Shown piece by piece: positions 1 through 64,000 of a stretch of DNA of 64,000 bases. The notes beneath the pieces are model-generated. The model saw nothing but the letters and a program-made list of their open reading frames with translations. It was not told the DNA's origin and did not search any database. The first letter of the stretch is position 1. Every line of letters begins with the position of its first letter. The position numbers were made by a program, and so were the translations under genes. Where the stretch lies: contig NZ_JACHDN010000001.1 of assembly GCF_014201095.1 (NCBI RefSeq), positions 186,001 through 250,000 on the forward strand. Reading direction: 5' to 3'. Origin of the DNA: Cellulomonas hominis (GTDB lineage Bacteria; Actinomycetota; Actinomycetes; Actinomycetales; Cellulomonadaceae).

Positions 1-1
1 G

Positions 2-1909
2 CACGTCAACGGCCGCTGGGTCGCGGAGCACGAGATCCCCGCCGACCGCGCCATGGACGGCTCCTTCCGCGCCCTGCACGACCAGGCCGAGGAGCAGGTC
101 CGGGACATCATCACCGAGGCCGGCGCGGCCGCGGACGCCACCGGCGTGCAGGCGCAGATCGGCGCGCTGTACGCGAGCTTCATGGACACCGACGCCGTCG
201 AGGCCGCCGGCGTCGAGCCGCTGCGCCCCGACCTCGAGGCGATCGAGGCGGCGACCACCCGGGAGCAGCTCACCGACGTGCTGGGCGCGCTGCAGCGCAC
301 CGGCGCCGCCGGGGGCGCGGGCTTCTGGGTGGACAACGACGCCAAGGACCCGGAGCGGTACGTCGTCTACCTGTACCAGTCCGGCCTCGGCCTGCCCGAC
401 GAGTCGTACTACCGCGACGAGCAGTACGCGGCGGTCCTCGCGGCGTACCGCCCGCACGTGGCCCGGATGCTGCGCCTCGGCGGCTGGGCCGCGGACGAGG
501 CCGCCGCGGACGACGCCGCCGGCCGGGTCGTCGCGCTCGAGTCGAAGATCGCCGCCGGGCACTGGGACGTGGTGAAGGACCGCGACGCCGACCTCACCTA
601 CAACCCGACGACCCTGGCGGCGCTGGCCACCACCGCGCCCGGGCTCGACTGGGCGGCCTGGGCCCGCGCGCTCGGCGCCCCGGAGGGGTCGCTCGACGAG
701 CTCGTCGTCCGGGAGCCGTCGTTCGCCACCGCGTTCGCCGGGCTCTGGGCGTCCGAGCCGGTCGCGGACTGGCAGGCCTGGCTGGCGTACCACGCGATCA
801 CCTCGCGGGCGCCGTACCTGTCGTCCGAGCTGGTCGAGGCGAACTTCGACTTCCACGGCCGCACCCTGACCGGCGCCCAGGAGCTCCGGGACCGGTGGAA
901 GCGCGGGGTCTCGCTGGTGCAGGGCGTGCTCGGCGAGGCCGTCGGCGAGGTCTACGTCGCCCGGCACTTCCCGCCGGCGCACAAGGAGCGGATGGAGCAG
1001 CTCGTCGGGCACCTCGTCGAGGCGTACCGCGAGTCGATCACCGGCCTGGACTGGATGGGCGAGGAGACCAAGGCCAAGGCCCTCGCGAAGCTCGACGCCT
1101 TCACGCCGAAGATCGGGTACCCCGTGAAGTGGCGCGACTACTCCGGCCTCGAGGTCCGCGCGGACGACCTCGTCGGCAACGTGCGCCGCGCCGCCGCGTT
1201 CGAGCAGGACTACGAGCTCGGCAAGATCGGCAAGCCGATCGACCGCGACGAGTGGTTCATGACGCCGCAGACCGTGAACGCCTACTACAACCCCGGCATG
1301 AACGAGATCGTGTTCCCCGCGGCGATCCTGCAGCCGCCGTTCTTCGACGCCGACGCGGACGACGCCGTGAACTACGGCGGCATCGGCGCGGTCATCGGGC
1401 ACGAGATCGGGCACGGCTTCGACGACCAGGGCTCCAAGTACGACGGCCAGGGCCGCCTCGAGGACTGGTGGACCGAGTCCGACCGCGCGGAGTTCGAGAA
1501 GCGGACCTCCGCGCTGATCGCGCAGTACGACGGCTTCTCCCCCGCGCAGCTGAACGGGTCGCACCACGTCAACGGCGCGCTCACCATCGGCGAGAACATC
1601 GGCGACCTCGGCGGGCTGTCCATCGCGCTCAAGGCGTACCGGATCGCCCTGGGCACCTCCCTCGACGAGGCGCCGGTGGTCGACGGGCTGACCGCCGTGC
1701 AGCGCGTGCTGCTCGGCTGGGCGCAGGTGTGGCGCGCGAAGGGCCGCGACGAGGAGGTCATCCGCAGGCTCGCGGTGGACCCGCACTCCCCGGACGAGGT
1801 GCGCTGCAACGCCGTCGTGCGGAACGTGGACGAGTACTACCAGGCGTTCGACGTGCAGCCCGGGGACGGGCTGTACCTGGCGCCCGAGGAGCGGGTGCGG
1901 ATCTGGTGA
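2..1909 (+). CDS. M13 family metallopeptidase (neprilysin/PepO-like), 5' truncated by window edge
   Basis: Zinc endopeptidase of family M13 that cleaves short peptides. The frame is open from base 2, reading HVNGRWVAEHEIPADR, the usual M13 N-terminal region, so the true start lies left of the window. The zinc site HEIGH is encoded from base 1400 and is followed by the third-ligand motif GENIGDLGG near 1591. The protein ends in the family-typical RVRIW. The M13 catalytic C-terminal domain is complete. No signal peptide can be judged because the start is missing. Its TGA overlaps the GTG of the next gene, so the exporter downstream is translationally coupled. Confidence 0.95.
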   Translation, partial: HVNGRWVAEHEIPADRAMDGSFRALHDQAEEQVRDIITEAGAAADATGVQAQIGALYASFMDTDAVEAAGVEPLRPDLEAIEAATTREQLTDVLGALQRTGAAGGAGFWVDNDAKDPERYVVYLYQSGLGLPDESYYRDEQYAAVLAAYRPHVARMLRLGGWAADEAAADDAAGRVVALESKIAAGHWDVVKDRDADLTYNPTTLAALATTAPGLDWAAWARALGAPEGSLDELVVREPSFATAFAGLWASEPVADWQAWLAYHAITSRAPYLSSELVEANFDFHGRTLTGAQELRDRWKRGVSLVQGVLGEAVGEVYVARHFPPAHKERMEQLVGHLVEAYRESITGLDWMGEETKAKALAKLDAFTPKIGYPVKWRDYSGLEVRADDLVGNVRRAAAFEQDYELGKIGKPIDRDEWFMTPQTVNAYYNPGMNEIVFPAAILQPPFFDADADDAVNYGGIGAVIGHEIGHGFDDQGSKYDGQGRLEDWWTESDRAEFEKRTSALIAQYDGFSPAQLNGSHHVNGALTIGENIGDLGGLSIALKAYRIALGTSLDEAPVVDGLTAVQRVLLGWAQVWRAKGRDEEVIRRLAVDPHSPDEVRCNAVVRNVDEYYQAFDVQPGDGLYLAPEERVRIW

Positions 1910-2853
1910 CGACCGGTACGACCGCGGCCGGCACCCCGGCCGCCGACCCCGGCGCGCCCGCTCCCGCCCCCGCGGCGCCGGTCGACCGCCGGCGCGTCCT
2001 GCAGGCCATGGGGCTCATCGCCGTCGGCTCCCTCGGCATCCAGACGTCCTCCGCCCTGTCGGCCAGCCTGTTCGACTCCCTGGGGTCCGCCCCGGTGAGC
2101 TCGCTCCGGCTGGTGATCGCGGCGCTGGTGCTGCTCGCGGTGCTCCGGCCGCGGCTGCGCGGGCGCTCCCGCACCGCGTGGGTCGGCGTCGTCGTCTACG
2201 GCGTCGCGATGGCCGCGATGAACCTCTCGCTCTACGCGGCGATCGAGCGCATCCCGCTCGGCGTCGCGGTGACGCTGGAGTTCCTCGGCCCGTGCGCCGT
2301 CGCGCTGCTCGCGTCCCGGCGGGTCAAGGAGGGGCTGTGCGCGGTCGCGGCCCTGGTCGGCGTCGGGCTGATCTCCGGCCCGGGCGGGTACTTCGACCTC
2401 GCGGGGTACGCGTTCGCGCTGTCCGCCGCGGTGTTCTTCGCGCTGTACACCGTGTTCGCGGACAAGGTCGGCAAGGCCGACGAGGGGCTGTCCGGCCTCG
2501 CGCTGTCCGTGTGCGTCGCCGCCGTCGTCGCCCTGCCGTTCGGCGTCGGGCACGTCGGCGAGGTGCAGCCCGGGCAGTGGGGCGTGCTCGCGGTGTCGGC
2601 GGTCATCGGCGTGGTGATCCCGTACTCGGTGGACACCCTCGCCGGGCGGCTGACCTCGGCGCGCGTGGTCGGCACGCTGTTCAGCATCGACCCGGCGATG
2701 GGTGCGCTGGTCGCGCTCGTGGTGCTCGGGCAGAGCATCGGCGCCCCGGCCGTCGCGGGCATCGTGGTGGTGTCGGTGGCCGGGGCGCTGCTGGTCGCGA
2801 TCTCGGGCCCCCGCCCGGCCGACCCGGCGGTCCCGGCGGTCCCGCCCGCCTGA
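1906..2853 (+). CDS. EamA/RhtA-family drug/metabolite transporter
   Basis: Inner-membrane exporter of about 315 residues with roughly ten hydrophobic segments in two EamA halves, resembling RhtA-type threonine/homoserine exporters. The GTG start at 1906 shares bases with the TGA of the peptidase gene (GTGA), which fixes the start and indicates coupling. The N-terminal 30 residues are a Pro/Ala-rich cytoplasmic extension before the first membrane helix. Conserved features include an LEFLGPC-type segment after the third or fourth helix. The substrate cannot be read from the sequence. Amino acid export beside a peptidase is plausible but inferred. Confidence 0.88.
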   Translation: MTTGTTAAGTPAADPGAPAPAPAAPVDRRRVLQAMGLIAVGSLGIQTSSALSASLFDSLGSAPVSSLRLVIAALVLLAVLRPRLRGRSRTAWVGVVVYGVAMAAMNLSLYAAIERIPLGVAVTLEFLGPCAVALLASRRVKEGLCAVAALVGVGLISGPGGYFDLAGYAFALSAAVFFALYTVFADKVGKADEGLSGLALSVCVAAVVALPFGVGHVGEVQPGQWGVLAVSAVIGVVIPYSVDTLAGRLTSARVVGTLFSIDPAMGALVALVVLGQSIGAPAVAGIVVVSVAGALLVAISGPRPADPAVPAVPPA

Positions 2854-2894
2854 CCCCGGCGCGCCGCAGCGGGCCGGGGCGCGCGCCCCGCGCC

Positions 2895-2948
2895 GAGTGG
2901 AGGGTTTCGCCGGACACACCCGGCGTGTCGCGCCAGAACGCTCCACTC
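2895..2948. repeat. 54-bp intergenic palindrome, copy 1
   Basis: Imperfect palindrome with outer arms GAGTGGAG/CTCCACTC and a core GACACACCCGGCGTGTC. Same length and design as the copies at 13671 and 23378. It lies between the convergent EamA gene (ends 2853) and the DUF6636 gene (ends 3030), where it could also act as a bidirectional terminator. This copy carries several arm mismatches, so it is the more degenerate one. Confidence 0.85.
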
Positions 2949-3029
2949 GCGGGACCAGGCCCGACCTCACTCCGCCGACCCAGGGCCGGCCCGCCCCACC
3001 CGCGCCTGGCCGGGACCGGTCGACCCGGG

Positions 3030-3581
3030 TCAGGGCAGGGTGGCCAGCTCCGCGGTCGCGACGCGGAAGCCCACGCCCGTCTCGTCCACCACGCAGGACA
3101 TGCCGTTCGTCGCCGACGAGCACGTGTACGGCCCGACCGTCTGGTTGAGGCCGTAGTCCAGGACCGGCACGTCGGCCGACGCGACCGCGGGCCCGGGGCC
3201 GTCCACGCACGGGGTCGTGACGCCGTCGGACGTGTTGAGCACGACGACGTGCCCGGTGGTCCCCGTGCAGCCCTCGACGGCCGGCGGGGTGAACGTGATG
3301 TGCGCGATCGAGCAGGTCACCCCGTCGGGCGACATCGTGCAGGAGATGTTCCCGGTCGGGGACGCGAAGGACTGCGCGGTGTCGGACGTGGCCCCGCCCC
3401 CGGACCCCGCGGTCGCCGCCCCGCCCGCGGGCGCCGAGGTCGACGCGGCCGGCTCCGGTCCGCCGTCGCCGGACCCGCCGCCGAGCACGACGACCGCCGC
3501 GACCAGCAGCCCGACCAGCAGCAGGACGTCCACGGCGATGAAGATCTTCACGCCGCGGCTCAGGTTCGCCAGCGATGCCAT
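3030..3581 (-). CDS. membrane-anchored DUF6636-like protein
   Basis: Predicted membrane-anchored protein of 183 residues: a short cytoplasmic N-terminus, one transmembrane helix at about residues 12-33, a Gly/Ser/Pro/Ala linker to about 70, then a domain beginning SPTGNISCTM with paired cysteines and ending in a YTCSS...GMSCV...GVGF pattern. This pattern matches actinobacterial DUF6636 domains of unknown function. The ATG at 3581 has GGAGG 8 nt upstream. It sits just downstream of the DsbA-like gene on the same strand (18 nt gap), so the two may be cotranscribed. The regularly spaced cysteines suggest extracytoplasmic disulfides. Confidence 0.8.
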   Translation of the reverse strand: MASLANLSRGVKIFIAVDVLLLVGLLVAAVVVLGGGSGDGGPEPAASTSAPAGGAATAGSGGGATSDTAQSFASPTGNISCTMSPDGVTCSIAHITFTPPAVEGCTGTTGHVVVLNTSDGVTTPCVDGPGPAVASADVPVLDYGLNQTVGPYTCSSATNGMSCVVDETGVGFRVATAELATLP

Positions 3582-3599
3582 GGTGTGCCTCCGGTCGGC

Positions 3600-4226
3600 T
3601 CAGTCGAAGACGGGGCCCTTGGTGCGGGTGCGCTTCAGCTCGTAGAACCCGGGCACGCCGGTGACGAGCACGAAGCCGTCCCAGAGCCGGCCGGCGTCCT
3701 CGCCCTTCGGCGCGGGCGTCATGACCGGGCCGAAGAACGCGGCGCCGTTGACCGCGACGACCGGGGTGCCGACCTCGTCGCCGACCAGGGCGATGGCCTC
3801 GGCGTGCGACGCCCGGAGCTGCTCGTCGAACTCGTCGGTGTCGGCGTAGGCGGCGAGGGAGGCGGGCAGGCCGGCCTCGTCCAGGGACTCGCGGATGATC
3901 GCGGCGGTGTCCTTCCGGCCGCCCGGGTGCCGGCGGGTGCCCATGGCGTCGTACAGCGGCTTGAGGTGCTCCGCGCCGTACAGCTCCTGCGCGGCGGTCA
4001 GCACGCGGACGGCGGCCCAGGAGTCGTCCATGAGCTCGCGGTACTCCTCAGGCAGGTCCCGCCCCTCGTTGAGCACCGACAGGCTCATCACGTGCCAGCG
4101 GACGTCGACCTCGCGCACCTGCTGCACCTCGACCATCCACCGCGAGGTCATCCACGCCCACGGGCAGGCGGGGTCGAACCAGAAGTCCGCGGTGTCACGG
4201 GCGGGGCGCGGCTGGGTGTCGGTCAC
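3600..4226 (-). CDS. DsbA-family protein, mycothiol-dependent nitroreductase (Rv2466c)-like
   Basis: Cytoplasmic thioredoxin-fold protein of 208 residues. The N-terminal FDPACPWAW motif followed by TSRWMVEV matches the Rv2466c group of mycothiol-linked oxidoreductases. The usual CPWC motif is CPWA here, leaving a single active-site cysteine, which fits a monothiol mechanism. The frame is open to 4328, but I chose the GTG at 4226: it has GAGGAG upstream and gives the family N-terminus directly before the motif. It is divergent from pepN, with both promoters in 4227-4441. Function is inferred from family resemblance. Confidence 0.82.
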   Translation of the reverse strand: MTDTQPRPARDTADFWFDPACPWAWMTSRWMVEVQQVREVDVRWHVMSLSVLNEGRDLPEEYRELMDDSWAAVRVLTAAQELYGAEHLKPLYDAMGTRRHPGGRKDTAAIIRESLDEAGLPASLAAYADTDEFDEQLRASHAEAIALVGDEVGTPVVAVNGAAFFGPVMTPAPKGEDAGRLWDGFVLVTGVPGFYELKRTRTKGPVFD

Positions 4227-4441
4227 GGAGGTGCTCCTCACGAGCGGTCGGTGCGGGTCGTGCCTGGCGGCGTGCGCGTGCGACCGCCCCTGCCCGGACG
4301 ACCGCCGCCCGCCATCATGCCCCGACACCCCCGGCCCCTGTCACGCCGGGTCCCCCCGCCCGCCCCCGGCGCACACCTGCCGCCGGTTGGTGGAATGATG
4401 CGGCGACGGCCGCTGACCCAACCCCACGAGGAGACCTGCGC

Positions 4442-7057
4442 GTGCCCGCTGAGAACCTGACCCGTGACGAGGCCCGCACCCGGGCCGCCCTGGTGGACGT
4501 CCAGTCGTACGACGTGACGCTCGACCTGACCACGGGGCCGGCGACCTTCGGGTCGACCACGACCGTGCGCTTCACCAGCCGCGAGGCCGGGGCGAGCACG
4601 TTCCTGGACCTGATCGCCCCGTCCGTGCACCGCGTCGTGCTGAACGGCGTCGAGCTCGACCCGTCCGACGTGGTCGCCGACTCCCGCATCCGGCTGGACG
4701 GGCTGGCCGCCGAGAACGAGGTCGTCGTCGTCGCCGACTGCGCCTACATGAACACCGGCGAGGGCCTGCACCGGTTCGTCGACCCGGTCGACGACGAGGT
4801 GTACCTGTACTCGCAGTTCGAGGTCGCCGACTCCCGCCGCGTGTTCGCGGTGTTCGAGCAGCCCGACCTCAAGGCGACCTTCGCCTTCACGGTCACCGCC
4901 CCGGCGCACTGGGTCGTCGTGTCCAACTCCCCCGAGGCCGGCGCCCCGGTCCCGGTCGAGGGCGGCGCGAACCGCAACGGCGGCGCGGACCACGGCTCCG
5001 CGACGTGGACGTTCGAGCCCACCCCGCGGATCTCGTCCTACATCACCGCGGTCGTCGCGGGCCCGTACCACCACGAGCACGGCGAGCTCACGTCGAGCGA
5101 CGGCCGCACGATCCCCCTCGGCGTGTACTGCCGCGGCTCGCTGGCCCAGCACCTCGACACCGACAACATCCTCGACATCACGCGCGCCGGCTTCGCGTTC
5201 TACGAGGAGCAGTTCGCGTTCCCGTACCCGTTCGCGAAGTACGACCAGCTGTTCGTCCCGGAGTTCAACGCGGGCGCGATGGAGAACGCCGGCGCGGTGA
5301 CGTTCCTCGAGTCGTACGTGTTCCGGTCCAAGGTGCCGGAGGCCACGGTCGAGCGCCGCGCGGTGACGATCCTGCACGAGCTCGCGCACATGTGGTTCGG
5401 CGACCTCGTCACCATGCGCTGGTGGGACGACCTGTGGCTGAACGAGTCGTTCGCGGAGTTCGCGTCGACCCTGGCGACCGCCGAGGCGACCCGCTGGACC
5501 TCCGCCTGGACGACGTTCTCCTCGCTGGAGAAGGGCTGGGCGTACCGGCAGGACCAGCTGCCCTCCACGCACCCGATCGCCGCGGACATCCGCGACCTCG
5601 AGGACGTCGAGGTGAACTTCGACGGCATCACCTACGCCAAGGGCGCGAGCGTCCTCAAGCAGCTCGTCGCGTGGGTCGGCCAGGACCAGTTCTTCGCCGG
5701 CGTCCGGCAGTACTTCCAGAAGCACGCGTGGGGCAACACCGAGCTGCGCGACCTGCTGACCGAGCTCGAGGCCACCTCCGGCCGCGACCTGTCCGCGTGG
5801 TCCGCGCTGTGGCTCGAGCAGTCCGGGGTCACCCTGCTCCGCCCGGAGATCGCCTCCGAGATCGGCGCGGACGGCGTCGAGCGCATCACCGCGCTGGCCG
5901 TGCGCCAGGAGGTGCCCGAGACGCACCCCGTCCAGCGCCCGCACCGCCTGGTGGTGGGCGGCTACGACGTCGTCGACGGCCGCCTGGAGCGCGTGCAGCG
6001 CGTCGAGCTCGACGTGGACGGCGAGCGCACCGAGGTCCCCGCGCTGGTCGGCGAGAAGCGCCCCGACCTGCTGCTGCTCAACGACGACGACCTGGCGTAC
6101 GCGAAGGTCCGGCTGGACGAGCGGTCGCTCGCGACGGCCATCGCGCACCTCGGCGGCTTCACGCAGTCGCTGCCCCGCACGCTCGTGTGGGCGGCGGTCT
6201 GGGACGCCACCCGCGACGGCGAGACCCCGGCGCGCGACTACGTCGACCTGCTGCTCGGCAACATCGCCCACGAGACCGACTCCTCCGTCGTCCTCGTCCT
6301 GCTGCGCCAGCTGCACACCGCGCTCGACCTGTACGTCGCCGCCGAGCACCGCACCGCGACCGAGGTGGCCGCGGCCGACCGGCTGTGGACCCTCGCGACC
6401 GACGCCCCCGGCGGCAGCGACACCCAGCTCCAGCTCGTCAAGGCCTTCGCGCTGCGCGCCTCGACCCCCGAGCAGCTCGACGCGGTCGCGGCGCTGCTGG
6501 ACGGCGGCACCCGGCTGGACGGCCTGTCCATCGACACCGACCTGCGCTGGGAGCTGCTGACCTCGCTGGTCACCGGCGGCCGCGCCGGTGCGGCCGAGAT
6601 CGACGCGCAGCTCGAGGCCGACCCGACCGCGACCGGCCAGCGCGCCGCCGCGGCCGCCCGCGCCGCGATCCCCACGGCCGACGCCAAGGCCGCCGCCTGG
6701 GCCGCCGTCGTGGAGTCCGACGCCCTGCCGAACGCGCTGCAGGCCGCGACGATCGGCGGCTTCGGCCGGGTGCACGACCGCGCGCTGCTGCGGCCGTACG
6801 TCGCGCCGTACTTCGAGGTCCTCGAGACGGTCTGGGCCGGCAAGACGAACGAGATGGCCCAGAACATCGTCACCGGCCTGTACCCGACGGAGCTCGCGGA
6901 CGACGCCGAGGCGGACGTCGCCGGCGCCACGGACGCCTGGCTCGCGGCGCACCCCGACGCGGCCCCCGCGCTGCGCCGGCTGGTGGTGGAGGCCCGCGAC
7001 GGCGTGCGCCGGACCCTCGCGGCCCAGGCCGCGGACCGGCACTACCACGAGGTCTGA
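4442..7057 (+). CDS. pepN: aminopeptidase N (M1 family)
   Basis: Cytosolic M1 zinc aminopeptidase of 871 residues that removes N-terminal amino acids from peptides. The exopeptidase signature GAMEN is at residues 278-282, the zinc site HELAH at 312-316 and the third ligand E335 in WLNESFAEF. The length and the C-terminal ERAP1-like helical domain are complete, matching the actinobacterial aminopeptidase N form. The GTG start at 4442 is preceded by GAGGAG with good spacing. A strong hairpin and an inverted-repeat cluster follow the gene. Confidence 0.97.
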   Translation: MPAENLTRDEARTRAALVDVQSYDVTLDLTTGPATFGSTTTVRFTSREAGASTFLDLIAPSVHRVVLNGVELDPSDVVADSRIRLDGLAAENEVVVVADCAYMNTGEGLHRFVDPVDDEVYLYSQFEVADSRRVFAVFEQPDLKATFAFTVTAPAHWVVVSNSPEAGAPVPVEGGANRNGGADHGSATWTFEPTPRISSYITAVVAGPYHHEHGELTSSDGRTIPLGVYCRGSLAQHLDTDNILDITRAGFAFYEEQFAFPYPFAKYDQLFVPEFNAGAMENAGAVTFLESYVFRSKVPEATVERRAVTILHELAHMWFGDLVTMRWWDDLWLNESFAEFASTLATAEATRWTSAWTTFSSLEKGWAYRQDQLPSTHPIAADIRDLEDVEVNFDGITYAKGASVLKQLVAWVGQDQFFAGVRQYFQKHAWGNTELRDLLTELEATSGRDLSAWSALWLEQSGVTLLRPEIASEIGADGVERITALAVRQEVPETHPVQRPHRLVVGGYDVVDGRLERVQRVELDVDGERTEVPALVGEKRPDLLLLNDDDLAYAKVRLDERSLATAIAHLGGFTQSLPRTLVWAAVWDATRDGETPARDYVDLLLGNIAHETDSSVVLVLLRQLHTALDLYVAAEHRTATEVAAADRLWTLATDAPGGSDTQLQLVKAFALRASTPEQLDAVAALLDGGTRLDGLSIDTDLRWELLTSLVTGGRAGAAEIDAQLEADPTATGQRAAAAARAAIPTADAKAAAWAAVVESDALPNALQAATIGGFGRVHDRALLRPYVAPYFEVLETVWAGKTNEMAQNIVTGLYPTELADDAEADVAGATDAWLAAHPDAAPALRRLVVEARDGVRRTLAAQAADRHYHEV

Positions 7058-7070
7058 CGGCCCCGGACGC

Positions 7071-7120
7071 GCACCGACGACGCGCCCGGTCCCCGCGCGG
7101 GGCCGGGCGCGTCGTCGTGC
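7071..7120 (+). terminator. strong hairpin downstream of pepN
   Basis: Arms GACGACGCGCCCGG (7076-7089) and its exact complement (7103-7116), with an inner CCCCGCGCGGGG stem. No U-tract follows, as is common for terminators in high-GC actinobacteria. Confidence 0.75.
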
Positions 7121-7131
7121 CACCCGACGCC

Positions 7132-7203
7132 GCCGAGATCGGTCACTCCGGCCGAGATCGGTCGTCGCAGCGACCGATCTCGGCGCGGCCGGCCGATCTC
7201 GGC
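7132..7203. repeat. nested inverted-repeat cluster with GCCGAGATCGGTC units
   Basis: Two forward copies of GCCGAGATCGGTC-like sequence (7132, 7151) are followed by two inverted copies (GACCGATCTCGGC near 7172 and GGCCGATCTCGGC near 7190). The 72-bp block lies between convergent pepN and the P-loop gene. It resembles the 12359 and 49044 blocks in layout rather than exact sequence. Confidence 0.75.
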
Positions 7204-7307
7204 GGGCGGGCGCCGGGCGCGCGGCGGGTGCGTGAGCCGGCCGGGCGAGCGGGGCGAGCGCCCGGGGCGGGCGCCCGGGGCGGGCGCGCGGGGCGGTGCG
7301 CCGGGGG

Positions 7308-7868
7308 TCAGGCCGGCGGGAGCGACGCGAGCCAGCGGCGGGCCGCCCGCGGGCTCGGGAGCCGCACCACCGGCACCTCCCCCGACGCCGCGAGGCGCTG
7401 GTACCGCTCCCGGTACGCCGCGTGCTCCGTCCACGCCCACAGCACGATGTTCTGCTCGGGGTCGGTGCGCAGCAGCGACGTCAGCGACTCCCGGTTGCCG
7501 TGGTAGACCGGCCGCCGCAGCACCGCACGCGCGACCGTCCTGCGCAGCACCCGGGCCATCACCACGGGCCGCGGGTAGTCGAGCCACAGCACGGCGTCCG
7601 CGTCGTCGGCCAGCCCCTGCCGGGCGTCGTTCCAGTTGCCGTCGACCACCCACCCGTCGGGCGCGCCGTCGAGGAAGTCCCGCAGGATCCCGCGGGCGAC
7701 GTCGGGGTCCTTCGTGACCCAGCCCGGGCCCCAGAACACCTCGTCCAGCTCCCGGTGCGGCACGCCGAGCCGGCACGCGAGCGCGCGGGCGAACGTCGTC
7801 TTCCCGGCGCCGGAGTTGCCGACGACGCGGACACGGCGCGGCGGCGCGACGGCAGGACGTGCGGGCAC
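7308..7868 (-). CDS. P-loop nucleotide kinase-like protein (topology modulation/FlaR type)
   Basis: Small P-loop NTPase of 186 residues. The Walker A motif GNSGAGKTTFA lies at about residues 17-27, followed by the LDEVFW and VVDGNWND segments typical of adenylate-kinase-like 'topology modulation' proteins. Substrate unknown. The GTG start at 7868 lies 9 nt after the malQ stop on the same strand, so it probably rides on the malQ transcript. No strong Shine-Dalgarno is visible, which fits coupling. The family assignment is good; the cellular role is not known from sequence. Confidence 0.8.
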   Translation of the reverse strand: MPARPAVAPPRRVRVVGNSGAGKTTFARALACRLGVPHRELDEVFWGPGWVTKDPDVARGILRDFLDGAPDGWVVDGNWNDARQGLADDADAVLWLDYPRPVVMARVLRRTVARAVLRRPVYHGNRESLTSLLRTDPEQNIVLWAWTEHAAYRERYQRLAASGEVPVVRLPSPRAARRWLASLPPA

Positions 7869-7877
7869 GGGCCGGTC

Positions 7878-10037
7878 TCAGCCCTCGGCGAGGACGGCGG
7901 CGAGCGAGCGCAGCCGGGCGGTGCGGAACAGGTCGTCGAGCAGCACCATCCGGCCCGCGCCGTCGGCGAGCGGCACCCGCCAGTTCGGGTACTCCCGGTC
8001 GGTGCCGGGCTGGTTCTGCGCCCGTCGCTCCCCCACGGCGTCCGCGAGCGACACCCCGACGAGCACGCTCGGCGTCCGCAGCACGTACCGGTGCAGCGCC
8101 TCGACGACCTCGCGCTCGGACGGGTCGTCCCCCACCAGCCCGCGTTCGCGCAGCGCGGCCAGCATCGCCTCCCGCTCGGCGCGCGCGGCGCGCCGCACCT
8201 GCTCGACCGGCTCGGTCAGCAGGCCCAGGCGCTCGCGCAGGGCGACGTGCTCCTCGGCGAGGTACCCGGCGGTCGGCGGCAGGTCGTGCGTCGTGACGGA
8301 GGACAGGGCGAGGCGGCGGTAGTCCTCGGGCGGCAGCGGCCGGCCCTCGCCGTCCTTCTCGAACCAGAGGATGGACGTGCCGAGCACACCCCGCTCGGAC
8401 AGGTAGTCGCGGACCCAGGGTTCGACGTTGCCGAGATCCTCGCCGATGACGACGGCGCCGGCGCGGTGCGCCTCGAGCGCGAGGATGCCGATCATGGCGT
8501 CGTGGTCGTACCGGACGTACGTGGCGTCGGCCGGGCTGTTGCCCTGCGGGATCCACCACAGCCGGAACAGCCCGATGATGTGGTCGATCCGCACCGCGCC
8601 CGCGTGCCGGAGCACCGTGCGGAGCATGTCCCGGTAGGGCCGGTACGCGACGCGGGCCAGCTCCTCGGGGTGCCACGGCGGCTGCGACCAGTCCTGGCCC
8701 TGCTGGTTGTACATGTCCGGCGGGGCGCCCACGGACGCGCCGCGGGCGAGCACGCCACCGAGCGCCCAGACGTCCGCGCCGGACGGGTGCACGCCGACCG
8801 CGAGGTCGTGCATCACCCCGAGCGACATGCCGGCGCCGTGGGCCGTCCGCTGCACGGTCGCGAGCTGCTCGTCGGCGAGCCACTGCAGCCAGCAGAAGAA
8901 CTCCACCCGGTCCGCGAGCTCCGTGCGGGCCCGCAGCGCGCCGGGGGCGGCCGGGTCGCGCAGGTCCGCCGGCCAGGGTCCGGGGCCGTGCTGCTCGACG
9001 AGCGCGCACCACAGGGCGAAGTCCTCGAGCCCCCGGCCCTCGCGGCGCCGGAAGTCCTCGAACGCCGACTGCCGGGCCGCGGACCGCGGCACCGCGAACA
9101 CCACGTCGAGCGCGGCCTTCTTCGCGGCCCAGACGACGTCCCGGTCGATCGGGCCCTCGTCGGCGTCCAGGGCGAGCGCCTGCTCGGCGGACCACTCCAC
9201 GAGCGCGCGGTCGGCGGACGACAGGTACGCGGTCTCGTCCACGTCCTCCACGCGGAGGTACAGCGGGTTCACGAACCGCCGGGTGGTCGGCAGGTAGGGC
9301 GACGGGGTGACGGGGGGCACCGGCTCCGCGGCGTGCAGCGGGTTGACCAGCAGGAACTGCGCGCCGGCCTCGTGCCCGGACAGCCAGGCCAGGTCCGCGA
9401 GGTCGCGCAGGTCGCCGGCGCCCCAGGACCGGCTGGACCGCACCGAGTAGAGCTGGACCATGAGCCCCCAGGCGCGCTTCTCGTCCAGCGCCGCGGGGAG
9501 CTCCAGCCGGTCGGGGGTCACCGCGAGCGGGGCCGCCGCGTCGCCGGACGGGCCCGTCGCGCGCAGCAGGTGCCAGCCGAGCGGCAGCCCGGGCGGGACG
9601 ACGAACGTCGCGCGGCCGACCTCCCGGCCGTCGACGGTGCGGGGCTCGACGTAGACGTCCGCCTGCTCCAGGTCGACCCGCGCCGGCTCCGCCCCGGCGG
9701 CGCGCCGGCCGTGCCCCTCGGCGGCGTCGAGCTCGATCCACGCCTGCACCGGGTCGCCGTGCGTGACGTGCACCGGGACGTGCGCCTCCTGCGACTGCCG
9801 GAGCACCGTGACCGGCGGCAGCACGCGGCGCCACGGGGCGTCCTCGGCGTGCCGCAGCGCGACCTCGACCCGCTCGGGCGACGTGGCGTCGACGCCCAGC
9901 GCCCCGAGCACGGCGACCAGCGTCGTGGCGGGCACCCGGCGCATCCCGCCGTTGAACTCCTGGAACTCGGGGGCGACGCCGTGCGCCTGCGCGAGGCGCA
10001 CCAAGGACTCCGACGGAGGCGGTGTGTCTTCGGCCAC
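7878..10037 (-). CDS. malQ: 4-alpha-glucanotransferase (amylomaltase, GH77)
   Basis: Cytoplasmic disproportionating enzyme that transfers maltosyl/dextrinyl units between alpha-1,4-glucans in maltodextrin and glycogen metabolism. It has 719 residues including the N-terminal extension seen in actinobacterial and enterobacterial-type MalQ. Catalytic landmarks: GVHPSGADVW, GAPPDMYNQQGQDW, the nucleophile region RIDHIIGLFR, the acid/base region VIGEDLGNVE and TTHDLP. The GTG start at 10037 is supported by CAGGAT located 6 nt upstream, which reads as a leaderless -10 box. It is divergent from the S9 peptidase gene. Confidence 0.95.
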   Translation of the reverse strand: MAEDTPPPSESLVRLAQAHGVAPEFQEFNGGMRRVPATTLVAVLGALGVDATSPERVEVALRHAEDAPWRRVLPPVTVLRQSQEAHVPVHVTHGDPVQAWIELDAAEGHGRRAAGAEPARVDLEQADVYVEPRTVDGREVGRATFVVPPGLPLGWHLLRATGPSGDAAAPLAVTPDRLELPAALDEKRAWGLMVQLYSVRSSRSWGAGDLRDLADLAWLSGHEAGAQFLLVNPLHAAEPVPPVTPSPYLPTTRRFVNPLYLRVEDVDETAYLSSADRALVEWSAEQALALDADEGPIDRDVVWAAKKAALDVVFAVPRSAARQSAFEDFRRREGRGLEDFALWCALVEQHGPGPWPADLRDPAAPGALRARTELADRVEFFCWLQWLADEQLATVQRTAHGAGMSLGVMHDLAVGVHPSGADVWALGGVLARGASVGAPPDMYNQQGQDWSQPPWHPEELARVAYRPYRDMLRTVLRHAGAVRIDHIIGLFRLWWIPQGNSPADATYVRYDHDAMIGILALEAHRAGAVVIGEDLGNVEPWVRDYLSERGVLGTSILWFEKDGEGRPLPPEDYRRLALSSVTTHDLPPTAGYLAEEHVALRERLGLLTEPVEQVRRAARAEREAMLAALRERGLVGDDPSEREVVEALHRYVLRTPSVLVGVSLADAVGERRAQNQPGTDREYPNWRVPLADGAGRMVLLDDLFRTARLRSLAAVLAEG

Positions 10038-10123
10038 AGGCCGATCCTGCCAGAGCGGACCGCCCCGTGCCGGGTCGCCGCGCAGGCCGGGGCGTCGCCG
10101 GGCCGCGCCGTAGGGTGGCGCGC
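10038..10123. promoter_or_regulatory. divergent leaderless promoters of malQ and prolyl oligopeptidase
   Basis: On the plus strand TAGGGT (10111-10116) precedes the ATG at 10124 by 7 nt. On the minus strand CAGGAT precedes the malQ GTG by 6 nt. Both are spaced as -10 boxes whose transcription start would be at or next to the start codon. No clear -35 hexamers or operator seen. Confidence 0.6.
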
Positions 10124-12340
10124 ATGACCACGGACGCCACCGCCACCTCCGCCGCGCCCGGCGCCGCCGCCGGCTACCCCGCCGCCCGCCGGCTCGACCT
10201 GGTCGAGGACCTGCACGGCCGCGCCGTCGCCGACCCGTACCGCTGGCTCGAGGACGCGGCGTCGGAGGAGACCGAGGCGTGGTCGACGGCGCAGGACGAC
10301 CTGTACGCCGCGTACCGCGCCCGGGTCACGGCCGGCGACCTGGCGGACGGCCCGCTGGCGACCGGCCCGCTGACCGCCCGGCTGGGCGCCCTGCTCGGCG
10401 CCGGGTTCGTCGGCCCGCCCGCGTGGCGCGGCGAGCGGCGGTTCTTCACCCGGCGCACCGGCGACCAGGAGCACGCCGTCGTCGTCGTGGCCGAGCCCGA
10501 CCCGGACGCCCCCGGCGGCGAGCGCGAGCGGGTGCTGGTCGACCCGGTGGCGATCGACCCCGCGGGCACGACGACGCTGGACGCCTGGCAGCCCAGCAAG
10601 GAGGGCGAGCTGCTCGCCTACCAGGTGTCGCACGGCGGCACCGAGGAGAGCGTGCTGCACGTGCTCGACGTCGCGACCGGCGAGCCGGTGGACGGGCCCG
10701 TCGACCGCGCGCGGTACTCCCCCGTCGCCTGGGAGCCGGGCGGCCGGGCCTTCTTCTACGTCCGCCGGCTGGCGCCCGGCCTGCTGCCCGAGGACGAGCG
10801 GCAGTACCACCGCCGGGTGTGGCGGCACGTCGTGGGCACCGACGCCGCCGAGGACCTCGAGGTCTTCGGCGCCGGGCTCGACATGACGAACTACTACGGC
10901 GTCTCGGTGTCCCGGGACGGCCGCTGGCTGCTGGTCGACGCCTCCGCCGGCACCGCGCCGCGCACCGACGTGTGGATCGCCGACCTCGCCGCGACCGAGC
11001 CCGGCACGGTCCCGGCGTTCCGCGAGGTCGCCGTCGGGTACGACGCCGAGATCGGCGCGTGGGTCGGCCGCGACGGCCGGCTGTACCTGCACACCACGCT
11101 CGACGCGGACCGCGGCCGCCTGGCCGTCGCCGACCCCGAGGAGCCGGGCGTCCCGCACTGGCGCACGCTGCTGCCCGAGGACCCCGAGGCCGTGCTGGAG
11201 GACGTCGCCGTCGTGGACGGCGGCGGCGACGCCACGACCCCCCTGCGGCTGCTGGCGGCCTGGCGCCGGCACGCGGTCAGCGAGGTCACCGCGCACGACC
11301 CCGCGACCGGCGAGCGGCTGCCGGGCGAGGCCGGCACGGTCGCGCTGCCGGGGCTGGGCTCGGTCGGCGGCCTCGTCACCCGGCCCGACGGCGGCCCCGA
11401 CGTGTGGTTCACCTACACCGACCACACCACGGTCACGCAGGTGCACCGGTACGACGCCGGCACCGGCGCGACGACGCTCTGGGCCGCACCGCCCGGGGCG
11501 GTCGCCGACCTGCCGGACGTGCGGGTGCAGCGCCTCGTCGCGACCAGCGACGACGGCACCGAGGTGCGGGCGTTCGTCGTGGCGCGGGCCGACGCGCTCG
11601 ACGCCGACGGCCGCCCGATCGCCCCCGCGCCGACGATCCTCTACGGCTACGGCGGCTTCCAGATCTCCCTGGACCCGGCGTACTCCGCGACCACCCTCGC
11701 GTGGGTCGAGGCCGGCGGCGTCTACGTCGTCGCGAACCTGCGCGGCGGCGGCGAGGAGGGCGAGGCGTGGCACCGCGCCGGGCGCCGCGCGCACAAGCAG
11801 CACGTGTTCGACGACTTCCACGCCGTGGCCCGGCTGCTCGTGGACACCGGCTGGACCACGCCGGACCGGCTGGCGTGCTGGGGCGGGTCCAACGGCGGCC
11901 TGCTCGTCGGCGCCGCGCTGACCCAGCAGCCCGGGCTGTTCGCCGCCGTCGTCTGCTCCGCGCCGCTGCTCGACATGGTCCGGTACCAGCGGTTCGGCCT
12001 CGGGGTGACCTGGACCGACGAGTACGGCGACGCCGGCACCCCGCGCGAGCTCGACTGGCTGCTGTCGTACTCCCCGTACCACCGCGTGGTCGAGGGCACC
12101 CGGTACCCGTCGACGCTGTTCACGATCTTCGACGGCGACACCCGCGTCGACCCGCTGCACGCCCGCAAGCTCGCGGCGGCGCTCCAGGCGGCCACGTCGG
12201 CGCCCGTCGCCGACGCGCCGGTGCTGGTGCGGCGGGAGAAGGGCGTCGGGCACGGCGGGCGGGCGCTGTCGCGCACGGTCGCGCTGACGGTCGAGCAGCT
12301 CCAGTTCGTGGCGGACCGCACGGGGCTCGCGGGGCGCTGA
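10124..12340 (+). CDS. prolyl oligopeptidase family protein (S9A/B)
   Basis: Serine peptidase of 738 residues, probably cytoplasmic since no signal peptide is visible. It has an N-terminal beta-propeller and a C-terminal alpha/beta-hydrolase domain. The catalytic triad is visible: S589 in [10 protein letters not shown]672 in GDTRVDPLH and H710 in GVGHGGR. The typical propeller N-terminus DPYRWLED is present. The frame runs further upstream, but ATG 10124 is favoured by the TAGGGT box 7 nt before it. Expected substrates are short proline-containing peptides (protease II or prolyl endopeptidase type; which one is not decidable by eye). Confidence 0.93.
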
Positions 12341-12358
12341 GCGCGGAGGGTCCGGGCG

Positions 12359-12429
12359 CCGAGGTCGACGGTCTCGCGCGGCACGCCACGGCGACACGCC
12401 GGAGCGGGGCGCGGAGCCCTCGACCTCGG
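12359..12429. repeat. 71-bp intergenic inverted repeat
   Basis: Outer arms CCGAGGTCGA and TCGACCTCGG are exact complements, with imperfect inner pairing around GGCACGCC and GACACGCC. It sits downstream of the S9 peptidase gene. Layout is like the palindromic blocks at 7132 and 49044. Confidence 0.7.
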
Positions 12430-12560
12430 CGCACGACCGCCCCGCCGCGCCCGCCCCGCCCCGAGGGTGTGTGCGGGCCGTGTGCGGGGTGGGTGCGGGT
12501 CCCGGGGCGCGGGGGCCCGGGCGGCGGCGCGCGGACCGGTCCGGCGGCTAGCGTGGCCCG

Positions 12561-13586
12561 GTGATCTGGTCGTCCCTCCCCTCCGTGCTGCCCTTCGCCG
12601 ACGAGCCCGCCCCCACCGAGCAGCTGACCGACGGCGCGAACGCGGTCGTCGACTGGCTGCTCGGCCCCGGCCTGCGCATCGCGCTCATCATCGTGATCGG
12701 CGGCGTCAGCCTGCTGCTGGTCCGGCGCCTCATCAAGGCCGTCACCGAGCACATCGCCGACGGCACCTCCCTGCTGCAGCGCGGCATCGTCCGCCCGCTC
12801 GGCGGTGCCGAGGTGGCCGCCGCCCTGCGCAAGGTCACCCCCGTGGCGAACGCCCGCCGCACCCAGCGCGCGCGCACGATCGGCTCGGTCCTGCGGTCCA
12901 CCGCGGGCATCGTCATCGGGTCGATCGTGGTGCTGCTGATCCTCGACCAGCTCGGCGTGAACATCGCCCCGTTCATCGCGTCGGCCGGGATCGTCGGCGT
13001 CGCGTTCGGCTTCGGCGCCCAGAGCCTGGTGAAGGACTTCCTGTCCGGCCTCTTCATGCTGCTGGAGGACCAGTACGGCGTCGGCGACGTGGTGGACGCG
13101 GGGCCCGCGCAGGGCACCGTCGAGGCCGTCGGGCTGCGGGTGACGAAGATCCGCGACTCCGAGGGCACGCTCTGGTACGTCCCGAACGGCTCGATGCTCC
13201 GCGTCGGCAACAAGACCCAGGGCTGGGCGAACGCCGTCGTCGAGGTGAAGGTCGACTACTTCGCCGACCTCGACGAGGTGCGCGAGATCCTGGTCGCCGC
13301 CGCCGCGCGGCTCGCGGAGGACCCCGAGCTCGGCGAGGCCGTCGAGGGCTCCGCGAGCGTCACGACCGCGGAGGACCTGACGTTCGACGCCGTCACGGTG
13401 CGCGTCACCCAGCGGACCGCGCCGTCCCGGCAGTGGGCCGTGGCCCGGGCGCTGCGCGCGTCCGTCCGCGAGGCGCTGGAGGCCGCGGGCGTGCCGCTCG
13501 CCGGCCAGCGGGAGCTCCTGGACGCGCACCGCGAGCGTCTCGCGGGCGGCGCCGACGTCGAGCCGGCCCCCGAGGAGGACCGCTGA
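12561..13586 (+). CDS. MscS-family mechanosensitive ion channel
   Basis: Membrane channel of 341 residues that releases solutes during hypo-osmotic shock. A first helix lies at about residues 35-55, then a charged loop, a second helix at about 110-130 and the pore-lining region with GVAFGFGAQSLVKDFLSG. The soluble MscS beta domain contains GTVEAVGLRVTKIR and WYVPNGSM. The GTG start at 12561 is preceded by TAGCGT with a 6-nt gap, supporting a leaderless transcript. The acidic C-terminal tail is not conserved. Confidence 0.93.
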   Translation: MIWSSLPSVLPFADEPAPTEQLTDGANAVVDWLLGPGLRIALIIVIGGVSLLLVRRLIKAVTEHIADGTSLLQRGIVRPLGGAEVAAALRKVTPVANARRTQRARTIGSVLRSTAGIVIGSIVVLLILDQLGVNIAPFIASAGIVGVAFGFGAQSLVKDFLSGLFMLLEDQYGVGDVVDAGPAQGTVEAVGLRVTKIRDSEGTLWYVPNGSMLRVGNKTQGWANAVVEVKVDYFADLDEVREILVAAAARLAEDPELGEAVEGSASVTTAEDLTFDAVTVRVTQRTAPSRQWAVARALRASVREALEAAGVPLAGQRELLDAHRERLAGGADVEPAPEEDR

Positions 13587-13626
13587 CCCCGACCCGCCGG
13601 GCGCGGTGGACCCGCTGGACCCGCCC

Positions 13627-13668
13627 AGCGCGCCCAGCCCGCCCAGCGCGCCCAGCCCGCCCAGCCCG
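13627..13668. repeat. short tandem repeat, 18-bp unit
   Basis: AGCGCGCCCAGCCCGCCC occurs twice back to back (13627 and 13645), then a partial unit, immediately next to the 54-bp palindrome at 13671. Non-coding. Confidence 0.8.
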
Positions 13669-13670
13669 CT

Positions 13671-13724
13671 GAGTGGAGGGTTCTGCCCGACACGCCCGGC
13701 GTGTCGCGGCAGAACCCTCCACTC
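13671..13724. repeat. 54-bp intergenic palindrome, copy 2 (most perfect)
   Basis: Left arm GAGTGGAGGGTTCTGCC, core CGACACGCCCGGCGTGTCG, then the complement of the left arm. Nearly every position pairs. It lies between the convergent MscS and PTS EIIB genes. Compare the copies at 2895 and 23378. Confidence 0.92.
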
Positions 13725-13840
13725 GGTGGGAGCCGAGGCGCGGTGATCCCCGCGCGGGCGGACCAGTGCGGGGTGGACCAGGGCAGGGCAGAGCAGGCCA
13801 GGCCGGCGCGGCCAGGCCGGCGCGGCGCGGCCCGGGCACG
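13725..13840. other. intergenic DNA without recognisable feature
   Basis: GC-rich spacer between the palindrome and the EIIB terminator, with GGCCAGGCCGGCGCGG-like direct repeats near 13798-13826. No credible ORF or promoter seen. Confidence 0.5.
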
Positions 13841-13878
13841 ACGGAGCCCCGGGACCGTCGTCGGTCCCGGGGCTCCGT
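13841..13878 (-). terminator. terminator of the PTS EIIB gene
   Basis: Perfect 16-bp arms, ACGGAGCCCCGGGACC (13841-13856) and its complement (13863-13878), with a 6-nt loop. It starts 7 bp beyond the EIIB stop codon. Confidence 0.85.
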
Positions 13879-13885
13879 GGCCGCG

Positions 13886-14116
13886 TCAGCGCAGGGTGTC
13901 GAGCTCCGCAGCGAGGTTGTCCGCCTCGGGGCCCACGATGACCTGCACGATGCGGCCGGACCGCACGACGCCGAACGCGCCGGTCGCCTTCAGCGCCGCG
14001 TCGTCGACCTGCTGCGGGTCGGTCACCTCGACCCGCAGCCGCGTGATGCACGGCTCCAGGTCGACGACGTTGCCGCCGCCGCCCAGCGCCACCAGGATCT
14101 GCTCTGCCTTGCTCAT
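13886..14116 (-). CDS. PTS glucose/N-acetylglucosamine-type EIIB domain protein
   Basis: Free-standing EIIB of 76 residues that carries phosphate from EIIA to a sugar entering through EIIC. The phosphorylated cysteine is C23 in LEPCITRLRVEV, the standard glucose-family motif. The ATG at 14116 has GGGGG upstream. The frame is open much further, but the upstream part lacks family similarity. EIIA and EIIC partners are not in the window, so this domain must work with proteins encoded elsewhere. A strong terminator follows directly, so it is monocistronic or the last gene of its transcript. Confidence 0.92.
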   Translation of the reverse strand: MSKAEQILVALGGGGNVVDLEPCITRLRVEVTDPQQVDDAALKATGAFGVVRSGRIVQVIVGPEADNLAAELDTLR

Positions 14117-14239
14117 CGAACCCCCGTCGTGTGCCGGATCTGCCGCCATCCCCCCGCGGGCCGCCGGGGGGCGGCCGCCTGCCGTCCACCCTAGTCCGCG
14201 CGGCGCGGGTCCGGCCGCCCGCGGTGCGACACTGGCGGC

Positions 14240-14719
14240 ATGACCGCCCAGCCGCCACCCTCGCAGCACCCCGCGCCCGGGTCCGGACCGACGGCGCTGC
14301 CCCTGACCGCCGTCACGACCCCGGCCGAGCCGCGGGAGCGCGACGCGTTCTACGAGCAGGTCGGCGGCCACGACACGTTCGTCCGCCTGGTCGACCGGTT
14401 CTACGAGGGCGTCGCGGCCGACCCGGTGCTCGCCCCGATGTACCCGCCAGGAGACCTCGGCCCGGCCCGCCGGCGGCTGACGATGTTCCTCGAGCAGTAC
14501 TGGGGCGGCCCGACCACCTACTCGGCCGAGCGGGGGCACCCCCGGCTGCGGATGCGGCACGCCCCGTTCCCCGTCGACACCGACGCCCGGGACCGGTGGC
14601 TCGCCCACATGCGGGACGCGGTCGACTCGCTCGGGCTGCCCCCGATGCACCACGCAGTGCTCTGGGACTACCTGGAGCGGGCGGCCCACTCACTCGTCAA
14701 CACCGCCTCGCACCCGTGA
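14240..14719 (+). CDS. glbO: group II truncated hemoglobin (GlbO/TrHbO)
   Basis: Small heme protein of 159 residues implicated in oxygen/NO chemistry. After a 30-residue Pro-rich N-terminus it shows [19 protein letters not shown], then [16 protein letters not shown], and the proximal-histidine segment [11 protein letters not shown]. These are hallmarks of the TrHbO (group II) family. The ATG at 14240 follows GACACT by 6 nt, a possible leaderless -10 box. tesB begins 13 nt downstream. Confidence 0.93.
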
Positions 14720-14732
14720 GATCCTGACCGGC

Positions 14733-15620
14733 GTGACCGACGCAGCAGCCCCGGGCGCGACCGCCCCGACCACGGACCCGATCGCCGCCCTCCTGGACCT
14801 GCTGGACGTCGCGCCGGCCGGGACGGACGAGTTCACCGCCTCGAACCTCCCGAAGCCGGACGGCCGGGTGTTCGGCGGCCAGGTGATCGCCCAGGCGCTG
14901 GTCGCCGCCGGGCGCACGGTGCCCGAGGGCCGGCTGCCGCACTCGCTGCACGGGTACTTCCTGCGCGCCGGCGACACGACGCGGCCGATCGACCTGTCGG
15001 TGGAGCGGCTGCGCGACGGCCGGTCCTTCTCGGCCCGCCGCACGCACGCGGCGCAGGGCGACGGCCCGATCCTGTCGATGATCGCGTCCTTCCAGGAGCA
15101 CCAGCCGGGCGTCGAGCTCGGCCAGCCGATGCCGGACGTGCCCGCGCCGGAGGACGTCGAGTCGGCGATGGACCGGATGGGCCACCTCGACCACCCGCTC
15201 GCCCGGTTCTGGACGCACGAGAGCGCGTTCGACGTCCGGCACGTCGGCGGCTCGCTGTACCTCGGCCCGGCGCCCGCGCCCGACGGCCGGCAGCGGGTGT
15301 GGATGCGCACCAAGGGCGCCCTGCCCGACGACGCGCTGCTGCACCGCGCGGTGCTGGCGTTCGCGTGCGACCAGATCATGCTCGAGCCGGTGCTGCGCCG
15401 CGCCGGCCTGTCCTGGCTGACCCCGGGGCTGTCGGTGGCGAGCCTGGACCACGCGATGTGGTGGCACCGGGACGTGCGGGTGGACGACTGGCTGCTGTTC
15501 GACCAGGACAGCCCCACCGCGCAGGGCGGCCGCGGCCTGGGCAGCACCCGGGTGTTCCGCCGCGACGGCGTGCTGGTCGCGACGATCGCGCAGGAGGGCA
15601 TGGTCCGGGTCCCGGACTGA
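14733..15620 (+). CDS. tesB: acyl-CoA thioesterase II
   Basis: Cytosolic double-hotdog thioesterase of 295 residues that hydrolyses acyl-CoA to free fatty acid and CoA. The N-terminal hotdog contains RVFGGQVIAQAL and the C-terminal one contains SLDHAMWWHRD and GRGLGSTRVFRRDG, which match the TesB family. The GTG at 14733 follows glbO closely, suggesting cotranscription. Length is normal. Confidence 0.94.
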   Translation: MTDAAAPGATAPTTDPIAALLDLLDVAPAGTDEFTASNLPKPDGRVFGGQVIAQALVAAGRTVPEGRLPHSLHGYFLRAGDTTRPIDLSVERLRDGRSFSARRTHAAQGDGPILSMIASFQEHQPGVELGQPMPDVPAPEDVESAMDRMGHLDHPLARFWTHESAFDVRHVGGSLYLGPAPAPDGRQRVWMRTKGALPDDALLHRAVLAFACDQIMLEPVLRRAGLSWLTPGLSVASLDHAMWWHRDVRVDDWLLFDQDSPTAQGGRGLGSTRVFRRDGVLVATIAQEGMVRVPD

Positions 15621-15666
15621 CGCCCCTCCGCTGGCGGAACCCGCGGACCGGGGGCACCGTGTCTGC

Positions 15667-16662
15667 GTGGTGAGGCTGCGACGGGTCCGGATCGACTCCC
15701 CGGGGTGGACCCGGCGCCGTGCGGGGCGGGGGTTCGCCTACCTGGACGCGGACCTGGTCCGGATCAGCGACCCCGAGCACCTGGACCGGATCGTCGCGCT
15801 GGCCATCCCGCCGGCGTGGCAGGACGTGTGGATCAGCCCGTGGCCGAACGGGCACATCCAGGCGGCCGGCCTGGACGACGCCCGGCGGCGGCAGTACCTC
15901 TACCACGAGCAGTGGCGGCGGCGCCGCGACCGGCTGAAGCACGACCACGTGCTCGACGTCGCCCGCCGGCTGCCGTCCGCGCGCCGCTCGGTGCGCCGCG
16001 ACCTGGCCCTGCCCGGGTTCCCCCGCGCGAAGGCGCTGGCGCTGTCGTTCCGGCTGCTCGACCTCGCGTACTTCCGGGCGGGCGGCGAGGGCTACGCGCA
16101 GCGGAACGGCTCGTACGGCCTGGCGACGCTGCGCCGGGAGCACGTGCAGGTGCTCACCGACGACGACGGCGCCGAGAACGCCGTGCGGTTCCGCTACCCC
16201 GCGAAGTCGGGTCAGGTGCGGGACGTCGTCGTCGAGGACGAGCAGGTCGCGGCACTGGTCGGCACGCTGATGCGGCGGCGCGGCGGCGGTCCGGAGCTGC
16301 TGGCGTGGCAGGACGACGACGGGTGGCACGACATCACGAGCGCCGAGGTGGGCGCCGACGTGAAGCTGCGGCTCGGCCCGGACGCGAGCCCGAAGGACTT
16401 CCGGACGTGGCACGCCACCGTGCTCGCCGCGCGCGGGCTGGCGGCCTCCGGGCCGGCGCCGGCGTCGGAGCGCGGGCGGCGGCGGGTCGTCGCGCAGGTC
16501 GTCAAGGACGTCTCGACCGAGCTGGGGAACACCCCCGCGGTGTGCCGCGCGTCCTACATCGACCCGCGGGTGGTCGAGCTCTGGGCGCAGGGCAGCACGA
16601 TCCGGCCGACGCGGTCGCAGGCGGTCGCGGAGAAGGAGACGCTGGCACTGCTGGCGGGCTGA
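15667..16662 (+). CDS. DNA topoisomerase IB (poxvirus-like)
   Basis: Type IB topoisomerase of 331 residues that relaxes supercoils through a 3'-phosphotyrosyl intermediate. The N-terminal domain has GFAYLDAD and IPPAWQDVWI. The catalytic core includes KALALSFRLLD, the SYGLATLRREHV region, FPAKSG-like YPAKSGQVRDV and the catalytic Y297 in CRASYIDP. Bacterial TopIB genes of this kind are common in actinobacteria. Two consecutive GTG codons (15667, 15670) could both serve as start. Confidence 0.93.
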   Translation: MVRLRRVRIDSPGWTRRRAGRGFAYLDADLVRISDPEHLDRIVALAIPPAWQDVWISPWPNGHIQAAGLDDARRRQYLYHEQWRRRRDRLKHDHVLDVARRLPSARRSVRRDLALPGFPRAKALALSFRLLDLAYFRAGGEGYAQRNGSYGLATLRREHVQVLTDDDGAENAVRFRYPAKSGQVRDVVVEDEQVAALVGTLMRRRGGGPELLAWQDDDGWHDITSAEVGADVKLRLGPDASPKDFRTWHATVLAARGLAASGPAPASERGRRRVVAQVVKDVSTELGNTPAVCRASYIDPRVVELWAQGSTIRPTRSQAVAEKETLALLAG

Positions 16663-16720
16663 CGGGCCCCGCGGGCCGGGCGGCCGGGCGTCCGGCGGCC
16701 CCGGGGCACGGGCGCCCGCG

Positions 16721-17404
16721 TCAGTGCGTCACGACCGCCAGCGCGAACCCGTCCCAGCCCTTCGACCCGACCGTCTGCAGCGCGGTCGCGTCCAGGCGCG
16801 GGTGCTCCGCGAGCGCCGCGAGCACCCGGCGCGAGCCCAGCACGCGCGGGTCGTCGGAGCCCGCGTCGGCCACGGCCCCGGCCCGGACCACGTTGTCGAC
16901 CACGATCACCGTCCCCGGGTGGGACAGCGCGACGGCCTGCTCCAGGTACCGGGCGTTGCTCGGCTTGTCGGCGTCGATGAACACCAGGTCGAACGGCTCC
17001 GTGCCGGCGTCGGCCAGCGCCTGCGCGGACCGCTCGGCCGGCCCCTCGAGGACCTCGACCCGGTGCGCCACCCCGGCGCGCGCCAGGTTGTCCCGCGCGA
17101 CCGCGGCGTGCGCCGGGTCGAGCTCGAGCGTGGTGACGTGCCCCTCCGGTCCGACGGCGCGCGCGAACCACAGCGCGCTGTACCCGGCGAGCGTGCCGAA
17201 CTCCAGCACCCGGCGGGCCCGGGTCATCGTGCAGAGCAGCGCGAGCAGCTTGCCCTGGGTCGGCGCGACCTCGATCGCCGGGAGCCCGGCGGCCCTGCCG
17301 TGGTCGCGCGCCGCCGCGAGGCTCGGGTCCTCGTCGACCAGCGTCGCCACCAGGTACTCGTCGACCGCCGCCCAGTCCGGTCCGGTGCCCGTCGCGTCCG
17401 TCAT
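16721..17404 (-). CDS. class I SAM-dependent O-methyltransferase
   Basis: Methyltransferase of 227 residues of the catechol/caffeoyl-CoA O-methyltransferase type. The SAM-binding glycine motif is LEFGTLAGYSALWFA, with the acidic residue in TLELD and the metal/substrate motif VFIDADKPSN plus VVDNVVRAG. The ATG at 17404 was chosen; an in-frame ATG four codons earlier (17416) is possible, and upstream sequence is not family-like. GATGAT lies 7 nt before 17404. Substrate unknown. Divergent from the SDR gene. Confidence 0.9.
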   Translation of the reverse strand: MTDATGTGPDWAAVDEYLVATLVDEDPSLAAARDHGRAAGLPAIEVAPTQGKLLALLCTMTRARRVLEFGTLAGYSALWFARAVGPEGHVTTLELDPAHAAVARDNLARAGVAHRVEVLEGPAERSAQALADAGTEPFDLVFIDADKPSNARYLEQAVALSHPGTVIVVDNVVRAGAVADAGSDDPRVLGSRRVLAALAEHPRLDATALQTVGSKGWDGFALAVVTH

Positions 17405-17501
17405 GCGGCCGATCATCGCACCGGCGGGCGCAGGGGGCGCGAGGGCGCCGGGGCGCCGCGGCCGGGATGCGGCACCGCGGCGCCCGGCGGACACTGCGAC
17501 C

Positions 17502-19124
17502 GTGCCCGACACCTCCCCCGTCGCCGACGACCTGCTGCCCGAGCCGGTGGCCCGCACCCTGCCCGGGCTGGTCCCCGGGCTCGGCCCCGACGGGCGGCCC
17601 CGTCCCGACGCCCCGCTCGTCGCGGTCACCGGCGTCACGGGCTACGTCGGCGGGCGGCTGGTCCCCGAGCTGCTCGCGGCGGGCTACCGGGTGCGGGCGA
17701 TCGCCCGCCGCCCGGAGCGGCTGCGCGGCCGGCCCTGGTACGACGCGGTCGAGGTCGCGCAGGCCGACGCCGGCGACTCCGGGCAGATCCGCGACGCCCT
17801 GGACGGGGTGGCCGTCGCGTACTACCTCATCCACTCCCTCGGCAGCGGTCGGCGGTTCGAGCAGCGCGACCGGGCGACCGCGCTGACGTTCGGGCGTGCG
17901 GCGCGGGAGGCCGGCGTCGGGCGGATCGTCTACCTCGGAGGGCTCGCCCCGGACGTCGAGGAGCTGTCCCCGCACCTGGCGTCGCGGCGGGAGGTCGGGG
18001 ACATCCTGCTCGCGTCCGGCGTCCCGACGACGGTGCTGCGCGCCGCGGTGATCCTCGGGTCCGGGTCCGCGTCGTTCGAGATGATGCGGTACCTCACCGA
18101 GCGGCTGCCCGCGATGACCGTGCCCCGCTGGGTCGACGACCGCATCCAGCCGATCGCCGTGCGGGACGTGCTGCGCTACCTGGTCGGCTCGGCCGCGATG
18201 CCGCCGGACGTCAGCCGGGCCTTCGACATCGGCGGCCCCGAGGTGCTCACGTACCGCGACATGATGCAGCGGTACGCCGCCGTCGCCGGGCTGCCGCGGC
18301 GGGTGATCGTCGGCGTCGGTGTGCTCACCCCGCGGCTGTCCAGCCTGTGGGTCGGGCTCGTGACGCCGGTCCCGTCGGGGCTCGCGCGGCCGCTCGTCGA
18401 GTCGCTGGTGCACGAGGTGGTGTGCGGCGAGCACGACGTCGCCGAGCACGTGCCCGACCCGCCCGGCGGGCTGATCGGCTTCGACCGGGCCGTGCGCCTC
18501 GCGCTCGCGCGGGTCCGGGAGGCCGACGTGACGACCCGGTGGTCGTCGGCGAGCCTGCCCGGCGTGCCCAGCGACCCGCTGCCCTCCGACCCCGACTGGG
18601 CCGGCGGCTCCCTCTACGTGGACGAGCGCCGGACCACCGTCGACGCCTCCCCCGCGGCGCTGTGGCGGGTCCTCGAGGCGGTCGGGGGTGAGCGCGGCTG
18701 GTACTCCTGGTCGCTCGCGTGGCGGGTGCGCGGGCTCGCGGACCGGCTGGTCGGTGGCCCGGGCCTGCGCCGCGGGCGGCGGGACCCGGGCCGGTTGGTC
18801 GTGGACGACGCCGTCGACTTCTGGCGCGTCGAGGAGGTCGACCCGGGGCGGCTGCTGCGGCTCCGGGCCGAGATGCGGGTGCCCGGGCTGGCGTGGCTGG
18901 AGCTGCGTGTCGAGCCCGACGACGACGGCGCCGACCCCGGCTCCGACCGGTGGACGAGCGCGCCGACCACGTTCGCGCAGCGTGCGGTGTTCCACCCGCA
19001 CGGGCTGCTCGGGCAGCTCTACTGGTGGTCGGTGTACCCGTTCCACGGCGTGGTGTTCGGCGGGATGCAGCGGAACATCGCCCGCGCGGCCGAGACCGCG
19101 GAGCGCGCCCGCAGGGACCGCTGA
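17502..19124 (+). CDS. SDR-family NAD(P)-binding protein fused to DUF2867
   Basis: Two-domain protein of 540 residues. Residues 1-330 form an atypical extended SDR/NmrA-like Rossmann domain with GVTGYVGGRLVPELL, YYLIHSLGSG and a GGPEVLTYRDMM region. Residues 340-540 form a DUF2867/SRPBCC-like ligand-binding domain starting near WAGGSLYVDERR. This fusion is a known actinobacterial and proteobacterial architecture, often annotated as an NAD(P)H-binding oxidoreductase of unknown substrate. GTG 17502 is the start; GACACT lies 6 nt before it. Confidence 0.88.
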   Translation: MPDTSPVADDLLPEPVARTLPGLVPGLGPDGRPRPDAPLVAVTGVTGYVGGRLVPELLAAGYRVRAIARRPERLRGRPWYDAVEVAQADAGDSGQIRDALDGVAVAYYLIHSLGSGRRFEQRDRATALTFGRAAREAGVGRIVYLGGLAPDVEELSPHLASRREVGDILLASGVPTTVLRAAVILGSGSASFEMMRYLTERLPAMTVPRWVDDRIQPIAVRDVLRYLVGSAAMPPDVSRAFDIGGPEVLTYRDMMQRYAAVAGLPRRVIVGVGVLTPRLSSLWVGLVTPVPSGLARPLVESLVHEVVCGEHDVAEHVPDPPGGLIGFDRAVRLALARVREADVTTRWSSASLPGVPSDPLPSDPDWAGGSLYVDERRTTVDASPAALWRVLEAVGGERGWYSWSLAWRVRGLADRLVGGPGLRRGRRDPGRLVVDDAVDFWRVEEVDPGRLLRLRAEMRVPGLAWLELRVEPDDDGADPGSDRWTSAPTTFAQRAVFHPHGLLGQLYWWSVYPFHGVVFGGMQRNIARAAETAERARRDR

Positions 19125-19181
19125 CCGGCGCCCGCCCGCCGCGCGCTGTCGCCCGTGCTTTGGATCCCCTGCGCCCGGGGG

Positions 19182-19685
19182 TCAGCGTCCGCGGCGGCGG
19201 AAGACCGGCGGGGACTCCACGTACGGCAGCCACGCGGCGCGCTCGACGTCCCCGATGCGGCGCGGCGACCCGCTCGCCGGGTCGACCAGGACCAGCGTGG
19301 TCACCGCCCGGGCGTACGGGCCGGCGGCGTCGGTCGCCGCGGGGTCGCCGTCGTGCACCTCGTAGCAGACGTCGATGCTCGCGCCGCCGAGGTGCCCGAT
19401 CCACATGTCGACCACCACCGGCGTCCGCCGGTACCCGAGGGGCCGCAGGTACTCGACCTCCTGCCGGGCGACCAGCGTCGCGGTGGCCGCACCCGGGCCG
19501 GCGTCCAGCACGGCGGTGGGCCACGCGGGACGGTCGGGCGCGGTGGGCCCCGGCGCCGGCGCAGGGTGCGCCCAGAACGCCTCGATCCGCGCCTCCTCGA
19601 GCAGCCGGAGCAGCTCGACGTTGTTCACGTGCCCGTACGCGTCCATGTCGGACCACCGCAGCTGGACCGGCACCTGCAGCCTCAT
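19182..19685 (-). CDS. 4HBT acyl-CoA thioesterase
   Basis: Single-hotdog thioesterase of 167 residues. The signature RWSDMDAYGHVNNVELLRLLEEARIE contains the catalytic aspartate of the 4-hydroxybenzoyl-CoA thioesterase family. The ATG at 19685 has GGAGGAC 6 nt upstream. It is the last gene of the minus-strand run that includes GTPases A1 and B1, 96 nt after A1. Substrate not determinable. Confidence 0.9.
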   Translation of the reverse strand: MRLQVPVQLRWSDMDAYGHVNNVELLRLLEEARIEAFWAHPAPAPGPTAPDRPAWPTAVLDAGPGAATATLVARQEVEYLRPLGYRRTPVVVDMWIGHLGGASIDVCYEVHDGDPAATDAAGPYARAVTTLVLVDPASGSPRRIGDVERAAWLPYVESPPVFRRRGR

Positions 19686-19781
19686 CCGTCCTCCGTCCGT
19701 CGCCGAGCCCCGACCGGGCTCCCCGAGCATCCTGCACCCGCGGCGACGGGACGCGGGCGTCGGCGGCCCGTCGCGTCCGTC

Positions 19782-21362
19782 TCACCGCCGCCGGTCGCCC
19801 GCGGCGCGGCGCGCCTGCTCGCGGCAGGTCGCGAGGTCGGCGAGCACCGCCTCCGCGGGTCCGGTGACCCGCTCACGGGCGACCGCCGCGACCGCCGCGT
19901 GCAGCCGGGCCCGGGCCCGCCGCGCGCGCCGCCGCGCCACGAGCCGCGCGACCAGCCCGGCGAGCAGCGCGAGCACGAGCCCGGCGAGCAGCCCGCCGCC
20001 GAGCAGCGCCGTCGGCACGGGGAACGGCCCCCACTCGGGCGTCCGCGGCTCCGGGAGCCGCAGGTAGGCGAGGACCGCGAGCACGCCGAGCCACAGCGCC
20101 CCTGCGACCGCCGCCCCGAGCAGCACGTACTGCACGAGCCCCAGCCCGCGGGCCCAGCCCGGGGCGCGCTCCGCGAGCAGCGGCGTCCCGGCGACCGCCC
20201 GGTCCAGGTCGTCGCCGAGGTCCGGCGCACCCACCGCCGAACGGACCGCGAGCGCCCACGCGTCCGGCGCGCCCGCGGTCGTCGCGTCCACCGACCGCCG
20301 GACCGCCGTCGCCGCGGCCGCCCGGGTGGCCGGCCCGGGGACGGGCAGGGACGTGCGCTCGACCGCCGCGCGCGCCTCGCCGTCCAGGTGCAGGCGGCGC
20401 AGCGGATCGGGGCGCAGACGCTGGAGCCAGCGGACCGGGGGCCAGCCGGCGGAGGCGGTCGCTCGGCGGACGGACGCCCGGCGCACGGCGTCCACGACGA
20501 GCGGGACCCCGGCGGCGTCCGCGAGGGCCGCGGTGAGCGCACCGTCGTCGGCGGGCCGCCCGCGTCGGCGCGGCGCACCCTCCCCGCACGCCTCCAGCAC
20601 CCGGCGCGCCGCGACCTCGACGTCCGCGGTCAGCCGGCGGTTCGCCGCCTCCCGGCGGGCCGCCGCGGCGTCGAGCAGCGCGCGCAGGTCCGGCAGCCCG
20701 TCGCCCGTGCGCGCCGACACGGCCAGCGCCCGCACCGGCCCGAGCCCGTCCTCGGCGGCCAGCCGGCGCAGGTCGCCGAGCACCGCATCCGTCTCCGCCC
20801 GGTCCAGCCGGTCGGCCTGGTTGAGTACGAGGACCAGCACGTCGGCGTGCCGGGCCAGCGGCCGCAGGTACCGCTCGTGCAGCGCGGCGTCGGCGTACTT
20901 CTGCGGGTCGACCACCCAGACCAGCAGGTCCACGCGGGCGATGAGGTGCTCCGCGCGGACCCGGTGCTCCCGCACGACCGAGTCGTGGTCGGGCAGGTCG
21001 AGCAGCACCAGGCCGCCGCGACCCGGCTCGTCGGGCAGCGCGTGCCGCTGCCGGACCCCGAGCCAGTCCAGCAGCGGCTCCGCCCCGGCGCCCCGCACCA
21101 CGGCCAGCGCCTCACCGGTGGTCGGCCGCTGCACGCCCGCGCGCGCGACCTCCCGGCCGACCAGGGCGTTGAGCAGCGACGACTTCCCGGATCCGGTCGC
21201 GCCGGCCAGGGCGACGACGGTGTGCTCCGCCGAGAGCGCCACCCGCTCGCCGGCCCGCGCGACGACGGCGCGCCCGTCCGCCACGACGTCGGCCGGCAGG
21301 CGGCCCTCCCCCGCGTCGAGCGCCGCGGCGAGGGCGGCGACGCGGTCCGCGAGCGCGGTCAT
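19782..21362 (-). CDS. membrane-associated P-loop GTPase A1 (YfjP/Era-like, DLP partner)
   Basis: GTPase of 526 residues. The N-terminal G domain has G1 GATGSGKSSLLNAL, G3 LLDLPDHDS and G4 NQAD. The C-terminal half carries hydrophobic segments at about residues 415-440 and 455-485, each compatible with a membrane helix, and ends in an Arg-rich tail. The ATG at 21362 overlaps the TGA of gene B1 by 4 nt (ATGA), so translation is coupled. It is paralogous to A2 at 26153, with the same RPTT, WVVDPQKYADAALH and NQ(A/V)D signatures. Adjacent dynamin-like pairs are known in Streptomyces (DynA/DynB) for septation; a similar role is inference. Confidence 0.88.
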   Translation of the reverse strand: MTALADRVAALAAALDAGEGRLPADVVADGRAVVARAGERVALSAEHTVVALAGATGSGKSSLLNALVGREVARAGVQRPTTGEALAVVRGAGAEPLLDWLGVRQRHALPDEPGRGGLVLLDLPDHDSVVREHRVRAEHLIARVDLLVWVVDPQKYADAALHERYLRPLARHADVLVLVLNQADRLDRAETDAVLGDLRRLAAEDGLGPVRALAVSARTGDGLPDLRALLDAAAARREAANRRLTADVEVAARRVLEACGEGAPRRRGRPADDGALTAALADAAGVPLVVDAVRRASVRRATASAGWPPVRWLQRLRPDPLRRLHLDGEARAAVERTSLPVPGPATRAAAATAVRRSVDATTAGAPDAWALAVRSAVGAPDLGDDLDRAVAGTPLLAERAPGWARGLGLVQYVLLGAAVAGALWLGVLAVLAYLRLPEPRTPEWGPFPVPTALLGGGLLAGLVLALLAGLVARLVARRRARRARARLHAAVAAVARERVTGPAEAVLADLATCREQARRAAGDRRR

Positions 21363-23260
21363 CCGGCGTCCGCCCCGCCGAGCAGCCGGCGCCAGAACCC
21401 CGGGCGCCGCGGTGCCGGGGGCGCGTCCTCCGGCGGCGGGGCGGCGTCGGCGCCCCGCAGGCGGTGCGGTGCGGCCGCGGGGCGGTCGTCCTGCGACCCG
21501 GTCCCGCGCGCCGCCCGCTCCGTCCCCGAGGCGGCGCGCGCGGCGTCCGTCACGGCCCGCAGCGCGTCGCCCGCCGTCAGGCCGAGCGCGTCGAGCTGCG
21601 CCGTGTACCGGTCGGCCTCGCCCGCGAGCACCGCGCGGACGCGCTCGTCCAGCCGTTCGCGCGCCGTCGCCGTCAGCCGGCGCACCGCGTCGTCGCCGAA
21701 CACCGCCTCCAGCAGCTTCTGCGCCACGACGGCAGTGCCGCCGGCGATGCCCACCTCGATGCCGGTCAGCCCGCCCGTCGAGGCGAACGCCAGGACCATG
21801 AGGCTCACCCCGAGCGCGTTCACGCCGAACGACAGCGCCCGCGCCGTCCCGCGCCGCTCCGCGCCCTGCTCGCGCACCAGCTCGAGCACGTCCGCCTGCC
21901 AGGCCCGCACCTGCCCGTCGACCTCGGCCCGCAGCGCGGCGGACGCCCGGGACAGGTCGAGGTCCGGCAGCAGCCCCGCGCCCGCGGGGTCCCCGCGCCA
22001 CGCCGCGTGCGTGCGCTCCGCCGCCCCGTCCGCGGCGTCGAGCACCACGGCCGCGAGCCCGTGCGCGATCGCCTGCTCGACCGGCGGCACCGGCGCGGGA
22101 CGGCCGCGCAGGAACCCGGTGACGGCGTCCCGCACCCGCCCGACGCGCCGCTCGACCGCGCGCACCAGGTCGCCCGTCCCGACGAACTCCTGCCACCTCG
22201 CCAGCACCTCGCCGCGCAGCAGGGCGCCGTCCGAGGTCGCGGCGGCCACCTGCGCCCGCGCGTCCCCGTAGGCCCGGTCGACGGCGGCCCGCAGCCGGGC
22301 GCCCGCCGCGACCTGCTCGTCCGCCGCGTCCGCGAGGCGCGCCGCCCGCCGGACCAGGTCGTCCACCGCGCCGTCCCTGGTCAGCACCGCGACCGACCGG
22401 CGCGCCGCCGCGTCCCCACCCAGGTCCGACAGCCACGCCGCCACCGGCCCGACCGCCGCCTCGGGCAGCATCCCGCCGTCGTCCAGCCCCTCCGGCACGG
22501 CGAACAGCGGCGCGTCCACGAGCCCGTCCGAGTCGAGCATCCGGCGCAGGTCCGCGACCGCCGCCTCGGACCCCGGGTCCACCCGGTCGACGACCAGCGC
22601 CACCTGGGCGTGCCGCTCGGCCGCGCCGTGCAGCAGGTCCCAGGGCACCGCGTCCGCGTACCGGGCGGCCGTCGTGACGAACAGCCACAGGTCCGCAGCG
22701 GCGAGCAGCTGCGCGGCGAGCCGGCGGTTCGCGACCTCCACCGAGTCGACGTCGGGGGCGTCGAGCAGCGCCAGCCCGCGGGGCAGTGCCTCGCTGGGGA
22801 CCAGCCGCAGGGCGGCGGCGCCGTCGTCCCCGGACTCGGCCACCCCCGGGGCCGCACCGGTGACCCGGGCCATCCCCGGGAGCACCCGGTCCCCCGTGAA
22901 CCACCGGGCGTCGAGCGGGTGGTGCACGAGCACGGGCGAGCGGGTCGTCGGCCGCAGCACGCCCGGGACGCTGACCCGCTCGCCGAGCAGGGAGTTCAGC
23001 AGGGTCGACTTCCCCGCCCCGGTCGAGCCGCCGACCACGACGAGCAGCGGGGCCCCCTCGGCGCGCAGGCGCGGGAGGAGGTAGTCGTCGAGCTGCGCGA
23101 CGGCGGCGGCCCGGTCCGCGCGGGCGTCGGCGGCACCGGGGACGTCCAGCGGGAGCGGGAGGTCACCGAGGCGCAGGTGCAGGCGCTCGAGCGCGTCGAC
23201 CAGGGCGGCGGTCGCGACCGTCGGCGGCGCGGGGTCCGCGGGGGGCGTCGGGTCGGCCAT
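21359..23260 (-). CDS. dynamin-like GTPase B1
   Basis: Dynamin-family protein of 633 residues. The G domain has G1 [16 protein letters not shown]2-like RPTTRSPVLVHH and G3 LLDAPDVDS. A long helical stalk follows, and a hydrophobic hairpin lies at about residues 500-545 (FGVNALGVSLMVLAF...GIAGGTAVVAQKLLEAVFG), the usual membrane paddle position. The ATG at 23260 follows CAGACT by 6 nt, a leaderless-type promoter. It overlaps A1 by 4 nt. Paralogue of B2 at 27661. Confidence 0.88.
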   Translation of the reverse strand: MADPTPPADPAPPTVATAALVDALERLHLRLGDLPLPLDVPGAADARADRAAAVAQLDDYLLPRLRAEGAPLLVVVGGSTGAGKSTLLNSLLGERVSVPGVLRPTTRSPVLVHHPLDARWFTGDRVLPGMARVTGAAPGVAESGDDGAAALRLVPSEALPRGLALLDAPDVDSVEVANRRLAAQLLAAADLWLFVTTAARYADAVPWDLLHGAAERHAQVALVVDRVDPGSEAAVADLRRMLDSDGLVDAPLFAVPEGLDDGGMLPEAAVGPVAAWLSDLGGDAAARRSVAVLTRDGAVDDLVRRAARLADAADEQVAAGARLRAAVDRAYGDARAQVAAATSDGALLRGEVLARWQEFVGTGDLVRAVERRVGRVRDAVTGFLRGRPAPVPPVEQAIAHGLAAVVLDAADGAAERTHAAWRGDPAGAGLLPDLDLSRASAALRAEVDGQVRAWQADVLELVREQGAERRGTARALSFGVNALGVSLMVLAFASTGGLTGIEVGIAGGTAVVAQKLLEAVFGDDAVRRLTATARERLDERVRAVLAGEADRYTAQLDALGLTAGDALRAVTDAARAASGTERAARGTGSQDDRPAAAPHRLRGADAAPPPEDAPPAPRRPGFWRRLLGGADAG

Positions 23261-23377
23261 GGGGCCAGTCTGCCGGTCCGCCCGCCGGGACGCCCGGCCG
23301 TCGGGCGAGCGAGCCGCTGCGCTGACGCGCAGGCCCGCGCGCGCCGTCAGGCCCGCACGCCGAGTGGCCCGCACGTC

Positions 23378-23431
23378 GAGAGGAGGCTTCTGCTGCGACA
23401 CGCCGGGCGTGTCGGGCAGAACCCTCCACTC
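23378..23431. repeat. 54-bp intergenic palindrome, copy 3
   Basis: Left arm GAGAGGAGGCTTCTGC, core CGACACGCCGGGCGTGTCGG, right arm GCAGAACCCTCCACTC. Located between ettA (ends 23547) and B1 (starts 23260), both on the minus strand, so it is not restricted to convergent gene ends. An extra CGAGTGG fragment lies just left at 23361. Confidence 0.9.
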
Positions 23432-23498
23432 GGCGACGGCCCCGCGCCCAGGGGACCCCCGTCGCCCATGGGTCCACCGCCCGCCCCCGGACGCACGA

Positions 23499-23533
23499 CG
23501 GCGGCGGGCACCCTCCTCGGGCGCCCGCCGCCG
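23499..23533 (-). terminator. terminator of ettA
   Basis: Perfect 11-bp arms CGGCGGCGGGC (23499-23509) and complement (23523-23533), directly downstream of the ettA stop. Confidence 0.8.
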
Positions 23534-23546
23534 GCGGTGGTGCGCG

Positions 23547-25229
<1,683 letters not shown>

Positions 25230-25446
25230 TGGCTCTTCGTCCGCCTCGGTGCTCGTCGGGTGCTCAGGTGGTGCGCGTCGCGTCGCGTCCGCGCGGGGGC
25301 GGGCGGTCGGGCGGGGTGCCGGGCGACGTCGCGGTCCCCCAGCCTAGGCGATCCGCGCGCTGGGGACACGGCCCCCGCGACCACCCCGCCCGCCGGCGCG
25401 CGGGCACGTCCTCGCGCGCCCCGCCCGCACCCCGCCCGCGGGCGGC

Positions 25447-25983
25447 TCAGGTCCCGGTCGCCGGCTCGTCGTCCAGCACCGTCGCCCCGCTGAGGTCGAC
25501 CGGCGCCGCGAGCCGCAGCCCCTCGCCGGCGCCCGCCTCCGCGTCCGCCGCCCGCCCGTCCGCCGCGCCGCCCGCCGCGCCCGCCGCGTGGCTCCCCGCC
25601 TGGCCCCCGTCGTGCACCGTCCGCATGAAGTCGGTCCGCCCGCGCCCCAGGTCGTGCCCGACGGCCTCGGCGACGAGCTCGGCGGTCGTGCGGGTGTGCC
25701 CCTCGGGCGAGGTCCAGTCGTCGAGCCGGAGCCGCCCGTGCACGACGACGGGGTCGCCCCGCCGCACCGACGCGGCGACGTTGCTCGCCAGGCTCCGGAA
25801 CGCCTTGACCGTGAACCAGTTCGTCGGGGCGTCGACGTACGCGTCCTGCTCCCGGTCGTACACGCGCGGCGTGCTGGCGAGCCGGAACTTCGTGAACGGG
25901 ACCCGCCCCTCGTCGTTGACGTGCAGGGTGGGCTCGCTGCCCACCCAGCCGACCACCGTCAGGCTGAGCTCGTTGACCGCCAT
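25447..25983 (-). CDS. ssb: single-stranded DNA-binding protein, SsbB-like (no acidic tip)
   Basis: OB-fold SSB of 178 residues. The N-terminal 110 residues carry LTVVGWVGSEPTLHV, the F(T)KFRLAST strand, TNWFTVKAFRSLASNV and GDPVVVHGRLRL, typical of bacterial SSB. The tail is short and ends DDEPATGT rather than the DDxIPF tip that recruits repair proteins. That resembles Streptomyces SsbB, which acts in chromosome segregation, more than the essential SsbA. ATG 25983 has GAGGAGG upstream; the open frame before it is not SSB-like. It sits between GTPase A2 and ettA. Confidence 0.88.
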   Translation of the reverse strand: MAVNELSLTVVGWVGSEPTLHVNDEGRVPFTKFRLASTPRVYDREQDAYVDAPTNWFTVKAFRSLASNVAASVRRGDPVVVHGRLRLDDWTSPEGHTRTTAELVAEAVGHDLGRGRTDFMRTVHDGGQAGSHAAGAAGGAADGRAADAEAGAGEGLRLAAPVDLSGATVLDDEPATGT

Positions 25984-26152
25984 GCGTCCTCCTCGTCCGT
26001 GCCGGCGCCCGGACGGGCCGGCCGTGACGGGAACGCTGCCGCGTCGACCGGGGTCTGTGGGCCCGCGCACCGCCCGACCTGGGGACCACGCACGCCGTCG
26101 CCGCCTGTGGAGGAGTCGGTGACCCGTGATCACGCGGATCCTGGCCGCGGCC

Positions 26153-27664
26153 TCAGCCCTCGCGCGCCCCCGCGAGCAGCTCACGGACCCGCCGGTGCTC
26201 CGCGAGGACGGCGCGCGTCGGCGCGGCCAGGCAGCGCTCGGCCACCCCCTCGAGCGCCACGCGCCCGTCGCGCCGGACCCCCTCGGCCCGCCGCAGCGCC
26301 GCCGAGCGCCGGGCGCGCACCGCCAGCACCCCGCACAGCACCGCCAGCGCGGCGAGCACCACCGCGAGCGGCCACGCCGGGCGCAGCGCGTCGGCCACCC
26401 CGCCGCTGCCGAGCGCGAGCCCGGTGCCGATGGCCAGCGCGATCACCGCGGACACCGCGAGCACGAACGTCAGGGCGGACAGCGTCGCCGCGAGCCCCGA
26501 CCGCCGCGCCACGACCGCGACCCGGGACAGCGCCTCGTCGGCGTCCGCCCGGATCTCGTCGGTCCCCGCCAGCCCCGCGCGCACGGACTCCGCCCACCGG
26601 CGCGGCAGCCGCGCGGTCACGCTGTCGGCCCACTGCCCGCGCGCGAGCGCGACGGCGCCCGGCTGCACGGCGACGAACGACGGCACCGGGTCCTCGCTCC
26701 CGCGCACGACAGCGGCCACGGCGTCGGCGATCGCCGGGAGCCCGGCCGCCTGCGCGAGCGTGATCGCGACCGGGGTGACGTCCAGGGTCTCGTCGGCGGG
26801 CTCGGCGTCGGCGACCTCCGCCGACACCAGCCGCGCCGCGTCGGCGATCTCGGCGGACCCCCGGCGGGCGGCCAGGCTCTGCCGGGCGACCACGCGCGCC
26901 AGGGTGTCCCGCATCTCCGCGACGCCCTCGCCGGTCCGGGCGGAGGCGGTGCGGACCTCGACGCCCGCGAGCCCGTCCTCCACCAGCAGCCGCCCGAGGT
27001 CCGCGACCAGCGGCTCCCGCTGCTCCGCAGGCACGGTGTCCACCTGGTTGAGCACGACGATCATTGCGCCCTCGTGCCCGACGAGCCGGCGCAGGTACCC
27101 GGAGTGCAGGGCGTCGTCGGCGTACTTCTGCGGGTCGACGACCCAGACCAGCAGGTCGGCCATCGGCAGCAGCCGGTCCACCGCCGCGCGGTGCGCGGGC
27201 TCGATCGAGTCGTGGTCCGGCAGGTCGAGCAGCACGAGCCCGCGCAGCGGCGCCTCGGTCTCGCCGTCGAGGGCGCTCTCCCGCTCGATCCGCCGGTCCG
27301 GCTCGACCTCGAGCCAGTCGAGCAGCGCCTCGCCGCCGCTCCCCCAGACGCAGGCGGCGGCGTGCGCGGTCGTCGGCCGCTTGACCCCGACCTCGGCGAA
27401 GTCCAGGCCGCAGATCTCGTTGAACAGGCTCGACTTGCCCGACCCCGTCCCCCCGAGCAGCGCCACGACGGTGTGGTCGACCCCGAGCGCGAGCCGGGCC
27501 CGGACCTGGTCGCCGATCGCCCGGACGCGGGTGGCGGTCGCGGCGTCGATGCGGTCGCCGCCGACGGCGAGGGCCTCGTCCAGCCGGGCGAGCCGGCGGG
27601 TGAGCGCGGCGGTGTCGCTGCGCGGGTCGGCCTCGGACGCGGGGACCACGGGCTCGTCGGTCAT
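26153..27664 (-). CDS. membrane-associated P-loop GTPase A2 (paralogue of A1)
   Basis: GTPase of 503 residues with G1 GGTGSGKSSLFNEI, RPTTAHAAACVWG, G3 LLDLPDHDSIEP, WVVDPQKYADDALH and G4 NQVD. Two hydrophobic stretches at about residues 392-420 and 430-450 probably anchor it in the membrane. Same design as A1 but clearly diverged, so the duplication is old. ATG 27664 overlaps the stop of B2 by 4 nt. It is followed after 169 nt by ssb on the same strand. Confidence 0.88.
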   Translation of the reverse strand: MTDEPVVPASEADPRSDTAALTRRLARLDEALAVGGDRIDAATATRVRAIGDQVRARLALGVDHTVVALLGGTGSGKSSLFNEICGLDFAEVGVKRPTTAHAAACVWGSGGEALLDWLEVEPDRRIERESALDGETEAPLRGLVLLDLPDHDSIEPAHRAAVDRLLPMADLLVWVVDPQKYADDALHSGYLRRLVGHEGAMIVVLNQVDTVPAEQREPLVADLGRLLVEDGLAGVEVRTASARTGEGVAEMRDTLARVVARQSLAARRGSAEIADAARLVSAEVADAEPADETLDVTPVAITLAQAAGLPAIADAVAAVVRGSEDPVPSFVAVQPGAVALARGQWADSVTARLPRRWAESVRAGLAGTDEIRADADEALSRVAVVARRSGLAATLSALTFVLAVSAVIALAIGTGLALGSGGVADALRPAWPLAVVLAALAVLCGVLAVRARRSAALRRAEGVRRDGRVALEGVAERCLAAPTRAVLAEHRRVRELLAGAREG

Positions 27665-29346
27665 GTCAGCCCCTTGATGACGGCGAGGCGCAGGCGCAGC
27701 AGCGAGGCCGCGTCCGGGCGCAGCTCGGGACGGTCCAGCACGGCGGCGGCCGCGTCGCGCTCGCGCCCGGCCTGGTCGGCGGCGTGCTCGGCCAGCCGGT
27801 CGCGCAGCGCGGCGACGGCCGCCTTGCCCTGCGCGCCGAGCAGGTCCACCAGCATCCGGCCGGCGGCGTCGAGTCCCGCGGCGGCGGCCAGCGCGAGCGC
27901 GGCGAGCCCCTCGTCACCGAGCGCCCGCCGGGCGGCCGCGGCCCGCTTGCCGGCCTTCGCGGCGGCACGACGGGCGGCGCGGTCGGCGCCCGGGGCCGGC
28001 TCGACGGCCGATGCGTCATCGAGCACCTCGACGGCCCCGGCGACCCACTCGCGCGCGGCGCGCTCGACCTCGCGCGGCCGGTCCGCGGCGCGGTCCGGCC
28101 AGTCGGCGGCCACCGACGTCCCGCCCGCCGGGCCGGTGGCCAGGGCGTCGCGCAGCTCCCGCTCGGCGGCGGCCCCCACGGCGGCGAGCGTGGACGCCGC
28201 GGACGACACCAGGTCCTGCACCAGCGGCAGCACGGCGGTCGCGCGCTCACGCCCGGTGCGGCGGGAGCGGTCCACCCGCCCCGACCCCCGCACCACGTCG
28301 GCGAGCGGCGCACCCGGCGCGGTGAGCTCGGCCCACCGGGCCTGCGCCGCGCCCTGCGCGACGGCGCCGCGGGCGACCGTCCGGCGAGCCTCCTCGGCGG
28401 GTCCGCGCACCGCGTCGTCCAGCGCCTCCCGGATCGTCGTCGCCGCCTCGGCCTGCGTGTCGACCGCCTCGGCGAGCTCGTCCACCCACGGCCGCAGCGC
28501 CGCCAGCGAGCCCCGCAGCGTCCGGGCCACGACGGTCCGCGCCCGGTCCGGCCCGGCCAGCATGGTCAGCCAGCGGGTGATCGGCGCGACCCGCGCGGCG
28601 TCCAGCAACCCCTCGTGCGGCCCGAGGTCCGGCACCACGAACAGCGGCGACCCCTGCATCCCGTGCCCGCGCAGCCGCTCCAGCAGGTCCCCGCGCACGG
28701 TCGGCAGCGACGCCGGGTCGACGCGGTTCAGCACCATCGCCACCGACGCCCCGCGGTCCGTGGCCTCGCCGAGCACCCGCCAGGGCAGCGCGTCGCCGTA
28801 CCGGGCCGCGGTCGTGACGAACAGCCAGAGGTCGGCGGCCTCGAGCAGCCGGTGCGCCGAGCGGCGGTTGCTCTCCAGCACCGAGTCCACGTCCGGGGCG
28901 TCCATCAGCGCGATCCCGCGCGGCACCCGGTCCGAGGCCACGACGTCGACGGCGTCCGTCACGGGGTGCTCGCGCACCAGCTCGGCGTCCTCCGGGTGGT
29001 GCACCAGCACCGGCCGGCGGGTGGTCGGCCGCAGCACGCCCGCCTCGCTGACCTCCTCCCCCACCAGGGAGTTCACCAGCGTCGACTTGCCGGCGCCCGT
29101 CGACCCCGCGACCACGACGATCGCCGGCGCCGAGAGCTGCCGCAGCCGGGGCACGAGGTGGTCCGCGAGCTGGTCGACCAGCCGCGTCCGGGACGCCCGC
29201 GCGGACTCGGCCCCCGGGACGTCGAGCGGGAACGCCGTGGCCCGCACGTCGCGCAGCAGGTCGGTCAGCGCGTCGAGCAGGGACGTGGCGGCGAGCGGCC
29301 GGTCGAGGACGTCCCTCGCGGCCGAGCTCCCCGCCTGCGCATTCAC
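27661..29346 (-). CDS. dynamin-like GTPase B2 (paralogue of B1)
   Basis: Dynamin-family protein of 561 residues with G1 AGSTGAGKSTLVNSL, RPTTRRPVLVHH, G3 LMDAPDVDS and an AADLWLFVTTAARYGDALPW segment shared nearly word for word with B1. The C-terminal half is long, helical and Ala-rich. The obvious hydrophobic hairpin of B1 is weaker here and is replaced by an Ala/Leu-rich stretch. The GTG at 29346 has GAGGA at 7-nt spacing; a GTG two codons earlier is less well spaced. First gene of the B2-A2-ssb-ettA-B1-A1 run. Confidence 0.87.
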   Translation of the reverse strand: MNAQAGSSAARDVLDRPLAATSLLDALTDLLRDVRATAFPLDVPGAESARASRTRLVDQLADHLVPRLRQLSAPAIVVVAGSTGAGKSTLVNSLVGEEVSEAGVLRPTTRRPVLVHHPEDAELVREHPVTDAVDVVASDRVPRGIALMDAPDVDSVLESNRRSAHRLLEAADLWLFVTTAARYGDALPWRVLGEATDRGASVAMVLNRVDPASLPTVRGDLLERLRGHGMQGSPLFVVPDLGPHEGLLDAARVAPITRWLTMLAGPDRARTVVARTLRGSLAALRPWVDELAEAVDTQAEAATTIREALDDAVRGPAEEARRTVARGAVAQGAAQARWAELTAPGAPLADVVRGSGRVDRSRRTGRERATAVLPLVQDLVSSAASTLAAVGAAAERELRDALATGPAGGTSVAADWPDRAADRPREVERAAREWVAGAVEVLDDASAVEPAPGADRAARRAAAKAGKRAAAARRALGDEGLAALALAAAAGLDAAGRMLVDLLGAQGKAAVAALRDRLAEHAADQAGRERDAAAAVLDRPELRPDAASLLRLRLAVIKGLT

Positions 29347-29490
29347 GTCCACATCCTCGCCCGTCCACAGGGCCCCGGCCAAACCTCCGCGCCGTGCGAC
29401 CTGCGAATCCGTGCCGCGGTCACGCGCGGGACGGGGGCGGCCGGACGCGTACCCTGGACCGGACCGGTTCCCCGCGCGGGGGCGGGTCGC

Positions 29491-29563
29491 GCCTCCATAG
29501 CTCAATGGATAGAGCAACGGCCTTCTAATCCGTCGGTTGCAGGTTCGAGTCCTGCTGGGGGCA
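29491..29563 (+). tRNA. tRNA-Arg (anticodon TCT)
   Basis: Complete cloverleaf: acceptor GCCTCCA pairs with TGGGGGC, D-arm GCTCAATGGATAGAGC, anticodon loop CTTCTAA giving TCT, and T-arm GCAGGTTCGAGTCCTGC. The CCA end is not encoded (CACC follows). A TACCCT box upstream at about 29447 may be its -10. Confidence 0.96.
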
Positions 29564-29620
29564 CCCTCCACCCGCCCGACCCCTTGCCGTGACAGGCACC
29601 GCAGGAGTTGGCTTGCCCCC

Positions 29621-29944
29621 GTGGACTGCAGAGGCCTCGGCCCGCTGGCGCAGCGGCTCGACCAGCTCGCGGCCTCCGTGTGCGGCCGGGCGCGGGTCGT
29701 CATGCTCGACGCCGCCGCGCCGGAGGGCGGCCAGGTGCGCTGGACGCTGAGCCTGACCGACCTCGCGGGCGCCCCGCTGGCGCACCAGCACCTGCACCTC
29801 CCCGACGCGGACGACGCCCCGCTCGCCGCGGGCCGGCACCTCCGGCTCGGCGGCCTGACCGTCGACGGCGAGTGGATCGCGAGCCCCGACGTCGTCCGGC
29901 CGCGGTACTACGCCCGGGTGCTGGTGACGTCGGGCCTCAACTGA
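29621..29944 (+). CDS. hypothetical protein, 107 aa
   Basis: Short soluble protein of unknown function. The frame is open from before the tRNA end, but the credible start is GTG 29621, giving MDCRGLGPLAQRLDQLAASV. A GGAG lies 13 nt upstream, so spacing is long and the start is uncertain. The central part, RVVMLDAAAPEGGQVRWTLSLTD, and a regular beta-like pattern with good GC3 support coding. It is convergent with the ABC-F gene (9 nt apart). I do not recognise the family. Confidence 0.65.
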   Translation: MDCRGLGPLAQRLDQLAASVCGRARVVMLDAAAPEGGQVRWTLSLTDLAGAPLAHQHLHLPDADDAPLAAGRHLRLGGLTVDGEWIASPDVVRPRYYARVLVTSGLN

Positions 29945-29953
29945 CCCGGGCCC

Positions 29954-31555
29954 TCACCCGACCTCCCCCACCTGCCGCATCCGCCCGTTGCCGTCCAGCT
30001 CCACGACGCTCCCCACCCCGATCCGCCGCAGGAACGCCGCGTCGTGGCTGACCACGAGCAGCGCCCCCCGGTACGCGTCCAGCGCCTCGGCCAGCCGCTC
30101 GACGGACGCGATGTCGAGGTTGTTCGTCGGCTCGTCCAGCACGAGCAGCTGCGCGGGAGGCTCGGCGAGCAGCAGCCGCGCGAGCGCGACCCGGAACCGC
30201 TCCCCGCCCGACAGGGTGCGCACGGGCCGGTCGGCGGCGTCGCCGCGCAGCAGGAGCCGGGCGAGCTGGTTGCGGATCGTCCCGGGCGGCGTCCCCGGCG
30301 CCACGGCGCGCACGTTCTCGAGCGCCCCGGCGTCGTCGTCCAGGCCGTCGAGCCGCTGCGGCAGGTACCCGACGCGGTCGGTGAGCAGCCGCCCGTGCGG
30401 CCGCCCCGGGACAGGCGCGGTCCCGTGGACCACCTGCGCCAGCAGCGTGGACTTCCCCGAGCCGTTGGGGCCGACGAGCGCGACCCGCTCGGGCCCCTGG
30501 ACGACCAGGGTGCGGTCCTCGTCGTGCAGCTCGGCGAGGCGCCGGCCGCGCGGGACGCCGGGGTCGGGCAGGACGAGGTGGATGTGCTCGTCGTCCCGGA
30601 CGCGCGCGTCGGCGGCGTCGACGGCGGCCCGCGCGGCCTCGACCCGCCCGTCGAGCGTGGACCGCAGCGCGCCCGCCGACGCCTGGGCGCGCGAGGCCCG
30701 GTTGCCGGCGAGGATCTTCGGGATGCCGCCGGAGGCCTGCGTCGCCCGCGCGGTGCGTGCCCGCCGGGCGAGCGTGGTCTCGGCCTCGACGCGCTGCCGC
30801 TTCTCGACGCGGAGGGCCTGCTGCGCGGAGCGGGCGGCCTGCACGGCGGCCGCCTGCTCCTGGTCCCGGTGCTCCCGCCAGGCGCTGTACGGCCCGCCGT
30901 AGGTGTCGAGGGCGCCGTCGTGCAGCTCGGCCGTGGCGTCCATGTGCTCGAGGAGCTCGAGGTCGTGGCTGACGACCACGAGGGTGCCGGGCCACTGGTC
31001 GACGAGCTCCGCGAGCCGGGCGCGCGTCGGGCGGTCGAGGTTGTTGGTCGGCTCGTCGAGCAGGGTGATCGGGGTGCGGCGCAGGCGCAGGCCGGTGAGG
31101 GCGATGAGCATCGCCTCGCCGCCGGACACCTCGGCGACGCGCCGGTCGAGGTCGGTGCCACCGAGGCCGATCTGGTGCAGCGCCTCGTCGGCGCGGGACT
31201 CGACGGCCCAGTCGTCGCCGACGGCGTCGAAGTGCCGCTCGTCGACGTCGCCGGCCTCGATGGCGCGCAGCGCCGCGAGCACCCCGTCGATGCCGAGCAG
31301 CTCGGCGACCGTGGCGTCGCGGCGCAGGGTCAGGGTCTGCGGGAGGTAGCCGACGTCGCCGGTGGTCTCGACCCGGCCCGAGCTGGGCGCGAGCAGGCCG
31401 GCGACCAGCCGGAGCAGCGTCGACTTGCCGGCGCCGTTGCGGCCGACCAGGCCGGTGCGGCCGGTCGTGAGGGTGCCGTCGAGGTGCGCGAGCGCGACGG
31501 CGCCGTCGGGCCAGGCGAAGGTGACGTCGTGCAGGACGATGGCGGGCTTGGACAT
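29954..31555 (-). CDS. ABC-F family ATPase (antibiotic-resistance/translation-factor type)
   Basis: ABC-F protein of 533 residues with two ATPase domains and no membrane segment: Walker [10 protein letters not shown] and GPNGSGKST, signatures VSGGEAML and [15 protein letters not shown], Walker [13 protein letters not shown] and [12 protein letters not shown]. The Arg/Ala-rich interdomain linker is at about residues 215-290. Such proteins act on ribosomes, often to displace antibiotics. ATG 31555 has GAGGA upstream. The leader contains a short leaderless ORF and a GC-rich hairpin, as in ribosome-mediated attenuation of ABC-F resistance genes. The drug target is not readable. Confidence 0.92.
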
Positions 31556-31591
31556 GCGGGGTCCTCGGGGTGGGTGCTGCGGTCGGGGGAC

Positions 31592-31620
31592 GGCGCGCGC
31601 GCACCGGGGGTGCGGCGCGC
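31592..31620 (-). terminator. putative attenuator hairpin in the ABC-F leader
   Basis: Read on the minus strand, GCGCGCCGCACC and GGTGCGCGCGCGC fold around CCC, followed by GTCCCCC. It lies about 40 nt upstream of the ABC-F start and downstream of the short leader ORF. Confidence 0.5.
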
Positions 31621-31734
31621 GAAGGGTCCGCGCAGGGGTACGTCGAGGCCTCGGGGCGCGTCCGGCGGGGGGACGCTCATCGGCCGGCGCGCGTCGCGCC
31701 GTCCACCCGGGTGCAGGCCACCGCGGCGCGGCGG

Positions 31735-31761
31735 CTAGCCTCTGTCGACCTCGATCTCCAC
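31735..31761 (-). CDS. putative 8-aa leaderless leader peptide of the ABC-F gene
   Basis: GTG GAG ATC GAG GTC GAC AGA GGC TAG encodes MEIEVDRG. A TAGGTT box lies exactly 7 nt before the GTG, as at other leaderless starts in this window. The peptide ends in an AGA codon that is rare in this genome. It begins 206 nt before the ABC-F gene on the same strand. Known ABC-F resistance genes are often preceded by such peptides. Too short to be proved by composition. Confidence 0.4.
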
Positions 31762-31934
31762 GGGGGCGAACCTACCACCGCCGCCCCGACGCCGGCGGGG
31801 CCCGCCGCGGCCCCGTGTACGATGGCCGCACTCGATCCGCGGGGACGAGAGACCTCCCCGCTGCGGCGAACGGCTCCTCGGCGTCGATGCCCGGCCGTCC
31901 AGACCCGCCCGTACCACCACCTCCGCGCCGCGGA
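31762..31934. promoter_or_regulatory. divergent control region between ABC-F leader and csp-side transcript
   Basis: On the plus strand TGTACGAT (TACGAT at 31818-31823) looks like an extended -10, with a predicted start near 31830. A hairpin with arms GCGGGGA/TCCCCGC follows at about 31838-31862. On the minus strand TAGGTT serves the leader peptide. The 31556-31934 gap holds no other gene that I can support. Confidence 0.5.
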
Positions 31935-32336
31935 GTGAGAGCAGTCATCATCACGCAGTCCACGGCCGCCCCGCGGCCAGTCCAGCCCTTCCGCACGATC
32001 TCCCCGGCCGCCTTCGCGGCCGTCTCCCCCGCCACCTCCCCGGCCGCGCCGCGCCTGTCCTGGCGCCAGGCCGCCGACGACCTCTGGGTCGCCACCCGCG
32101 ACGGCGAGTACGCCGGCATGGTGGCCCGCGAGGGCGACCGCCACCGCGTGTTCGACCACCTGTCCCGCCCCGTCGGCACCGCCGCCACCCGGCAGGACGC
32201 CACCGACCTCCTGCGCCCCGCGGCGCAGGCCCCGGCGTGCACGGCCCGTGCACGCCTCCCCCGCTGTCCGCGCCCGCCGGGGCGCGGCTCGAGGGGTCGC
32301 GACCGCGGCCCCTCCGTTCGAATGAGAGAAGACACC
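31935..32336 (+). CDS. possible protein-coding ORF in frame with csp, no stop before it
   Basis: From GTG 31935 the frame reads protein-like sequence with strong GC3, notably [20 protein letters not shown] and [21 protein letters not shown], up to about 32230. Coding character then fades across a palindrome and a hairpin, yet the frame has no stop before the csp ATG at 32337. Translation from GTG would therefore produce a fusion of about 202 residues with CspA. A one-base shift near 32236 would instead end at TGA 32323, just before the csp ribosome site. It may be a real small gene with a lost stop or frameshift, or a long csp leader. Confidence 0.45.
32235..32255. promoter_or_regulatory. 21-bp perfect palindrome upstream of csp
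   Basis: GCGTGCACGG, one C, then CCGTGCACGC. It lies 82 bp before the csp start and could be an operator or an RNA hairpin. A second hairpin (GAGGGG/CCCCTC, about 32291-32314) follows. Confidence 0.55.
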
Positions 32337-32543
32337 ATGGCCATCGGGACCGTGAAGTGGTTCAACGCCGAGAAGGGCTTCGGGTTCATCGCCCCGGCCG
32401 ACGGCGGCCCGGACGTGTTCGCGCACTACAGCGCGATCGAGAGCACGGGCGGCTACCGCACCCTCGACGAGAACCAGCAGGTCGAGTTCGACGTCACCCA
32501 GGGCCCCAAGGGCCCGCAGGCGGCGAACATCCGCCCGGCCTGA
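32337..32543 (+). CDS. cspA: cold shock protein CspA-family
   Basis: Nucleic-acid-binding cold shock domain protein of 68 residues, acting as an RNA chaperone. RNP1 [15 protein letters not shown] and RNP2-like DVFAHYSAI are intact, and the length is normal for bacterial Csp. The ATG at 32337 is preceded by a purine-rich GAGAGAAG. The C-terminus [15 protein letters not shown] is typical. A bidirectional terminator follows before the convergent desaturase. Confidence 0.96.
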
Positions 32544-32555
32544 CGTCGCGCGCCC

Positions 32556-32588
32556 ACCGGCCGTCCCGCCTCGTGCGGGGCGGCCGGT
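32556..32588. terminator. bidirectional terminator between csp and desaturase
   Basis: ACCGGCCGTCCCGC (32556-32569) pairs with GCGGGGCGGCCGGT (32575-32588), 13 of 14 positions. It serves the convergent genes on both sides. Confidence 0.85.
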
Positions 32589-32595
32589 CGTGCGT

Positions 32596-33669
32596 TCAGA
32601 CCGCCCGGAACTTCCGGACGAGCGGGCAGTCGAACGGGTCGCGGGCCGCGAGGCCGACCTCGTTGAGGTACCGCACGACGATCGCGTAGGACCGCAGCAG
32701 CGTCGTCTCCGTGTACGGCACGTCGTGCCGGGCGCAGTGCTCCCGGACCAGCCGGCGGGCGCGCGCGAGGTGCGGGCGCGGCATGCTCGGGAACAGGTGG
32801 TGCTCGATCTGGTAGTTGAGCCCGCCCATGAGCGCGCTCATCACGCCGCCGCCGGAGATGTTCCGGGACGTGAGCACCTGCTTGGACAGGAAGTCCAGCC
32901 GGCTCGACTCCGGGATGACGGCCATGCCCTTGTGGTTCGGCGCGAACGACGCGCCCATGTAGACGCCGAAGACGGCGAGCTGCACGCCGAGGAACGCGAA
33001 CCCGAGCCCGGTCGGCAGCAGCCAGAGGACGAGCGCGACGTACACGCTCAGGCGCACCGCGATGATGACGAGCTCGCGGGTGCGCGCCGCCCCGCGCTCC
33101 GCCGCGAGCAGGGACCGCACCGACGTGACGTGCAGGTTCAGCCCCTCGAGCGTGAGCAGCGGGAAGAACGCCCAGCCCTGGATCCGCGCCAGCGCCGCCA
33201 TGACCCGCCCGCGGGACGCGGCGTCCTGCGGGAGGAACACGATCGTGTCCGGCGCGATGTCCGGGTCCTTGCCGACCCGGTTCGGGTTGGCGTGGTGCCG
33301 GGAGTGCTTGGACATCCACCACTGGTGGCTGATGCCGACGACGCCGTTGGCGAGCACCCGGCCGAGCCGGTCGTTCGCGGGACCGGACGCGAACACCTGC
33401 CGGTGCGACGCCTCGTGCGCGACGAACGCGACCTGCGTCAGGACGACGCCCAGCCCGGCGGCGATCAGCAGCTGGAACCAGGAGTCCCCCAGCAGCACGG
33501 CCCCGGCGGCCAGCGCGACCAGGGCGAGCCCGAGGCCGACGAGCAGCCAGACGTAGAACGCCCGGGTGCGGGACAGCAGCCCGGCCTCGCGGACCCGCTG
33601 GGAGAGCTCCTGGTAGGAGCCGGTGGCGGCGGCCTGGCCGCGGCGGACGGTGGGTGCGTCGGCGGTCAT
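32596..33669 (-). CDS. membrane fatty acid (acyl-CoA/acyl-lipid) desaturase
   Basis: Integral membrane di-iron desaturase of 357 residues. The three histidine boxes are visible: HEASH at about residue 89, HSRHH at about 123 and QIEHH at about 291. Hydrophobic helices lie at about 40-80 and 195-235. The QIEHHLFPSMPR box is typical of front-end or DesA3/linoleoyl-type desaturases rather than soluble ACP desaturases. ATG 33669 has GGAG upstream. The role is probably membrane fluidity. Proximity to csp is suggestive, but transcription is convergent. Confidence 0.93.
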   Translation of the reverse strand: MTADAPTVRRGQAAATGSYQELSQRVREAGLLSRTRAFYVWLLVGLGLALVALAAGAVLLGDSWFQLLIAAGLGVVLTQVAFVAHEASHRQVFASGPANDRLGRVLANGVVGISHQWWMSKHSRHHANPNRVGKDPDIAPDTIVFLPQDAASRGRVMAALARIQGWAFFPLLTLEGLNLHVTSVRSLLAAERGAARTRELVIIAVRLSVYVALVLWLLPTGLGFAFLGVQLAVFGVYMGASFAPNHKGMAVIPESSRLDFLSKQVLTSRNISGGGVMSALMGGLNYQIEHHLFPSMPRPHLARARRLVREHCARHDVPYTETTLLRSYAIVVRYLNEVGLAARDPFDCPLVRKFRAV

Positions 33670-33781
33670 GCGATCTCCGGACGGCTGGGGGTCGACTTCC
33701 CAGCCGGGGGCATGAGCGGACGCTCGACGTGCGGATGCCCACGCACGCTACGTCATCCCGGCCGCGCGCGCCCCCGGGGTC

Positions 33782-35080
33782 TCACCGCCACGGGTGCGTC
33801 GCCGGCCCCGCCCCCAGCCACCGCACGAGCAGCTCCAGCCGGCTGACCGCCCGCGCGTGCGCCGCGGTCCCCGGCGCGGTGACCGCCACCAGTCGTTCCC
33901 AGCCCTGCCAGTCCTCCGCGCCCTCGTCGCGGTCCAGCCACCGCTCGAGCGCGACGGCGTCGCCCGCCGCGAGCACCCCGGCGCGCAGGTCCGACGCCAG
34001 GGCGTCGCGCACCCGCTCGACCCCGGGGGCGCGCGAGCGCGGCAGCACCGGCCCGGCGTAGCGGTCCAGCGCCGCCCGCACGTCCCCCGCGGCCAGGGCG
34101 TCGCGCACGGCGGCGGCGTCGGTGCCCAGCGGCTCCGCCAGCCGGTACGGCCGGGAGTGCGCGACCAGCGACCCGGCGGCGCGGCGCAACCGGGACACCT
34201 CGGCGCGGACCGCGACGTCGGACATGGCGTCCGGGTGCAGCAGGACGGCGAGCTCGTCGGCGTGCAGGCCGCGCGGGTGCTCGGCGAGCAGGAGCAGCAG
34301 CTCGGCGTGCCGCAGGGACAGCGGCCGCGCGGGCTCGCCGGGCCGGACCAGGACGCCGGACCCGGGCCGCAGCACCTCCAGCCGGGTCGCGGGGCCGGCG
34401 GCCGCGGGCAGCGCGACGCCGCGGGCGAGGCTGCGGGCGCGGAGGTCGGCCTCGACGGCGGCGGCGGTGGCCCGCACGAGGGAGAGCATGAGGCCGGAGG
34501 CGGCCGCCTCCCGCCCGGTGACGTCGAGCGCCCCGAGGATCCGCCCGTCGGGCCCGCTCAGGACGGTGGCGGTGCAGGACCAGGGGTGCACGGCGCGGGT
34601 CCAGTGCTCGGCGGCGTGCACCTGCACGTCGTGCCCGGTGGCCAGCGCGGTCCCGGGAGCGTTCGTCCCGGCGTGCCGCTCGTCCCAGGCGGCGCCCTCG
34701 ACGAACCCGACACCCTCGACGGCGCGGCGCACCCCCGGGTCGCCCGCCACCCAGAGCAGCCGGCCGTCGACGTCCGCGAGCGCGACGACGAACCCCTCGC
34801 CGACCGCCGCGTCCAGCAGCAGGCCGCGCACCACGGGCAGCGCGGCGCGCAGCGGGTGCTCCCGCCGGTACGCGCGCAGGTCGGCGTCGGTCAGCGTGAC
34901 CGGAGGGGCCGGGCGCTCGGGGTCGATGCCGCTGCGCAGGCTCCGCAGCCAGGAGTCCGCGACGACGGGACGGATGCCCGGCACGGGCGTCCCGGTGGTG
35001 ACGAACCGCTCGTGGGCGGCGCGCACGCGCGCCACGGCGGTCGCGTCGGGGCGAGCCGGGTCGAGCCCGTCGGTCGGCAC
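33782..35080 (-). CDS. GAF-domain transcriptional regulator (AcoR-like N-terminus, no sigma54 domain)
   Basis: Regulator of 432 residues. An N-terminal region, VRAAHERFV...RPVVADSWLRSLRSGID, is shared with AcoR-type activators. A GAF domain lies at about 70-220 (FVEGAAWDERHAGTNAPGTAL), followed by a C-terminal winged/SARP-like segment (LSLRHAELLLLLAEHPRGL). The AAA+ sigma54-interaction module is absent, as is usual in actinobacteria. It is the third gene after the aldehyde dehydrogenase and DUF779 genes on one strand, a common actinobacterial set, so it probably controls the dehydrogenase. GTG 35080 has GGGGGTGGG upstream. Confidence 0.88.
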   Translation of the reverse strand: MPTDGLDPARPDATAVARVRAAHERFVTTGTPVPGIRPVVADSWLRSLRSGIDPERPAPPVTLTDADLRAYRREHPLRAALPVVRGLLLDAAVGEGFVVALADVDGRLLWVAGDPGVRRAVEGVGFVEGAAWDERHAGTNAPGTALATGHDVQVHAAEHWTRAVHPWSCTATVLSGPDGRILGALDVTGREAAASGLMLSLVRATAAAVEADLRARSLARGVALPAAAGPATRLEVLRPGSGVLVRPGEPARPLSLRHAELLLLLAEHPRGLHADELAVLLHPDAMSDVAVRAEVSRLRRAAGSLVAHSRPYRLAEPLGTDAAAVRDALAAGDVRAALDRYAGPVLPRSRAPGVERVRDALASDLRAGVLAAGDAVALERWLDRDEGAEDWQGWERLVAVTAPGTAAHARAVSRLELLVRWLGAGPATHPWR

Positions 35081-35151
35081 GCCCACCCCCTTCGACGTCG
35101 TCGTCGCGCCGCCAGTCTCGCCCGCCGCGCGCGCGGGCGCCATCCCCCGCC

Positions 35152-35580
35152 TCAGGCGGATCCGTGCAGCAGCGTCGGCGCCTCCCCCGCGGCCGCCGAC
35201 GCCCGCCACTCGTCGTCCGTCAGCAGGCGCGAGCGGATGAGGAACCGCACCCCCTCGGGCGCCTCCAGCGAGAACCCGGCCCCGCGCCCGGGCACCACGT
35301 CGATCGTCAGGTGCGTGTGCCGCCAGTACGCGAACTGCGCCCGGCTCATCCACACCGGGACCGCGACGTCGTCGTCGACCCGCAGGTCGCCGAGGTGCAC
35401 GTCGGCGTCGCCGGTGATGAGGTCGCCCGCCGGGTAGCACATCGGCGAGGACCCGTCGCAGCAGCCGCCGGACTGGTGGAACATCAGGTCGCCGTGCTGC
35501 GCGTGCAGCCGGCAGAGCAGGTCCGCGGCGGCCGGGGTCAGCGCGACCCGGGACGCCGCGGGTGTCGTGCCGTCGTCCAC
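35152..35580 (-). CDS. DUF779 family protein
   Basis: Cytoplasmic protein of 142 residues with the DUF779 core HQSGGCCDGSSPMCYPAGDL, a Cys-rich motif that suggests metal binding, and WRHTHLTIDVVPGRGAGFSLE. DUF779 genes almost always lie next to aldehyde dehydrogenases of the AldA/ExaC type, as here. The molecular role is unknown. GTG 35580 is preceded by GGGAGGAGG. A perfect 15-bp hairpin separates it from the dehydrogenase upstream. Confidence 0.92.
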   Translation of the reverse strand: MDDGTTPAASRVALTPAAADLLCRLHAQHGDLMFHQSGGCCDGSSPMCYPAGDLITGDADVHLGDLRVDDDVAVPVWMSRAQFAYWRHTHLTIDVVPGRGAGFSLEAPEGVRFLIRSRLLTDDEWRASAAAGEAPTLLHGSA

Positions 35581-35595
35581 GTGCCCTCCTCCCGC

Positions 35596-35640
35596 CGCCC
35601 CGCGGCCCGGCCGGTCGCACCCGGCCCGGGCCGCGGGGCG
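35596..35640 (-). terminator. intra-operon hairpin between aldehyde dehydrogenase and DUF779 genes
   Basis: CGCCCCGCGGCCCGG (35596-35610) and its exact complement (35626-35640), with a 15-nt loop. Located 11 nt after the dehydrogenase stop and just before the DUF779 ribosome site. It could partially terminate or stabilise the upstream mRNA. Confidence 0.75.
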
Positions 35641-35651
35641 TGCGCGCCGGC

Positions 35652-37175
<1,524 letters not shown>

Positions 37176-37230
37176 GTGCGCCCTCCGTGCAGAACGGCCG
37201 GCCGGCGCCGGGGTGCGGCGGCGGCCGGGG

Positions 37231-37296
37231 GCACCGCGTCGTTGCGGTGCGCCGTGCGGCGACCGTAGGTCGGGGACGGTTGCAGGTGCGTTGCAG
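37231..37296. promoter_or_regulatory. possible operator elements upstream of aldehyde dehydrogenase
   Basis: Inverted repeat GCACCGC/GCGGTGC (37231-37250), then two GTTGCAG direct repeats exactly 11 bp apart (37279 and 37290), and a related GTTGCGG at 37241. One-helical-turn spacing suggests protein binding, possibly by the GAF regulator. Inference only. Confidence 0.4.
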
Positions 37297-37357
37297 CGCA
37301 GGCCAGCGGGTGCGGGCGGGGCCGCGGGCGCAGCGGTGCGGGCCCACGCCCCGGGGG

Positions 37358-38761
37358 TCAGGCGCGGGCGCGGCGGACCGCGACGAGCACCGCGCCGGCG
37401 AGCAGCGCGAGCACGGCCGCGCCGGTGCCGACGAGGCCGCCCGTGGTCGCCAGGACCCCGGAGGCGACCACGGCGGCCCCGGGGTCCGCCGGGTCCGCTG
37501 CGGCCGGCGCCGGGTCCGCGGGGAGCGGCGCCGGCTCCGGGCCGGCCGGCAATGGTTCGGGCGCCGGCTCCGGCTCGGGGTCCACCGGGCCGGGACCCGG
37601 CGGGACGGGCTCCGCCCGCACCGTCCCGGTCACCGGGACGAGGGCCTCGGCGGGGTCGGCCGCCGTCACACCGGCGGGCGCGTCGTCCACGGCCACCACC
37701 CGCACGGTCGCGGCCAGGTCGTCCGCGCCGGCGGTCCACGCGACCGTGCCCGTCACCGACTCCCCCGGCGCGACGGCCCCCGCCGGCAGGTCCGCGCGCA
37801 CGCCGGCATCCGCCCGCGCGCTGAGCGTGACGGGCACGACGCCGGTGTTCGTCACCTCGAGCGGCGCGGACACCTCGGTGCCCTCGGGCACCGCGCCCAG
37901 GTCGACGGCCGCCCCGGACACGCCCGCGGTCCGCGGGACCCCGACGCCGCGCCGCAGGGGCGCGTAGGGCCGGGACACGACGGTCGCGTCACCGACGGCG
38001 TGCGTCGGCAACCGGGTGTCCCAGCCCGACGACACCGGGCCCGGCGCGGTGGGACGCAGGACCAGCCGGACAGCGGCAGCCGTTCCCGCCGGCACCACCA
38101 GCGCGCCGGGCTCGCCGTCGGCCAGGGCGAACGGGGCGCGGAACCCGGACAGGTCGACCTCGACCGGGCCGGGCGTGATGTTGCGGATCGTGAACGCGCG
38201 CTCGGCGGTGTCGCCGACGAGCACCTCGCCGAAGCCCAGGTCCTCCGGCTCGACGAGGACGTGCTGGACCGAGAGCGTCTGGCCGGCGTACGCGCTCGCG
38301 GTCGCGCCGTCCGGCGTGGTGGCGCTCACGGTCAGGCCGGTCACGTAGGAGTGCCAGGCGCCCGTCGCGCGCGGCCCGTAGGTGAGCCACATCGCGCAGG
38401 TGTCCCCCGCCCGCATCGCGACGGTCTGGCTCCAGATCGACCGCGGGCAGACGCCGGACAGGTGCAGGGTGACGCCCTCCGGGTCGGTGTACCAGCTCGA
38501 CAGGCGGAAGGTGACGTCCTGCTTGGCGGTGACGGTCATCGCCCCCGTGCCCACCGCCGCGGTGCCCAGGCCGGCGGTCGCGTCCCACCGGGTCGCGGAG
38601 AGGGTGAACAGGTCGTTGTCGGCCGGGGCACCCCAGGTCTCGTCGACCACGCCCGTGCCGGCCGCGGGGGGCTCGGCCGCGACGGCGGGCGCCGCGGCCG
38701 GGAGGACGGCGGAGGCCGCGGCGAGCGCGACGGCGGCGAGGAGGTGAGGGGCGCGGGGCAT
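37358..38761 (-). CDS. secreted, cell-wall-anchored protein with LAxTG sorting signal
   Basis: Exported protein of 467 residues. A signal peptide (residues 1-29, ending AAPAVAAE) is followed by a beta-rich region. Two choice-of-anchor/ASH-like repeats read [20 protein letters not shown] and [21 protein letters not shown] Pro/Glu-rich spacer follows at about 380-430, then VLATTGG, a hydrophobic helix and RRARA. LATTG fits the LAxTG motif of class E sortases of high-GC actinobacteria, so surface anchoring is likely. ATG 38761 starts directly at the signal peptide. Ligand unknown. Confidence 0.85.
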
Positions 38762-39011
38762 CGCAGGTCTCCCGGGGTGGGGGCGGCTGACGCCTCCGGG
38801 CAGGGTCCGCCGGCGGAGGCGCCATCCAGGAGAGCGCCGCGCGGGCCCCTGAGTGCCGGGACCGGGTCGGATCGGGGTGGCGCTAGGTGCCACCGACCGC
38901 CCGGCTGAGTGCCGCACTGAGTGGTCCCGCCCGGCCCGGACCGGGCGCCCGGGAACACCCACGCGCGCCCGGACGTCTACTCTCTGACGACCCCGACCCC
39001 CCGGAGCACGC
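38762..39011. other. divergent intergenic region
   Basis: 250 bp between the secreted protein and the PGPGW gene. A TACTCT box near 38977 could be the plus-strand -10. Repeated GAGTGCCG/ACTGAGTGG fragments (38850-38930) vaguely recall the 54-bp palindrome arms but do not form one. Confidence 0.4.
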
Positions 39012-39368
39012 ATGCCCGACGACGGCCTGGCCGCCGAGATCGCCGCCGGCGAGCGCACCGACACCGGTGCGCACCGCGCGCTGGCCCGCCTGCGCGCGCG
39101 CCTGGACCGCACCCCGTGGCTGCGGCTGACCTACAAGATCGTCGTGACGACGGTCGGTGTGACCGTGGTCCTCGTCGGCATCGCCCTGCTCGTCCTGCCG
39201 GGCCCCGGCTGGCTGATGATCTTCCTCGGCCTGGGCATCCTCGGCACGGAGTTCCCCGCCGTGCGGCGGCTGACCGACCGGCTCAAGGCCCTGGTGCTCG
39301 GCGTCTGGCACCGGTGGCGCGAGCGCCGCGCCCGGCGCCGGGCGGGCCGGGCCGCCGGTCCGGCCTGA
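39012..39368 (+). CDS. TIGR02611/PGPGW-motif membrane protein
   Basis: Small membrane protein of 118 residues. Two hydrophobic stretches (about 42-62 and 66-82) flank the motif LVLPGPGWLMIFLGLGILG, which defines the PGPGW/TIGR02611 family of unknown function. The C-terminus is strongly basic and cytoplasmic. ATG 39012 has GGAG upstream. It is convergent with the marR gene (10 bp). Confidence 0.88.
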   Translation: MPDDGLAAEIAAGERTDTGAHRALARLRARLDRTPWLRLTYKIVVTTVGVTVVLVGIALLVLPGPGWLMIFLGLGILGTEFPAVRRLTDRLKALVLGVWHRWRERRARRRAGRAAGPA

Positions 39369-39378
39369 CGGCTCCGGC

Positions 39379-39909
39379 TCAGGCCGCCCCGGCCGCGTTG
39401 CCGCACGCGTCGGAGGGGTCCGCGAGCGGGCTCTGCGCCTGGAGCCGGTTCTCCGGGTCCAGCGCCCCGAGCACCGCGAGCGCGATCGCGTCGAGCTGGT
39501 CGACCTGCTCCGGCGTGAGCCGGTCCACGACGAGGCGGCGCACCTCGGCGACGTGCGACGGCGCGGTCGCCACCACCTTCGCCCAGCCCGCGTCGGTCAG
39601 GGCGGCCAGCGTCGCGCGGCGGTCGTCGGCGCTGCGGGCGCGCGTGAGGTAGCCGCGCGCCTCGAGCCGCGCCGCGACGTGCGACAGCCGCGGCAAGGTC
39701 GCGTTGGTGCTCGCGGCGAGCGCGCTCATCCGCAGCGTGCGGCCGGGCGCCTCGGAGAGCTTCGCGAGCACCAGGTAGTCGTAGTGCGACAGGTCGGCGT
39801 CACGCTGCAGCTGCTGGTCGAGGGCGGCGGGCAGCAGCTCCGCCACCGCCTCCAGGCGCGTCCACGCCTGCAGCTCGCGGGTGCTCAGCCAGCGCGGGTC
39901 CTCGGTCAT
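39379..39909 (-). CDS. MarR family transcriptional regulator
   Basis: Dimeric winged-helix repressor of 176 residues. The wHTH reads LSEAPGRTLRMSALAASTNATLPRLSHVAARLEARGYLTR with the wing SADDRRATLAALT. Two ATGs are possible (39909, 39918). The earlier one overlaps a TAGGAT -10 box, which ends 7 nt before 39909, so a leaderless start at 39909 is preferred. Divergent from an NAD(P)-binding reductase with a palindromic site between them, so it probably controls both. Confidence 0.9.
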   Translation of the reverse strand: MTEDPRWLSTRELQAWTRLEAVAELLPAALDQQLQRDADLSHYDYLVLAKLSEAPGRTLRMSALAASTNATLPRLSHVAARLEARGYLTRARSADDRRATLAALTDAGWAKVVATAPSHVAEVRRLVVDRLTPEQVDQLDAIALAVLGALDPENRLQAQSPLADPSDACGNAAGAA

Positions 39910-39930
39910 GGCGCCCATCCTACCCGAACA

Positions 39931-39976
39931 GTTGACGCTTCAATCGTCGAGGCGCACAATCAGTTGAAGCGACAAC
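39931..39976. promoter_or_regulatory. palindromic operator between marR and reductase
   Basis: GTTGACGCTTCAA (39931-39943) and TTGAAGCGACAAC (39964-39976) are complementary at 12 of 13 positions. TTGA/TCAA half sites are typical for MarR proteins. The left arm lies in the marR -35 region. Confidence 0.7.
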
Positions 39977-40008
39977 AACCCGTCGCGGACCGACCGGAGG
40001 AGCAGGAC

Positions 40009-40626
40009 ATGACCAGCGTCACGATCATCGGAGCGGGCAACATCGGCAGCGCCGTCGCGCGGATCGCACTCAGGGCCGGCGCGGACGTCCAGGTGCTGAC
40101 CCGCGACCCCGCCGCGGCCGCCGCCGTGGACCCCGCCATCACCCCGGGCACCGTCGGCGACGCCGTCACGGGCGAGATCGTCGTGCTGGCCCTGCCCTAC
40201 CCCGCCCTCGCCGAGGTCGCCGACCGGTACGCCGACGGGTTCGCCGGCAAGGTCGTGGTCGACGTCACGAACCCGGTCGACTTCGCCACCTTCGACGCGC
40301 TGGTGGTCCCGGCCGCGTCCTCCGCGACGGCCGAGCTCGCCGACCGGCTCCCGCAGGCGCGCGTGCTCAAGGCGTTCAACACGACCTTCGCGGGCGCCCT
40401 CGCCGCGGGGACGGTCGGCGACCAGCCGACCACCGTGCTGATCGCGGGCGACGACGCGGACGCCAAGGCCGCGCTCGCCGGCGTCGTCGAGGGCGGCGGC
40501 CTGCGTGCGGCCGACGCCGGCCCGCTCCGGCGCGCGCGCGAGCTGGAGGCGCTGGGCTTCCTGCAGATGACGCTCGCCGCGTCGGAGCAGACCACCTGGG
40601 CCGGCGGCTTCGCCCTGGCGCGCTGA
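40009..40626 (+). CDS. NADPH-dependent F420 reductase/oxidoreductase-like NAD(P)-binding protein
   Basis: Rossmann protein of 205 residues with an N-terminal dinucleotide motif IIGAGNIGSAVARIAL, the LALPYPALAEV segment and DVTNPVDF, then VLKAFNTTFA. This is the F420H2:NADP oxidoreductase-like/YedC-type group common in actinobacteria. The cofactor and substrate are uncertain. ATG 40009 has GGAGGAGCAGG upstream. Divergent from the marR gene across a shared operator, so it is probably induced by the MarR ligand. Confidence 0.88.
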   Translation: MTSVTIIGAGNIGSAVARIALRAGADVQVLTRDPAAAAAVDPAITPGTVGDAVTGEIVVLALPYPALAEVADRYADGFAGKVVVDVTNPVDFATFDALVVPAASSATAELADRLPQARVLKAFNTTFAGALAAGTVGDQPTTVLIAGDDADAKAALAGVVEGGGLRAADAGPLRRARELEALGFLQMTLAASEQTTWAGGFALAR

Positions 40627-40735
40627 GGGGAAAATCGCGTGACCGCGCGGGGTGCGCGGTGGAACCGTAGGGATCACCGCGGTGCGTCCCGGGGCCCGGC
40701 CAGGCCCCTCCCAGCAGCACGACAGGACCACCACC

Positions 40736-40927
40736 ATGCACCCCACCCTCACCTTCGACCTGATCCGGGCGGACCACGCCGAGCGCCTGGAGGCGGCCCG
40801 CCTGAGCCGCCGGCGCGAGGCCAGACCGGCCGACGGGACCCGCGGCCGCCCCCCGGAACCCCGCCGGACGCAGCCGTCGCTGCGCACCCTGCTCGCGGGC
40901 ACCACGGCGGTCGCCGGGATCCGCTGA
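40736..40927 (+). CDS. small basic hypothetical protein, 63 aa
   Basis: Predicted 63-residue protein starting MHPTLTFDLIRADHAERLEAARLSRRREARP. Short proteins of this kind (a hydrophobic N-terminal helix, then an Arg-rich stretch) are frequent in actinobacteria. GC3 is strong. ATG 40736 has AGGACCACC upstream (a weak site). Function unknown. It ends 7 bp before a strong hairpin. Confidence 0.6.
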   Translation: MHPTLTFDLIRADHAERLEAARLSRRREARPADGTRGRPPEPRRTQPSLRTLLAGTTAVAGIR

Positions 40928-40933
40928 CCCACC

Positions 40934-40969
40934 GGTGAGCCCGTCGGACCACGGTCCGGCGGGCTCACC
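40934..40969 (+). terminator. hairpin separating the small gene from orn
   Basis: GGTGAGCCCGTCGGACC (40934-40950) pairs with 40953-40969 at 16 of 17 positions. It directly precedes the orn -10 box TACCCT (40972-40977). Confidence 0.8.
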
Positions 40970-40983
40970 CGTACCCTGATCCG

Positions 40984-41646
40984 GTGAGCACCCTGGGCAA
41001 CGGCAACGGCAGCAGCGACCGCATCGTGTGGATCGACTGCGAGATGACCGGACTCGACTCCGTGTCCGACGCACTCGTCGAGGTCGCGGCCGTCGTCACC
41101 GACTCCGAGCTGAACGTGCTCGGCGACGGCGTCGACGTCGTCATCGCGCCGCCCGCCGAGGCGCTGGCCCAGATGGGCGAGTTCGTCCGCACGATGCACA
41201 CCACATCCGGGCTGCTGGAGGCCCTCGCGTCCGGCACGACGCTCGCCGACGCGCAGGCCCAGGTCCTCGACTACGTGCGGCAGTGGGTGCCCGAGCCCGG
41301 CAAGGCGCCGCTGGCGGGCAACTCGGTCGGCACCGACAAGGTGTTCCTCGACCGCGACATGCCCGAGCTCGTCGGCCACCTGCACTACCGGGTGATCGAC
41401 GTCTCCTCCATCAAGGAGCTCGCCCGCCGCTGGTACCCGCGGGTCTACTTCGCCTCCCCGCAGAAGCACGGCGGGCACCGCGCGCTGGCCGACATCCTCG
41501 AGTCCATCGACGAGCTCCGGTACTACCGGGCGGCGCTGCTCGTGCCGCAGCCGGGTCCCGACTCGAAGGCCGCGAAGGCCGTCGCCGCGCAGGTCGAGGC
41601 CACCTCCGTGGCCGCCGCGCACCGGTCCTCGACCCCCGCGTCCTGA
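40984..41646 (+). CDS. orn: oligoribonuclease
   Basis: 3'-5' exoribonuclease of 220 residues that degrades nano-RNAs and pGpG. DEDDh motifs: D and E in WIDCEMTGLD (Exo I), NSVGTDKVFLDRDMP (Exo II) and HRALADILESIDEL (Exo III, catalytic His). The C-terminal Ala/Ser tail extends beyond E. coli Orn, as in other actinobacteria. The GTG at 40984 lies 6 nt after TACCCT, a leaderless arrangement. tRNA-His follows, a common pairing in this group. Confidence 0.96.
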   Translation: MSTLGNGNGSSDRIVWIDCEMTGLDSVSDALVEVAAVVTDSELNVLGDGVDVVIAPPAEALAQMGEFVRTMHTTSGLLEALASGTTLADAQAQVLDYVRQWVPEPGKAPLAGNSVGTDKVFLDRDMPELVGHLHYRVIDVSSIKELARRWYPRVYFASPQKHGGHRALADILESIDELRYYRAALLVPQPGPDSKAAKAVAAQVEATSVAAAHRSSTPAS

Positions 41647-41735
41647 GGACCCCGCAAGACCCGGTACACTTTTCGTCGGCCCCGGTTCGCCGGGGTCGTG
41701 CACGGCTCGTCCCCCCGGGGGCGGGGCGGGCGATG

Positions 41736-41808
41736 GTGGCTATAGCTCAGGTGGTAGAGCGCCTGGTTGTGGTCCAGGAGGTCGCGGGTTCAAGTCCCGT
41801 TAGCCACC
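41736..41808 (+). tRNA. tRNA-His (anticodon GTG)
   Basis: Acceptor GTGGCTA pairs with TAGCCAC, with the extra G-1 (41735) opposite the discriminator C as expected for tRNA-His. Anticodon loop TTGTGGT, T-arm GCGGGTTCAAGTCCCGT. CCA is encoded (41809-41811). Its 3' part overlaps the antisense tail of the recombinase remnant, marking the island boundary. Confidence 0.96.
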
Positions 41809-42439
41809 CCAAATGGGTCAGGTGTGAACTTGCGACCAAGGGTCCGCCCTTGGTCGCGGTTCGCGCCTGGCCCATCTTCTTTGCCTCGGCGGCCCAGCTC
41901 AGGGCGTCGGCATGGAGGCCGGACAGGCTCAGCCCGTCGTACGGGTTGCGGTAGCCGACGCGCACGTCGTTGTCCTCGTCGATGTAGATCGTCTTGAACA
42001 GCGCCTGATTGATGAGCCGACGGTTCGCGTCGTCGGCGTGCTCGTAGATGTCGGCGGCGTTGGACAGCAGTTTCAGGGAGTCGTCGAGGTTCTCTCGCGC
42101 AGCCGTGTAGTGGCCGTGGTGCGCGCTGATCCTGTGTTCGATGGTCTCCAACGAGGCGGTGATCCGGTCCTGCTCGCGCTTGAGGAGGTCGAGTGGGATG
42201 GCGCCGGCGTAGTGGGCTTGGAGCAGCTTCTGCTGCTCGCCTTCGAGCTGGGTTCTCCGGGACGCGAGGTCGGCGAGTTCGGCGGCGCCTTCGGCCATCA
42301 TCTCGTCGAACCGGGCGTGAATCATCGCCGAGACCGCCTCGATCGTTTCCGGGTCGAGCTGCACCTTGGCGTAGAAGCGCTCGATGAGCCGTTCGACCTG
42401 CTCGATCAGCATCGCTTGCCGGGTGCAGTCGCCTCGTCC
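41747..42439 (-). pseudogene. large serine recombinase, C-terminal remnant cut by the IS3 element
   Basis: Only the C-terminal part of a site-specific serine recombinase is present. The frame runs back to the IS edge as GRGDCTRQAM, which matches the end of the zinc-ribbon domain. It continues IEQVERLIERFYAKVQLDPE and the coiled-coil ASRRTQLEGEQQKLLQAHYAG. No catalytic serine domain exists on the far side of the IS. The last 35 residues read through the terminator into antisense tRNA-His, so the natural stop was probably altered by integration. Lower GC3 than its surroundings supports transfer. Confidence 0.85.
41832..41857. terminator. hairpin after tRNA-His
   Basis: Perfect 11-bp arms GCGACCAAGGG and CCCTTGGTCGC around TCCG. 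It can terminate the tRNA transcript and, from the other side, the recombinase remnant. Confidence 0.8.
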
Positions 42440-42490
42440 TGAACCGCCCCGGCTTCCATGGAGGCTCTCAACCCACGGAGGATGAGGGTC

Positions 42491-42811
42491 ATGGCTGCAC
42501 CGAGGAAGTATCCGGACGAGCTGCGTGAGCGCGCGGTCCGGCTCGTGCTGGACGCGAAGAAGGACCCGGTGACTCGTCCGGCGGCGTGCCGGCGGATCGG
42601 TGAGCAGCTCGGGATCAATCCAGAGACGCTGCGCGGGTGAGTCAACCAGGTCGAGATCGACGCCGGCGACCGGCCCGGGACCACGACCAGCGACGCGCAG
42701 CGGCTGGCCGAGCTGGAGCGGGAGAACCGGGAGCTGAGGCGGGCGAACGCGATCTTGCGGAGCGCGTCGGCTTTCTTCGCGGCGGAGCTCGACCGCCCGT
42801 CACCCAGGTAG
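42491..42811 (+). pseudogene. IS3 transposase OrfA with internal stop
   Basis: From ATG 42491 (preceded by GGAGGATGAGGG) the protein reads MAAPRKYPDELRERAVRLV, the normal OrfA HTH, up to [12 protein letters not shown] then interrupts at 42638-42640 where family members have a Trp codon (expected [11 protein letters not shown]). The same frame continues with the leucine-zipper part [20 protein letters not shown] until TAG 42809-42811. A single G-to-A change explains it. Unless the stop is read through, the OrfAB fusion cannot be made and the element is probably immobile by itself. Confidence 0.88.
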
Positions 42812-43728
42812 TCGAGTTCATCGACACCCACCGTGCCGAGTTCGGGGTCGAGCCGATCTGCGTCCAGCTGCAGGTCGCCCCGAGCACGTACTACGCCGCC
42901 AAGTCCCGCCCGCCCTCGGTGCGATCGGTGACCGACGCCGCGCTGAGCGAAGTGATCGCGGTCGAGCACGCCGCGAACTACGGCGTCTACGGGGCCAGGA
43001 AGATGTGGAAGCACCTGCACCGGCTCGGGCACACCGTCGCCCGATGCACCGTCGAGCGGCTCATGCGTGCCGGCGGCCTGCACGGGGTGGTCCGCGGCCG
43101 GTCGAAGCGCACCACGATCCCGGGCAAGGACGGGATCCGGGCAGGTGACCTGGTCAACCGGGCGTTCAGCGCGACGGCACCGAACGAGTTGTGGGTCGCG
43201 GACTTCACCTACGTCCGCACCTGGTCCGGGTTCGCCTATGTCGCGTTCGTGATCGACGTGTTCTCCCGGATGATCGTGGGCTGGAAGGCCGACACGAACA
43301 TGCGCGCCGCCCTGGTCACCGACACCCTCGAGATGGCGACCTGGGCCCGCGGCCGGGCCGGGATCACGGACCTGACCGGGTTGATCCACCACAGCGATGC
43401 CGGGTCTCAGTACGTCAGCCTGGCGCTGACCGAGCGCCTCGCGGCCCTCGGGATCCGCGCGTCGATCGGGACCGTCGCGGACGCCTACGACAACGCCCTC
43501 GCCGAGTCCACGATCGGGCTGTTCAAGACCGAGCTGATCCGTCGCCGCGGCCCGTGGCGGACCCTGGACGACGTCGAGATCGCGACCCTGGAGTGGGTCG
43601 ACTGGTTCAACAACCGTCGCCTGCACACCGAGCTCGGCGACATCCCACCCGCCGAGCACGAGATGAACCACTACCGTCAGAACCCGGCCGTCGTGACGGC
43701 CGAAACCAGAGAACCGAGCCTCCGCTGA
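42637..43728 (+). CDS. IS3 transposase OrfB (rve/DDE integrase)
   Basis: Catalytic part of the IS3 transposase, conserved from about 42796 ([18 protein letters not shown]). The HTH_21 segment [17 protein letters not shown] comes first. The DDE residues then appear in [26 protein letters not shown] and [17 protein letters not shown]. It is normally produced by -1 frameshifting from OrfA near GCTTTCTTC (about 42770-42780). Residues before 42796 in this frame are out-of-frame OrfA sequence. The GTG at 42637 is only a nominal start. Confidence 0.9.
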
Positions 43729-43852
43729 ACCCGGGGCGGTTCACGACCTTCCCGTGACGACTGCCTGCACGTGCTTGCGGGGACCCGCGCCGCGTGGCGT
43801 CCGGCTGATCCGGGGCCTGCTCTAGCCTTGAGACAGACGAAAGGGGGCCGAG

Positions 43853-44599
43853 GTGGCACAGAGACGAAGCACACCCTTGGTGGTCCCCACCGCCGACCCT
43901 CATGTCTGCACACCGGGCGTGCGGTTGCGGATGCTGGCACGTGTGCCGTTGTTCGCGGACCTGGACGTTCACGATATCGCCCAGGTCGATCGGCGCTGTC
44001 AGGCTCATGCCTTTGAGGCTGGAGCGGTCGTGTATCACGCCGGAGCATCGGCGACAAGGATGTATGTCGTGGCCACGGGGGCCGTCAAGGCGGTACGCCC
44101 AGCCCTCGATGGCCGCGAGACGATCCTCGACCTGTGCGCTCCGGGCGACTTCCTCGGTGCTGTTCCCGCGTTGGGCGAGGACGTCTACTCAGACACCGCC
44201 TGGGCGGTCTCCGCCTCGTGCCTGTTGGGCCTAGAGGCTCATGACTTCGACGCGATCATGGAGAGGTTCCCCGCCGTGGCCAGGGCCACCCTCAGGGGTG
44301 TCTCCCGCAGGTTGAGCCAGGCACAACAGGCGGTCCATCTGTTGGCGGGCGCACCGTTGGAGCAGCGCCTAGCGGCCATGCTGCTGCTGATCGCGGACAA
44401 GATGGGCCGCCCCTGGGACGGCGGCACCCTGCTCGATGTGCCGCTGACACGTGAGGATTTGGCCTCGATGACCGGCGCTGCGCCTGAGTCGGTCAGCCGG
44501 CTGTTGAGCGGGTGGCGACGAGAGGGCCTGATCGACTCGGGCCGACGATGGATCGCCGTTCGCGACCCCAAGGCCCTCCACTCGCTGCGCGACGCCTGA
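43853..44599 (+). CDS. Crp/Fnr family transcriptional regulator
   Basis: Regulator of 248 residues. A cyclic-nucleotide-binding-like beta-barrel (about 30-150; FEAGAVVYHAGASATRMYVVATGAVKAVRP) and a dimer helix precede the Crp HTH TREDLASMTGAAPESVSRLLSGWRREGLI. Four cysteines (C19, C49 and two near residues 90-120) could bind metal or an Fe-S cluster as in Fnr/ArsR-like sensors; this is speculative. GTG 43853 has GAGG upstream. It lies directly upstream of the metal-transport genes on the same strand, so it probably controls them. Confidence 0.9.
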   Translation: MAQRRSTPLVVPTADPHVCTPGVRLRMLARVPLFADLDVHDIAQVDRRCQAHAFEAGAVVYHAGASATRMYVVATGAVKAVRPALDGRETILDLCAPGDFLGAVPALGEDVYSDTAWAVSASCLLGLEAHDFDAIMERFPAVARATLRGVSRRLSQAQQAVHLLAGAPLEQRLAAMLLLIADKMGRPWDGGTLLDVPLTREDLASMTGAAPESVSRLLSGWRREGLIDSGRRWIAVRDPKALHSLRDA

Positions 44600-44768
44600 C
44601 CATCTCCGGTCGGACACCCGACCCTTCTCATGCACAACTGAGGTCAGTGCGGCTGCACGCGTGGGTGCGTGTGGATGCAGAACCCTCCGCCAACCGAGCG
44701 GTCTCAGACGACTCGCCGAGTTCACCCGGAGCACGATGAACCCGATCCTGGGAGGAATCTGCGGTTAC

Positions 44769-44810
44769 TTGATCTGCGTCATGGTGACCCTGCCGGACCG
44801 TTCGTAGCGT
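44769..44810 (+). promoter_or_regulatory. predicted promoter with Crp/Fnr-type site for the metal operon
   Basis: TTGATCTGCGTCAT (44769-44782) has the spacing of an Fnr/Crp dyad, with one good half. TAGCGT at 44805-44810 can be the -10 with a start near 44817, placing the dyad centre about 41.5 bp upstream, the class II activator position. The 264-bp gap holds no gene. Confidence 0.45.
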
Positions 44811-44863
44811 CATGAGTACCAGCCCAACTCCGGGCGGAACCGTCATCGAAAGGGATGATGATC

Positions 44864-45100
44864 ATGACGACGAACGCTTCTTCCACACGCACCGTCCTGC
44901 GGGCCGAGGGCTTCTCCTGCCCCTCGTGCGTGGCCAAGATCGAGAAGCAGGTGGGGCGCTTGGACGGCGTGTCGGCGGTGAAGGTGCACTTCGCCTCGGC
45001 TCGCATTGAGGTCGACCACGATCCGGCGCTGGCGAGCGTCGAGGACTTGGTGGCTGCGGTGGCCAAGGCCGGCTACGTGGCACGACCGGCCACCTTCTAG
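44864..45100 (+). CDS. heavy-metal-associated (HMA) domain protein, CopZ-like
   Basis: Soluble metallochaperone of 78 residues. The HMA motif GFSCPSCVAKIEKQVGRL has the metal-binding CPSC pair, and the rest follows the ferredoxin-like fold (VKVHFASARIEVDHDPALAS). Three ATGs exist (44855, 44858, 44864); 44864 has the best distance to AAAGGG. The next gene, a P1B-type ATPase, lacks its own N-terminal HMA domain, so this protein probably supplies it as a separate subunit. Confidence 0.9.
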   Translation: MTTNASSTRTVLRAEGFSCPSCVAKIEKQVGRLDGVSAVKVHFASARIEVDHDPALASVEDLVAAVAKAGYVARPATF

Positions 45101-45200
45101 CCCAGCCCTGATCCCGAAGTCGGCGCCTACGGATACCCCTGGGCGCCGACACCCATCGATCCGAAGTGAACCGCCACCCAAGAACGCGAAGGAAACCACC

Positions 45201-47132
45201 ATGAGAACACTGACCGCACTCCTGCACCGCCGCTGGGCGATCCCCGGCGTCTCGGGACTGCTGATCGTCGTCTTCATCCTGGCCGAGCGGCTGTTCGACC
45301 AGCAGCTCCTCGTGAATGCGCTGATGGTGGCTGCGGCAGCCGTTGCAGGCACCCCCATCGTCATCAAGGCCACCCGCGCCCTGCTCACTCGCGCGATCGG
45401 GATCGACCTGCTGGTCAGCGTGGCCGCGATCGGAGCGATCATCATCGGCGAGTACTGGGAGGCTGCGGCCGTCACCTTCCTGTTCGCCGTCGGCCACGCA
45501 CTAGAAGCGGCCACGCTGAACAAGACACGTTCAGCATTGGCCGAGCTGGTGGCCGTTGCTCCCGATGCGGCGGTCGTGCTGCGGGACGGCCATCAGGTCG
45601 AAGTCCCTGCCAATGAGGTCGCGATGGGCGAGATCGTGCTGGTCAAGAACGGCGCCAAGGTCCCCGTCGACGGCGAGGTCGTGGCCGGCACCGGGAGCAT
45701 CGACGAGGCCTCGATCACCGGCGAATCGATCCCGGTGGAGAAGTCCGAGGCCGATCACGTCTTCGCCGGCACCGTCTCCCGTAGCGGCTTCTTGCAGGTG
45801 CTTGCCACCGGCGTCGGGGCCGACACCACCCTGGCCAGGATCATCCACCGGGTCGAGGAGGCCCAGGACGCCAAGGCCCGCACCGCCCAATTCATGGACC
45901 GCTTCTCAGCCTGGTACACCCCCGCCATCATGGTCGGCGCACTCGCCGTCGGCCTGATCACCTCCGACGTCGTGCTGGCGCTGACCCTGCTGGTCATCGG
46001 CTGCCCCGGCGCCCTGGTGATCTCCATCCCGGTCTCGATCGTCGCCGGGATCGGCCGCGCCGCCCGGGACGGCATCCTCATCAAGGGCGGGGAGTTCCTG
46101 GAGACCTCAGCCAAGATCGACACCGTCGCGGTCGATAAGACCGGGACCCTCACCGAAGGCCGACCCCAGCTCACCGACGTCATCGTGCTCAATCCAGCCC
46201 TCGACCGCACCGGCGTCCTGCGATGGGCCGCGCTCGCCGAGGCCGGCTCCGAACACCCCCTCGCCCGCCCGATCCTGGACGCCGCGGCCGACGCCGGCGT
46301 CGCCCCGGTCGGGCTCGCCGACCACACCGAGCCCGTGCCCGGCAAGGGCATCGCCGCCACCGCCGGCCAGCACCGGGTCCTGATCGGCAACGCCGCGCTG
46401 CTGGAGCACTACGACCTGCCTGACACCCTCCAAGCAACCCGCGTCGCCGAAGAACTCGCCGCCGCCGGGCAGACACCGATGATCGTCGCCATCGACGACA
46501 CCGTCGCAGGCGTCATTGCCGTCGCCGACGCTCTGCGGACCGATGCCGCAGCGATGGTCGACCGCCTGCACCACTCTGGCGTGCGCACCGTCGTCATGCT
46601 CACCGGCGACGCCCCCCAGGTCGCCCACGCCGTGGCCACCGCGACCGGCATCGACGAGGTCCACGCCGGTCTGCTGCCCGAGGACAAACTCGACGCCGTC
46701 GCCGCGCTGCAACGCCGCGGACACACCGTGGCTATGGTCGGCGACGGCGTCAACGATGCCCCCGCCCTGGCCACCGCCAACATCGGTGTAGCCATGGGCG
46801 CCGCCGGATCAGCCGTCGCCGTCGAGACCGCCGACATCGCCCTCATGGGCGACGACCTGCTCAAACTCCCCGAAGCGATATCGCTGGCCAAACGCACCGT
46901 CAACAACATGCGCCAGAACATCACCATCGCCATGATCACCGTCACCCTGCTGCTCGTCGGCGTCCTCTTCGGCGGCGTCACAATGGCTATCGGCATGCTC
47001 GTCCACGAAGCATCCGTCCTCATCGTCATCATCAACGCCATGCGCCTCCTACGCCGACGGGCCCGACAGCCAGCGCCGAGGTTCGCTACTTCCTGCGTTG
47101 CTACATGCCGAGCAACATCCTGCTCGATCTGA
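45201..47132 (+). CDS. heavy-metal-translocating P1B-type ATPase with Cys-Pro-Gly motif
   Basis: Metal efflux ATPase of 643 residues with no N-terminal metal-binding domain. Hydrophobic segments precede the actuator motif SITGESIPVEK. The transmembrane motif is C268-P269-G270 (VIGCPGALV) rather than the common CPC. The phosphorylation site is D312 in DKTGT, followed by SEHPLARPI and MVGDGVNDAPAL. The C-terminus ends with three cysteines (CVATCRATSC) encoded in the stretch overlapping the next gene. Metal specificity (Zn, Cd, Pb or other) cannot be fixed. ATG 45201 has GGAAA upstream. Confidence 0.93.
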   Translation: MRTLTALLHRRWAIPGVSGLLIVVFILAERLFDQQLLVNALMVAAAAVAGTPIVIKATRALLTRAIGIDLLVSVAAIGAIIIGEYWEAAAVTFLFAVGHALEAATLNKTRSALAELVAVAPDAAVVLRDGHQVEVPANEVAMGEIVLVKNGAKVPVDGEVVAGTGSIDEASITGESIPVEKSEADHVFAGTVSRSGFLQVLATGVGADTTLARIIHRVEEAQDAKARTAQFMDRFSAWYTPAIMVGALAVGLITSDVVLALTLLVIGCPGALVISIPVSIVAGIGRAARDGILIKGGEFLETSAKIDTVAVDKTGTLTEGRPQLTDVIVLNPALDRTGVLRWAALAEAGSEHPLARPILDAAADAGVAPVGLADHTEPVPGKGIAATAGQHRVLIGNAALLEHYDLPDTLQATRVAEELAAAGQTPMIVAIDDTVAGVIAVADALRTDAAAMVDRLHHSGVRTVVMLTGDAPQVAHAVATATGIDEVHAGLLPEDKLDAVAALQRRGHTVAMVGDGVNDAPALATANIGVAMGAAGSAVAVETADIALMGDDLLKLPEAISLAKRTVNNMRQNITIAMITVTLLLVGVLFGGVTMAIGMLVHEASVLIVIINAMRLLRRRARQPAPRFATSCVATCRATSCSI

Positions 47133-47413
47133 TCCGCACGAGGAAGGGACTGAAGTGGGGCGTCCCCGCGATGCTCCTGGCCGGTCCCTACCTGGCCATC
47201 GCCTTCTGGTGCACCACACTCATCGAGAACGGCGGCCCAGGATGGCTCCACCTCGTCGTGCTGGTCTGCCTCTGGAACGCTCTCAAGATGATGGCCATCG
47301 GCCCAGTGAGCGTCGTTCTCCTCGTAAGGGCTCGCGCCCGTGAGTACCGCGCGCAGCGGCAGGAGCTCTCCGAGGATGTGCCACTGGGTGAGCTCACTCG
47401 AAGCTCTCGCTGA
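47105..47413 (+). CDS. small two-helix membrane protein of the metal operon
   Basis: Predicted 102-residue membrane protein with helices at about 17-37 and 45-72, and a basic C-terminal tail. ATG 47105 overlaps the end of the ATPase gene by 28 nt, suggesting coupling and a shared job. Similar short proteins accompany metal ATPases on actinobacterial mobile elements and are sometimes labelled 'sulfate permease', which the size does not support. Function unknown. Confidence 0.75.
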   Translation: MPSNILLDLIRTRKGLKWGVPAMLLAGPYLAIAFWCTTLIENGGPGWLHLVVLVCLWNALKMMAIGPVSVVLLVRARAREYRAQRQELSEDVPLGELTRSSR

Positions 47414-47447
47414 GTTCAGGCTCCGGCGTCCACCGCTGACCGGCGCG

Positions 47448-48434
47448 CTACAGCGTGCGCGTCCGAGCGGGCGAAGAAGGGCGGACGAGCTCCATGTCGA
47501 GCCCTACTCGCGGCGTCTGGTCTCGTTCCACCAACCTGGCAAGATCCGAAGTGTCCGCCACCAAGGATTTGATGCCATTGCGCAGCAGACGATGCGGTCC
47601 CACACTCACAGCGCTCGTGACTGGACCGGGGACGGCACCGACACGTCGGCCGAGCTCGCCGGCTCGCTGGGCAACCAGCAGCGAGCCAGATCGAGCGCCC
47701 GCCTCGACGATGACCGACGCGGAGGACAGCGCAGCCATCAGTCGGGCGCGGGCGATGACCCGGTGTCGGGTTGGAACGGCACCGGGCGGAACCTCGCTAA
47801 CGAGAAGGCCGACATCGGCGACGCAATCGAGCAGGTCGCGATGGCCGACAGGGTACGGGCGATCAACTCCGTTGGCGAGGATGGCGATCGTGTCGCCACC
47901 TGCGGCGAGCGCGGCCTGGTGAGACGCGCCTTCGATCCCGTAGGCACCTCCCGCGACGACAACCCGTTCGTCGGCGGCAACGGAACTGGCGAGCTCCCGG
48001 GCAACATACTCTCCGTAGGAGGTGCATGCCCGAGCGCCGGTGATCGTGACGAGATCGCTCACCGGACGCGAGAGGAAGGATGACGCACCGCGGGTCCACA
48101 GCACGTGGGGGGCGACTTCACCAAGATCGTCGACTGCGGTGGGCCACTCTCTATCGCCTGGGATGAGCGCTCGAACGCCTGATTGCTGCACCTGGTCGAC
48201 ACGCGCGGCCAGTTCATTCGCACCTGGCACGCTGAGGTGGTCGCGCCAGACTTCCGCGTCCACGGGGCTCAGCCCCACCACCGCACCGTCACGCTCAGCG
48301 AGCCAAAGCGTCTCGACTGCTCCCAGCCTGGACAGGATGCGACCTGTCACAGGGTCATTGGGCTCGACCAGCATGGACAGCACCATCCTCGCGGTGCGCT
48401 CGTCGCTCGCGACATCACCCAAGCTGGTCATCAT
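47448..48434 (-). CDS. DprA/Smf-like DNA-processing protein
   Basis: DprA-domain protein of 328 residues. The Rossmann-like core is visible: VTITGARACTSYGEYVARELAS, VVVAGGAYGIEGASHQAAL, TIAILANGVDRPYPVGHRDLL and ASVIVEAGARSGSLLVAQRAGELGR. In natural transformation DprA loads RecA on incoming DNA; DprA-like genes on mobile elements may instead aid transfer or regulation. It is convergent with the metal operon. Its codon use is less GC-biased than the chromosomal genes, so it belongs to the island. Separate from any chromosomal dprA, which is not in the window. Confidence 0.85.
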   Translation of the reverse strand: MMTSLGDVASDERTARMVLSMLVEPNDPVTGRILSRLGAVETLWLAERDGAVVGLSPVDAEVWRDHLSVPGANELAARVDQVQQSGVRALIPGDREWPTAVDDLGEVAPHVLWTRGASSFLSRPVSDLVTITGARACTSYGEYVARELASSVAADERVVVAGGAYGIEGASHQAALAAGGDTIAILANGVDRPYPVGHRDLLDCVADVGLLVSEVPPGAVPTRHRVIARARLMAALSSASVIVEAGARSGSLLVAQRAGELGRRVGAVPGPVTSAVSVGPHRLLRNGIKSLVADTSDLARLVERDQTPRVGLDMELVRPSSPARTRTL

Positions 48435-48514
48435 CGGTTCCTCTCGGCGCTCGTTACCGACGAGGTGCGCCGAGCGCTACCGACGGATCAGCAATTCGGA
48501 ACCGCAGCTACGAG

Positions 48515-48973
48515 TCATCGCGCCTCGTCCACGATGAGTCCCGCCTCGACCAGTGCTGCGCGTACGGCCTTACGGTCCGCTCCCATCCGACGGCCGATGG
48601 CGCGCATCGAGACACCTGCTCGGGCGAGGCGCACTGCCTCTGCTTTCTCGTCGATCCCCAGCCCCGGGCGGCGGCTCGGCACGTTGCGGCGGCGCAGGTG
48701 GGAGAACACCGTTGCGCGGTGGATGCCGTACCTCTCAGCGAGCGCCTTGACGCTCATCCCGGCCAGGTAGTCGCCGACGAGGGCGTCCACCTCGGAGGCG
48801 GTGAGAAAAGTCTGAGCCGTCTCGACAGTCCTCACAACAGGGCCACGATCGTCCTTCGGAGCGGTATCCTGGGGACGTCGAGAGACCTCGTAGACCCCAC
48901 GGTCTAGGCGGTTGACCAGGGTCTTTGTCTTGGGGGCGGAGTTGCCGAACCTCCTACTCAGGCACCCCAGCAC
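48515..48973 (-). CDS. protein with two resolvase-type helix-turn-helix motifs
   Basis: DNA-binding protein of up to 152 residues. HTH 1 is TASEVDALVGDYLAGMSVKALAERYGIHRATVFSHLRRR; HTH 2 is VRLARAGVSMRAIGRRMGADRKAVRAALVEAG. Both resemble the C-terminal HTH of resolvase/Hin recombinases, but no catalytic domain is present. The start is uncertain: the frame is open to 48973, while GTG 48835 lies about 45 nt after a possible -10 (AGGATAC near 48870) and would give only the HTH part. Such proteins commonly sit at the edges of actinobacterial integrated elements. Upstream of, and on the same strand as, the DprA-like gene. Confidence 0.75.
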   Translation of the reverse strand: MLGCLSRRFGNSAPKTKTLVNRLDRGVYEVSRRPQDTAPKDDRGPVVRTVETAQTFLTASEVDALVGDYLAGMSVKALAERYGIHRATVFSHLRRRNVPSRRPGLGIDEKAEAVRLARAGVSMRAIGRRMGADRKAVRAALVEAGLIVDEAR

Positions 48974-48975
48974 GG

Positions 48976-49008
48976 ACGGGCGTCGTACCCCTCGGGTACG
49001 GCGCCCGT
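48976..49008. terminator. strong hairpin at the right end of the island
   Basis: ACGGGCGTCGTACCC (48976-48990), CTC loop, GGGTACGGCGCCCGT (48994-49008): 14 of 15 pairs. It lies downstream of the ATP-grasp gene and may terminate it. Core-type composition resumes here. Confidence 0.8.
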
Positions 49009-49043
49009 TCGTCGTCCCGGCCCCCCGGCCGGGCGGAGCCCCG

Positions 49044-49104
49044 CCGAGGTCGTCGGTTGCGCCCGCGCGACGGGGTGCGAAACCGACGACCTCGGGCGCA
49101 ACCG
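49044..49104. repeat. nested inverted repeat with CCGAGGTCGTCGG units
   Basis: CCGAGGTCGTCGGTT (49044) is complementary to AACCGACGACCTCGG (49081-49095). GGTTGCGCCCG and CGGGCGCAACC form a second, offset pairing. Similar in design to the 7132 and 12359 blocks; lies after the ATP-grasp gene. Confidence 0.75.
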
Positions 49105-49129
49105 CCGACCTCGCGCCCGCCCGGGGTCG

Positions 49130-50047
49130 TCAGAGGCGCTTGAGGATCGCGTCCGCGAAGCGGTCGACCGCGCCCGGGGCCTGCGCGAAGAAGAAGCTGG
49201 GCTCGATCAGCTCGAGCTCGAGGACGACCGGGTTGCCCTCGTCGTCCGGGATGAGGTCCACGCGCGTGTACGCGAGGGGCTGCTCGACGCCGGTGATGAG
49301 CGAGCCGATCGCGTCGACCACGCGCTGCCCGACGGCCAGCTCCGCCGCGGAGGGCTCGCGGGCCGTCATGACCTCCTCCTTGTAGAGCACGCCGTCCATC
49401 GTGCCCTCGCGGTACGGGCCCTCGAGCAGCGGCGCCTTGCGGACCGCGTGGCTGAGCTCGCCGTCGAAGTAGACCAGCGCCGTCTCGCCCACCGTGTCGA
49501 CCTCGCGCAGGTACCGCTGCACCATGACGTGCCGGCCCTGGTCGAGCAGGCGCTTCACGTGCTGGATGGCCAGCGCGCGGGACGGGGTCTGGCTGGCGTC
49601 GTACCGCCCGGTGTCGCGCGAGCCGGCGCTGATCGTCGGCTTGATGACGAAGTCGCCGAACGCCGGGAACCGGGTGTGGATCGCGCGGGCGTTGAAGTTG
49701 CGCGCCGGGTCCATCCAGATGGTCGGGACGATCGGCAGCCCGGCCGCCTCCATGGCGCGCTGGTAGATCTTGTCGATGTTCCAGGTGAGCACCTGGGCGG
49801 GGTTGATCAGCCGCGTCGCCTGGCCGACCCGCTGGGTCCACCAGCGGAAGTCGCGGGCGTGCTCGGTGTAGTCCCAGGTGGAGCGGACGACGACCGCGTC
49901 GTACGAGGACCAGTCGACGTCGCCCGCGTTCCACACGGGCGACTCCACCTCGAGTCCCCGGTCGCGGAGCGCCGCCACGAGCGGCGCGTCGTCGGGGTCG
50001 AGGTCCGGCAGGGCGGCGCAGGTGGCCAGGGCGATCCGTGTGCTCAC
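49130..50047 (-). CDS. ATP-grasp domain protein
   Basis: Carboxylate-amine ligase-like protein of 305 residues. The N-terminus [18 protein letters not shown] is followed by [16 protein letters not shown], the ATP-grasp segments [17 protein letters not shown] and [25 protein letters not shown], and the metal-binding [23 protein letters not shown]. Homologues are annotated as RimK-like or as glutathione synthase-like; the substrate is unknown. GTG 50047 is supported by TAGTCT 7 nt upstream (leaderless type). Immediate neighbour of the island. Confidence 0.88.
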
Positions 50048-50057
50048 CCTGGGCAGA

Positions 50058-51083
50058 CTACCCACGCGCCCCGGCGGACGGCTCCGGTTCGGCGACGGCC
50101 GGCCCCCGCTCCTGCGCGTCGTCCACGAGGCGGTGCAGCGCGGCGAGCAGGCCCGCGGCGTCGAGCTCCCCCACCACCGCGCCGCCGTCCCGGACGGGCA
50201 CGCGCCCCGACGGCTCGGCGGCCAGGGCGGCGAACGCGGCATCCAGGGGGTCGCCGACGCGCAGCGTCGACGCGTCGGGGGCGGGCGCTCCCCCGGCCGG
50301 CCGCAGGTCGCGGCGCTCGACGGCGCCGAGCGCGAGCAGCCGGACCCCGGCCCCGGTGCCGACGAGGTCGGCGACGGCGGCGCTCGCGGGCGCGGCCAGC
50401 AGCCGGACCGGGTCGGAGAGCTGCTCGAGCCGGCCGCCCCGGCTCAGCACCGCGACGCGGTCGGCGAGCCGCACGGCCTCGTCCACGTCGTGCGTGACGA
50501 GCATCACCGTCGTGCCGAGCTCCTGCTGGATCCGGCGGAACTCCCCCTGCAGCCGCCGCCGGCCGACGGGGTCGACCGCGCCGAACGGCTCGTCCATGAG
50601 CAGCACGGGCGGGTCGGTCGCCAGCGCCCGGGCCACGCCGACGCGCTGCCGCTCGCCGCCCGACAGCTCGTGCGGGTAGCGGCGGGCGTACCGGCCGGGC
50701 TCCAGCCCGACGAGCTCGAGCAGCTCCCCGGTCCGCGCGCGGGTGCGGGCACGGTCCCAGCCGAGCAGCCGCGGGACGGTGCCGACGTTCTGCTCGACGG
50801 TGCGGTGCGGGAACAGGCCGACGTTCTGGATGACGTAGCCGATCCGCCGGCGCAGCGCGACGGCGTCGACGTCGGTGACGTCCTCGCCGTCGAGCAGGAT
50901 GCGGCCCGACGACGGCTCGACCAGGCGGTTCGCCAGCCGCAGCGTCGTCGACTTGCCGCACCCCGAGGGCCCGACGAGCGCGAGCAGCTCGTGCTCCTGC
51001 ACCTCGAGCGAGAGGTCGCCGACGGCCACCGTCCCGTCCGGGTACTCCTTGCGCACGTGCTCGAACCCGATCGCCGTCGCCAT
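50058..51083 (-). CDS. osmoprotectant/glycine betaine ABC transporter ATPase (OpuCA/ProV-like)
   Basis: ATPase subunit of 341 residues. Walker [11 protein letters not shown]-loop [17 protein letters not shown], signature [15 protein letters not shown] and Walker [14 protein letters not shown] match the OpuA/ProV family. The C-terminal region from about residue 245 is CBS-like but weakly conserved. ATG 51083 lies 7 nt after TAGCGT (minus strand), a leaderless arrangement that excludes the upstream open frame. Divergent from the permease and binding-protein genes with which it must assemble. Confidence 0.92.
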
Positions 51084-51157
51084 GGCGACGACGCTACCCG
51101 CGGCCACCGACACACGCCGGGCCGCGCGTGTCGGTGGTGGCCGGTAGCGTCGAGCGG
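51084..51157. promoter_or_regulatory. mirrored divergent leaderless promoters of the osmoprotectant transporter
   Basis: Almost the whole 74-bp gap is a gapped palindrome, CGACGCTACC...GACAC against GTGTC...GGTAGCGTCG. Each side carries TAGCGT exactly 7 nt before its start codon (ATG 51083 on minus, GTG 51158 on plus). The palindrome could also be a shared operator. Confidence 0.75.
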
Positions 51158-51874
51158 GTGACAGGACCCCTGACCTCGGCCGCCACCGGCGCGCTCGCCA
51201 CCGTGGCGGGCGACCCGGCCGCGAACCCGTGGCTGTCCTGGGACTACGTGCAGCGGAACTGGGGCGACATCAGCCGGGCGCTGGAGCAGCACGCGAGCCT
51301 GACCGTCCAGGCGGTGCTCATCGCCTGCGCCGTGGCGCTGCCGCTCGGCATGCTCGCGCACCTGCGGCCCCGGCTGGCCGCGCCGATCGTCGGCACCACC
51401 GGCGTGCTGTACACGATCCCGTCGCTCGCGCTGTTCACGGTGCTCGTGCCCTGGACCGGGATCGGCCGGACGCCGGTCCTCGTCGGGCTGGTCGTCTACG
51501 CGCTGCTCGTGCTCGTCCGGAACGTGCTGGTCGGGCTCGGCGGCGTCGACGAGAGCGTGCGGGACGCGGCCCGGGGCCTCGGGTACGGCCGGCTGCGGCT
51601 GCTGCTGACCGTCGAGCTGCCGAACGCGCTGCCGGCGATCATCACGGGCATCAGGCTCGCCACGGTGACCACGGTCGCCCTCGTCACCGTCGGCGTCGTC
51701 GTCGGGTACGGCGGGCTGGGCAACCTCATGTTCCGCGGCTTCCGCAACAACAAGTACCACGCGGAGATCCTCACGGCGACGCTGCTGTGCCTCGCGCTCG
51801 CGCTGGTGCTCGACCTCGTGCTCTGGCTGATCGGGCGCGCGGTGACGCCCTGGGCGCGCGGACGGGAGGCCTGA
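51158..51874 (+). CDS. osmoprotectant ABC transporter permease 1 (OpuCB/ProW-like)
   Basis: Permease of 238 residues with about six membrane helices. The loop [40 protein letters not shown] is the EAA motif that contacts the ATPase. GTG 51158 is fixed by the TAGCGT box 7 nt upstream. The next permease gene starts 4 nt after the stop. It probably imports glycine betaine, proline betaine or choline; the exact substrate is inferred from the family. Confidence 0.93.
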
Positions 51875-51877
51875 GCG

Positions 51878-52660
51878 GTGGACGTGCTGCAGGACGCGGT
51901 CGCGTGGCTCAACGACCCGCTGAACTGGACCGGCCGGGACGGCGTGCTCGCGCTCACCGCGGAGCACCTGCGGATCAGCGGGCTGGCCGTGCTGCTCGCC
52001 GCGCTGGTGGGCCTGCCGACCGGCATCTGGCTCGGCCACCGGCGGCGCGGCGGCGCGCTCACGGTCGTGCTCTCGAACACCTCGCGCGCCCTGCCGACGT
52101 TCGCGCTGCTGACGATCTTCGCGTCGACCGGGCTGTTCGGCGCCACGGCGACCGTGCTCGCGGTGGCGGTGTTCGCCGTGCCGCCCATCCTCAGCAACAC
52201 GTTCACCGGGCTGATGGAGGTCGACGGCGACGTGCGCGACGCCGCCCGCGGCGTGGGCATGTCCGGCGCGCGGTCACTCGCGCTCGTCGAGCTGCCGCTC
52301 GCGCTGCCGCTGGTCGGCGCCGGGCTGCGGACCGCCACCACGCAGGTGCTGGCGACGGTCCCCCTGGCCGCCCTGGTCGGTGGCACCAGCCTGGGCTCGA
52401 TCATCGTGCAGGGCATGGCCCTGCAGCGGTACGGCCAGGTGGTCGCCGGGGCCGTGCTGGTCGCCGGGCTCTGCCTGGTCGTCGAGGCCGTGCTCGCGCT
52501 CGTGCAGCGCGCCCTGACCCCCGCGCCGATGCGCGCGGCCGCCCGGCGCCGGCGCCCGTCGTCGGCCGCAGCGGTTGCCGACCCCCCGGATCGCCGGTTC
52601 CATGAGCGGCGCGATCCCGTCCGTGTGCCCGACACCCCGAGAACAGAGGAACGCACATGA
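51878..52660 (+). CDS. osmoprotectant ABC transporter permease 2 (OpuCD-like)
   Basis: Second permease of 260 residues with about six helices and the EAA-like loop EVDGDVRDAARGVGMSGARSLALVELPLALPLVGAGLR. The C-terminal 35 residues are an Arg-rich hydrophilic tail. GTG 51878 follows permease 1 almost directly, and the TGA overlaps the ATG of the binding-protein gene (ATGA), so the three genes are translationally coupled. Confidence 0.93.
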   Translation: MDVLQDAVAWLNDPLNWTGRDGVLALTAEHLRISGLAVLLAALVGLPTGIWLGHRRRGGALTVVLSNTSRALPTFALLTIFASTGLFGATATVLAVAVFAVPPILSNTFTGLMEVDGDVRDAARGVGMSGARSLALVELPLALPLVGAGLRTATTQVLATVPLAALVGGTSLGSIIVQGMALQRYGQVVAGAVLVAGLCLVVEAVLALVQRALTPAPMRAAARRRRPSSAAAVADPPDRRFHERRDPVRVPDTPRTEERT

Positions 52661-53661
52661 ACCTCCGTCGAACCACCCTCCCCGCCGCGGCGGCCGGGAT
52701 CCTGCTCCTCGTCGCGGCGTGCGGCGACCCCGGCTCGGGCGGCGGCACCGCGGACCCGACCTCGGGCGGCGACGCCTCCGGCGCGGTCTGCGAGCCGGTG
52801 GCGGGCGACCAGCTCGTCGTCCTCGAGGACGACCAGGGCCTGCAGAACGCCGACAACGTCATCCCGGCCGTCAACGCGGCGGCCGCCCAGGCCGACCCGG
52901 GCCTGATCCCGCTCCTGGACACGGTCTCCGAGGCCCTGGACACGGACAAGCTCATCGCGCTGAACAAGGCCGTCGACATCGACCGGCAGACCTCCTCCGA
53001 GGCCGCCGCCCAGTTCGTCGAGGACGAGGGCCTGGCCGCGGCCGACACGTCGGCGGGGACCGGGAAGAGCGTCGTCGTCGGCGCCGCGAACTTCTCCGAG
53101 AGCGCGACGCTCGGCGAGATCTACGCCGCCGTGCTGCGCTCCGCCGGGTACACCGCCGAGGTGCAGACCATCGGCAACCGCGAGACCTACCTGCCGGCCC
53201 TGCAGAGCGGCCAGATCACGCTCACGCCCGAGTACGCGGCGACGCTGGCGGAGTTCCTCAACACGAGCGCCAACGGGCCGGACGCCGAGCCGGTTGCCAG
53301 CTCCGACCCCGACGCGACCGTCGAGGCCCTGACGACGCTCGGCACGGACGCGGGCCTGACGTTCGGCGCGGTCTCCGCGGCGCAGGACCAGAACGCGTTC
53401 GCCGTCACGTCGGCGTTCGCCGAGGAGCACGACGTCGCCACGCTGTCCGACCTCGCGACGGCGTGCGGCGGCGGCCTGGTGCTGGCCGGGCCGGCGGAGT
53501 GCCCGGAGCGGCCGTTCTGCCAGCCGGGCCTCGAGGAGACCTACGGGCTGACGTTCACCGAGTTCCGGTCGTACGACTTCGGCCTGATCGGCGACGCGGT
53601 GCGGCAGGGCGAGGCCTCGATCGGGCTGGTGCTGTCGAGCGACGGCTCGCTCGCGAGCTGA
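52657..53661 (+). CDS. osmoprotectant-binding lipoprotein (OpuCC/ProX-like)
   Basis: Substrate-binding lipoprotein of 334 residues. The signal peptide ends in the lipobox LVAAC (C21-C22 region), then a Gly/Ser/Thr-rich linker. The OpuAC-type fold shows VVVGAANFSESATLGEIYAAVL and LTPEYAATLAEFL, repeated family landmarks. The N-terminal part of the mature protein (residues 45-125) resembles the C-terminal lobe motif QLVVLEDDQGLQNADNVIPAV seen in circular order in this family. Last gene of the operon; a terminator follows. Confidence 0.92.
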   Translation: MNLRRTTLPAAAAGILLLVAACGDPGSGGGTADPTSGGDASGAVCEPVAGDQLVVLEDDQGLQNADNVIPAVNAAAAQADPGLIPLLDTVSEALDTDKLIALNKAVDIDRQTSSEAAAQFVEDEGLAAADTSAGTGKSVVVGAANFSESATLGEIYAAVLRSAGYTAEVQTIGNRETYLPALQSGQITLTPEYAATLAEFLNTSANGPDAEPVASSDPDATVEALTTLGTDAGLTFGAVSAAQDQNAFAVTSAFAEEHDVATLSDLATACGGGLVLAGPAECPERPFCQPGLEETYGLTFTEFRSYDFGLIGDAVRQGEASIGLVLSSDGSLAS

Positions 53662-53689
53662 CGCCGAGCGCGGCTCCCGCACCACGACG

Positions 53690-53735
53690 ACGGGGCGGGC
53701 CGGACGGGGACCACTCCGCGCCCGGCCCGCCCCGT
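53690..53735. terminator. terminator between the transporter operon and the flavoprotein gene
   Basis: ACGGGGCGGGCCGG and CCGGCCCGCCCCGT form perfect 14-bp arms around an 18-nt loop. It lies between convergent genes. Confidence 0.8.
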
Positions 53736-53762
53736 CCTCGCGTCCGAGGCCCGGGCGCGGCC

Positions 53763-55247
53763 CTACAGCCCCGCCGACTCCAGCAGCCGCAGCCAGACCT
53801 CGCTCACCGTCGGGTACGCCGGCACCGCGTGCCACAGGCGGTCCAGCGGCACCTCCCCCACGACGGCGACGGTCGCGGCGTGCATCAGCTCCGCGGCGTC
53901 CGGCCCGGTGAACGTCGCCCCGACGATCACGCCCCGCGCGTCGTCCAGCACGAGCTGCGCCGTCCCGGCGTACCCGTCGGCCGCGACCGACGCCCCCGCC
54001 ACGGACCCGATCGCGTACTGCACCGTGCGCACGCCGATCCCCGCGTCCCGCGCCTCCCGCTCGGTCCGGCCCACCCAGGCGACCTCGGGCCGGGTGAACA
54101 CGACCTGCGGCACGGCGGCCGCGTCGGCGCTGGCCCGGTACCGGGTCCACGGCCGCGCACCGGTCTCGGACCCGGCAGCCGCGTCGTCGCCCGAGTACCG
54201 CGCCGCCACCACGTCGCCGGCCACCCGGGCGTCGTACTTCCCCTGGTGGGTGGTCGCGGTGCGTCCCGTGACGTCCCCGACGGCGAACAACCAGCCCCCG
54301 TCGACGCCGGGCACCTGCAGCGCGTCGTCGACAGCGAGCGCCGCGCCGGGCTCCAGCCCCAGCACCTCCAGCCCGAGGTCGGTCGTCCGCGGACGCCGTC
54401 CGGTCGCGACCAGCACCTCGTCGGCGTGCACCTCGTCGTCCCCCTGCGGCCCCGTCACGCTCAGGTGCACGCCGGCCTCGTCGCGGCGCACCGACGTCGC
54501 GGAGGTGCCGAACCGGAGGTCGACGCCGAGGTCGCGCAGGCCGGTCGCCACCTCGTCGGCCGCGAACGGCTCGGAGCCCGTGAGCACGCGGTCGCCGCGC
54601 ACCAGCAGCGTCACCTCGGCGCCGAGGTCGCGGTAGGCGACGGCCATCTCGACACCGACCACGCCGCCGCCGAGGATCGCGAGCCGCGCGGGCACGTCCT
54701 TCACGGCCGTGGCCTCCCGGGAGGTCCACGGCTGCGCCTCCGCGAGGCCGGGGACCGGCGGGATCACCGGCTCGCTCCCGGTCGCGAGGACGACCGCGTG
54801 CCGCGCGGTCACCCGGACGTCTCCGTCCTCGGTCTCGACCAGCAGCGTCCGCGCGCCGGTGAACCGCGCCGTGCCGCGGAGCAGCGCGATGCCGGTGGAG
54901 TCGAGCCACTCGACCTGGCCGTGGTCGTCCCAGTGCGACGTGAACTCGTCGCGCCGGGCGAGCACCTGCTGCGGGTCCGGCGTCCCGGACACCAGCTCGG
55001 CGGCGCCCGGGACCGCACGCGCGGCCGCGAGGACCGCGCCGGGGCGCAGCAGCGCCTTGGAGGGCATGCAGGCCCAGTAGGAGCACTCGCCGCCGACGAG
55101 CTCGTGCTCGACGACGGCGACCGAGAGGCCGAGCCGCCCCGCCCGGTCGGCGGCGTTCTCGCCCACGGCCCCGGCGCCGACCACCACGACGTCGTACGTG
55201 ACGGCCCCCGGGTCGCCAGACCCGGGCTGCTGGCTGTCCTCGCTCAT
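53763..55247 (-). CDS. FAD-dependent pyridine nucleotide-disulfide oxidoreductase homologue
   Basis: Flavoprotein of 494 residues related to dihydrolipoamide dehydrogenase and mercuric reductase. The FAD motif VVVGAGAVGENAA is followed by the redox disulfide GGECSYWACMPSK (Cys-x4-Cys). The NAD motif is ILGGGVVGVEMAVAY and the second FAD motif is GWLFAVGDVTG. The C-terminal dimer domain has PAYPTVSE where the family usually has HAHPTxSE, so the catalytic His appears replaced by Tyr. That suggests a non-lipoamide substrate. No E2 or E3-partner genes are nearby. ATG 55247 is the start. Confidence 0.9.
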   Translation of the reverse strand: MSEDSQQPGSGDPGAVTYDVVVVGAGAVGENAADRAGRLGLSVAVVEHELVGGECSYWACMPSKALLRPGAVLAAARAVPGAAELVSGTPDPQQVLARRDEFTSHWDDHGQVEWLDSTGIALLRGTARFTGARTLLVETEDGDVRVTARHAVVLATGSEPVIPPVPGLAEAQPWTSREATAVKDVPARLAILGGGVVGVEMAVAYRDLGAEVTLLVRGDRVLTGSEPFAADEVATGLRDLGVDLRFGTSATSVRRDEAGVHLSVTGPQGDDEVHADEVLVATGRRPRTTDLGLEVLGLEPGAALAVDDALQVPGVDGGWLFAVGDVTGRTATTHQGKYDARVAGDVVAARYSGDDAAAGSETGARPWTRYRASADAAAVPQVVFTRPEVAWVGRTEREARDAGIGVRTVQYAIGSVAGASVAADGYAGTAQLVLDDARGVIVGATFTGPDAAELMHAATVAVVGEVPLDRLWHAVPAYPTVSEVWLRLLESAGL

Positions 55248-55455
55248 GTGCTCGCTCCGTTCTTGGGGTGCGCGGTCGCTCCATCGTGGCCTGCCGGCGG
55301 CGGGACGGCAGGTCGGCGGGACGGCATGTCGACGGGCAGGACGACCAGCGCGCGTCGGACGGCGATCAGGTGAACTGAGCCGTCGCCGGACCACACCCGG
55401 GTGAAACTGCCCCGTTCCCCTGTGCCGACCCTCCTGCCGGTGGGACCTTTGTCCC

Positions 55456-55668
55456 ATGGAACCGGACGAGTGGCGGATCGACGTCACGGACGCAGACATC
55501 CGCGCCGCCAAGCGCGAGTGGGTCGCGGCCCGTGACGGAGACGCGACCGACGCCGAGGTGGCGCGGCGGTACGAGGTGCTGCGCCTGCTCGTCCACGCCC
55601 AGGCCCAGCAGCTCGCGGACGACGTCCGCGCCCGCGCCGGCCGCGCCCGCACCCCCGACGCGGACTGA
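55456..55668 (+). CDS. small hypothetical protein, 70 aa
   Basis: Acidic/basic helical protein beginning MEPDEWRIDVTDADIRAAKREW, then EVARRYEVLRLLVHAQAQQLADDV. Proteins of this size and pattern recur in actinobacteria without assigned function. Strong GC3 supports coding. The upstream sequence has no clear Shine-Dalgarno. Followed by an inverted repeat that separates it from the convergent beta-glucosidase gene. Confidence 0.75.
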   Translation: MEPDEWRIDVTDADIRAAKREWVAARDGDATDAEVARRYEVLRLLVHAQAQQLADDVRARAGRARTPDAD

Positions 55669-55691
55669 CGAACCCCGGCTCACCGAGACCG

Positions 55692-55734
55692 CAGGATCCG
55701 CCGGCTCGGGGCGCCCGTGCGCCGACGGATCCTG
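55692..55734. terminator. bidirectional terminator before the beta-glucosidase gene
   Basis: CAGGATCCGCCGGC (55692-55705) pairs with GCCGACGGATCCTG (55721-55734), 13 of 14 positions. Confidence 0.75.
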
Positions 55735-55745
55735 GCGTCCCGGCG

Positions 55746-57248
55746 TCAGGAGGCCGGCGGGACGGCGTTGTCCGCGATGACCTGCTGGTAGAAGCGGAAG
55801 CTGTCCTTGGGCGTGCGCTCCTGGGTGTCGAAGTCGACGCCGACGATGCCCCAGCGCTGCTCGTACCCCTCGCCCCACTCGAAGTTGTCGAGGAACGACC
55901 ACACGTAGTGCGCCTCGAGCGGCACCCCGTCGGCGACGGCCCGCGCGGCCTGCTGGAAGTGCGTGCGCAGGTACTCGGTCCGGTAGGGGTCGTCGGTGGT
56001 GAGCGCCGCGGACTCGTCCGGGATGCCGTTCTCCGTGAGCAGCAGCGGGATCGCGGGGTACTCGTCGCGCAGCCGGGTCAGCAGGTCGTAGAGGCCCTCG
56101 GGCCAGATCTGCTGCCAGGACGCCGCCGACGTCGGGTGGATGGTCACCTGCGCGCCGGTGGTCGCCACGCCGGTGACGCCGTAGTACTGGATCGCGAGCA
56201 GGTCCGACGGGGTGCTGATGGTCTCCATGTCCCCGTCCTCGATCAGCGCCTCGAACCGGCTGGGCTCGGCGGGGACCTGGCCCGCGAGGATCCCGATCGC
56301 GTCGTCGGGGTACGAGCCCGTCAGCACGGGGTCGAGGAACAGCCGGTTCTCCGCGGCGTCCACCCGGGTGGCGGCCTCCTCGGCGCCCTCCAGCGGGTAC
56401 ACCGGCAGCAGGTTCAGCGCGATCCCGATCCGCCCGTCCGCCCCGGCGTCGCGGAACCGCTGCACCGCGAGCCCGTGCGCCAGCAGCTGGTGGTGCACCG
56501 CCGTGACGGCGGTCTGCGGGTTCTTCAGGCCGGGCGCGTGCGCGCCGTACCAGTGGCCGACGTAGGCGTGGGTCTTCGGCTCGTTGATGGTGAACCAGTC
56601 CGCCCCGGTGTCGCCGAGGGCGTCAACCATGATCCCGGCGTAGTCGGCGAACCGCTGCGCCGTGTCCCGGACCGCCCAGCCCCCGGCGTCCTGCAGCGCC
56701 TGCGGCAGGTCCCAGTGGAACAGCGTGATGGCCGGCCGGATGCCCGCGTCGACGAGCCCGTCGACGAACCGGCGGTACCAGTCGAGCCCGACCTGGTTCA
56801 CGTCGCCGGAGCCCGTCGGCTGCACGCGCGGCCAGGACACCGAGAACCGGTAGGACCCGATCCCGAGCTCCGTCATGAGCCGGATGTCGTCGGCCCACCG
56901 CCGGTAGACGTCGGCGCCGGGGTCGCCGGTGGCGCCCGAGCGGATCTTGCCGGGGGTGGCGCAGAAGGTGTCCCACACGGACGGGCCGCGGCCGTCCGCG
57001 GTGGTGGAGCCCTCCACCTGGAAGGCCGACGTCGCCGCGCCCCAGGTGTATCCCGCGGGAAAGGTCAGGGGCGCCGACGGGGGCGCCCAGGCGCTCGGTG
57101 CCGGGTCGGGGGCGGGGGTGGACGAGCAGCCGCCGAGCAGCACCGCGCCGGCGGCGGCCGCGCCGAGACCCAGGGCGGTCCGGCGGTCGAGGACGGGGCC
57201 GGCGAAGCGCGCGCCGGCGGGGACGGGGGGACGGGACAGGGACGACAC
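55746..57248 (-). CDS. exported lipoprotein GH1 beta-glucosidase
   Basis: Family 1 glycoside hydrolase of 500 residues that cleaves cellobiose and related beta-glucosides. Unusually for GH1 it carries an export signal: twin arginines (R22-R23), a hydrophobic stretch and a lipobox LLGGC with C41, so it is probably exported (possibly by Tat) and lipid-anchored. The acid/base is E223 in TINEPK and the nucleophile is E406 in LLTENG. The GH1 N-terminus FPAGYTWGAATSAFQVEG and the C-terminus SFLDNFEWGEGY are intact. GTG 57248 has GGAGAG upstream. A CelR-type operator lies 27 bp before the start. Confidence 0.94.
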   Translation of the reverse strand: MSSLSRPPVPAGARFAGPVLDRRTALGLGAAAAGAVLLGGCSSTPAPDPAPSAWAPPSAPLTFPAGYTWGAATSAFQVEGSTTADGRGPSVWDTFCATPGKIRSGATGDPGADVYRRWADDIRLMTELGIGSYRFSVSWPRVQPTGSGDVNQVGLDWYRRFVDGLVDAGIRPAITLFHWDLPQALQDAGGWAVRDTAQRFADYAGIMVDALGDTGADWFTINEPKTHAYVGHWYGAHAPGLKNPQTAVTAVHHQLLAHGLAVQRFRDAGADGRIGIALNLLPVYPLEGAEEAATRVDAAENRLFLDPVLTGSYPDDAIGILAGQVPAEPSRFEALIEDGDMETISTPSDLLAIQYYGVTGVATTGAQVTIHPTSAASWQQIWPEGLYDLLTRLRDEYPAIPLLLTENGIPDESAALTTDDPYRTEYLRTHFQQAARAVADGVPLEAHYVWSFLDNFEWGEGYEQRWGIVGVDFDTQERTPKDSFRFYQQVIADNAVPPAS

Positions 57249-57274
57249 CGGACGCTCTCCTTCGAGGTCAGCGG

Positions 57275-57294
57275 GTGTGGGAGCGCTCCCGCAC
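57275..57294. promoter_or_regulatory. CelR-like (LacI family) operator of the beta-glucosidase gene
   Basis: GTGTGGGAGCGCTCCCGCAC is a 20-bp palindrome with one mismatch. Its centre TGGGAGCGCTCCCG matches 13 of 14 positions of the CelR site TGGGAGCGCTCCCA known from Thermobifida, where cellobiose releases the repressor. Confidence 0.85.
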
Positions 57295-57350
57295 ACGAGT
57301 GCGCCCCAGCGTAGCGGCAGGGGATGCGGCGGCGGGGGCGAAAACGACGA

Positions 57351-57384
57351 AGGCCCCGGCTGGTGTCTCCACCGGCCGGGGCCT
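57351..57384 (-). terminator. terminator of tRNA-Lys
   Basis: AGGCCCCGGCTGGTG and CACCGGCCGGGGCCT form nearly perfect 15-bp arms, just beyond the 3' end of the tRNA gene. Confidence 0.8.
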
Positions 57385-57391
57385 CCCGCTG

Positions 57392-57464
<73 letters not shown>

Positions 57465-57541
57465 GCGATTGAGAACGCTAGCACCGCCCCCGCCCGGAAC
57501 GCGAATCCGATCCGCCCTCCACGGCCCCGCAGTGGCGCACG

Positions 57542-57829
57542 TCACGCCGGGTGCGGGTCCACGGCGGCGTCGGGGTCGGCGGGGACGTCGTCCTCCGCGC
57601 GGGGCTCGGGGCGCGCGGGGGCGGCGTCGTCCTCCCACCAGGCGTCCTCCGGCAGCCCCTCGGACTCGAGGATGGCGTCCGACCGCGGCTCGGCCACGGC
57701 CAGGTCCGCCAGCAGGGTCAGCGGCACGTGCTCCGCCAGCAGGTCCATCACGACCGCCGCCGCGTCCTCCTGCGCCGCAGGCTCGCCGGCACCCTCGCCC
57801 CGGTCCGGCCGCGCCTCGTCGTCCCTCAC
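57542..57829 (-). CDS. acidic hypothetical protein, 95 aa
   Basis: Small acidic protein with a conserved-looking centre, VVMDLLAEHVPLTLLADLA and LESEGLPEDAWWEDD, flanked by Pro/Ala/Asp-rich stretches. Similar actinobacterial proteins exist without known function. GTG 57829 is preceded by GGGGAG at 5-nt spacing, better than the ATG at 57862. Downstream of, and on the same strand as, the groES-like gene. Confidence 0.7.
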   Translation of the reverse strand: MRDDEARPDRGEGAGEPAAQEDAAAVVMDLLAEHVPLTLLADLAVAEPRSDAILESEGLPEDAWWEDDAAPARPEPRAEDDVPADPDAAVDPHPA

Positions 57830-57917
57830 GTCCACTCCCCCGAGCTCGTTCCTGGCGACCATGGGAACACCCGTCCCGCGGGCGCGCAACAGTGCCGGGA
57901 CGGCGGGTCGTGCCTGC

Positions 57918-58268
57918 TCAGAGGTACAGCCCGGTGCCCTGCCCGTCGCCGCGCGGCTCGGCCACCGCGTGCACGTCCTTCTCGCGGAGCAGCAGGTAGG
58001 TCCGGGCCTCCAGCTCGACCTCGGCGCGCTCGTCCGGGTCGAACAGCACCCGGTCCCCGACGGTCACCTGGCGGACGTGCTGGCCGACCGCGACGACGGC
58101 GCCCCAGGTCAGCCGCTTGCCGACCGCGGCCGTCGCCGGGATGACGATGCCCGCCGTGGACCGGCGCTCGGACGCGTCCTGGTCGAGCTGCACCAGCAGG
58201 CGGTCGTTGAGCATCCGGATGGGCAGCTCGGGGCGGGCGGCGGGGGTCTCGGGGCGCTGTGCACTCAC
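57918..58268 (-). CDS. groES: orphan GroES-like co-chaperonin
   Basis: Cpn10-family protein of 116 residues. The core PIRMLNDRLLVQLDQDASERRSTAGIVIPATA contains the mobile loop, and GAVVAVGQHVRQVTVGDRVLF forms the beta-barrel. It has an N-terminal extension and a longer C-terminus than canonical GroES, and no groEL gene is adjacent, so it is a divergent second copy. GTG 58268 lies 7 nt after TACCGT (leaderless type). Divergent from bcp. Confidence 0.85.
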   Translation of the reverse strand: MSAQRPETPAARPELPIRMLNDRLLVQLDQDASERRSTAGIVIPATAAVGKRLTWGAVVAVGQHVRQVTVGDRVLFDPDERAEVELEARTYLLLREKDVHAVAEPRGDGQGTGLYL

Positions 58269-58343
58269 CCGCCCGACGGTACTGCGTCGGCGGTGCGACG
58301 TACGCTGGCGGCGCCCACCCCACCCGCAGACGCAGGAGACGCC

Positions 58344-58811
58344 ATGCCCCGCCTCGCCGCCGGCGACACCGCCCCCGACTTCACCCTCCCGACGGCCGAC
58401 GGCGGCTCCGTCACCCTGTCGGACCTCCGGGGGCAGCACGTGGTCGTGTACTTCTACCCGGCCGCCGGCACGCCGGGCTGCACCAAGCAGGCCTGCGACT
58501 TCCGGGACTCGCTGGCGTCGCTGCAGGCGCACGGCTACCGCGTCGTGGGCGTCTCCCCGGACGCCGTGCCCGCGCTCGCCCGGTTCGCCGAGGCCGAGGA
58601 CCTGACCTTCCCGCTCGCGTCCGACCCCGACAAGGCCGTGCTCGAGGCCTGGGGCGCGTGGGGCGAGAAGTCCCTGTACGGGAAGACCGTCACGGGCGTG
58701 ATCCGCTCGACCGTCGTCGTCGACCCCGAGGGCACCGTCGAGCTCGCGCAGTACAACGTCAAGGCCACCGGCCACGTCGCCAAGCTGCGGCGCGACCTCG
58801 GCATCGACTGA
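58344..58811 (+). CDS. bcp: thioredoxin-dependent thiol peroxidase (Bcp/PrxQ)
   Basis: Peroxiredoxin of 155 residues that reduces hydroperoxides using thioredoxin. DFTLPTADGGSVTLSDLRG is followed by the active site TPGCTKQACDFRD, where the first Cys is peroxidatic and the Cys five residues later resolves. ATG 58344 has AGGAG upstream, and a TACGCT -10 box lies near 58301. tRNA-Leu follows after 29 bp. trxA, a likely electron donor gene, is about 2 kb away. Confidence 0.95.
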   Translation: MPRLAAGDTAPDFTLPTADGGSVTLSDLRGQHVVVYFYPAAGTPGCTKQACDFRDSLASLQAHGYRVVGVSPDAVPALARFAEAEDLTFPLASDPDKAVLEAWGAWGEKSLYGKTVTGVIRSTVVVDPEGTVELAQYNVKATGHVAKLRRDLGID

Positions 58812-58840
58812 GCGCCGGCGTCTGGCACAGTAGCCAGCGC

Positions 58841-58923
58841 GCGGGAGTGGTGTAACGGCAGCCACGCCAGGTTTAGGTCCTGGTGCCCGGAAGGGCGTGC
58901 GGGTTCGACTCCCGTCTCCCGCA
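58841..58923 (+). tRNA. tRNA-Leu (anticodon TAG)
   Basis: Class II tRNA of 83 nt with a long variable arm (TGCCCGGAAGGGCG). Acceptor GCGGGAG pairs with CTCCCGC; anticodon loop GTTTAGG gives TAG; T-arm CGGGTTCGACTCCCG. CCA is not encoded. Confidence 0.95.
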
Positions 58924-59118
58924 CTCCCCCGTCCGCGGGAGGCGGTTCACCCGCCCGAACCGCTCACCACCCGGATGCGCCGGTCGACACGGGCCCGTCC
59001 GGGTGACCCGTCGCCCGTCCGCTCAGACCGCGCGTCACCCGCTCGACAGGGAGGCGGGACGTCCGACGACGTCCGACGCGGGCGAGGACGGCCGCGGTGG
59101 CACGACGAGAGGCCGACG

Positions 59119-60725
59119 ATGACGGCGACGATCGCGACGGAACCGGACGAGGCGACGGCGGCGGTGGAGCCGCAGCCGGCCCCGCGGCGGCGCGGGATGG
59201 GCTTCACGGGGAAGATCCTGCTGACCGTGTCGACCGCGGTCGCCATGACCGGCCTCCTGGGCTGGATCTCGATCCTCACGCTGTGGCAGAGCACCGCCCG
59301 GACCGAGCAGATGTACGCCGACCACGTCGCCGGGCTGGTGCTCGCCAGCCAGGTGGCGTCGCACCTCAGCGGCGCCCAGGCCATCGGCAGCGACATGCGC
59401 GCCGCGCAGGAGGACGGGGACCCGTTCCGCGCGTCCGCGCTGGCCGACGACCGGGGCGCCGCGATCGGCGAGCCCTCGCCGCGCTCGACGAGTACACGGC
59501 GATGCCCGACCTCACCGACGAGCTCACCTCGATCGCCGCGGACGTCCGCGAGGCGCTCGGCATGTACCGCGACCTCGCCGGCTCCAGCCAGGGCGCGGAC
59601 ACCGCCGCACGGGAGGCGGCGAACCGGGTGGACGAGCTCATCGACGCCCAGGCGAGCACCGCCGAGGAGGCCGCCCGGGCGGCGACCGCGGCCGGCGACC
59701 GCAGCGTGCAGCTCGAGTTCGCGGCGCTCGCGATCGCCGCGGTCCTGCCGGCCGTGACCGGCGTGGTGGTGGCGCGGCGCCTCAGCCGGCGGCTGAACCG
59801 GGTGGCCGACGCCGCTCAGGCCCTGGCAGGCGGCGATCTCACGGTGACCAGCGGCGTCACCGGCGCCGACGAGATCGGCCGCACCGCCGCCGCGCTCGAC
59901 CACGCCACCGCGGCGCTGCGCGAGACGGTGTCCGGCATCGTCGGGACCGCGCAGACGGTCGCCCAGGCCGCCGGCCGGCTGGACCGGTCCGCGCACCAGG
60001 TGGTGTCCACGGCCGACCGGACCTCCGAGCAGGCGGGCGTCGTCGCCGGAGCCGCCGAGCAGGTGAACCGCGACGTGCACACCGTGGCCGCCGGCGCCGA
60101 GCAGATGGGCGCGAGCATCCGGGAGATCGCCCGCAACGCCTCCGAGGCAGCCGGCGTGGCCGGGCAGGCGACCGCGGTGGCCGCCCGGACCAACGAGCAG
60201 GTCACCCGGCTCGGCACGTCCTCGGCCGAGATCGGCAACGTGGTCAAGGTCATCACGAGCATCGCCGAGCAGACCAACCTGCTCGCCCTCAACGCGACGA
60301 TCGAGGCAGCCCGGGCCGGCGAGGCGGGCAAGGGCTTCGCCGTCGTGGCCGGCGAGGTCAAGGAGCTGGCCCAGGAGACCGCGAAGGCGACCGAGGACAT
60401 CGCGCGCCGCGTCGAGGCCATCCAGGCCGACACCGACGGGGCCGTCGCCGCGATCGGGGAGATCGGGCAGATCATCGCCCGGATCGACGACTACCAGACG
60501 ACGATCGCGTCCGCCGTCGAGGAGCAGACCGCGACGACGTCGGAGATGACCCGGTCCGTCGGGGACGCCGCGACCGGGTCCGGTGAGATCGCCGCGACGA
60601 TCACCGGGGTGGCCGACGCGGCCGCGGGCAGCACCGAGGAGCTCGGCCGGATGGGCGAGTCGATCGCCGACCTCGCTCGCATGGCCGAGGAGCTCACGAC
60701 CCGCGTGGCGCAGTTCCGGCACTGA
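59119..60725 (+). pseudogene. methyl-accepting chemotaxis protein with a 1-nt frameshift
   Basis: Chemoreceptor: an N-terminal membrane helix (about residues 32-52), a short sensor domain, a second helix, HAMP ([22 protein letters not shown]) and the signalling tip [41 protein letters not shown]. The frame from ATG 59119 runs correctly to GAG at 59470-59472, then continues nonsensically. The correct continuation, [14 protein letters not shown], is in the -1 frame to 60725. One G missing in GAG(G)CC at about 59472 explains it. Either a true inactivation or a sequencing error. Confidence 0.88.
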
Positions 60726-60730
60726 CACGA

Positions 60731-60766
60731 CCGCGGCCCCGCACCCTCGGGGGTGCGGGGCCGCGG
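60731..60766. terminator. bidirectional terminator between the chemoreceptor and trxA
   Basis: Perfect 16-bp arms CCGCGGCCCCGCACCC (60731-60746) and complement (60751-60766), with a TCGG loop. Confidence 0.88.
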
Positions 60767-60786
60767 CGCGCTCGGTGCGCGGGGGC

Positions 60787-61158
60787 TCAGTTCTGCGCGG
60801 CCCCGGCGGCCGCGATCTGCGCGCGGACGTCGTCCATGTCCAGCGCCTTGACCGCGTCGACGACCTGCTCCAGCGCCGGCGCCGGCAGGGCACCCGCCTG
60901 GTTGAACACGAGGATGCCCTCGCGGAACGCCATCAGGGTCGGGATCGACGTGATCTGCAGCTCGGCAGCCAGCTGCTGCTCGGCCTCGGTGTCGACCTTG
61001 GCGTGCACGACGTCGGGGTGCTGCTCCGACGACTGCTCGAAGATCGGTCCGAAGCGCTTGCACGGGCCGCACCAGTCGGCCCAGAAGTCCACCAGGACGA
61101 TGTCGTTCTCGCTGATCGTCTTCTGGATGCTCTCGGCCGTCAGCTCGGTCGTGGCCAT
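60787..61158 (-). CDS. trxA: thioredoxin
   Basis: Cytoplasmic thioredoxin of 123 residues. VLVDFWADWCGPCKRFGPIF carries the redox CGPC, and TSIPTLMAFREG has the cis-proline. It is about 15 residues longer than E. coli TrxA because of a C-terminal extension (VRAQIAAAGAAQN). ATG 61158 has AGGAGG upstream. Likely reductant for the nearby Bcp. Confidence 0.95.
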   Translation of the reverse strand: MATTELTAESIQKTISENDIVLVDFWADWCGPCKRFGPIFEQSSEQHPDVVHAKVDTEAEQQLAAELQITSIPTLMAFREGILVFNQAGALPAPALEQVVDAVKALDMDDVRAQIAAAGAAQN

Positions 61159-61290
61159 AACGCCTCCTGTTGTCGGGTTGACGCCAGTAGAGCGCCCGGA
61201 ACCGTTCCAGTATTCCCGGCCGCACCACCGTCCGCGCGCCCGGGCGCGTCGGGGTGGGCTCCCAGGCCGGTCGCGGGGTAGAACTGCCAC

Positions 61291-61845
61291 GTGACCGACA
61301 CCGCCGACCTGCCCCGCGAGCCCGAGCGCCCCTCCGGCTGGCTGAGCCCCGAGGGGATCGCCGCGGCCCGCCGCTCGCTGCCCCTGCTGTACGTGGACGC
61401 CATCCCGGTGCGCGTCGACGACTCGGGCGACGTCGTCGCCGTGGGGCTGCTGCTGCGCGTCACCCCGGAGGGCGTGATGTCCCGGGCGCTGGTCTCCGGG
61501 CGCGTCATGTACCACGAGCGGGTGCGGGACGCGCTGCTCCGGCACATCGAGAAGGACCTGGGCCCGGTCGCGCTGCCGCAGGTCCCGCCGACGCCGCAGC
61601 CGTTCACCGTCGCCGAGTACTTCCCCACCCCGGGCGTGACGCCGTACCACGACCCCCGGCAGCACGCCGTGTCGCTGGCCTACGTCGTGCCGGTGACCGG
61701 CGACTGCCGGCCGCAGCAGGACGCGCTCGACCTGGCCTGGCTGACGCCCGAGGAGGCGTGCAGCGAGCAGGTGCAGGTCGAGATGAACGGCGGCCAGGGC
61801 CTCCTGCTGCGGCAGGCCATGGCGCACGTCGGCCGGATGCCCTGA
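61291..61845 (+). CDS. NUDIX-like DUF4916 family protein
   Basis: Protein of 184 residues with the DUF4916/NUDIX-hydrolase-family layout: GWLSPEGIAAARRSLPLLYVDAIPVRV, then VGLLLRVTPEGVMSRALVSGRVMYHERVRDALLRHIEKDLGP. The canonical Nudix box GX5EX7REUXEEXGU is not intact, so hydrolase activity is doubtful. GTG 61291 follows TAGAAC by 6 nt. Coupled to the next gene by an 11-nt gap. Confidence 0.85.
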   Translation: MTDTADLPREPERPSGWLSPEGIAAARRSLPLLYVDAIPVRVDDSGDVVAVGLLLRVTPEGVMSRALVSGRVMYHERVRDALLRHIEKDLGPVALPQVPPTPQPFTVAEYFPTPGVTPYHDPRQHAVSLAYVVPVTGDCRPQQDALDLAWLTPEEACSEQVQVEMNGGQGLLLRQAMAHVGRMP

Positions 61846-61856
61846 GGCCGGCCCCG

Positions 61857-62525
61857 GTGAGTGCCGCCGCGCCGGCCCGCCCGCTGGTCGCGCTCGCGGC
61901 GGGAGCGGGCGTCGCGACCGAGCTGGTGCGCGCGCTGGTCGAGGACCCGGGGGACGCCGGCACGACGGGCGAGCGCGTGGTCCGGCTGCTGTCCTACTTC
62001 ACGATCCAGTCGAACGTGCTCGTGCTGGTCGCGTCCGCGCTGCTGGCCGGCCGGCCCGCGCGCGCCGGCCGGGTCGTGGCCGTGCTGCACCTGGACGCGC
62101 TGCTGTGCATCGCGGTCACGGGCGTCGTCTACCACGCGGTGCTCGCCGGCGCCGGGCTGCCCCTCACGCCGAGCGGCGCGGTGGCGAACCTGCTGCTGCA
62201 CACCGTCGCGCCCGTCGGCGCCTGGCTGGCGTGGCTGCTGGTCGGTCCGCGGCCGCGGTTCGGCGGCGCGACCGTCGGGTGGGCCGTCGTGTTCCCGCTG
62301 ACCTGGATCGCGTACACGTTCCTGCACGGGGCGGCGAGCGGCTGGTACCCGTACCCGTTCCTCGACGTCGGAGCGATCGGGTACGGCGCGGCGGCGTTGA
62401 ACACGGCGGTCGTCGCGGCCGGCTTCCTCGTGCTCGCGGCGCTCGTGCGGCTGCTGGAGCGGGTGCTGCCGGGGACGCCGCGGGTGCCGAGCGCCGCGCC
62501 GGGGCCCGAGGCGCCCGCCGTCTGA
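61857..62525 (+). CDS. Pr6Pr family membrane protein
   Basis: Integral membrane protein of 222 residues with six hydrophobic segments. Family landmarks are RLLSYFTIQSNVLVLVASALL, TGVVYHAVLAG, LLLHTVAPVGAWLAWLL and FPLTWIAYTFLHGAASGWYPYPFLDV. This matches the FAR-17a/AIG1-like Pr6Pr family of unknown function. GTG 61857 starts 11 nt after the DUF4916 stop. Convergent with the ABC-F gene. Confidence 0.88.
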   Translation: MSAAAPARPLVALAAGAGVATELVRALVEDPGDAGTTGERVVRLLSYFTIQSNVLVLVASALLAGRPARAGRVVAVLHLDALLCIAVTGVVYHAVLAGAGLPLTPSGAVANLLLHTVAPVGAWLAWLLVGPRPRFGGATVGWAVVFPLTWIAYTFLHGAASGWYPYPFLDVGAIGYGAAALNTAVVAAGFLVLAALVRLLERVLPGTPRVPSAAPGPEAPAV

Positions 62526-62550
62526 CGGCGGGCCCGGCCGGCGCGGCACC

Positions 62551-64000
62551 TCAGAGCTCGATCGCCGGCCAGTCCGCGAGGTCCACCCGCATCGCCCGGT
62601 CGTGCGTCGCCACCACCACGGCCGCCGAGGTCAGCCGCAGCGCCTCGGTCAGCTCGTCGACGAGCGCGATCGACAGGTGGTTGGTCGGCTCGTCCAGCAC
62701 GAGCACGTGCGGCGCGGCCACCAGCGCGGCCGCGAGCTCGAACCGCCGGCGCTGCCCGACCGACAGCTCGCGCAGCGGCCGGTCCAGGTCCTCCTCCTCG
62801 AGCAGCCCGAGTGCGGCCACCGGGAGCACGTGCGCCGGGTCGAGCGCGCCGGAGCCGAGCAGGTCCAGCGCGCGGCGGGCGGCGGCCTCGAACCCGGTCA
62901 TGGCCAGGCGCGCCGGGCTGTCGTCGTCCTGCACCAGCACGCCGAGCCGCACCCCGTCCGCCACCGACCGGTGCCCCCGGTCGAGCGCGACCTGCCCGGT
63001 CAGGGCGCCCAGCAGGGTGGACTTGCCCGACCCGTTGGGGCCGGTGACCAGCAGCCGGCCGGCGGGCGGGAGGTCGACCCGGACACCGGGCAGGTCCAGC
63101 CGCCCCGTGACGCGCGGCGCGCGCAGCTCCAGCAGTGGTCCGCCGCGGTAGTCCGCGGGCAGGCTCGGCAGGTCCGGGAACGTCAGCGCGGGCGGCGGCA
63201 CGGGCACCTCGACGGCCTCGGCCTCGAGCTTCTGCACCAGCCGGTCGGCGGCCTTGACGTGGATCCGGGCGCGGGTGGCGCGGCGGTGCTTCTGGGAGCC
63301 CTTCGCGGGGCGCCACTCGTCGGACAGGCCCTCGTAGGACGCGTCCAGCCGCTCGGCCAGGCGAGCCGCCCGCTTGCGCTCCTGGGCGTACCGGGCGCGC
63401 CAGCGCCGCAGCGCCTGGTCCTTCTGGAACCGGTAGGTCGCGTACCGGGTCGCGCCGTACAGCACCGGCCGCCCGTCCATCGACGGGTCGAGGTCGAGGA
63501 TCGCCGTCATCACGTCGTCCAGCAGCCGCCGGTCGTGCGTGACGATGACCACCACGCCGGGCCACTGCTGCAGCTGGGCGGTCAGGTACTCGATGCCACC
63601 GACGTCGAGGTGGTTCGTCGGCTCGTCCAGCAGCAGCACGTCCGCCCGCTCGGCGACGTGGCACGCCAGCCGCGCCCGGTACGCCTCGCCGACGCTGAGC
63701 GTGTCCAGGCGGCGCGCCGGGTCGCGCGGCGCGCCGAACCGGGTCAGCGCCTCGTCCACCCGGCGGTCGACGTCCCAGGCCGCGAGCCGCTCCGCCGCGG
63801 CCAGCGCCTCGGTGAGCGCCGCGAGGTCGCCCCGCTCGTGGTCGAACGCCGCGACGGCCGCGTCCAGGCGCTCAGCGGCCTCCCGGACGTGCCGCTGCGT
63901 GCGGCGCACCAGGTCGCCGACCGTCGCGCCGGGGGCCACGTCGAGCTCCTGCTGCACCACGGACACGGACCCCGCCCGGCGCACCTCGCCGGACGTCGGC
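62551..64000 (-). CDS. ABC-F family ATPase, N-terminus beyond the window
   Basis: ABC-F protein with at least 483 residues visible. The frame is open to the right edge, reading PTSGEVRRAGSVSVVQQEL, which is the region after the first Walker A, so the true start is outside. Present are the first signature and Walker B (LSVGEAYRARLACHVAERADVLLLDEPTNHLD), an Arg/Lys-rich linker, and the second domain with [25 protein letters not shown] and [12 protein letters not shown]. Both signatures read LSVG rather than LSGG. Target unknown. Confidence 0.9.
   Translation of the reverse strand, partial: PTSGEVRRAGSVSVVQQELDVAPGATVGDLVRRTQRHVREAAERLDAAVAAFDHERGDLAALTEALAAAERLAAWDVDRRVDEALTRFGAPRDPARRLDTLSVGEAYRARLACHVAERADVLLLDEPTNHLDVGGIEYLTAQLQQWPGVVVIVTHDRRLLDDVMTAILDLDPSMDGRPVLYGATRYATYRFQKDQALRRWRARYAQERKRAARLAERLDASYEGLSDEWRPAKGSQKHRRATRARIHVKAADRLVQKLEAEAVEVPVPPPALTFPDLPSLPADYRGGPLLELRAPRVTGRLDLPGVRVDLPPAGRLLVTGPNGSGKSTLLGALTGQVALDRGHRSVADGVRLGVLVQDDDSPARLAMTGFEAAARRALDLLGSGALDPAHVLPVAALGLLEEEDLDRPLRELSVGQRRRFELAAALVAAPHVLVLDEPTNHLSIALVDELTEALRLTSAAVVVATHDRAMRVDLADWPAIEL

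Follow-up and report, generated by a model that had tools for sequence, protein, structure and literature searches.

Why does a bacterium of a family that, to our knowledge, does not sporulate carry two pairs of genes for dynamin-like GTPases on either side of ssb and ettA, and where did the two pairs come from? In the 64-kb window from Cellulomonas hominis (the whole stretch of DNA analysed), six genes were found on the minus strand in the transcription order B2-A2-ssb-ettA-B1-A1. The same order had been given in a preliminary description of this DNA, and it was confirmed: the reading frames of B1, A1, B2 and A2 are all uninterrupted at the coordinates of Table 1, and ssb and ettA were identified by profile between the pairs. 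The start of B2 is ambiguous, being placed at 29346 or, by the gene caller, at 29352.

Two dynamin-like pairs around ssb and ettA

The coupling within each pair by a 4-nt ATGA overlap, claimed in the preliminary description, was seen in both cases, as were the common motifs, WVVDPQKYAD for the two A proteins and LWLFVTTAARY for the two B proteins. Sequence identity was 36% between A1 and A2 (522 aligned positions) and 45% between B1 and B2 (404 aligned positions). The intergenic gaps of 169 nt (A2-ssb), 217 nt (ssb-ettA) and 286 nt (ettA-B1) indicate that the six genes are loosely packed. The C. hominis genome has three SSB genes, among which the ssb of this locus scores lowest. Its proposed label as a 'segregation-type' SSB reportedly goes back to work on Streptomyces SsbB; no text on Streptomyces ssbB was found in the literature searched, including PMC4754617.

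Table 1. Genes and sequence features of the locus (positions in the 64-kb window)
Feature	Position	Strand	Description	Evidence
B2	27661..29346	-	DynA (B)-type dynamin-like GTPase, ssb-linked, without C-terminal hairpin motif	Dynamin_N 40.1 bits
B2 residues 479-507	27826..27912	-	Ala-rich, motif lost	aligns with B1 hairpin-motif stretch
B2/A2 overlap	27661..27664	-	start/stop ATGA, 4 nt	
A2	26153..27664	-	DynB (A)-type dynamin-like GTPase, two C-terminal hydrophobic segments	Dynamin_N 28.8 bits
A2 hydrophobic segments (two)	26318..26467	-	residues 400-418 and 431-449	hydropathy
ssb	25447..25983	-		PF00436 68.1 bits
ettA	23547..25229	-	ABC-F translational throttle	NF008775 925 bits, cut-off 599
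B1	21359..23260	-	canonical B-type dynamin-like GTPase	Dynamin_N 41.8 bits; model pLDDT 84.2
B1 hairpin motif	21683..21838	-	residues 475-526; flanked by two trunk helices in model	motif profile
B1/A1 overlap	21359..21362	-	start/stop ATGA, 4 nt	
A1	19782..21362	-	A-type dynamin-like GTPase, two C-terminal hydrophobic segments	Dynamin_N 33.9 bits; model pLDDT 90.5
A1 hydrophobic segments (two)	19935..20126	-	residues 413-431 and 458-476	hydropathy

All four GTPases exceed the Pfam gathering score of Dynamin_N (27 bits), in agreement with their designation as dynamin-like, and the membrane segments proposed for the A proteins were found by hydropathy as two C-terminal hydrophobic segments each. 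In the B1 model, the G domain is followed by a neck and trunk helical bundle carrying a hydrophobic hairpin, which consists of a hydrophobic helix (475-493), a low-confidence loop and a second helix (507-521), flanked by trunk helices. Dynamin-type stalk and membrane regions are thus present in the predicted structure of B1, and its hairpin is paddle-like, a predicted membrane hairpin. For the A1 model, the G domain alone is firmly placed, and the best VIA rows were Era-like G domains. Since searching the PDB with the B1 sequence alone gave no match at E 0.001, and mostly P-loop proteins at E 1, the evidence for the fold comes from the models. An anti-phage dynamin system (LeoA/LeoBC, PADLOC) was considered and rejected, with short or weak G-domain matches only (best, 28.1 bits over 28 residues).

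Distribution of the pairs and of the hairpin motif

Prevalence was counted in genomes drawn evenly. Among 81 genomes of Cellulomonadaceae, both B types were detected in 69, B2 only in nine, neither in three, and B1 only in none. For 66 of the 69 genomes with both types, B2 and B1 are located on one contig and strand, with B2 upstream and a distance between the matches of 4.0-10.8 kb; in the remaining three they are on separate contigs. The arrangement is beyond chance, because contig, strand and order are shared in 66/69 genomes. The doubling is family-wide and found in most members. The expected co-occurrence of the pairs in relatives was observed, and the set extends beyond a single genus. 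No title on Cellulomonas dynamin-like proteins or on such a doubling was found among the matches listed in a literature check that was weak and covered open-licence PMC text.

Linkage to ssb and ettA was examined in fetched regions, which are no random sample because each was picked for containing a match; 20 family regions were picked to span genera, including three known to be without B1. B2-A2 belongs to a B-A-ssb-ettA locus conserved in actinobacteria, and for this pair the tie to ssb claimed earlier is old. For B1-A1 it is not: this pair lies behind ettA, and its relatives from three further families of the order (L032, L034, L134) did not turn up beside ssb or ettA. Whether the linkage means more than a conserved neighbourhood, with no shared function, is in our judgement evenly balanced: the gaps of 169-286 nt, a congener (G004) in which A2 is followed at once by ettA, no ssb having been detected in the gap, and 40 of 109 pairs not found beside either gene in the sequence fetched (some stretches stop at contig ends) speak for neighbourhood only, whereas linkage was seen for 58 of the 109 pairs, from many families of the class.

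Among Streptomyces loci, the B-A pair, then ssb and ettA, were found in the same order (77/77, 78/78 and 54/71). The Streptomyces pair at this B-A-ssb(-ettA) locus is very probably dynA-dynB, as judged from gene-number adjacency, gene order, transmembrane segments and a lone strong A match per Streptomyces genome among the matches listed. The preliminary description had treated the Streptomyces pair as of a different kind and the Cellulomonas set as a distinct system; for B2-A2 neither view held, the Streptomyces pair being rather its type case at the same locus.

By the motif profile, the C-terminal hairpin motif was detected in all of 28 B1 proteins and in none of 34 B2 proteins of Cellulomonadaceae. 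This difference between B1 and B2 is absent from the preliminary description. The motif is missing in 7/7 Streptomyces B proteins. In another family (f65), 15 of 16 B proteins linked to ssb show it weakly, and it is kept in 9/9 B proteins of second pairs. Outside Cellulomonadaceae, f65, Streptomyces (f9) and G014, 45 of 50 actinobacterial B proteins carry the motif, the profile having been trained on 24 of 50 pairs in two 'other' groups; no B1, B2, f65, Streptomyces or G014 row was in the training set. Loss of the motif coincides with the ssb-linked position in Cellulomonadaceae, f65, Streptomyces and G014. It is not strictly tied to doubling, because in seven f65 genomes that have a linked B with weak motif the loci fetched include no second pair.

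Origin of the two pairs

The final tree tests were performed for 62 pairs, hand-picked out of 146, with A and B combined and under LG+F+G4 only; the constraint groups were picked after earlier trees, which dropped 6/109 pairs for short domain matches, had been seen. Tests of A alone and B alone used the topologies of the combined tree, with no fresh search per protein. The best tree joins B2-A2 to pairs of other families of its order and places B1-A1 as a separate lineage (SH-aLRT of the favoured grouping, 86.7). As judged from this tree, B2-A2 would be the resident pair and B1-A1 a separately derived lineage.

Tandem duplication in place, with one pair copied around ssb-ettA inside the family, would account simply for the identical gene order and ATGA coupling and for both pairs adjoining the same two genes. 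The AU test rejected it on the combined data (p-AU 0.031), and B1-A1 clusters with pairs from other families and not with B2-A2; as SH on the combined data (0.105) and AU for A alone (0.149) and B alone (0.094) do not reject it, we regard such a duplication as very improbable. The two pairs, called paralogous in the preliminary description, are so in a wide sense only, because tandem duplication was rejected on the combined data. We also hold it rather unlikely that motif-less ssb-linked and motif-bearing types split early in the class, with the hairpin lost once and with differential loss or moves thereafter. This old paralogy would agree with the tracking of motif loss with the ssb-linked position noted above, and one clade of all motif-less ssb-linked pairs was not rejected, at p-AU 0.192 (combined), 0.254 (A alone) and 0.336 (B alone), and at 0.736 (B alone) and 0.708 in earlier tests, in which its likelihoods were above that of the quick tree. 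However, the best tree is ahead by 18 (combined), 12 (A) and 7 (B) log units, and ssb-linked B proteins in other families of the class keep the motif in 18 of 20 cases (13 of these being profile training rows), so that replacement at the same locus would be needed.

The ranking depended on the search. A fast LG+F+G4 search with 56 pairs gave log likelihoods of -80659.9 (unconstrained), -80661.9 (motif-less clade, within 2 units of the unconstrained tree), -80667.8 (both Cellulomonas pairs together) and -80678.4 (order-linked clade), and this ranking was reversed by the fuller 62-pair search. In the quick trees, B2-A2 was on a long branch. Holding it together with its order's linked pairs gained 37.8 units over the quick tree, and holding the motif-less pairs together gained 13.2 units; the quick trees were left out of the verdict because both constrained trees had higher likelihood.

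Proposed roles and comparison with known systems

Pairs of bacterial dynamins are believed to depend on heterotypic assembly. The gene order, conservation, B1 fold, motif presence or loss and the combined-data rejection of tandem duplication are computed results; membrane insertion, A-B pairing, a septal role and a division of labour are inferred. The joint explanation that we favour as probable is that B2-A2 is a dynAB-locus septal scaffold and B1-A1 a fully membrane-active pair of a second lineage. B1-A1 would have come from another lineage to sit directly behind ettA in the family ancestor, and would have kept that position in most members. Each pair would form a heteromeric bacterial dynamin from translationally coupled A and B, with A anchored through its two C-terminal membrane helices and B docking onto A. 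B1-A1 would touch the membrane via both partners, because B1 has the paddle-like hairpin, and would serve in remodelling or tethering. B2, having lost the hairpin like Streptomyces DynA, would rely on A2; because of this dependence, B2-A2 would provide a GTPase scaffold at the division septum, much as DynAB serves Z-rings. As Cellulomonas is not known to sporulate, the Streptomyces role may not transfer.

The pairs might instead act in membrane stress or repair. The fold matches with BDLP and IniA point in this direction. Such roles are proposed for Bacillus subtilis DynA and, under drug stress, for IniA, and PMC6104087 and PMC6715688 describe them as proposed for other bacterial dynamins; but the locus very probably holds the known divisome pair in Streptomyces, and DynB orthologues are described in the accessible part of PMC8748795 as co-occurring with SepX in unicellular actinobacteria. 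We thus consider a stress or repair role possible but unlikely. Beyond the favoured scaffold and membrane-active roles, it is a speculative idea that the co-located heteromers form a two-module machine, one having kept and the other lost the hairpin of its B partner, with scaffolding and insertion split between them and possible exchange of A and B, that at least one further actinobacterial family evolved the split separately, and that Streptomyces DynA is a remnant of such a split.

Paired loci with and without the B hairpin in one family represent a natural separation-of-function experiment, and their conservation across a non-sporulating family offers a tractable setting for the role of dynamin pairs. 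Streptomyces DynA is recast as a derived form, missing a motif present in most sampled actinobacterial B proteins; conclusions on DynAB may therefore not describe the ancestral machine.

Among known systems, the best Foldseek match for both the B1 and A1 models was BDLP1 of Nostoc (2j68, 2j69; 13-14% identity), the top matches having low TM-scores of 0.23 and 0.30. The solved structure of BDLP1 is a single protein and not an A-B pair. Mycobacterial IniA was another of the leading fold matches for both B1 and A1; it is encoded in a different operon, iniBAC, and is not known to be linked to ssb-ettA. The hairpin of B1 is set between trunk helices, as is the paddle described in PMC6715688. The side-by-side genes for Campylobacter Cj-DLP1 and Cj-DLP2 encode a heterotypic complex, and the part of PMC6104087 available describes no doubled set; both proteins (5owv, 5oxf) appeared in the fold lists at 10-15% identity to the B1 and A1 models, and belong to a different phylum than Cellulomonas. 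Closest to B2-A2 is DynA/DynB of Streptomyces, with an adjacent B-A pair, ssb downstream and ettA further on, a B-type partner without the hairpin motif, and an A-type partner with two transmembrane segments (DynB; PMC8748795, accessible part). This orthology is by locus and not by a resolved clade: the best tree joins B2-A2 to other families of its own order, and the motif-less clade is not rejected (p-AU 0.192). The dynAB-type locus, B2-A2, is the known part of the Cellulomonas set, and the second, motif-bearing pair behind ettA is what sets it apart.

Organization and conservation of the gene cluster

The four GTPase genes lie with ssb and ettA on one strand, and their minus-strand coordinates bear out the order B2-A2-ssb-ettA-B1-A1 and the ATGA coupling claimed in the preliminary description, the overlap being present in both B2-A2 and B1-A1. 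All four GTPases exceeded the Dynamin_N gathering score; among the NCBIfam models listed, none reached its cut-off. Identity was 36% for A1 versus A2 and 45% for B1 versus B2, and A1 was alignable with B1 only around the G domain (36%, 195 positions). The ssb product is a true SSB, scoring lowest among the three SSB genes of the genome, and the identity of ettA is unambiguous.

Genes of the doubled cluster in the window
Gene	Position	Strand	Place in transcription order
B2	27661-29346	-	first
A2	26153-27664	-	second
ssb	25447-25983	-	between A2 and ettA
ettA	23547-25229	-	between ssb and B1
B1	21359-23260	-	behind ettA
A1	19782-21362	-	last of six genes

When the own genome (one contig, 4,489,147 bases) was searched in six frames with Dynamin_N, six places were detected, B1, B2, A1 and three outside the window; A2 was absent from these matches, though as a protein it scored just above the cut-off. 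The three outside matches over the cut-off (G000:C1:898956, 2398933 and 3154175, G000 being the own genome) may be other GTPases. A tRNA-Arg gene (anticodon TCT; 29491-29565, plus strand) stands just upstream of B2 on the opposite strand. A bacterial topoisomerase IB gene (15667-16662, plus strand) is located near the cluster, and 7 of the 12 congeners also have one within the stretch fetched.

The named proteins most similar to those of the window come from Cellulomonas, so the genome belongs to this genus or stands very close to it. Within the genus (13 genomes, the own and 12 congeners), B2-A2 was found in front of ettA in all 13, ssb between A2 and ettA in 12, and B1-A1 behind ettA in 10. 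In genome G004, B2-A2-ettA is kept (locus L029, 7640-10802) and ssb was not found between A2 and ettA. Among the 13 genomes, B1-A1 was not found in G004, G005 and G010; in the latter two, the thioesterase gene that is otherwise found behind A1 directly follows ettA. The contig of G012 ends inside ettA, and its B1-A1 is on another contig, which starts with the end of ettA.

In 81 genomes of the family (24 genera), a B2-type match was observed in 78 (best E 2.1e-82 or better) and a B1-type match in 69 (best E 2.1e-123 or better). The two types are separable, because cross-matches between them were weaker, about 1e-71 at best. B2 alone was detected in nine and B1 alone in none of the 81; neither type was detected in three, all of one genus, g203. 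These three genomes (G395, G416, G431) are small, 2.5-2.8 Mb. Both types were on the same contig and strand, B2 first, in 66 of 69 genomes, with 4.0-10.8 kb (median 4.3) between the matches, and on different contigs in three (G415, G396, G420). The full B2-A2-ssb-ettA-B1-A1 was present in 17 of 20 fetched family loci, and B2-A2-ssb-ettA in the remaining three (G406, G392, G404), known before fetching to be without B1 by the family search. Mean pairwise identity for the 17 complete loci was 52% for A1, 49% for A2, 56% for B1, 50% for B2, 48% for ssb and 91% for ettA, B2-A2 being the slightly faster-diverging pair. The arrangement is retained while the proteins other than EttA diverge, and the doubled pairs are a real, strongly conserved feature. 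In G444 (locus L262, 5692-11233), unlike other fetched family members, about 2.6 kb separates the B2 and A2 domains.

The hairpin motif of B proteins

In the structure model of B1, residues 475-526 comprise two helices, the first of them hydrophobic, joined by a low-confidence loop and set between long trunk helices. This segment is predicted to be a paddle-like element by topology, because a comparable placement is described for the BDLP paddle, a hairpin of helices that sits between trunk helices three and four (PMC6715688). A motif profile whose training set was 24 pairs of other families gave 72-100 bits in all 28 B1 proteins; none of the 34 B2 proteins exceeded 3.7 bits, and none of seven Streptomyces B proteins reached 20 bits. 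At 20 bits, the motif was detected in 18 of 20 other linked pairs, those in front of ssb and/or ettA, and in 27 of 30 other pairs that are unlinked; training rows made up 13 of the 20 linked and 11 of the 30 unlinked pairs. The five misses were loci L132, L135 and L155 of family f67, plus L168 and L174; L135, L155, L168 and L174 have short domain hits. Within f67, the motif is weak or absent in B of L132, L135 and L155, and kept in linked B of L113 and L131.

In family f65, 1 of 16 ssb-linked B proteins (23.1 bits) and all nine second pairs reached 20 bits. The hairpin loss in f65 is not strictly tied to doubling, since a second pair was fetched for 9 of the 16 genomes having a linked pair. 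The f65 doubling is separate from that of the own family; the nine genomes (loci L104-L107, L111, L112, L115, L116 and L140-L149) carry a weak-motif ssb-linked pair and an unlinked canonical pair. G014, from another family of the order, has one pair of each kind, at 1.3 and 83.1 bits.

Distribution and origin of the second pair

Protein P0003 was matched in 39 of 148 phylum genomes. The A1/A2 profile was matched in 164 of 246 class genomes; for a number of these, E was only about 1e-4, and such matches probably represent other GTPases. Across 100 loci, 109 B-A pairs were recognised, 58 before ssb and/or ettA and 11, all of the own family, behind ettA; for 40, neither gene was found adjoining within the fetched stretch, some stretches stopping at a contig end. 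A 4-nt start/stop overlap (ATGA, GTGA or TTGA) fits 114 of 146 pairs. This placement and overlap make the translationally coupled B-A pair, often ahead of ssb-ettA, an ancient trait of actinobacteria. DynB orthologues beyond Streptomyces, unicellular actinobacteria included, were already surveyed (PMC8748795). One metagenome protein of 941 aa (P0247) has B running into the start of A with a scrambled-looking tail, and is perhaps a frameshift instead of a true fusion.

A tree was constructed for 62 pairs with A and B concatenated and the motif columns removed (1028 columns). In the unconstrained best tree, B2-A2 and the linked pair of G014 join the ssb-linked pairs that other families of the order carry. 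The B1-A1 pairs are monophyletic (SH-aLRT 95.5). They fall in a larger group (99.9) together with the linked pair of f67 and with unlinked pairs from three further families of the order. Joining B1-A1 to the linked pairs of the order was 59.0 log units worse (p-AU 0.0097). With the same fixed topologies, the best tree of the combined data also ranked first for A alone and B alone, the sole rejection being B1-A1 with the linked pairs of the order for B alone (0.0067). We read these sequence relationships as a separate canonical pair that would have come to stand behind ettA in the common ancestor of the family, whether transferred or derived from an older paralogue, with several later losses. 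Old paralogy as the origin of the two pair types is rather unlikely; joining the motif-less pairs was tolerated at p-AU 0.192, at a cost of 18.0 log units. Tandem duplication of one pair appears improbable: B1-A1 joined to B2-A2 was 35.9 log units worse and, while not rejected by the SH test (0.105), gave p-AU 0.031 on the combined data.

Comparison with the Streptomyces DynAB system

With the A protein of one genome of family f9 (L138) as query, at least 518 named loci matched, and the 80 best of them were, by title, 78 Streptomyces, 1 Kitasatospora and 1 unclassified actinobacterium; among these 80, a B gene was found upstream in all 77 testable loci, ssb downstream in all of 78, and ettA in 54 of 71. 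We take sven2472 to be dynA, and sco2683 is presumably ssbB. The former is equated with sco2685 (PMC3765725), DynA and DynB are vnz_12110 and vnz_12105 of an operon named dynAB (PMC6428758), and DynB is described with two transmembrane segments and with DynA and divisome proteins as partners (PMC8748795). Taken together with the locus scan, these data indicate that the Streptomyces ssb-linked pair is very probably dynAB, B being of DynA type and A of DynB type.

We infer A-B pairing, localisation and membrane insertion from these relatives. A would be the membrane anchor onto which B docks, and GTP-driven G-domain contacts would assemble the pair on the membrane. As B1 could insert by itself via its hairpin, B1-A1 may be a remodelling or tethering pair; B2, without hairpin, would act through A2 as scaffold, the role of Streptomyces DynAB at septa. 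The best explanation overall is probably a resident DynAB-like scaffold, B2-A2, with B1-A1 as a separate membrane-active pair.

Among the matches listed in the open-licence literature, no prior report was found of two DynAB-type pairs lying together with the hairpin kept in one and lost in the other. The possible 'distinct' system of the preliminary description stands as a real, strongly conserved and new variant, and not as a new kind of system. Streptomyces pairs have lost the hairpin motif, as has B2, but with a single pair; the DynAB kind of system was known already, and what is new is two such pairs, co-located and in opposite hairpin states.
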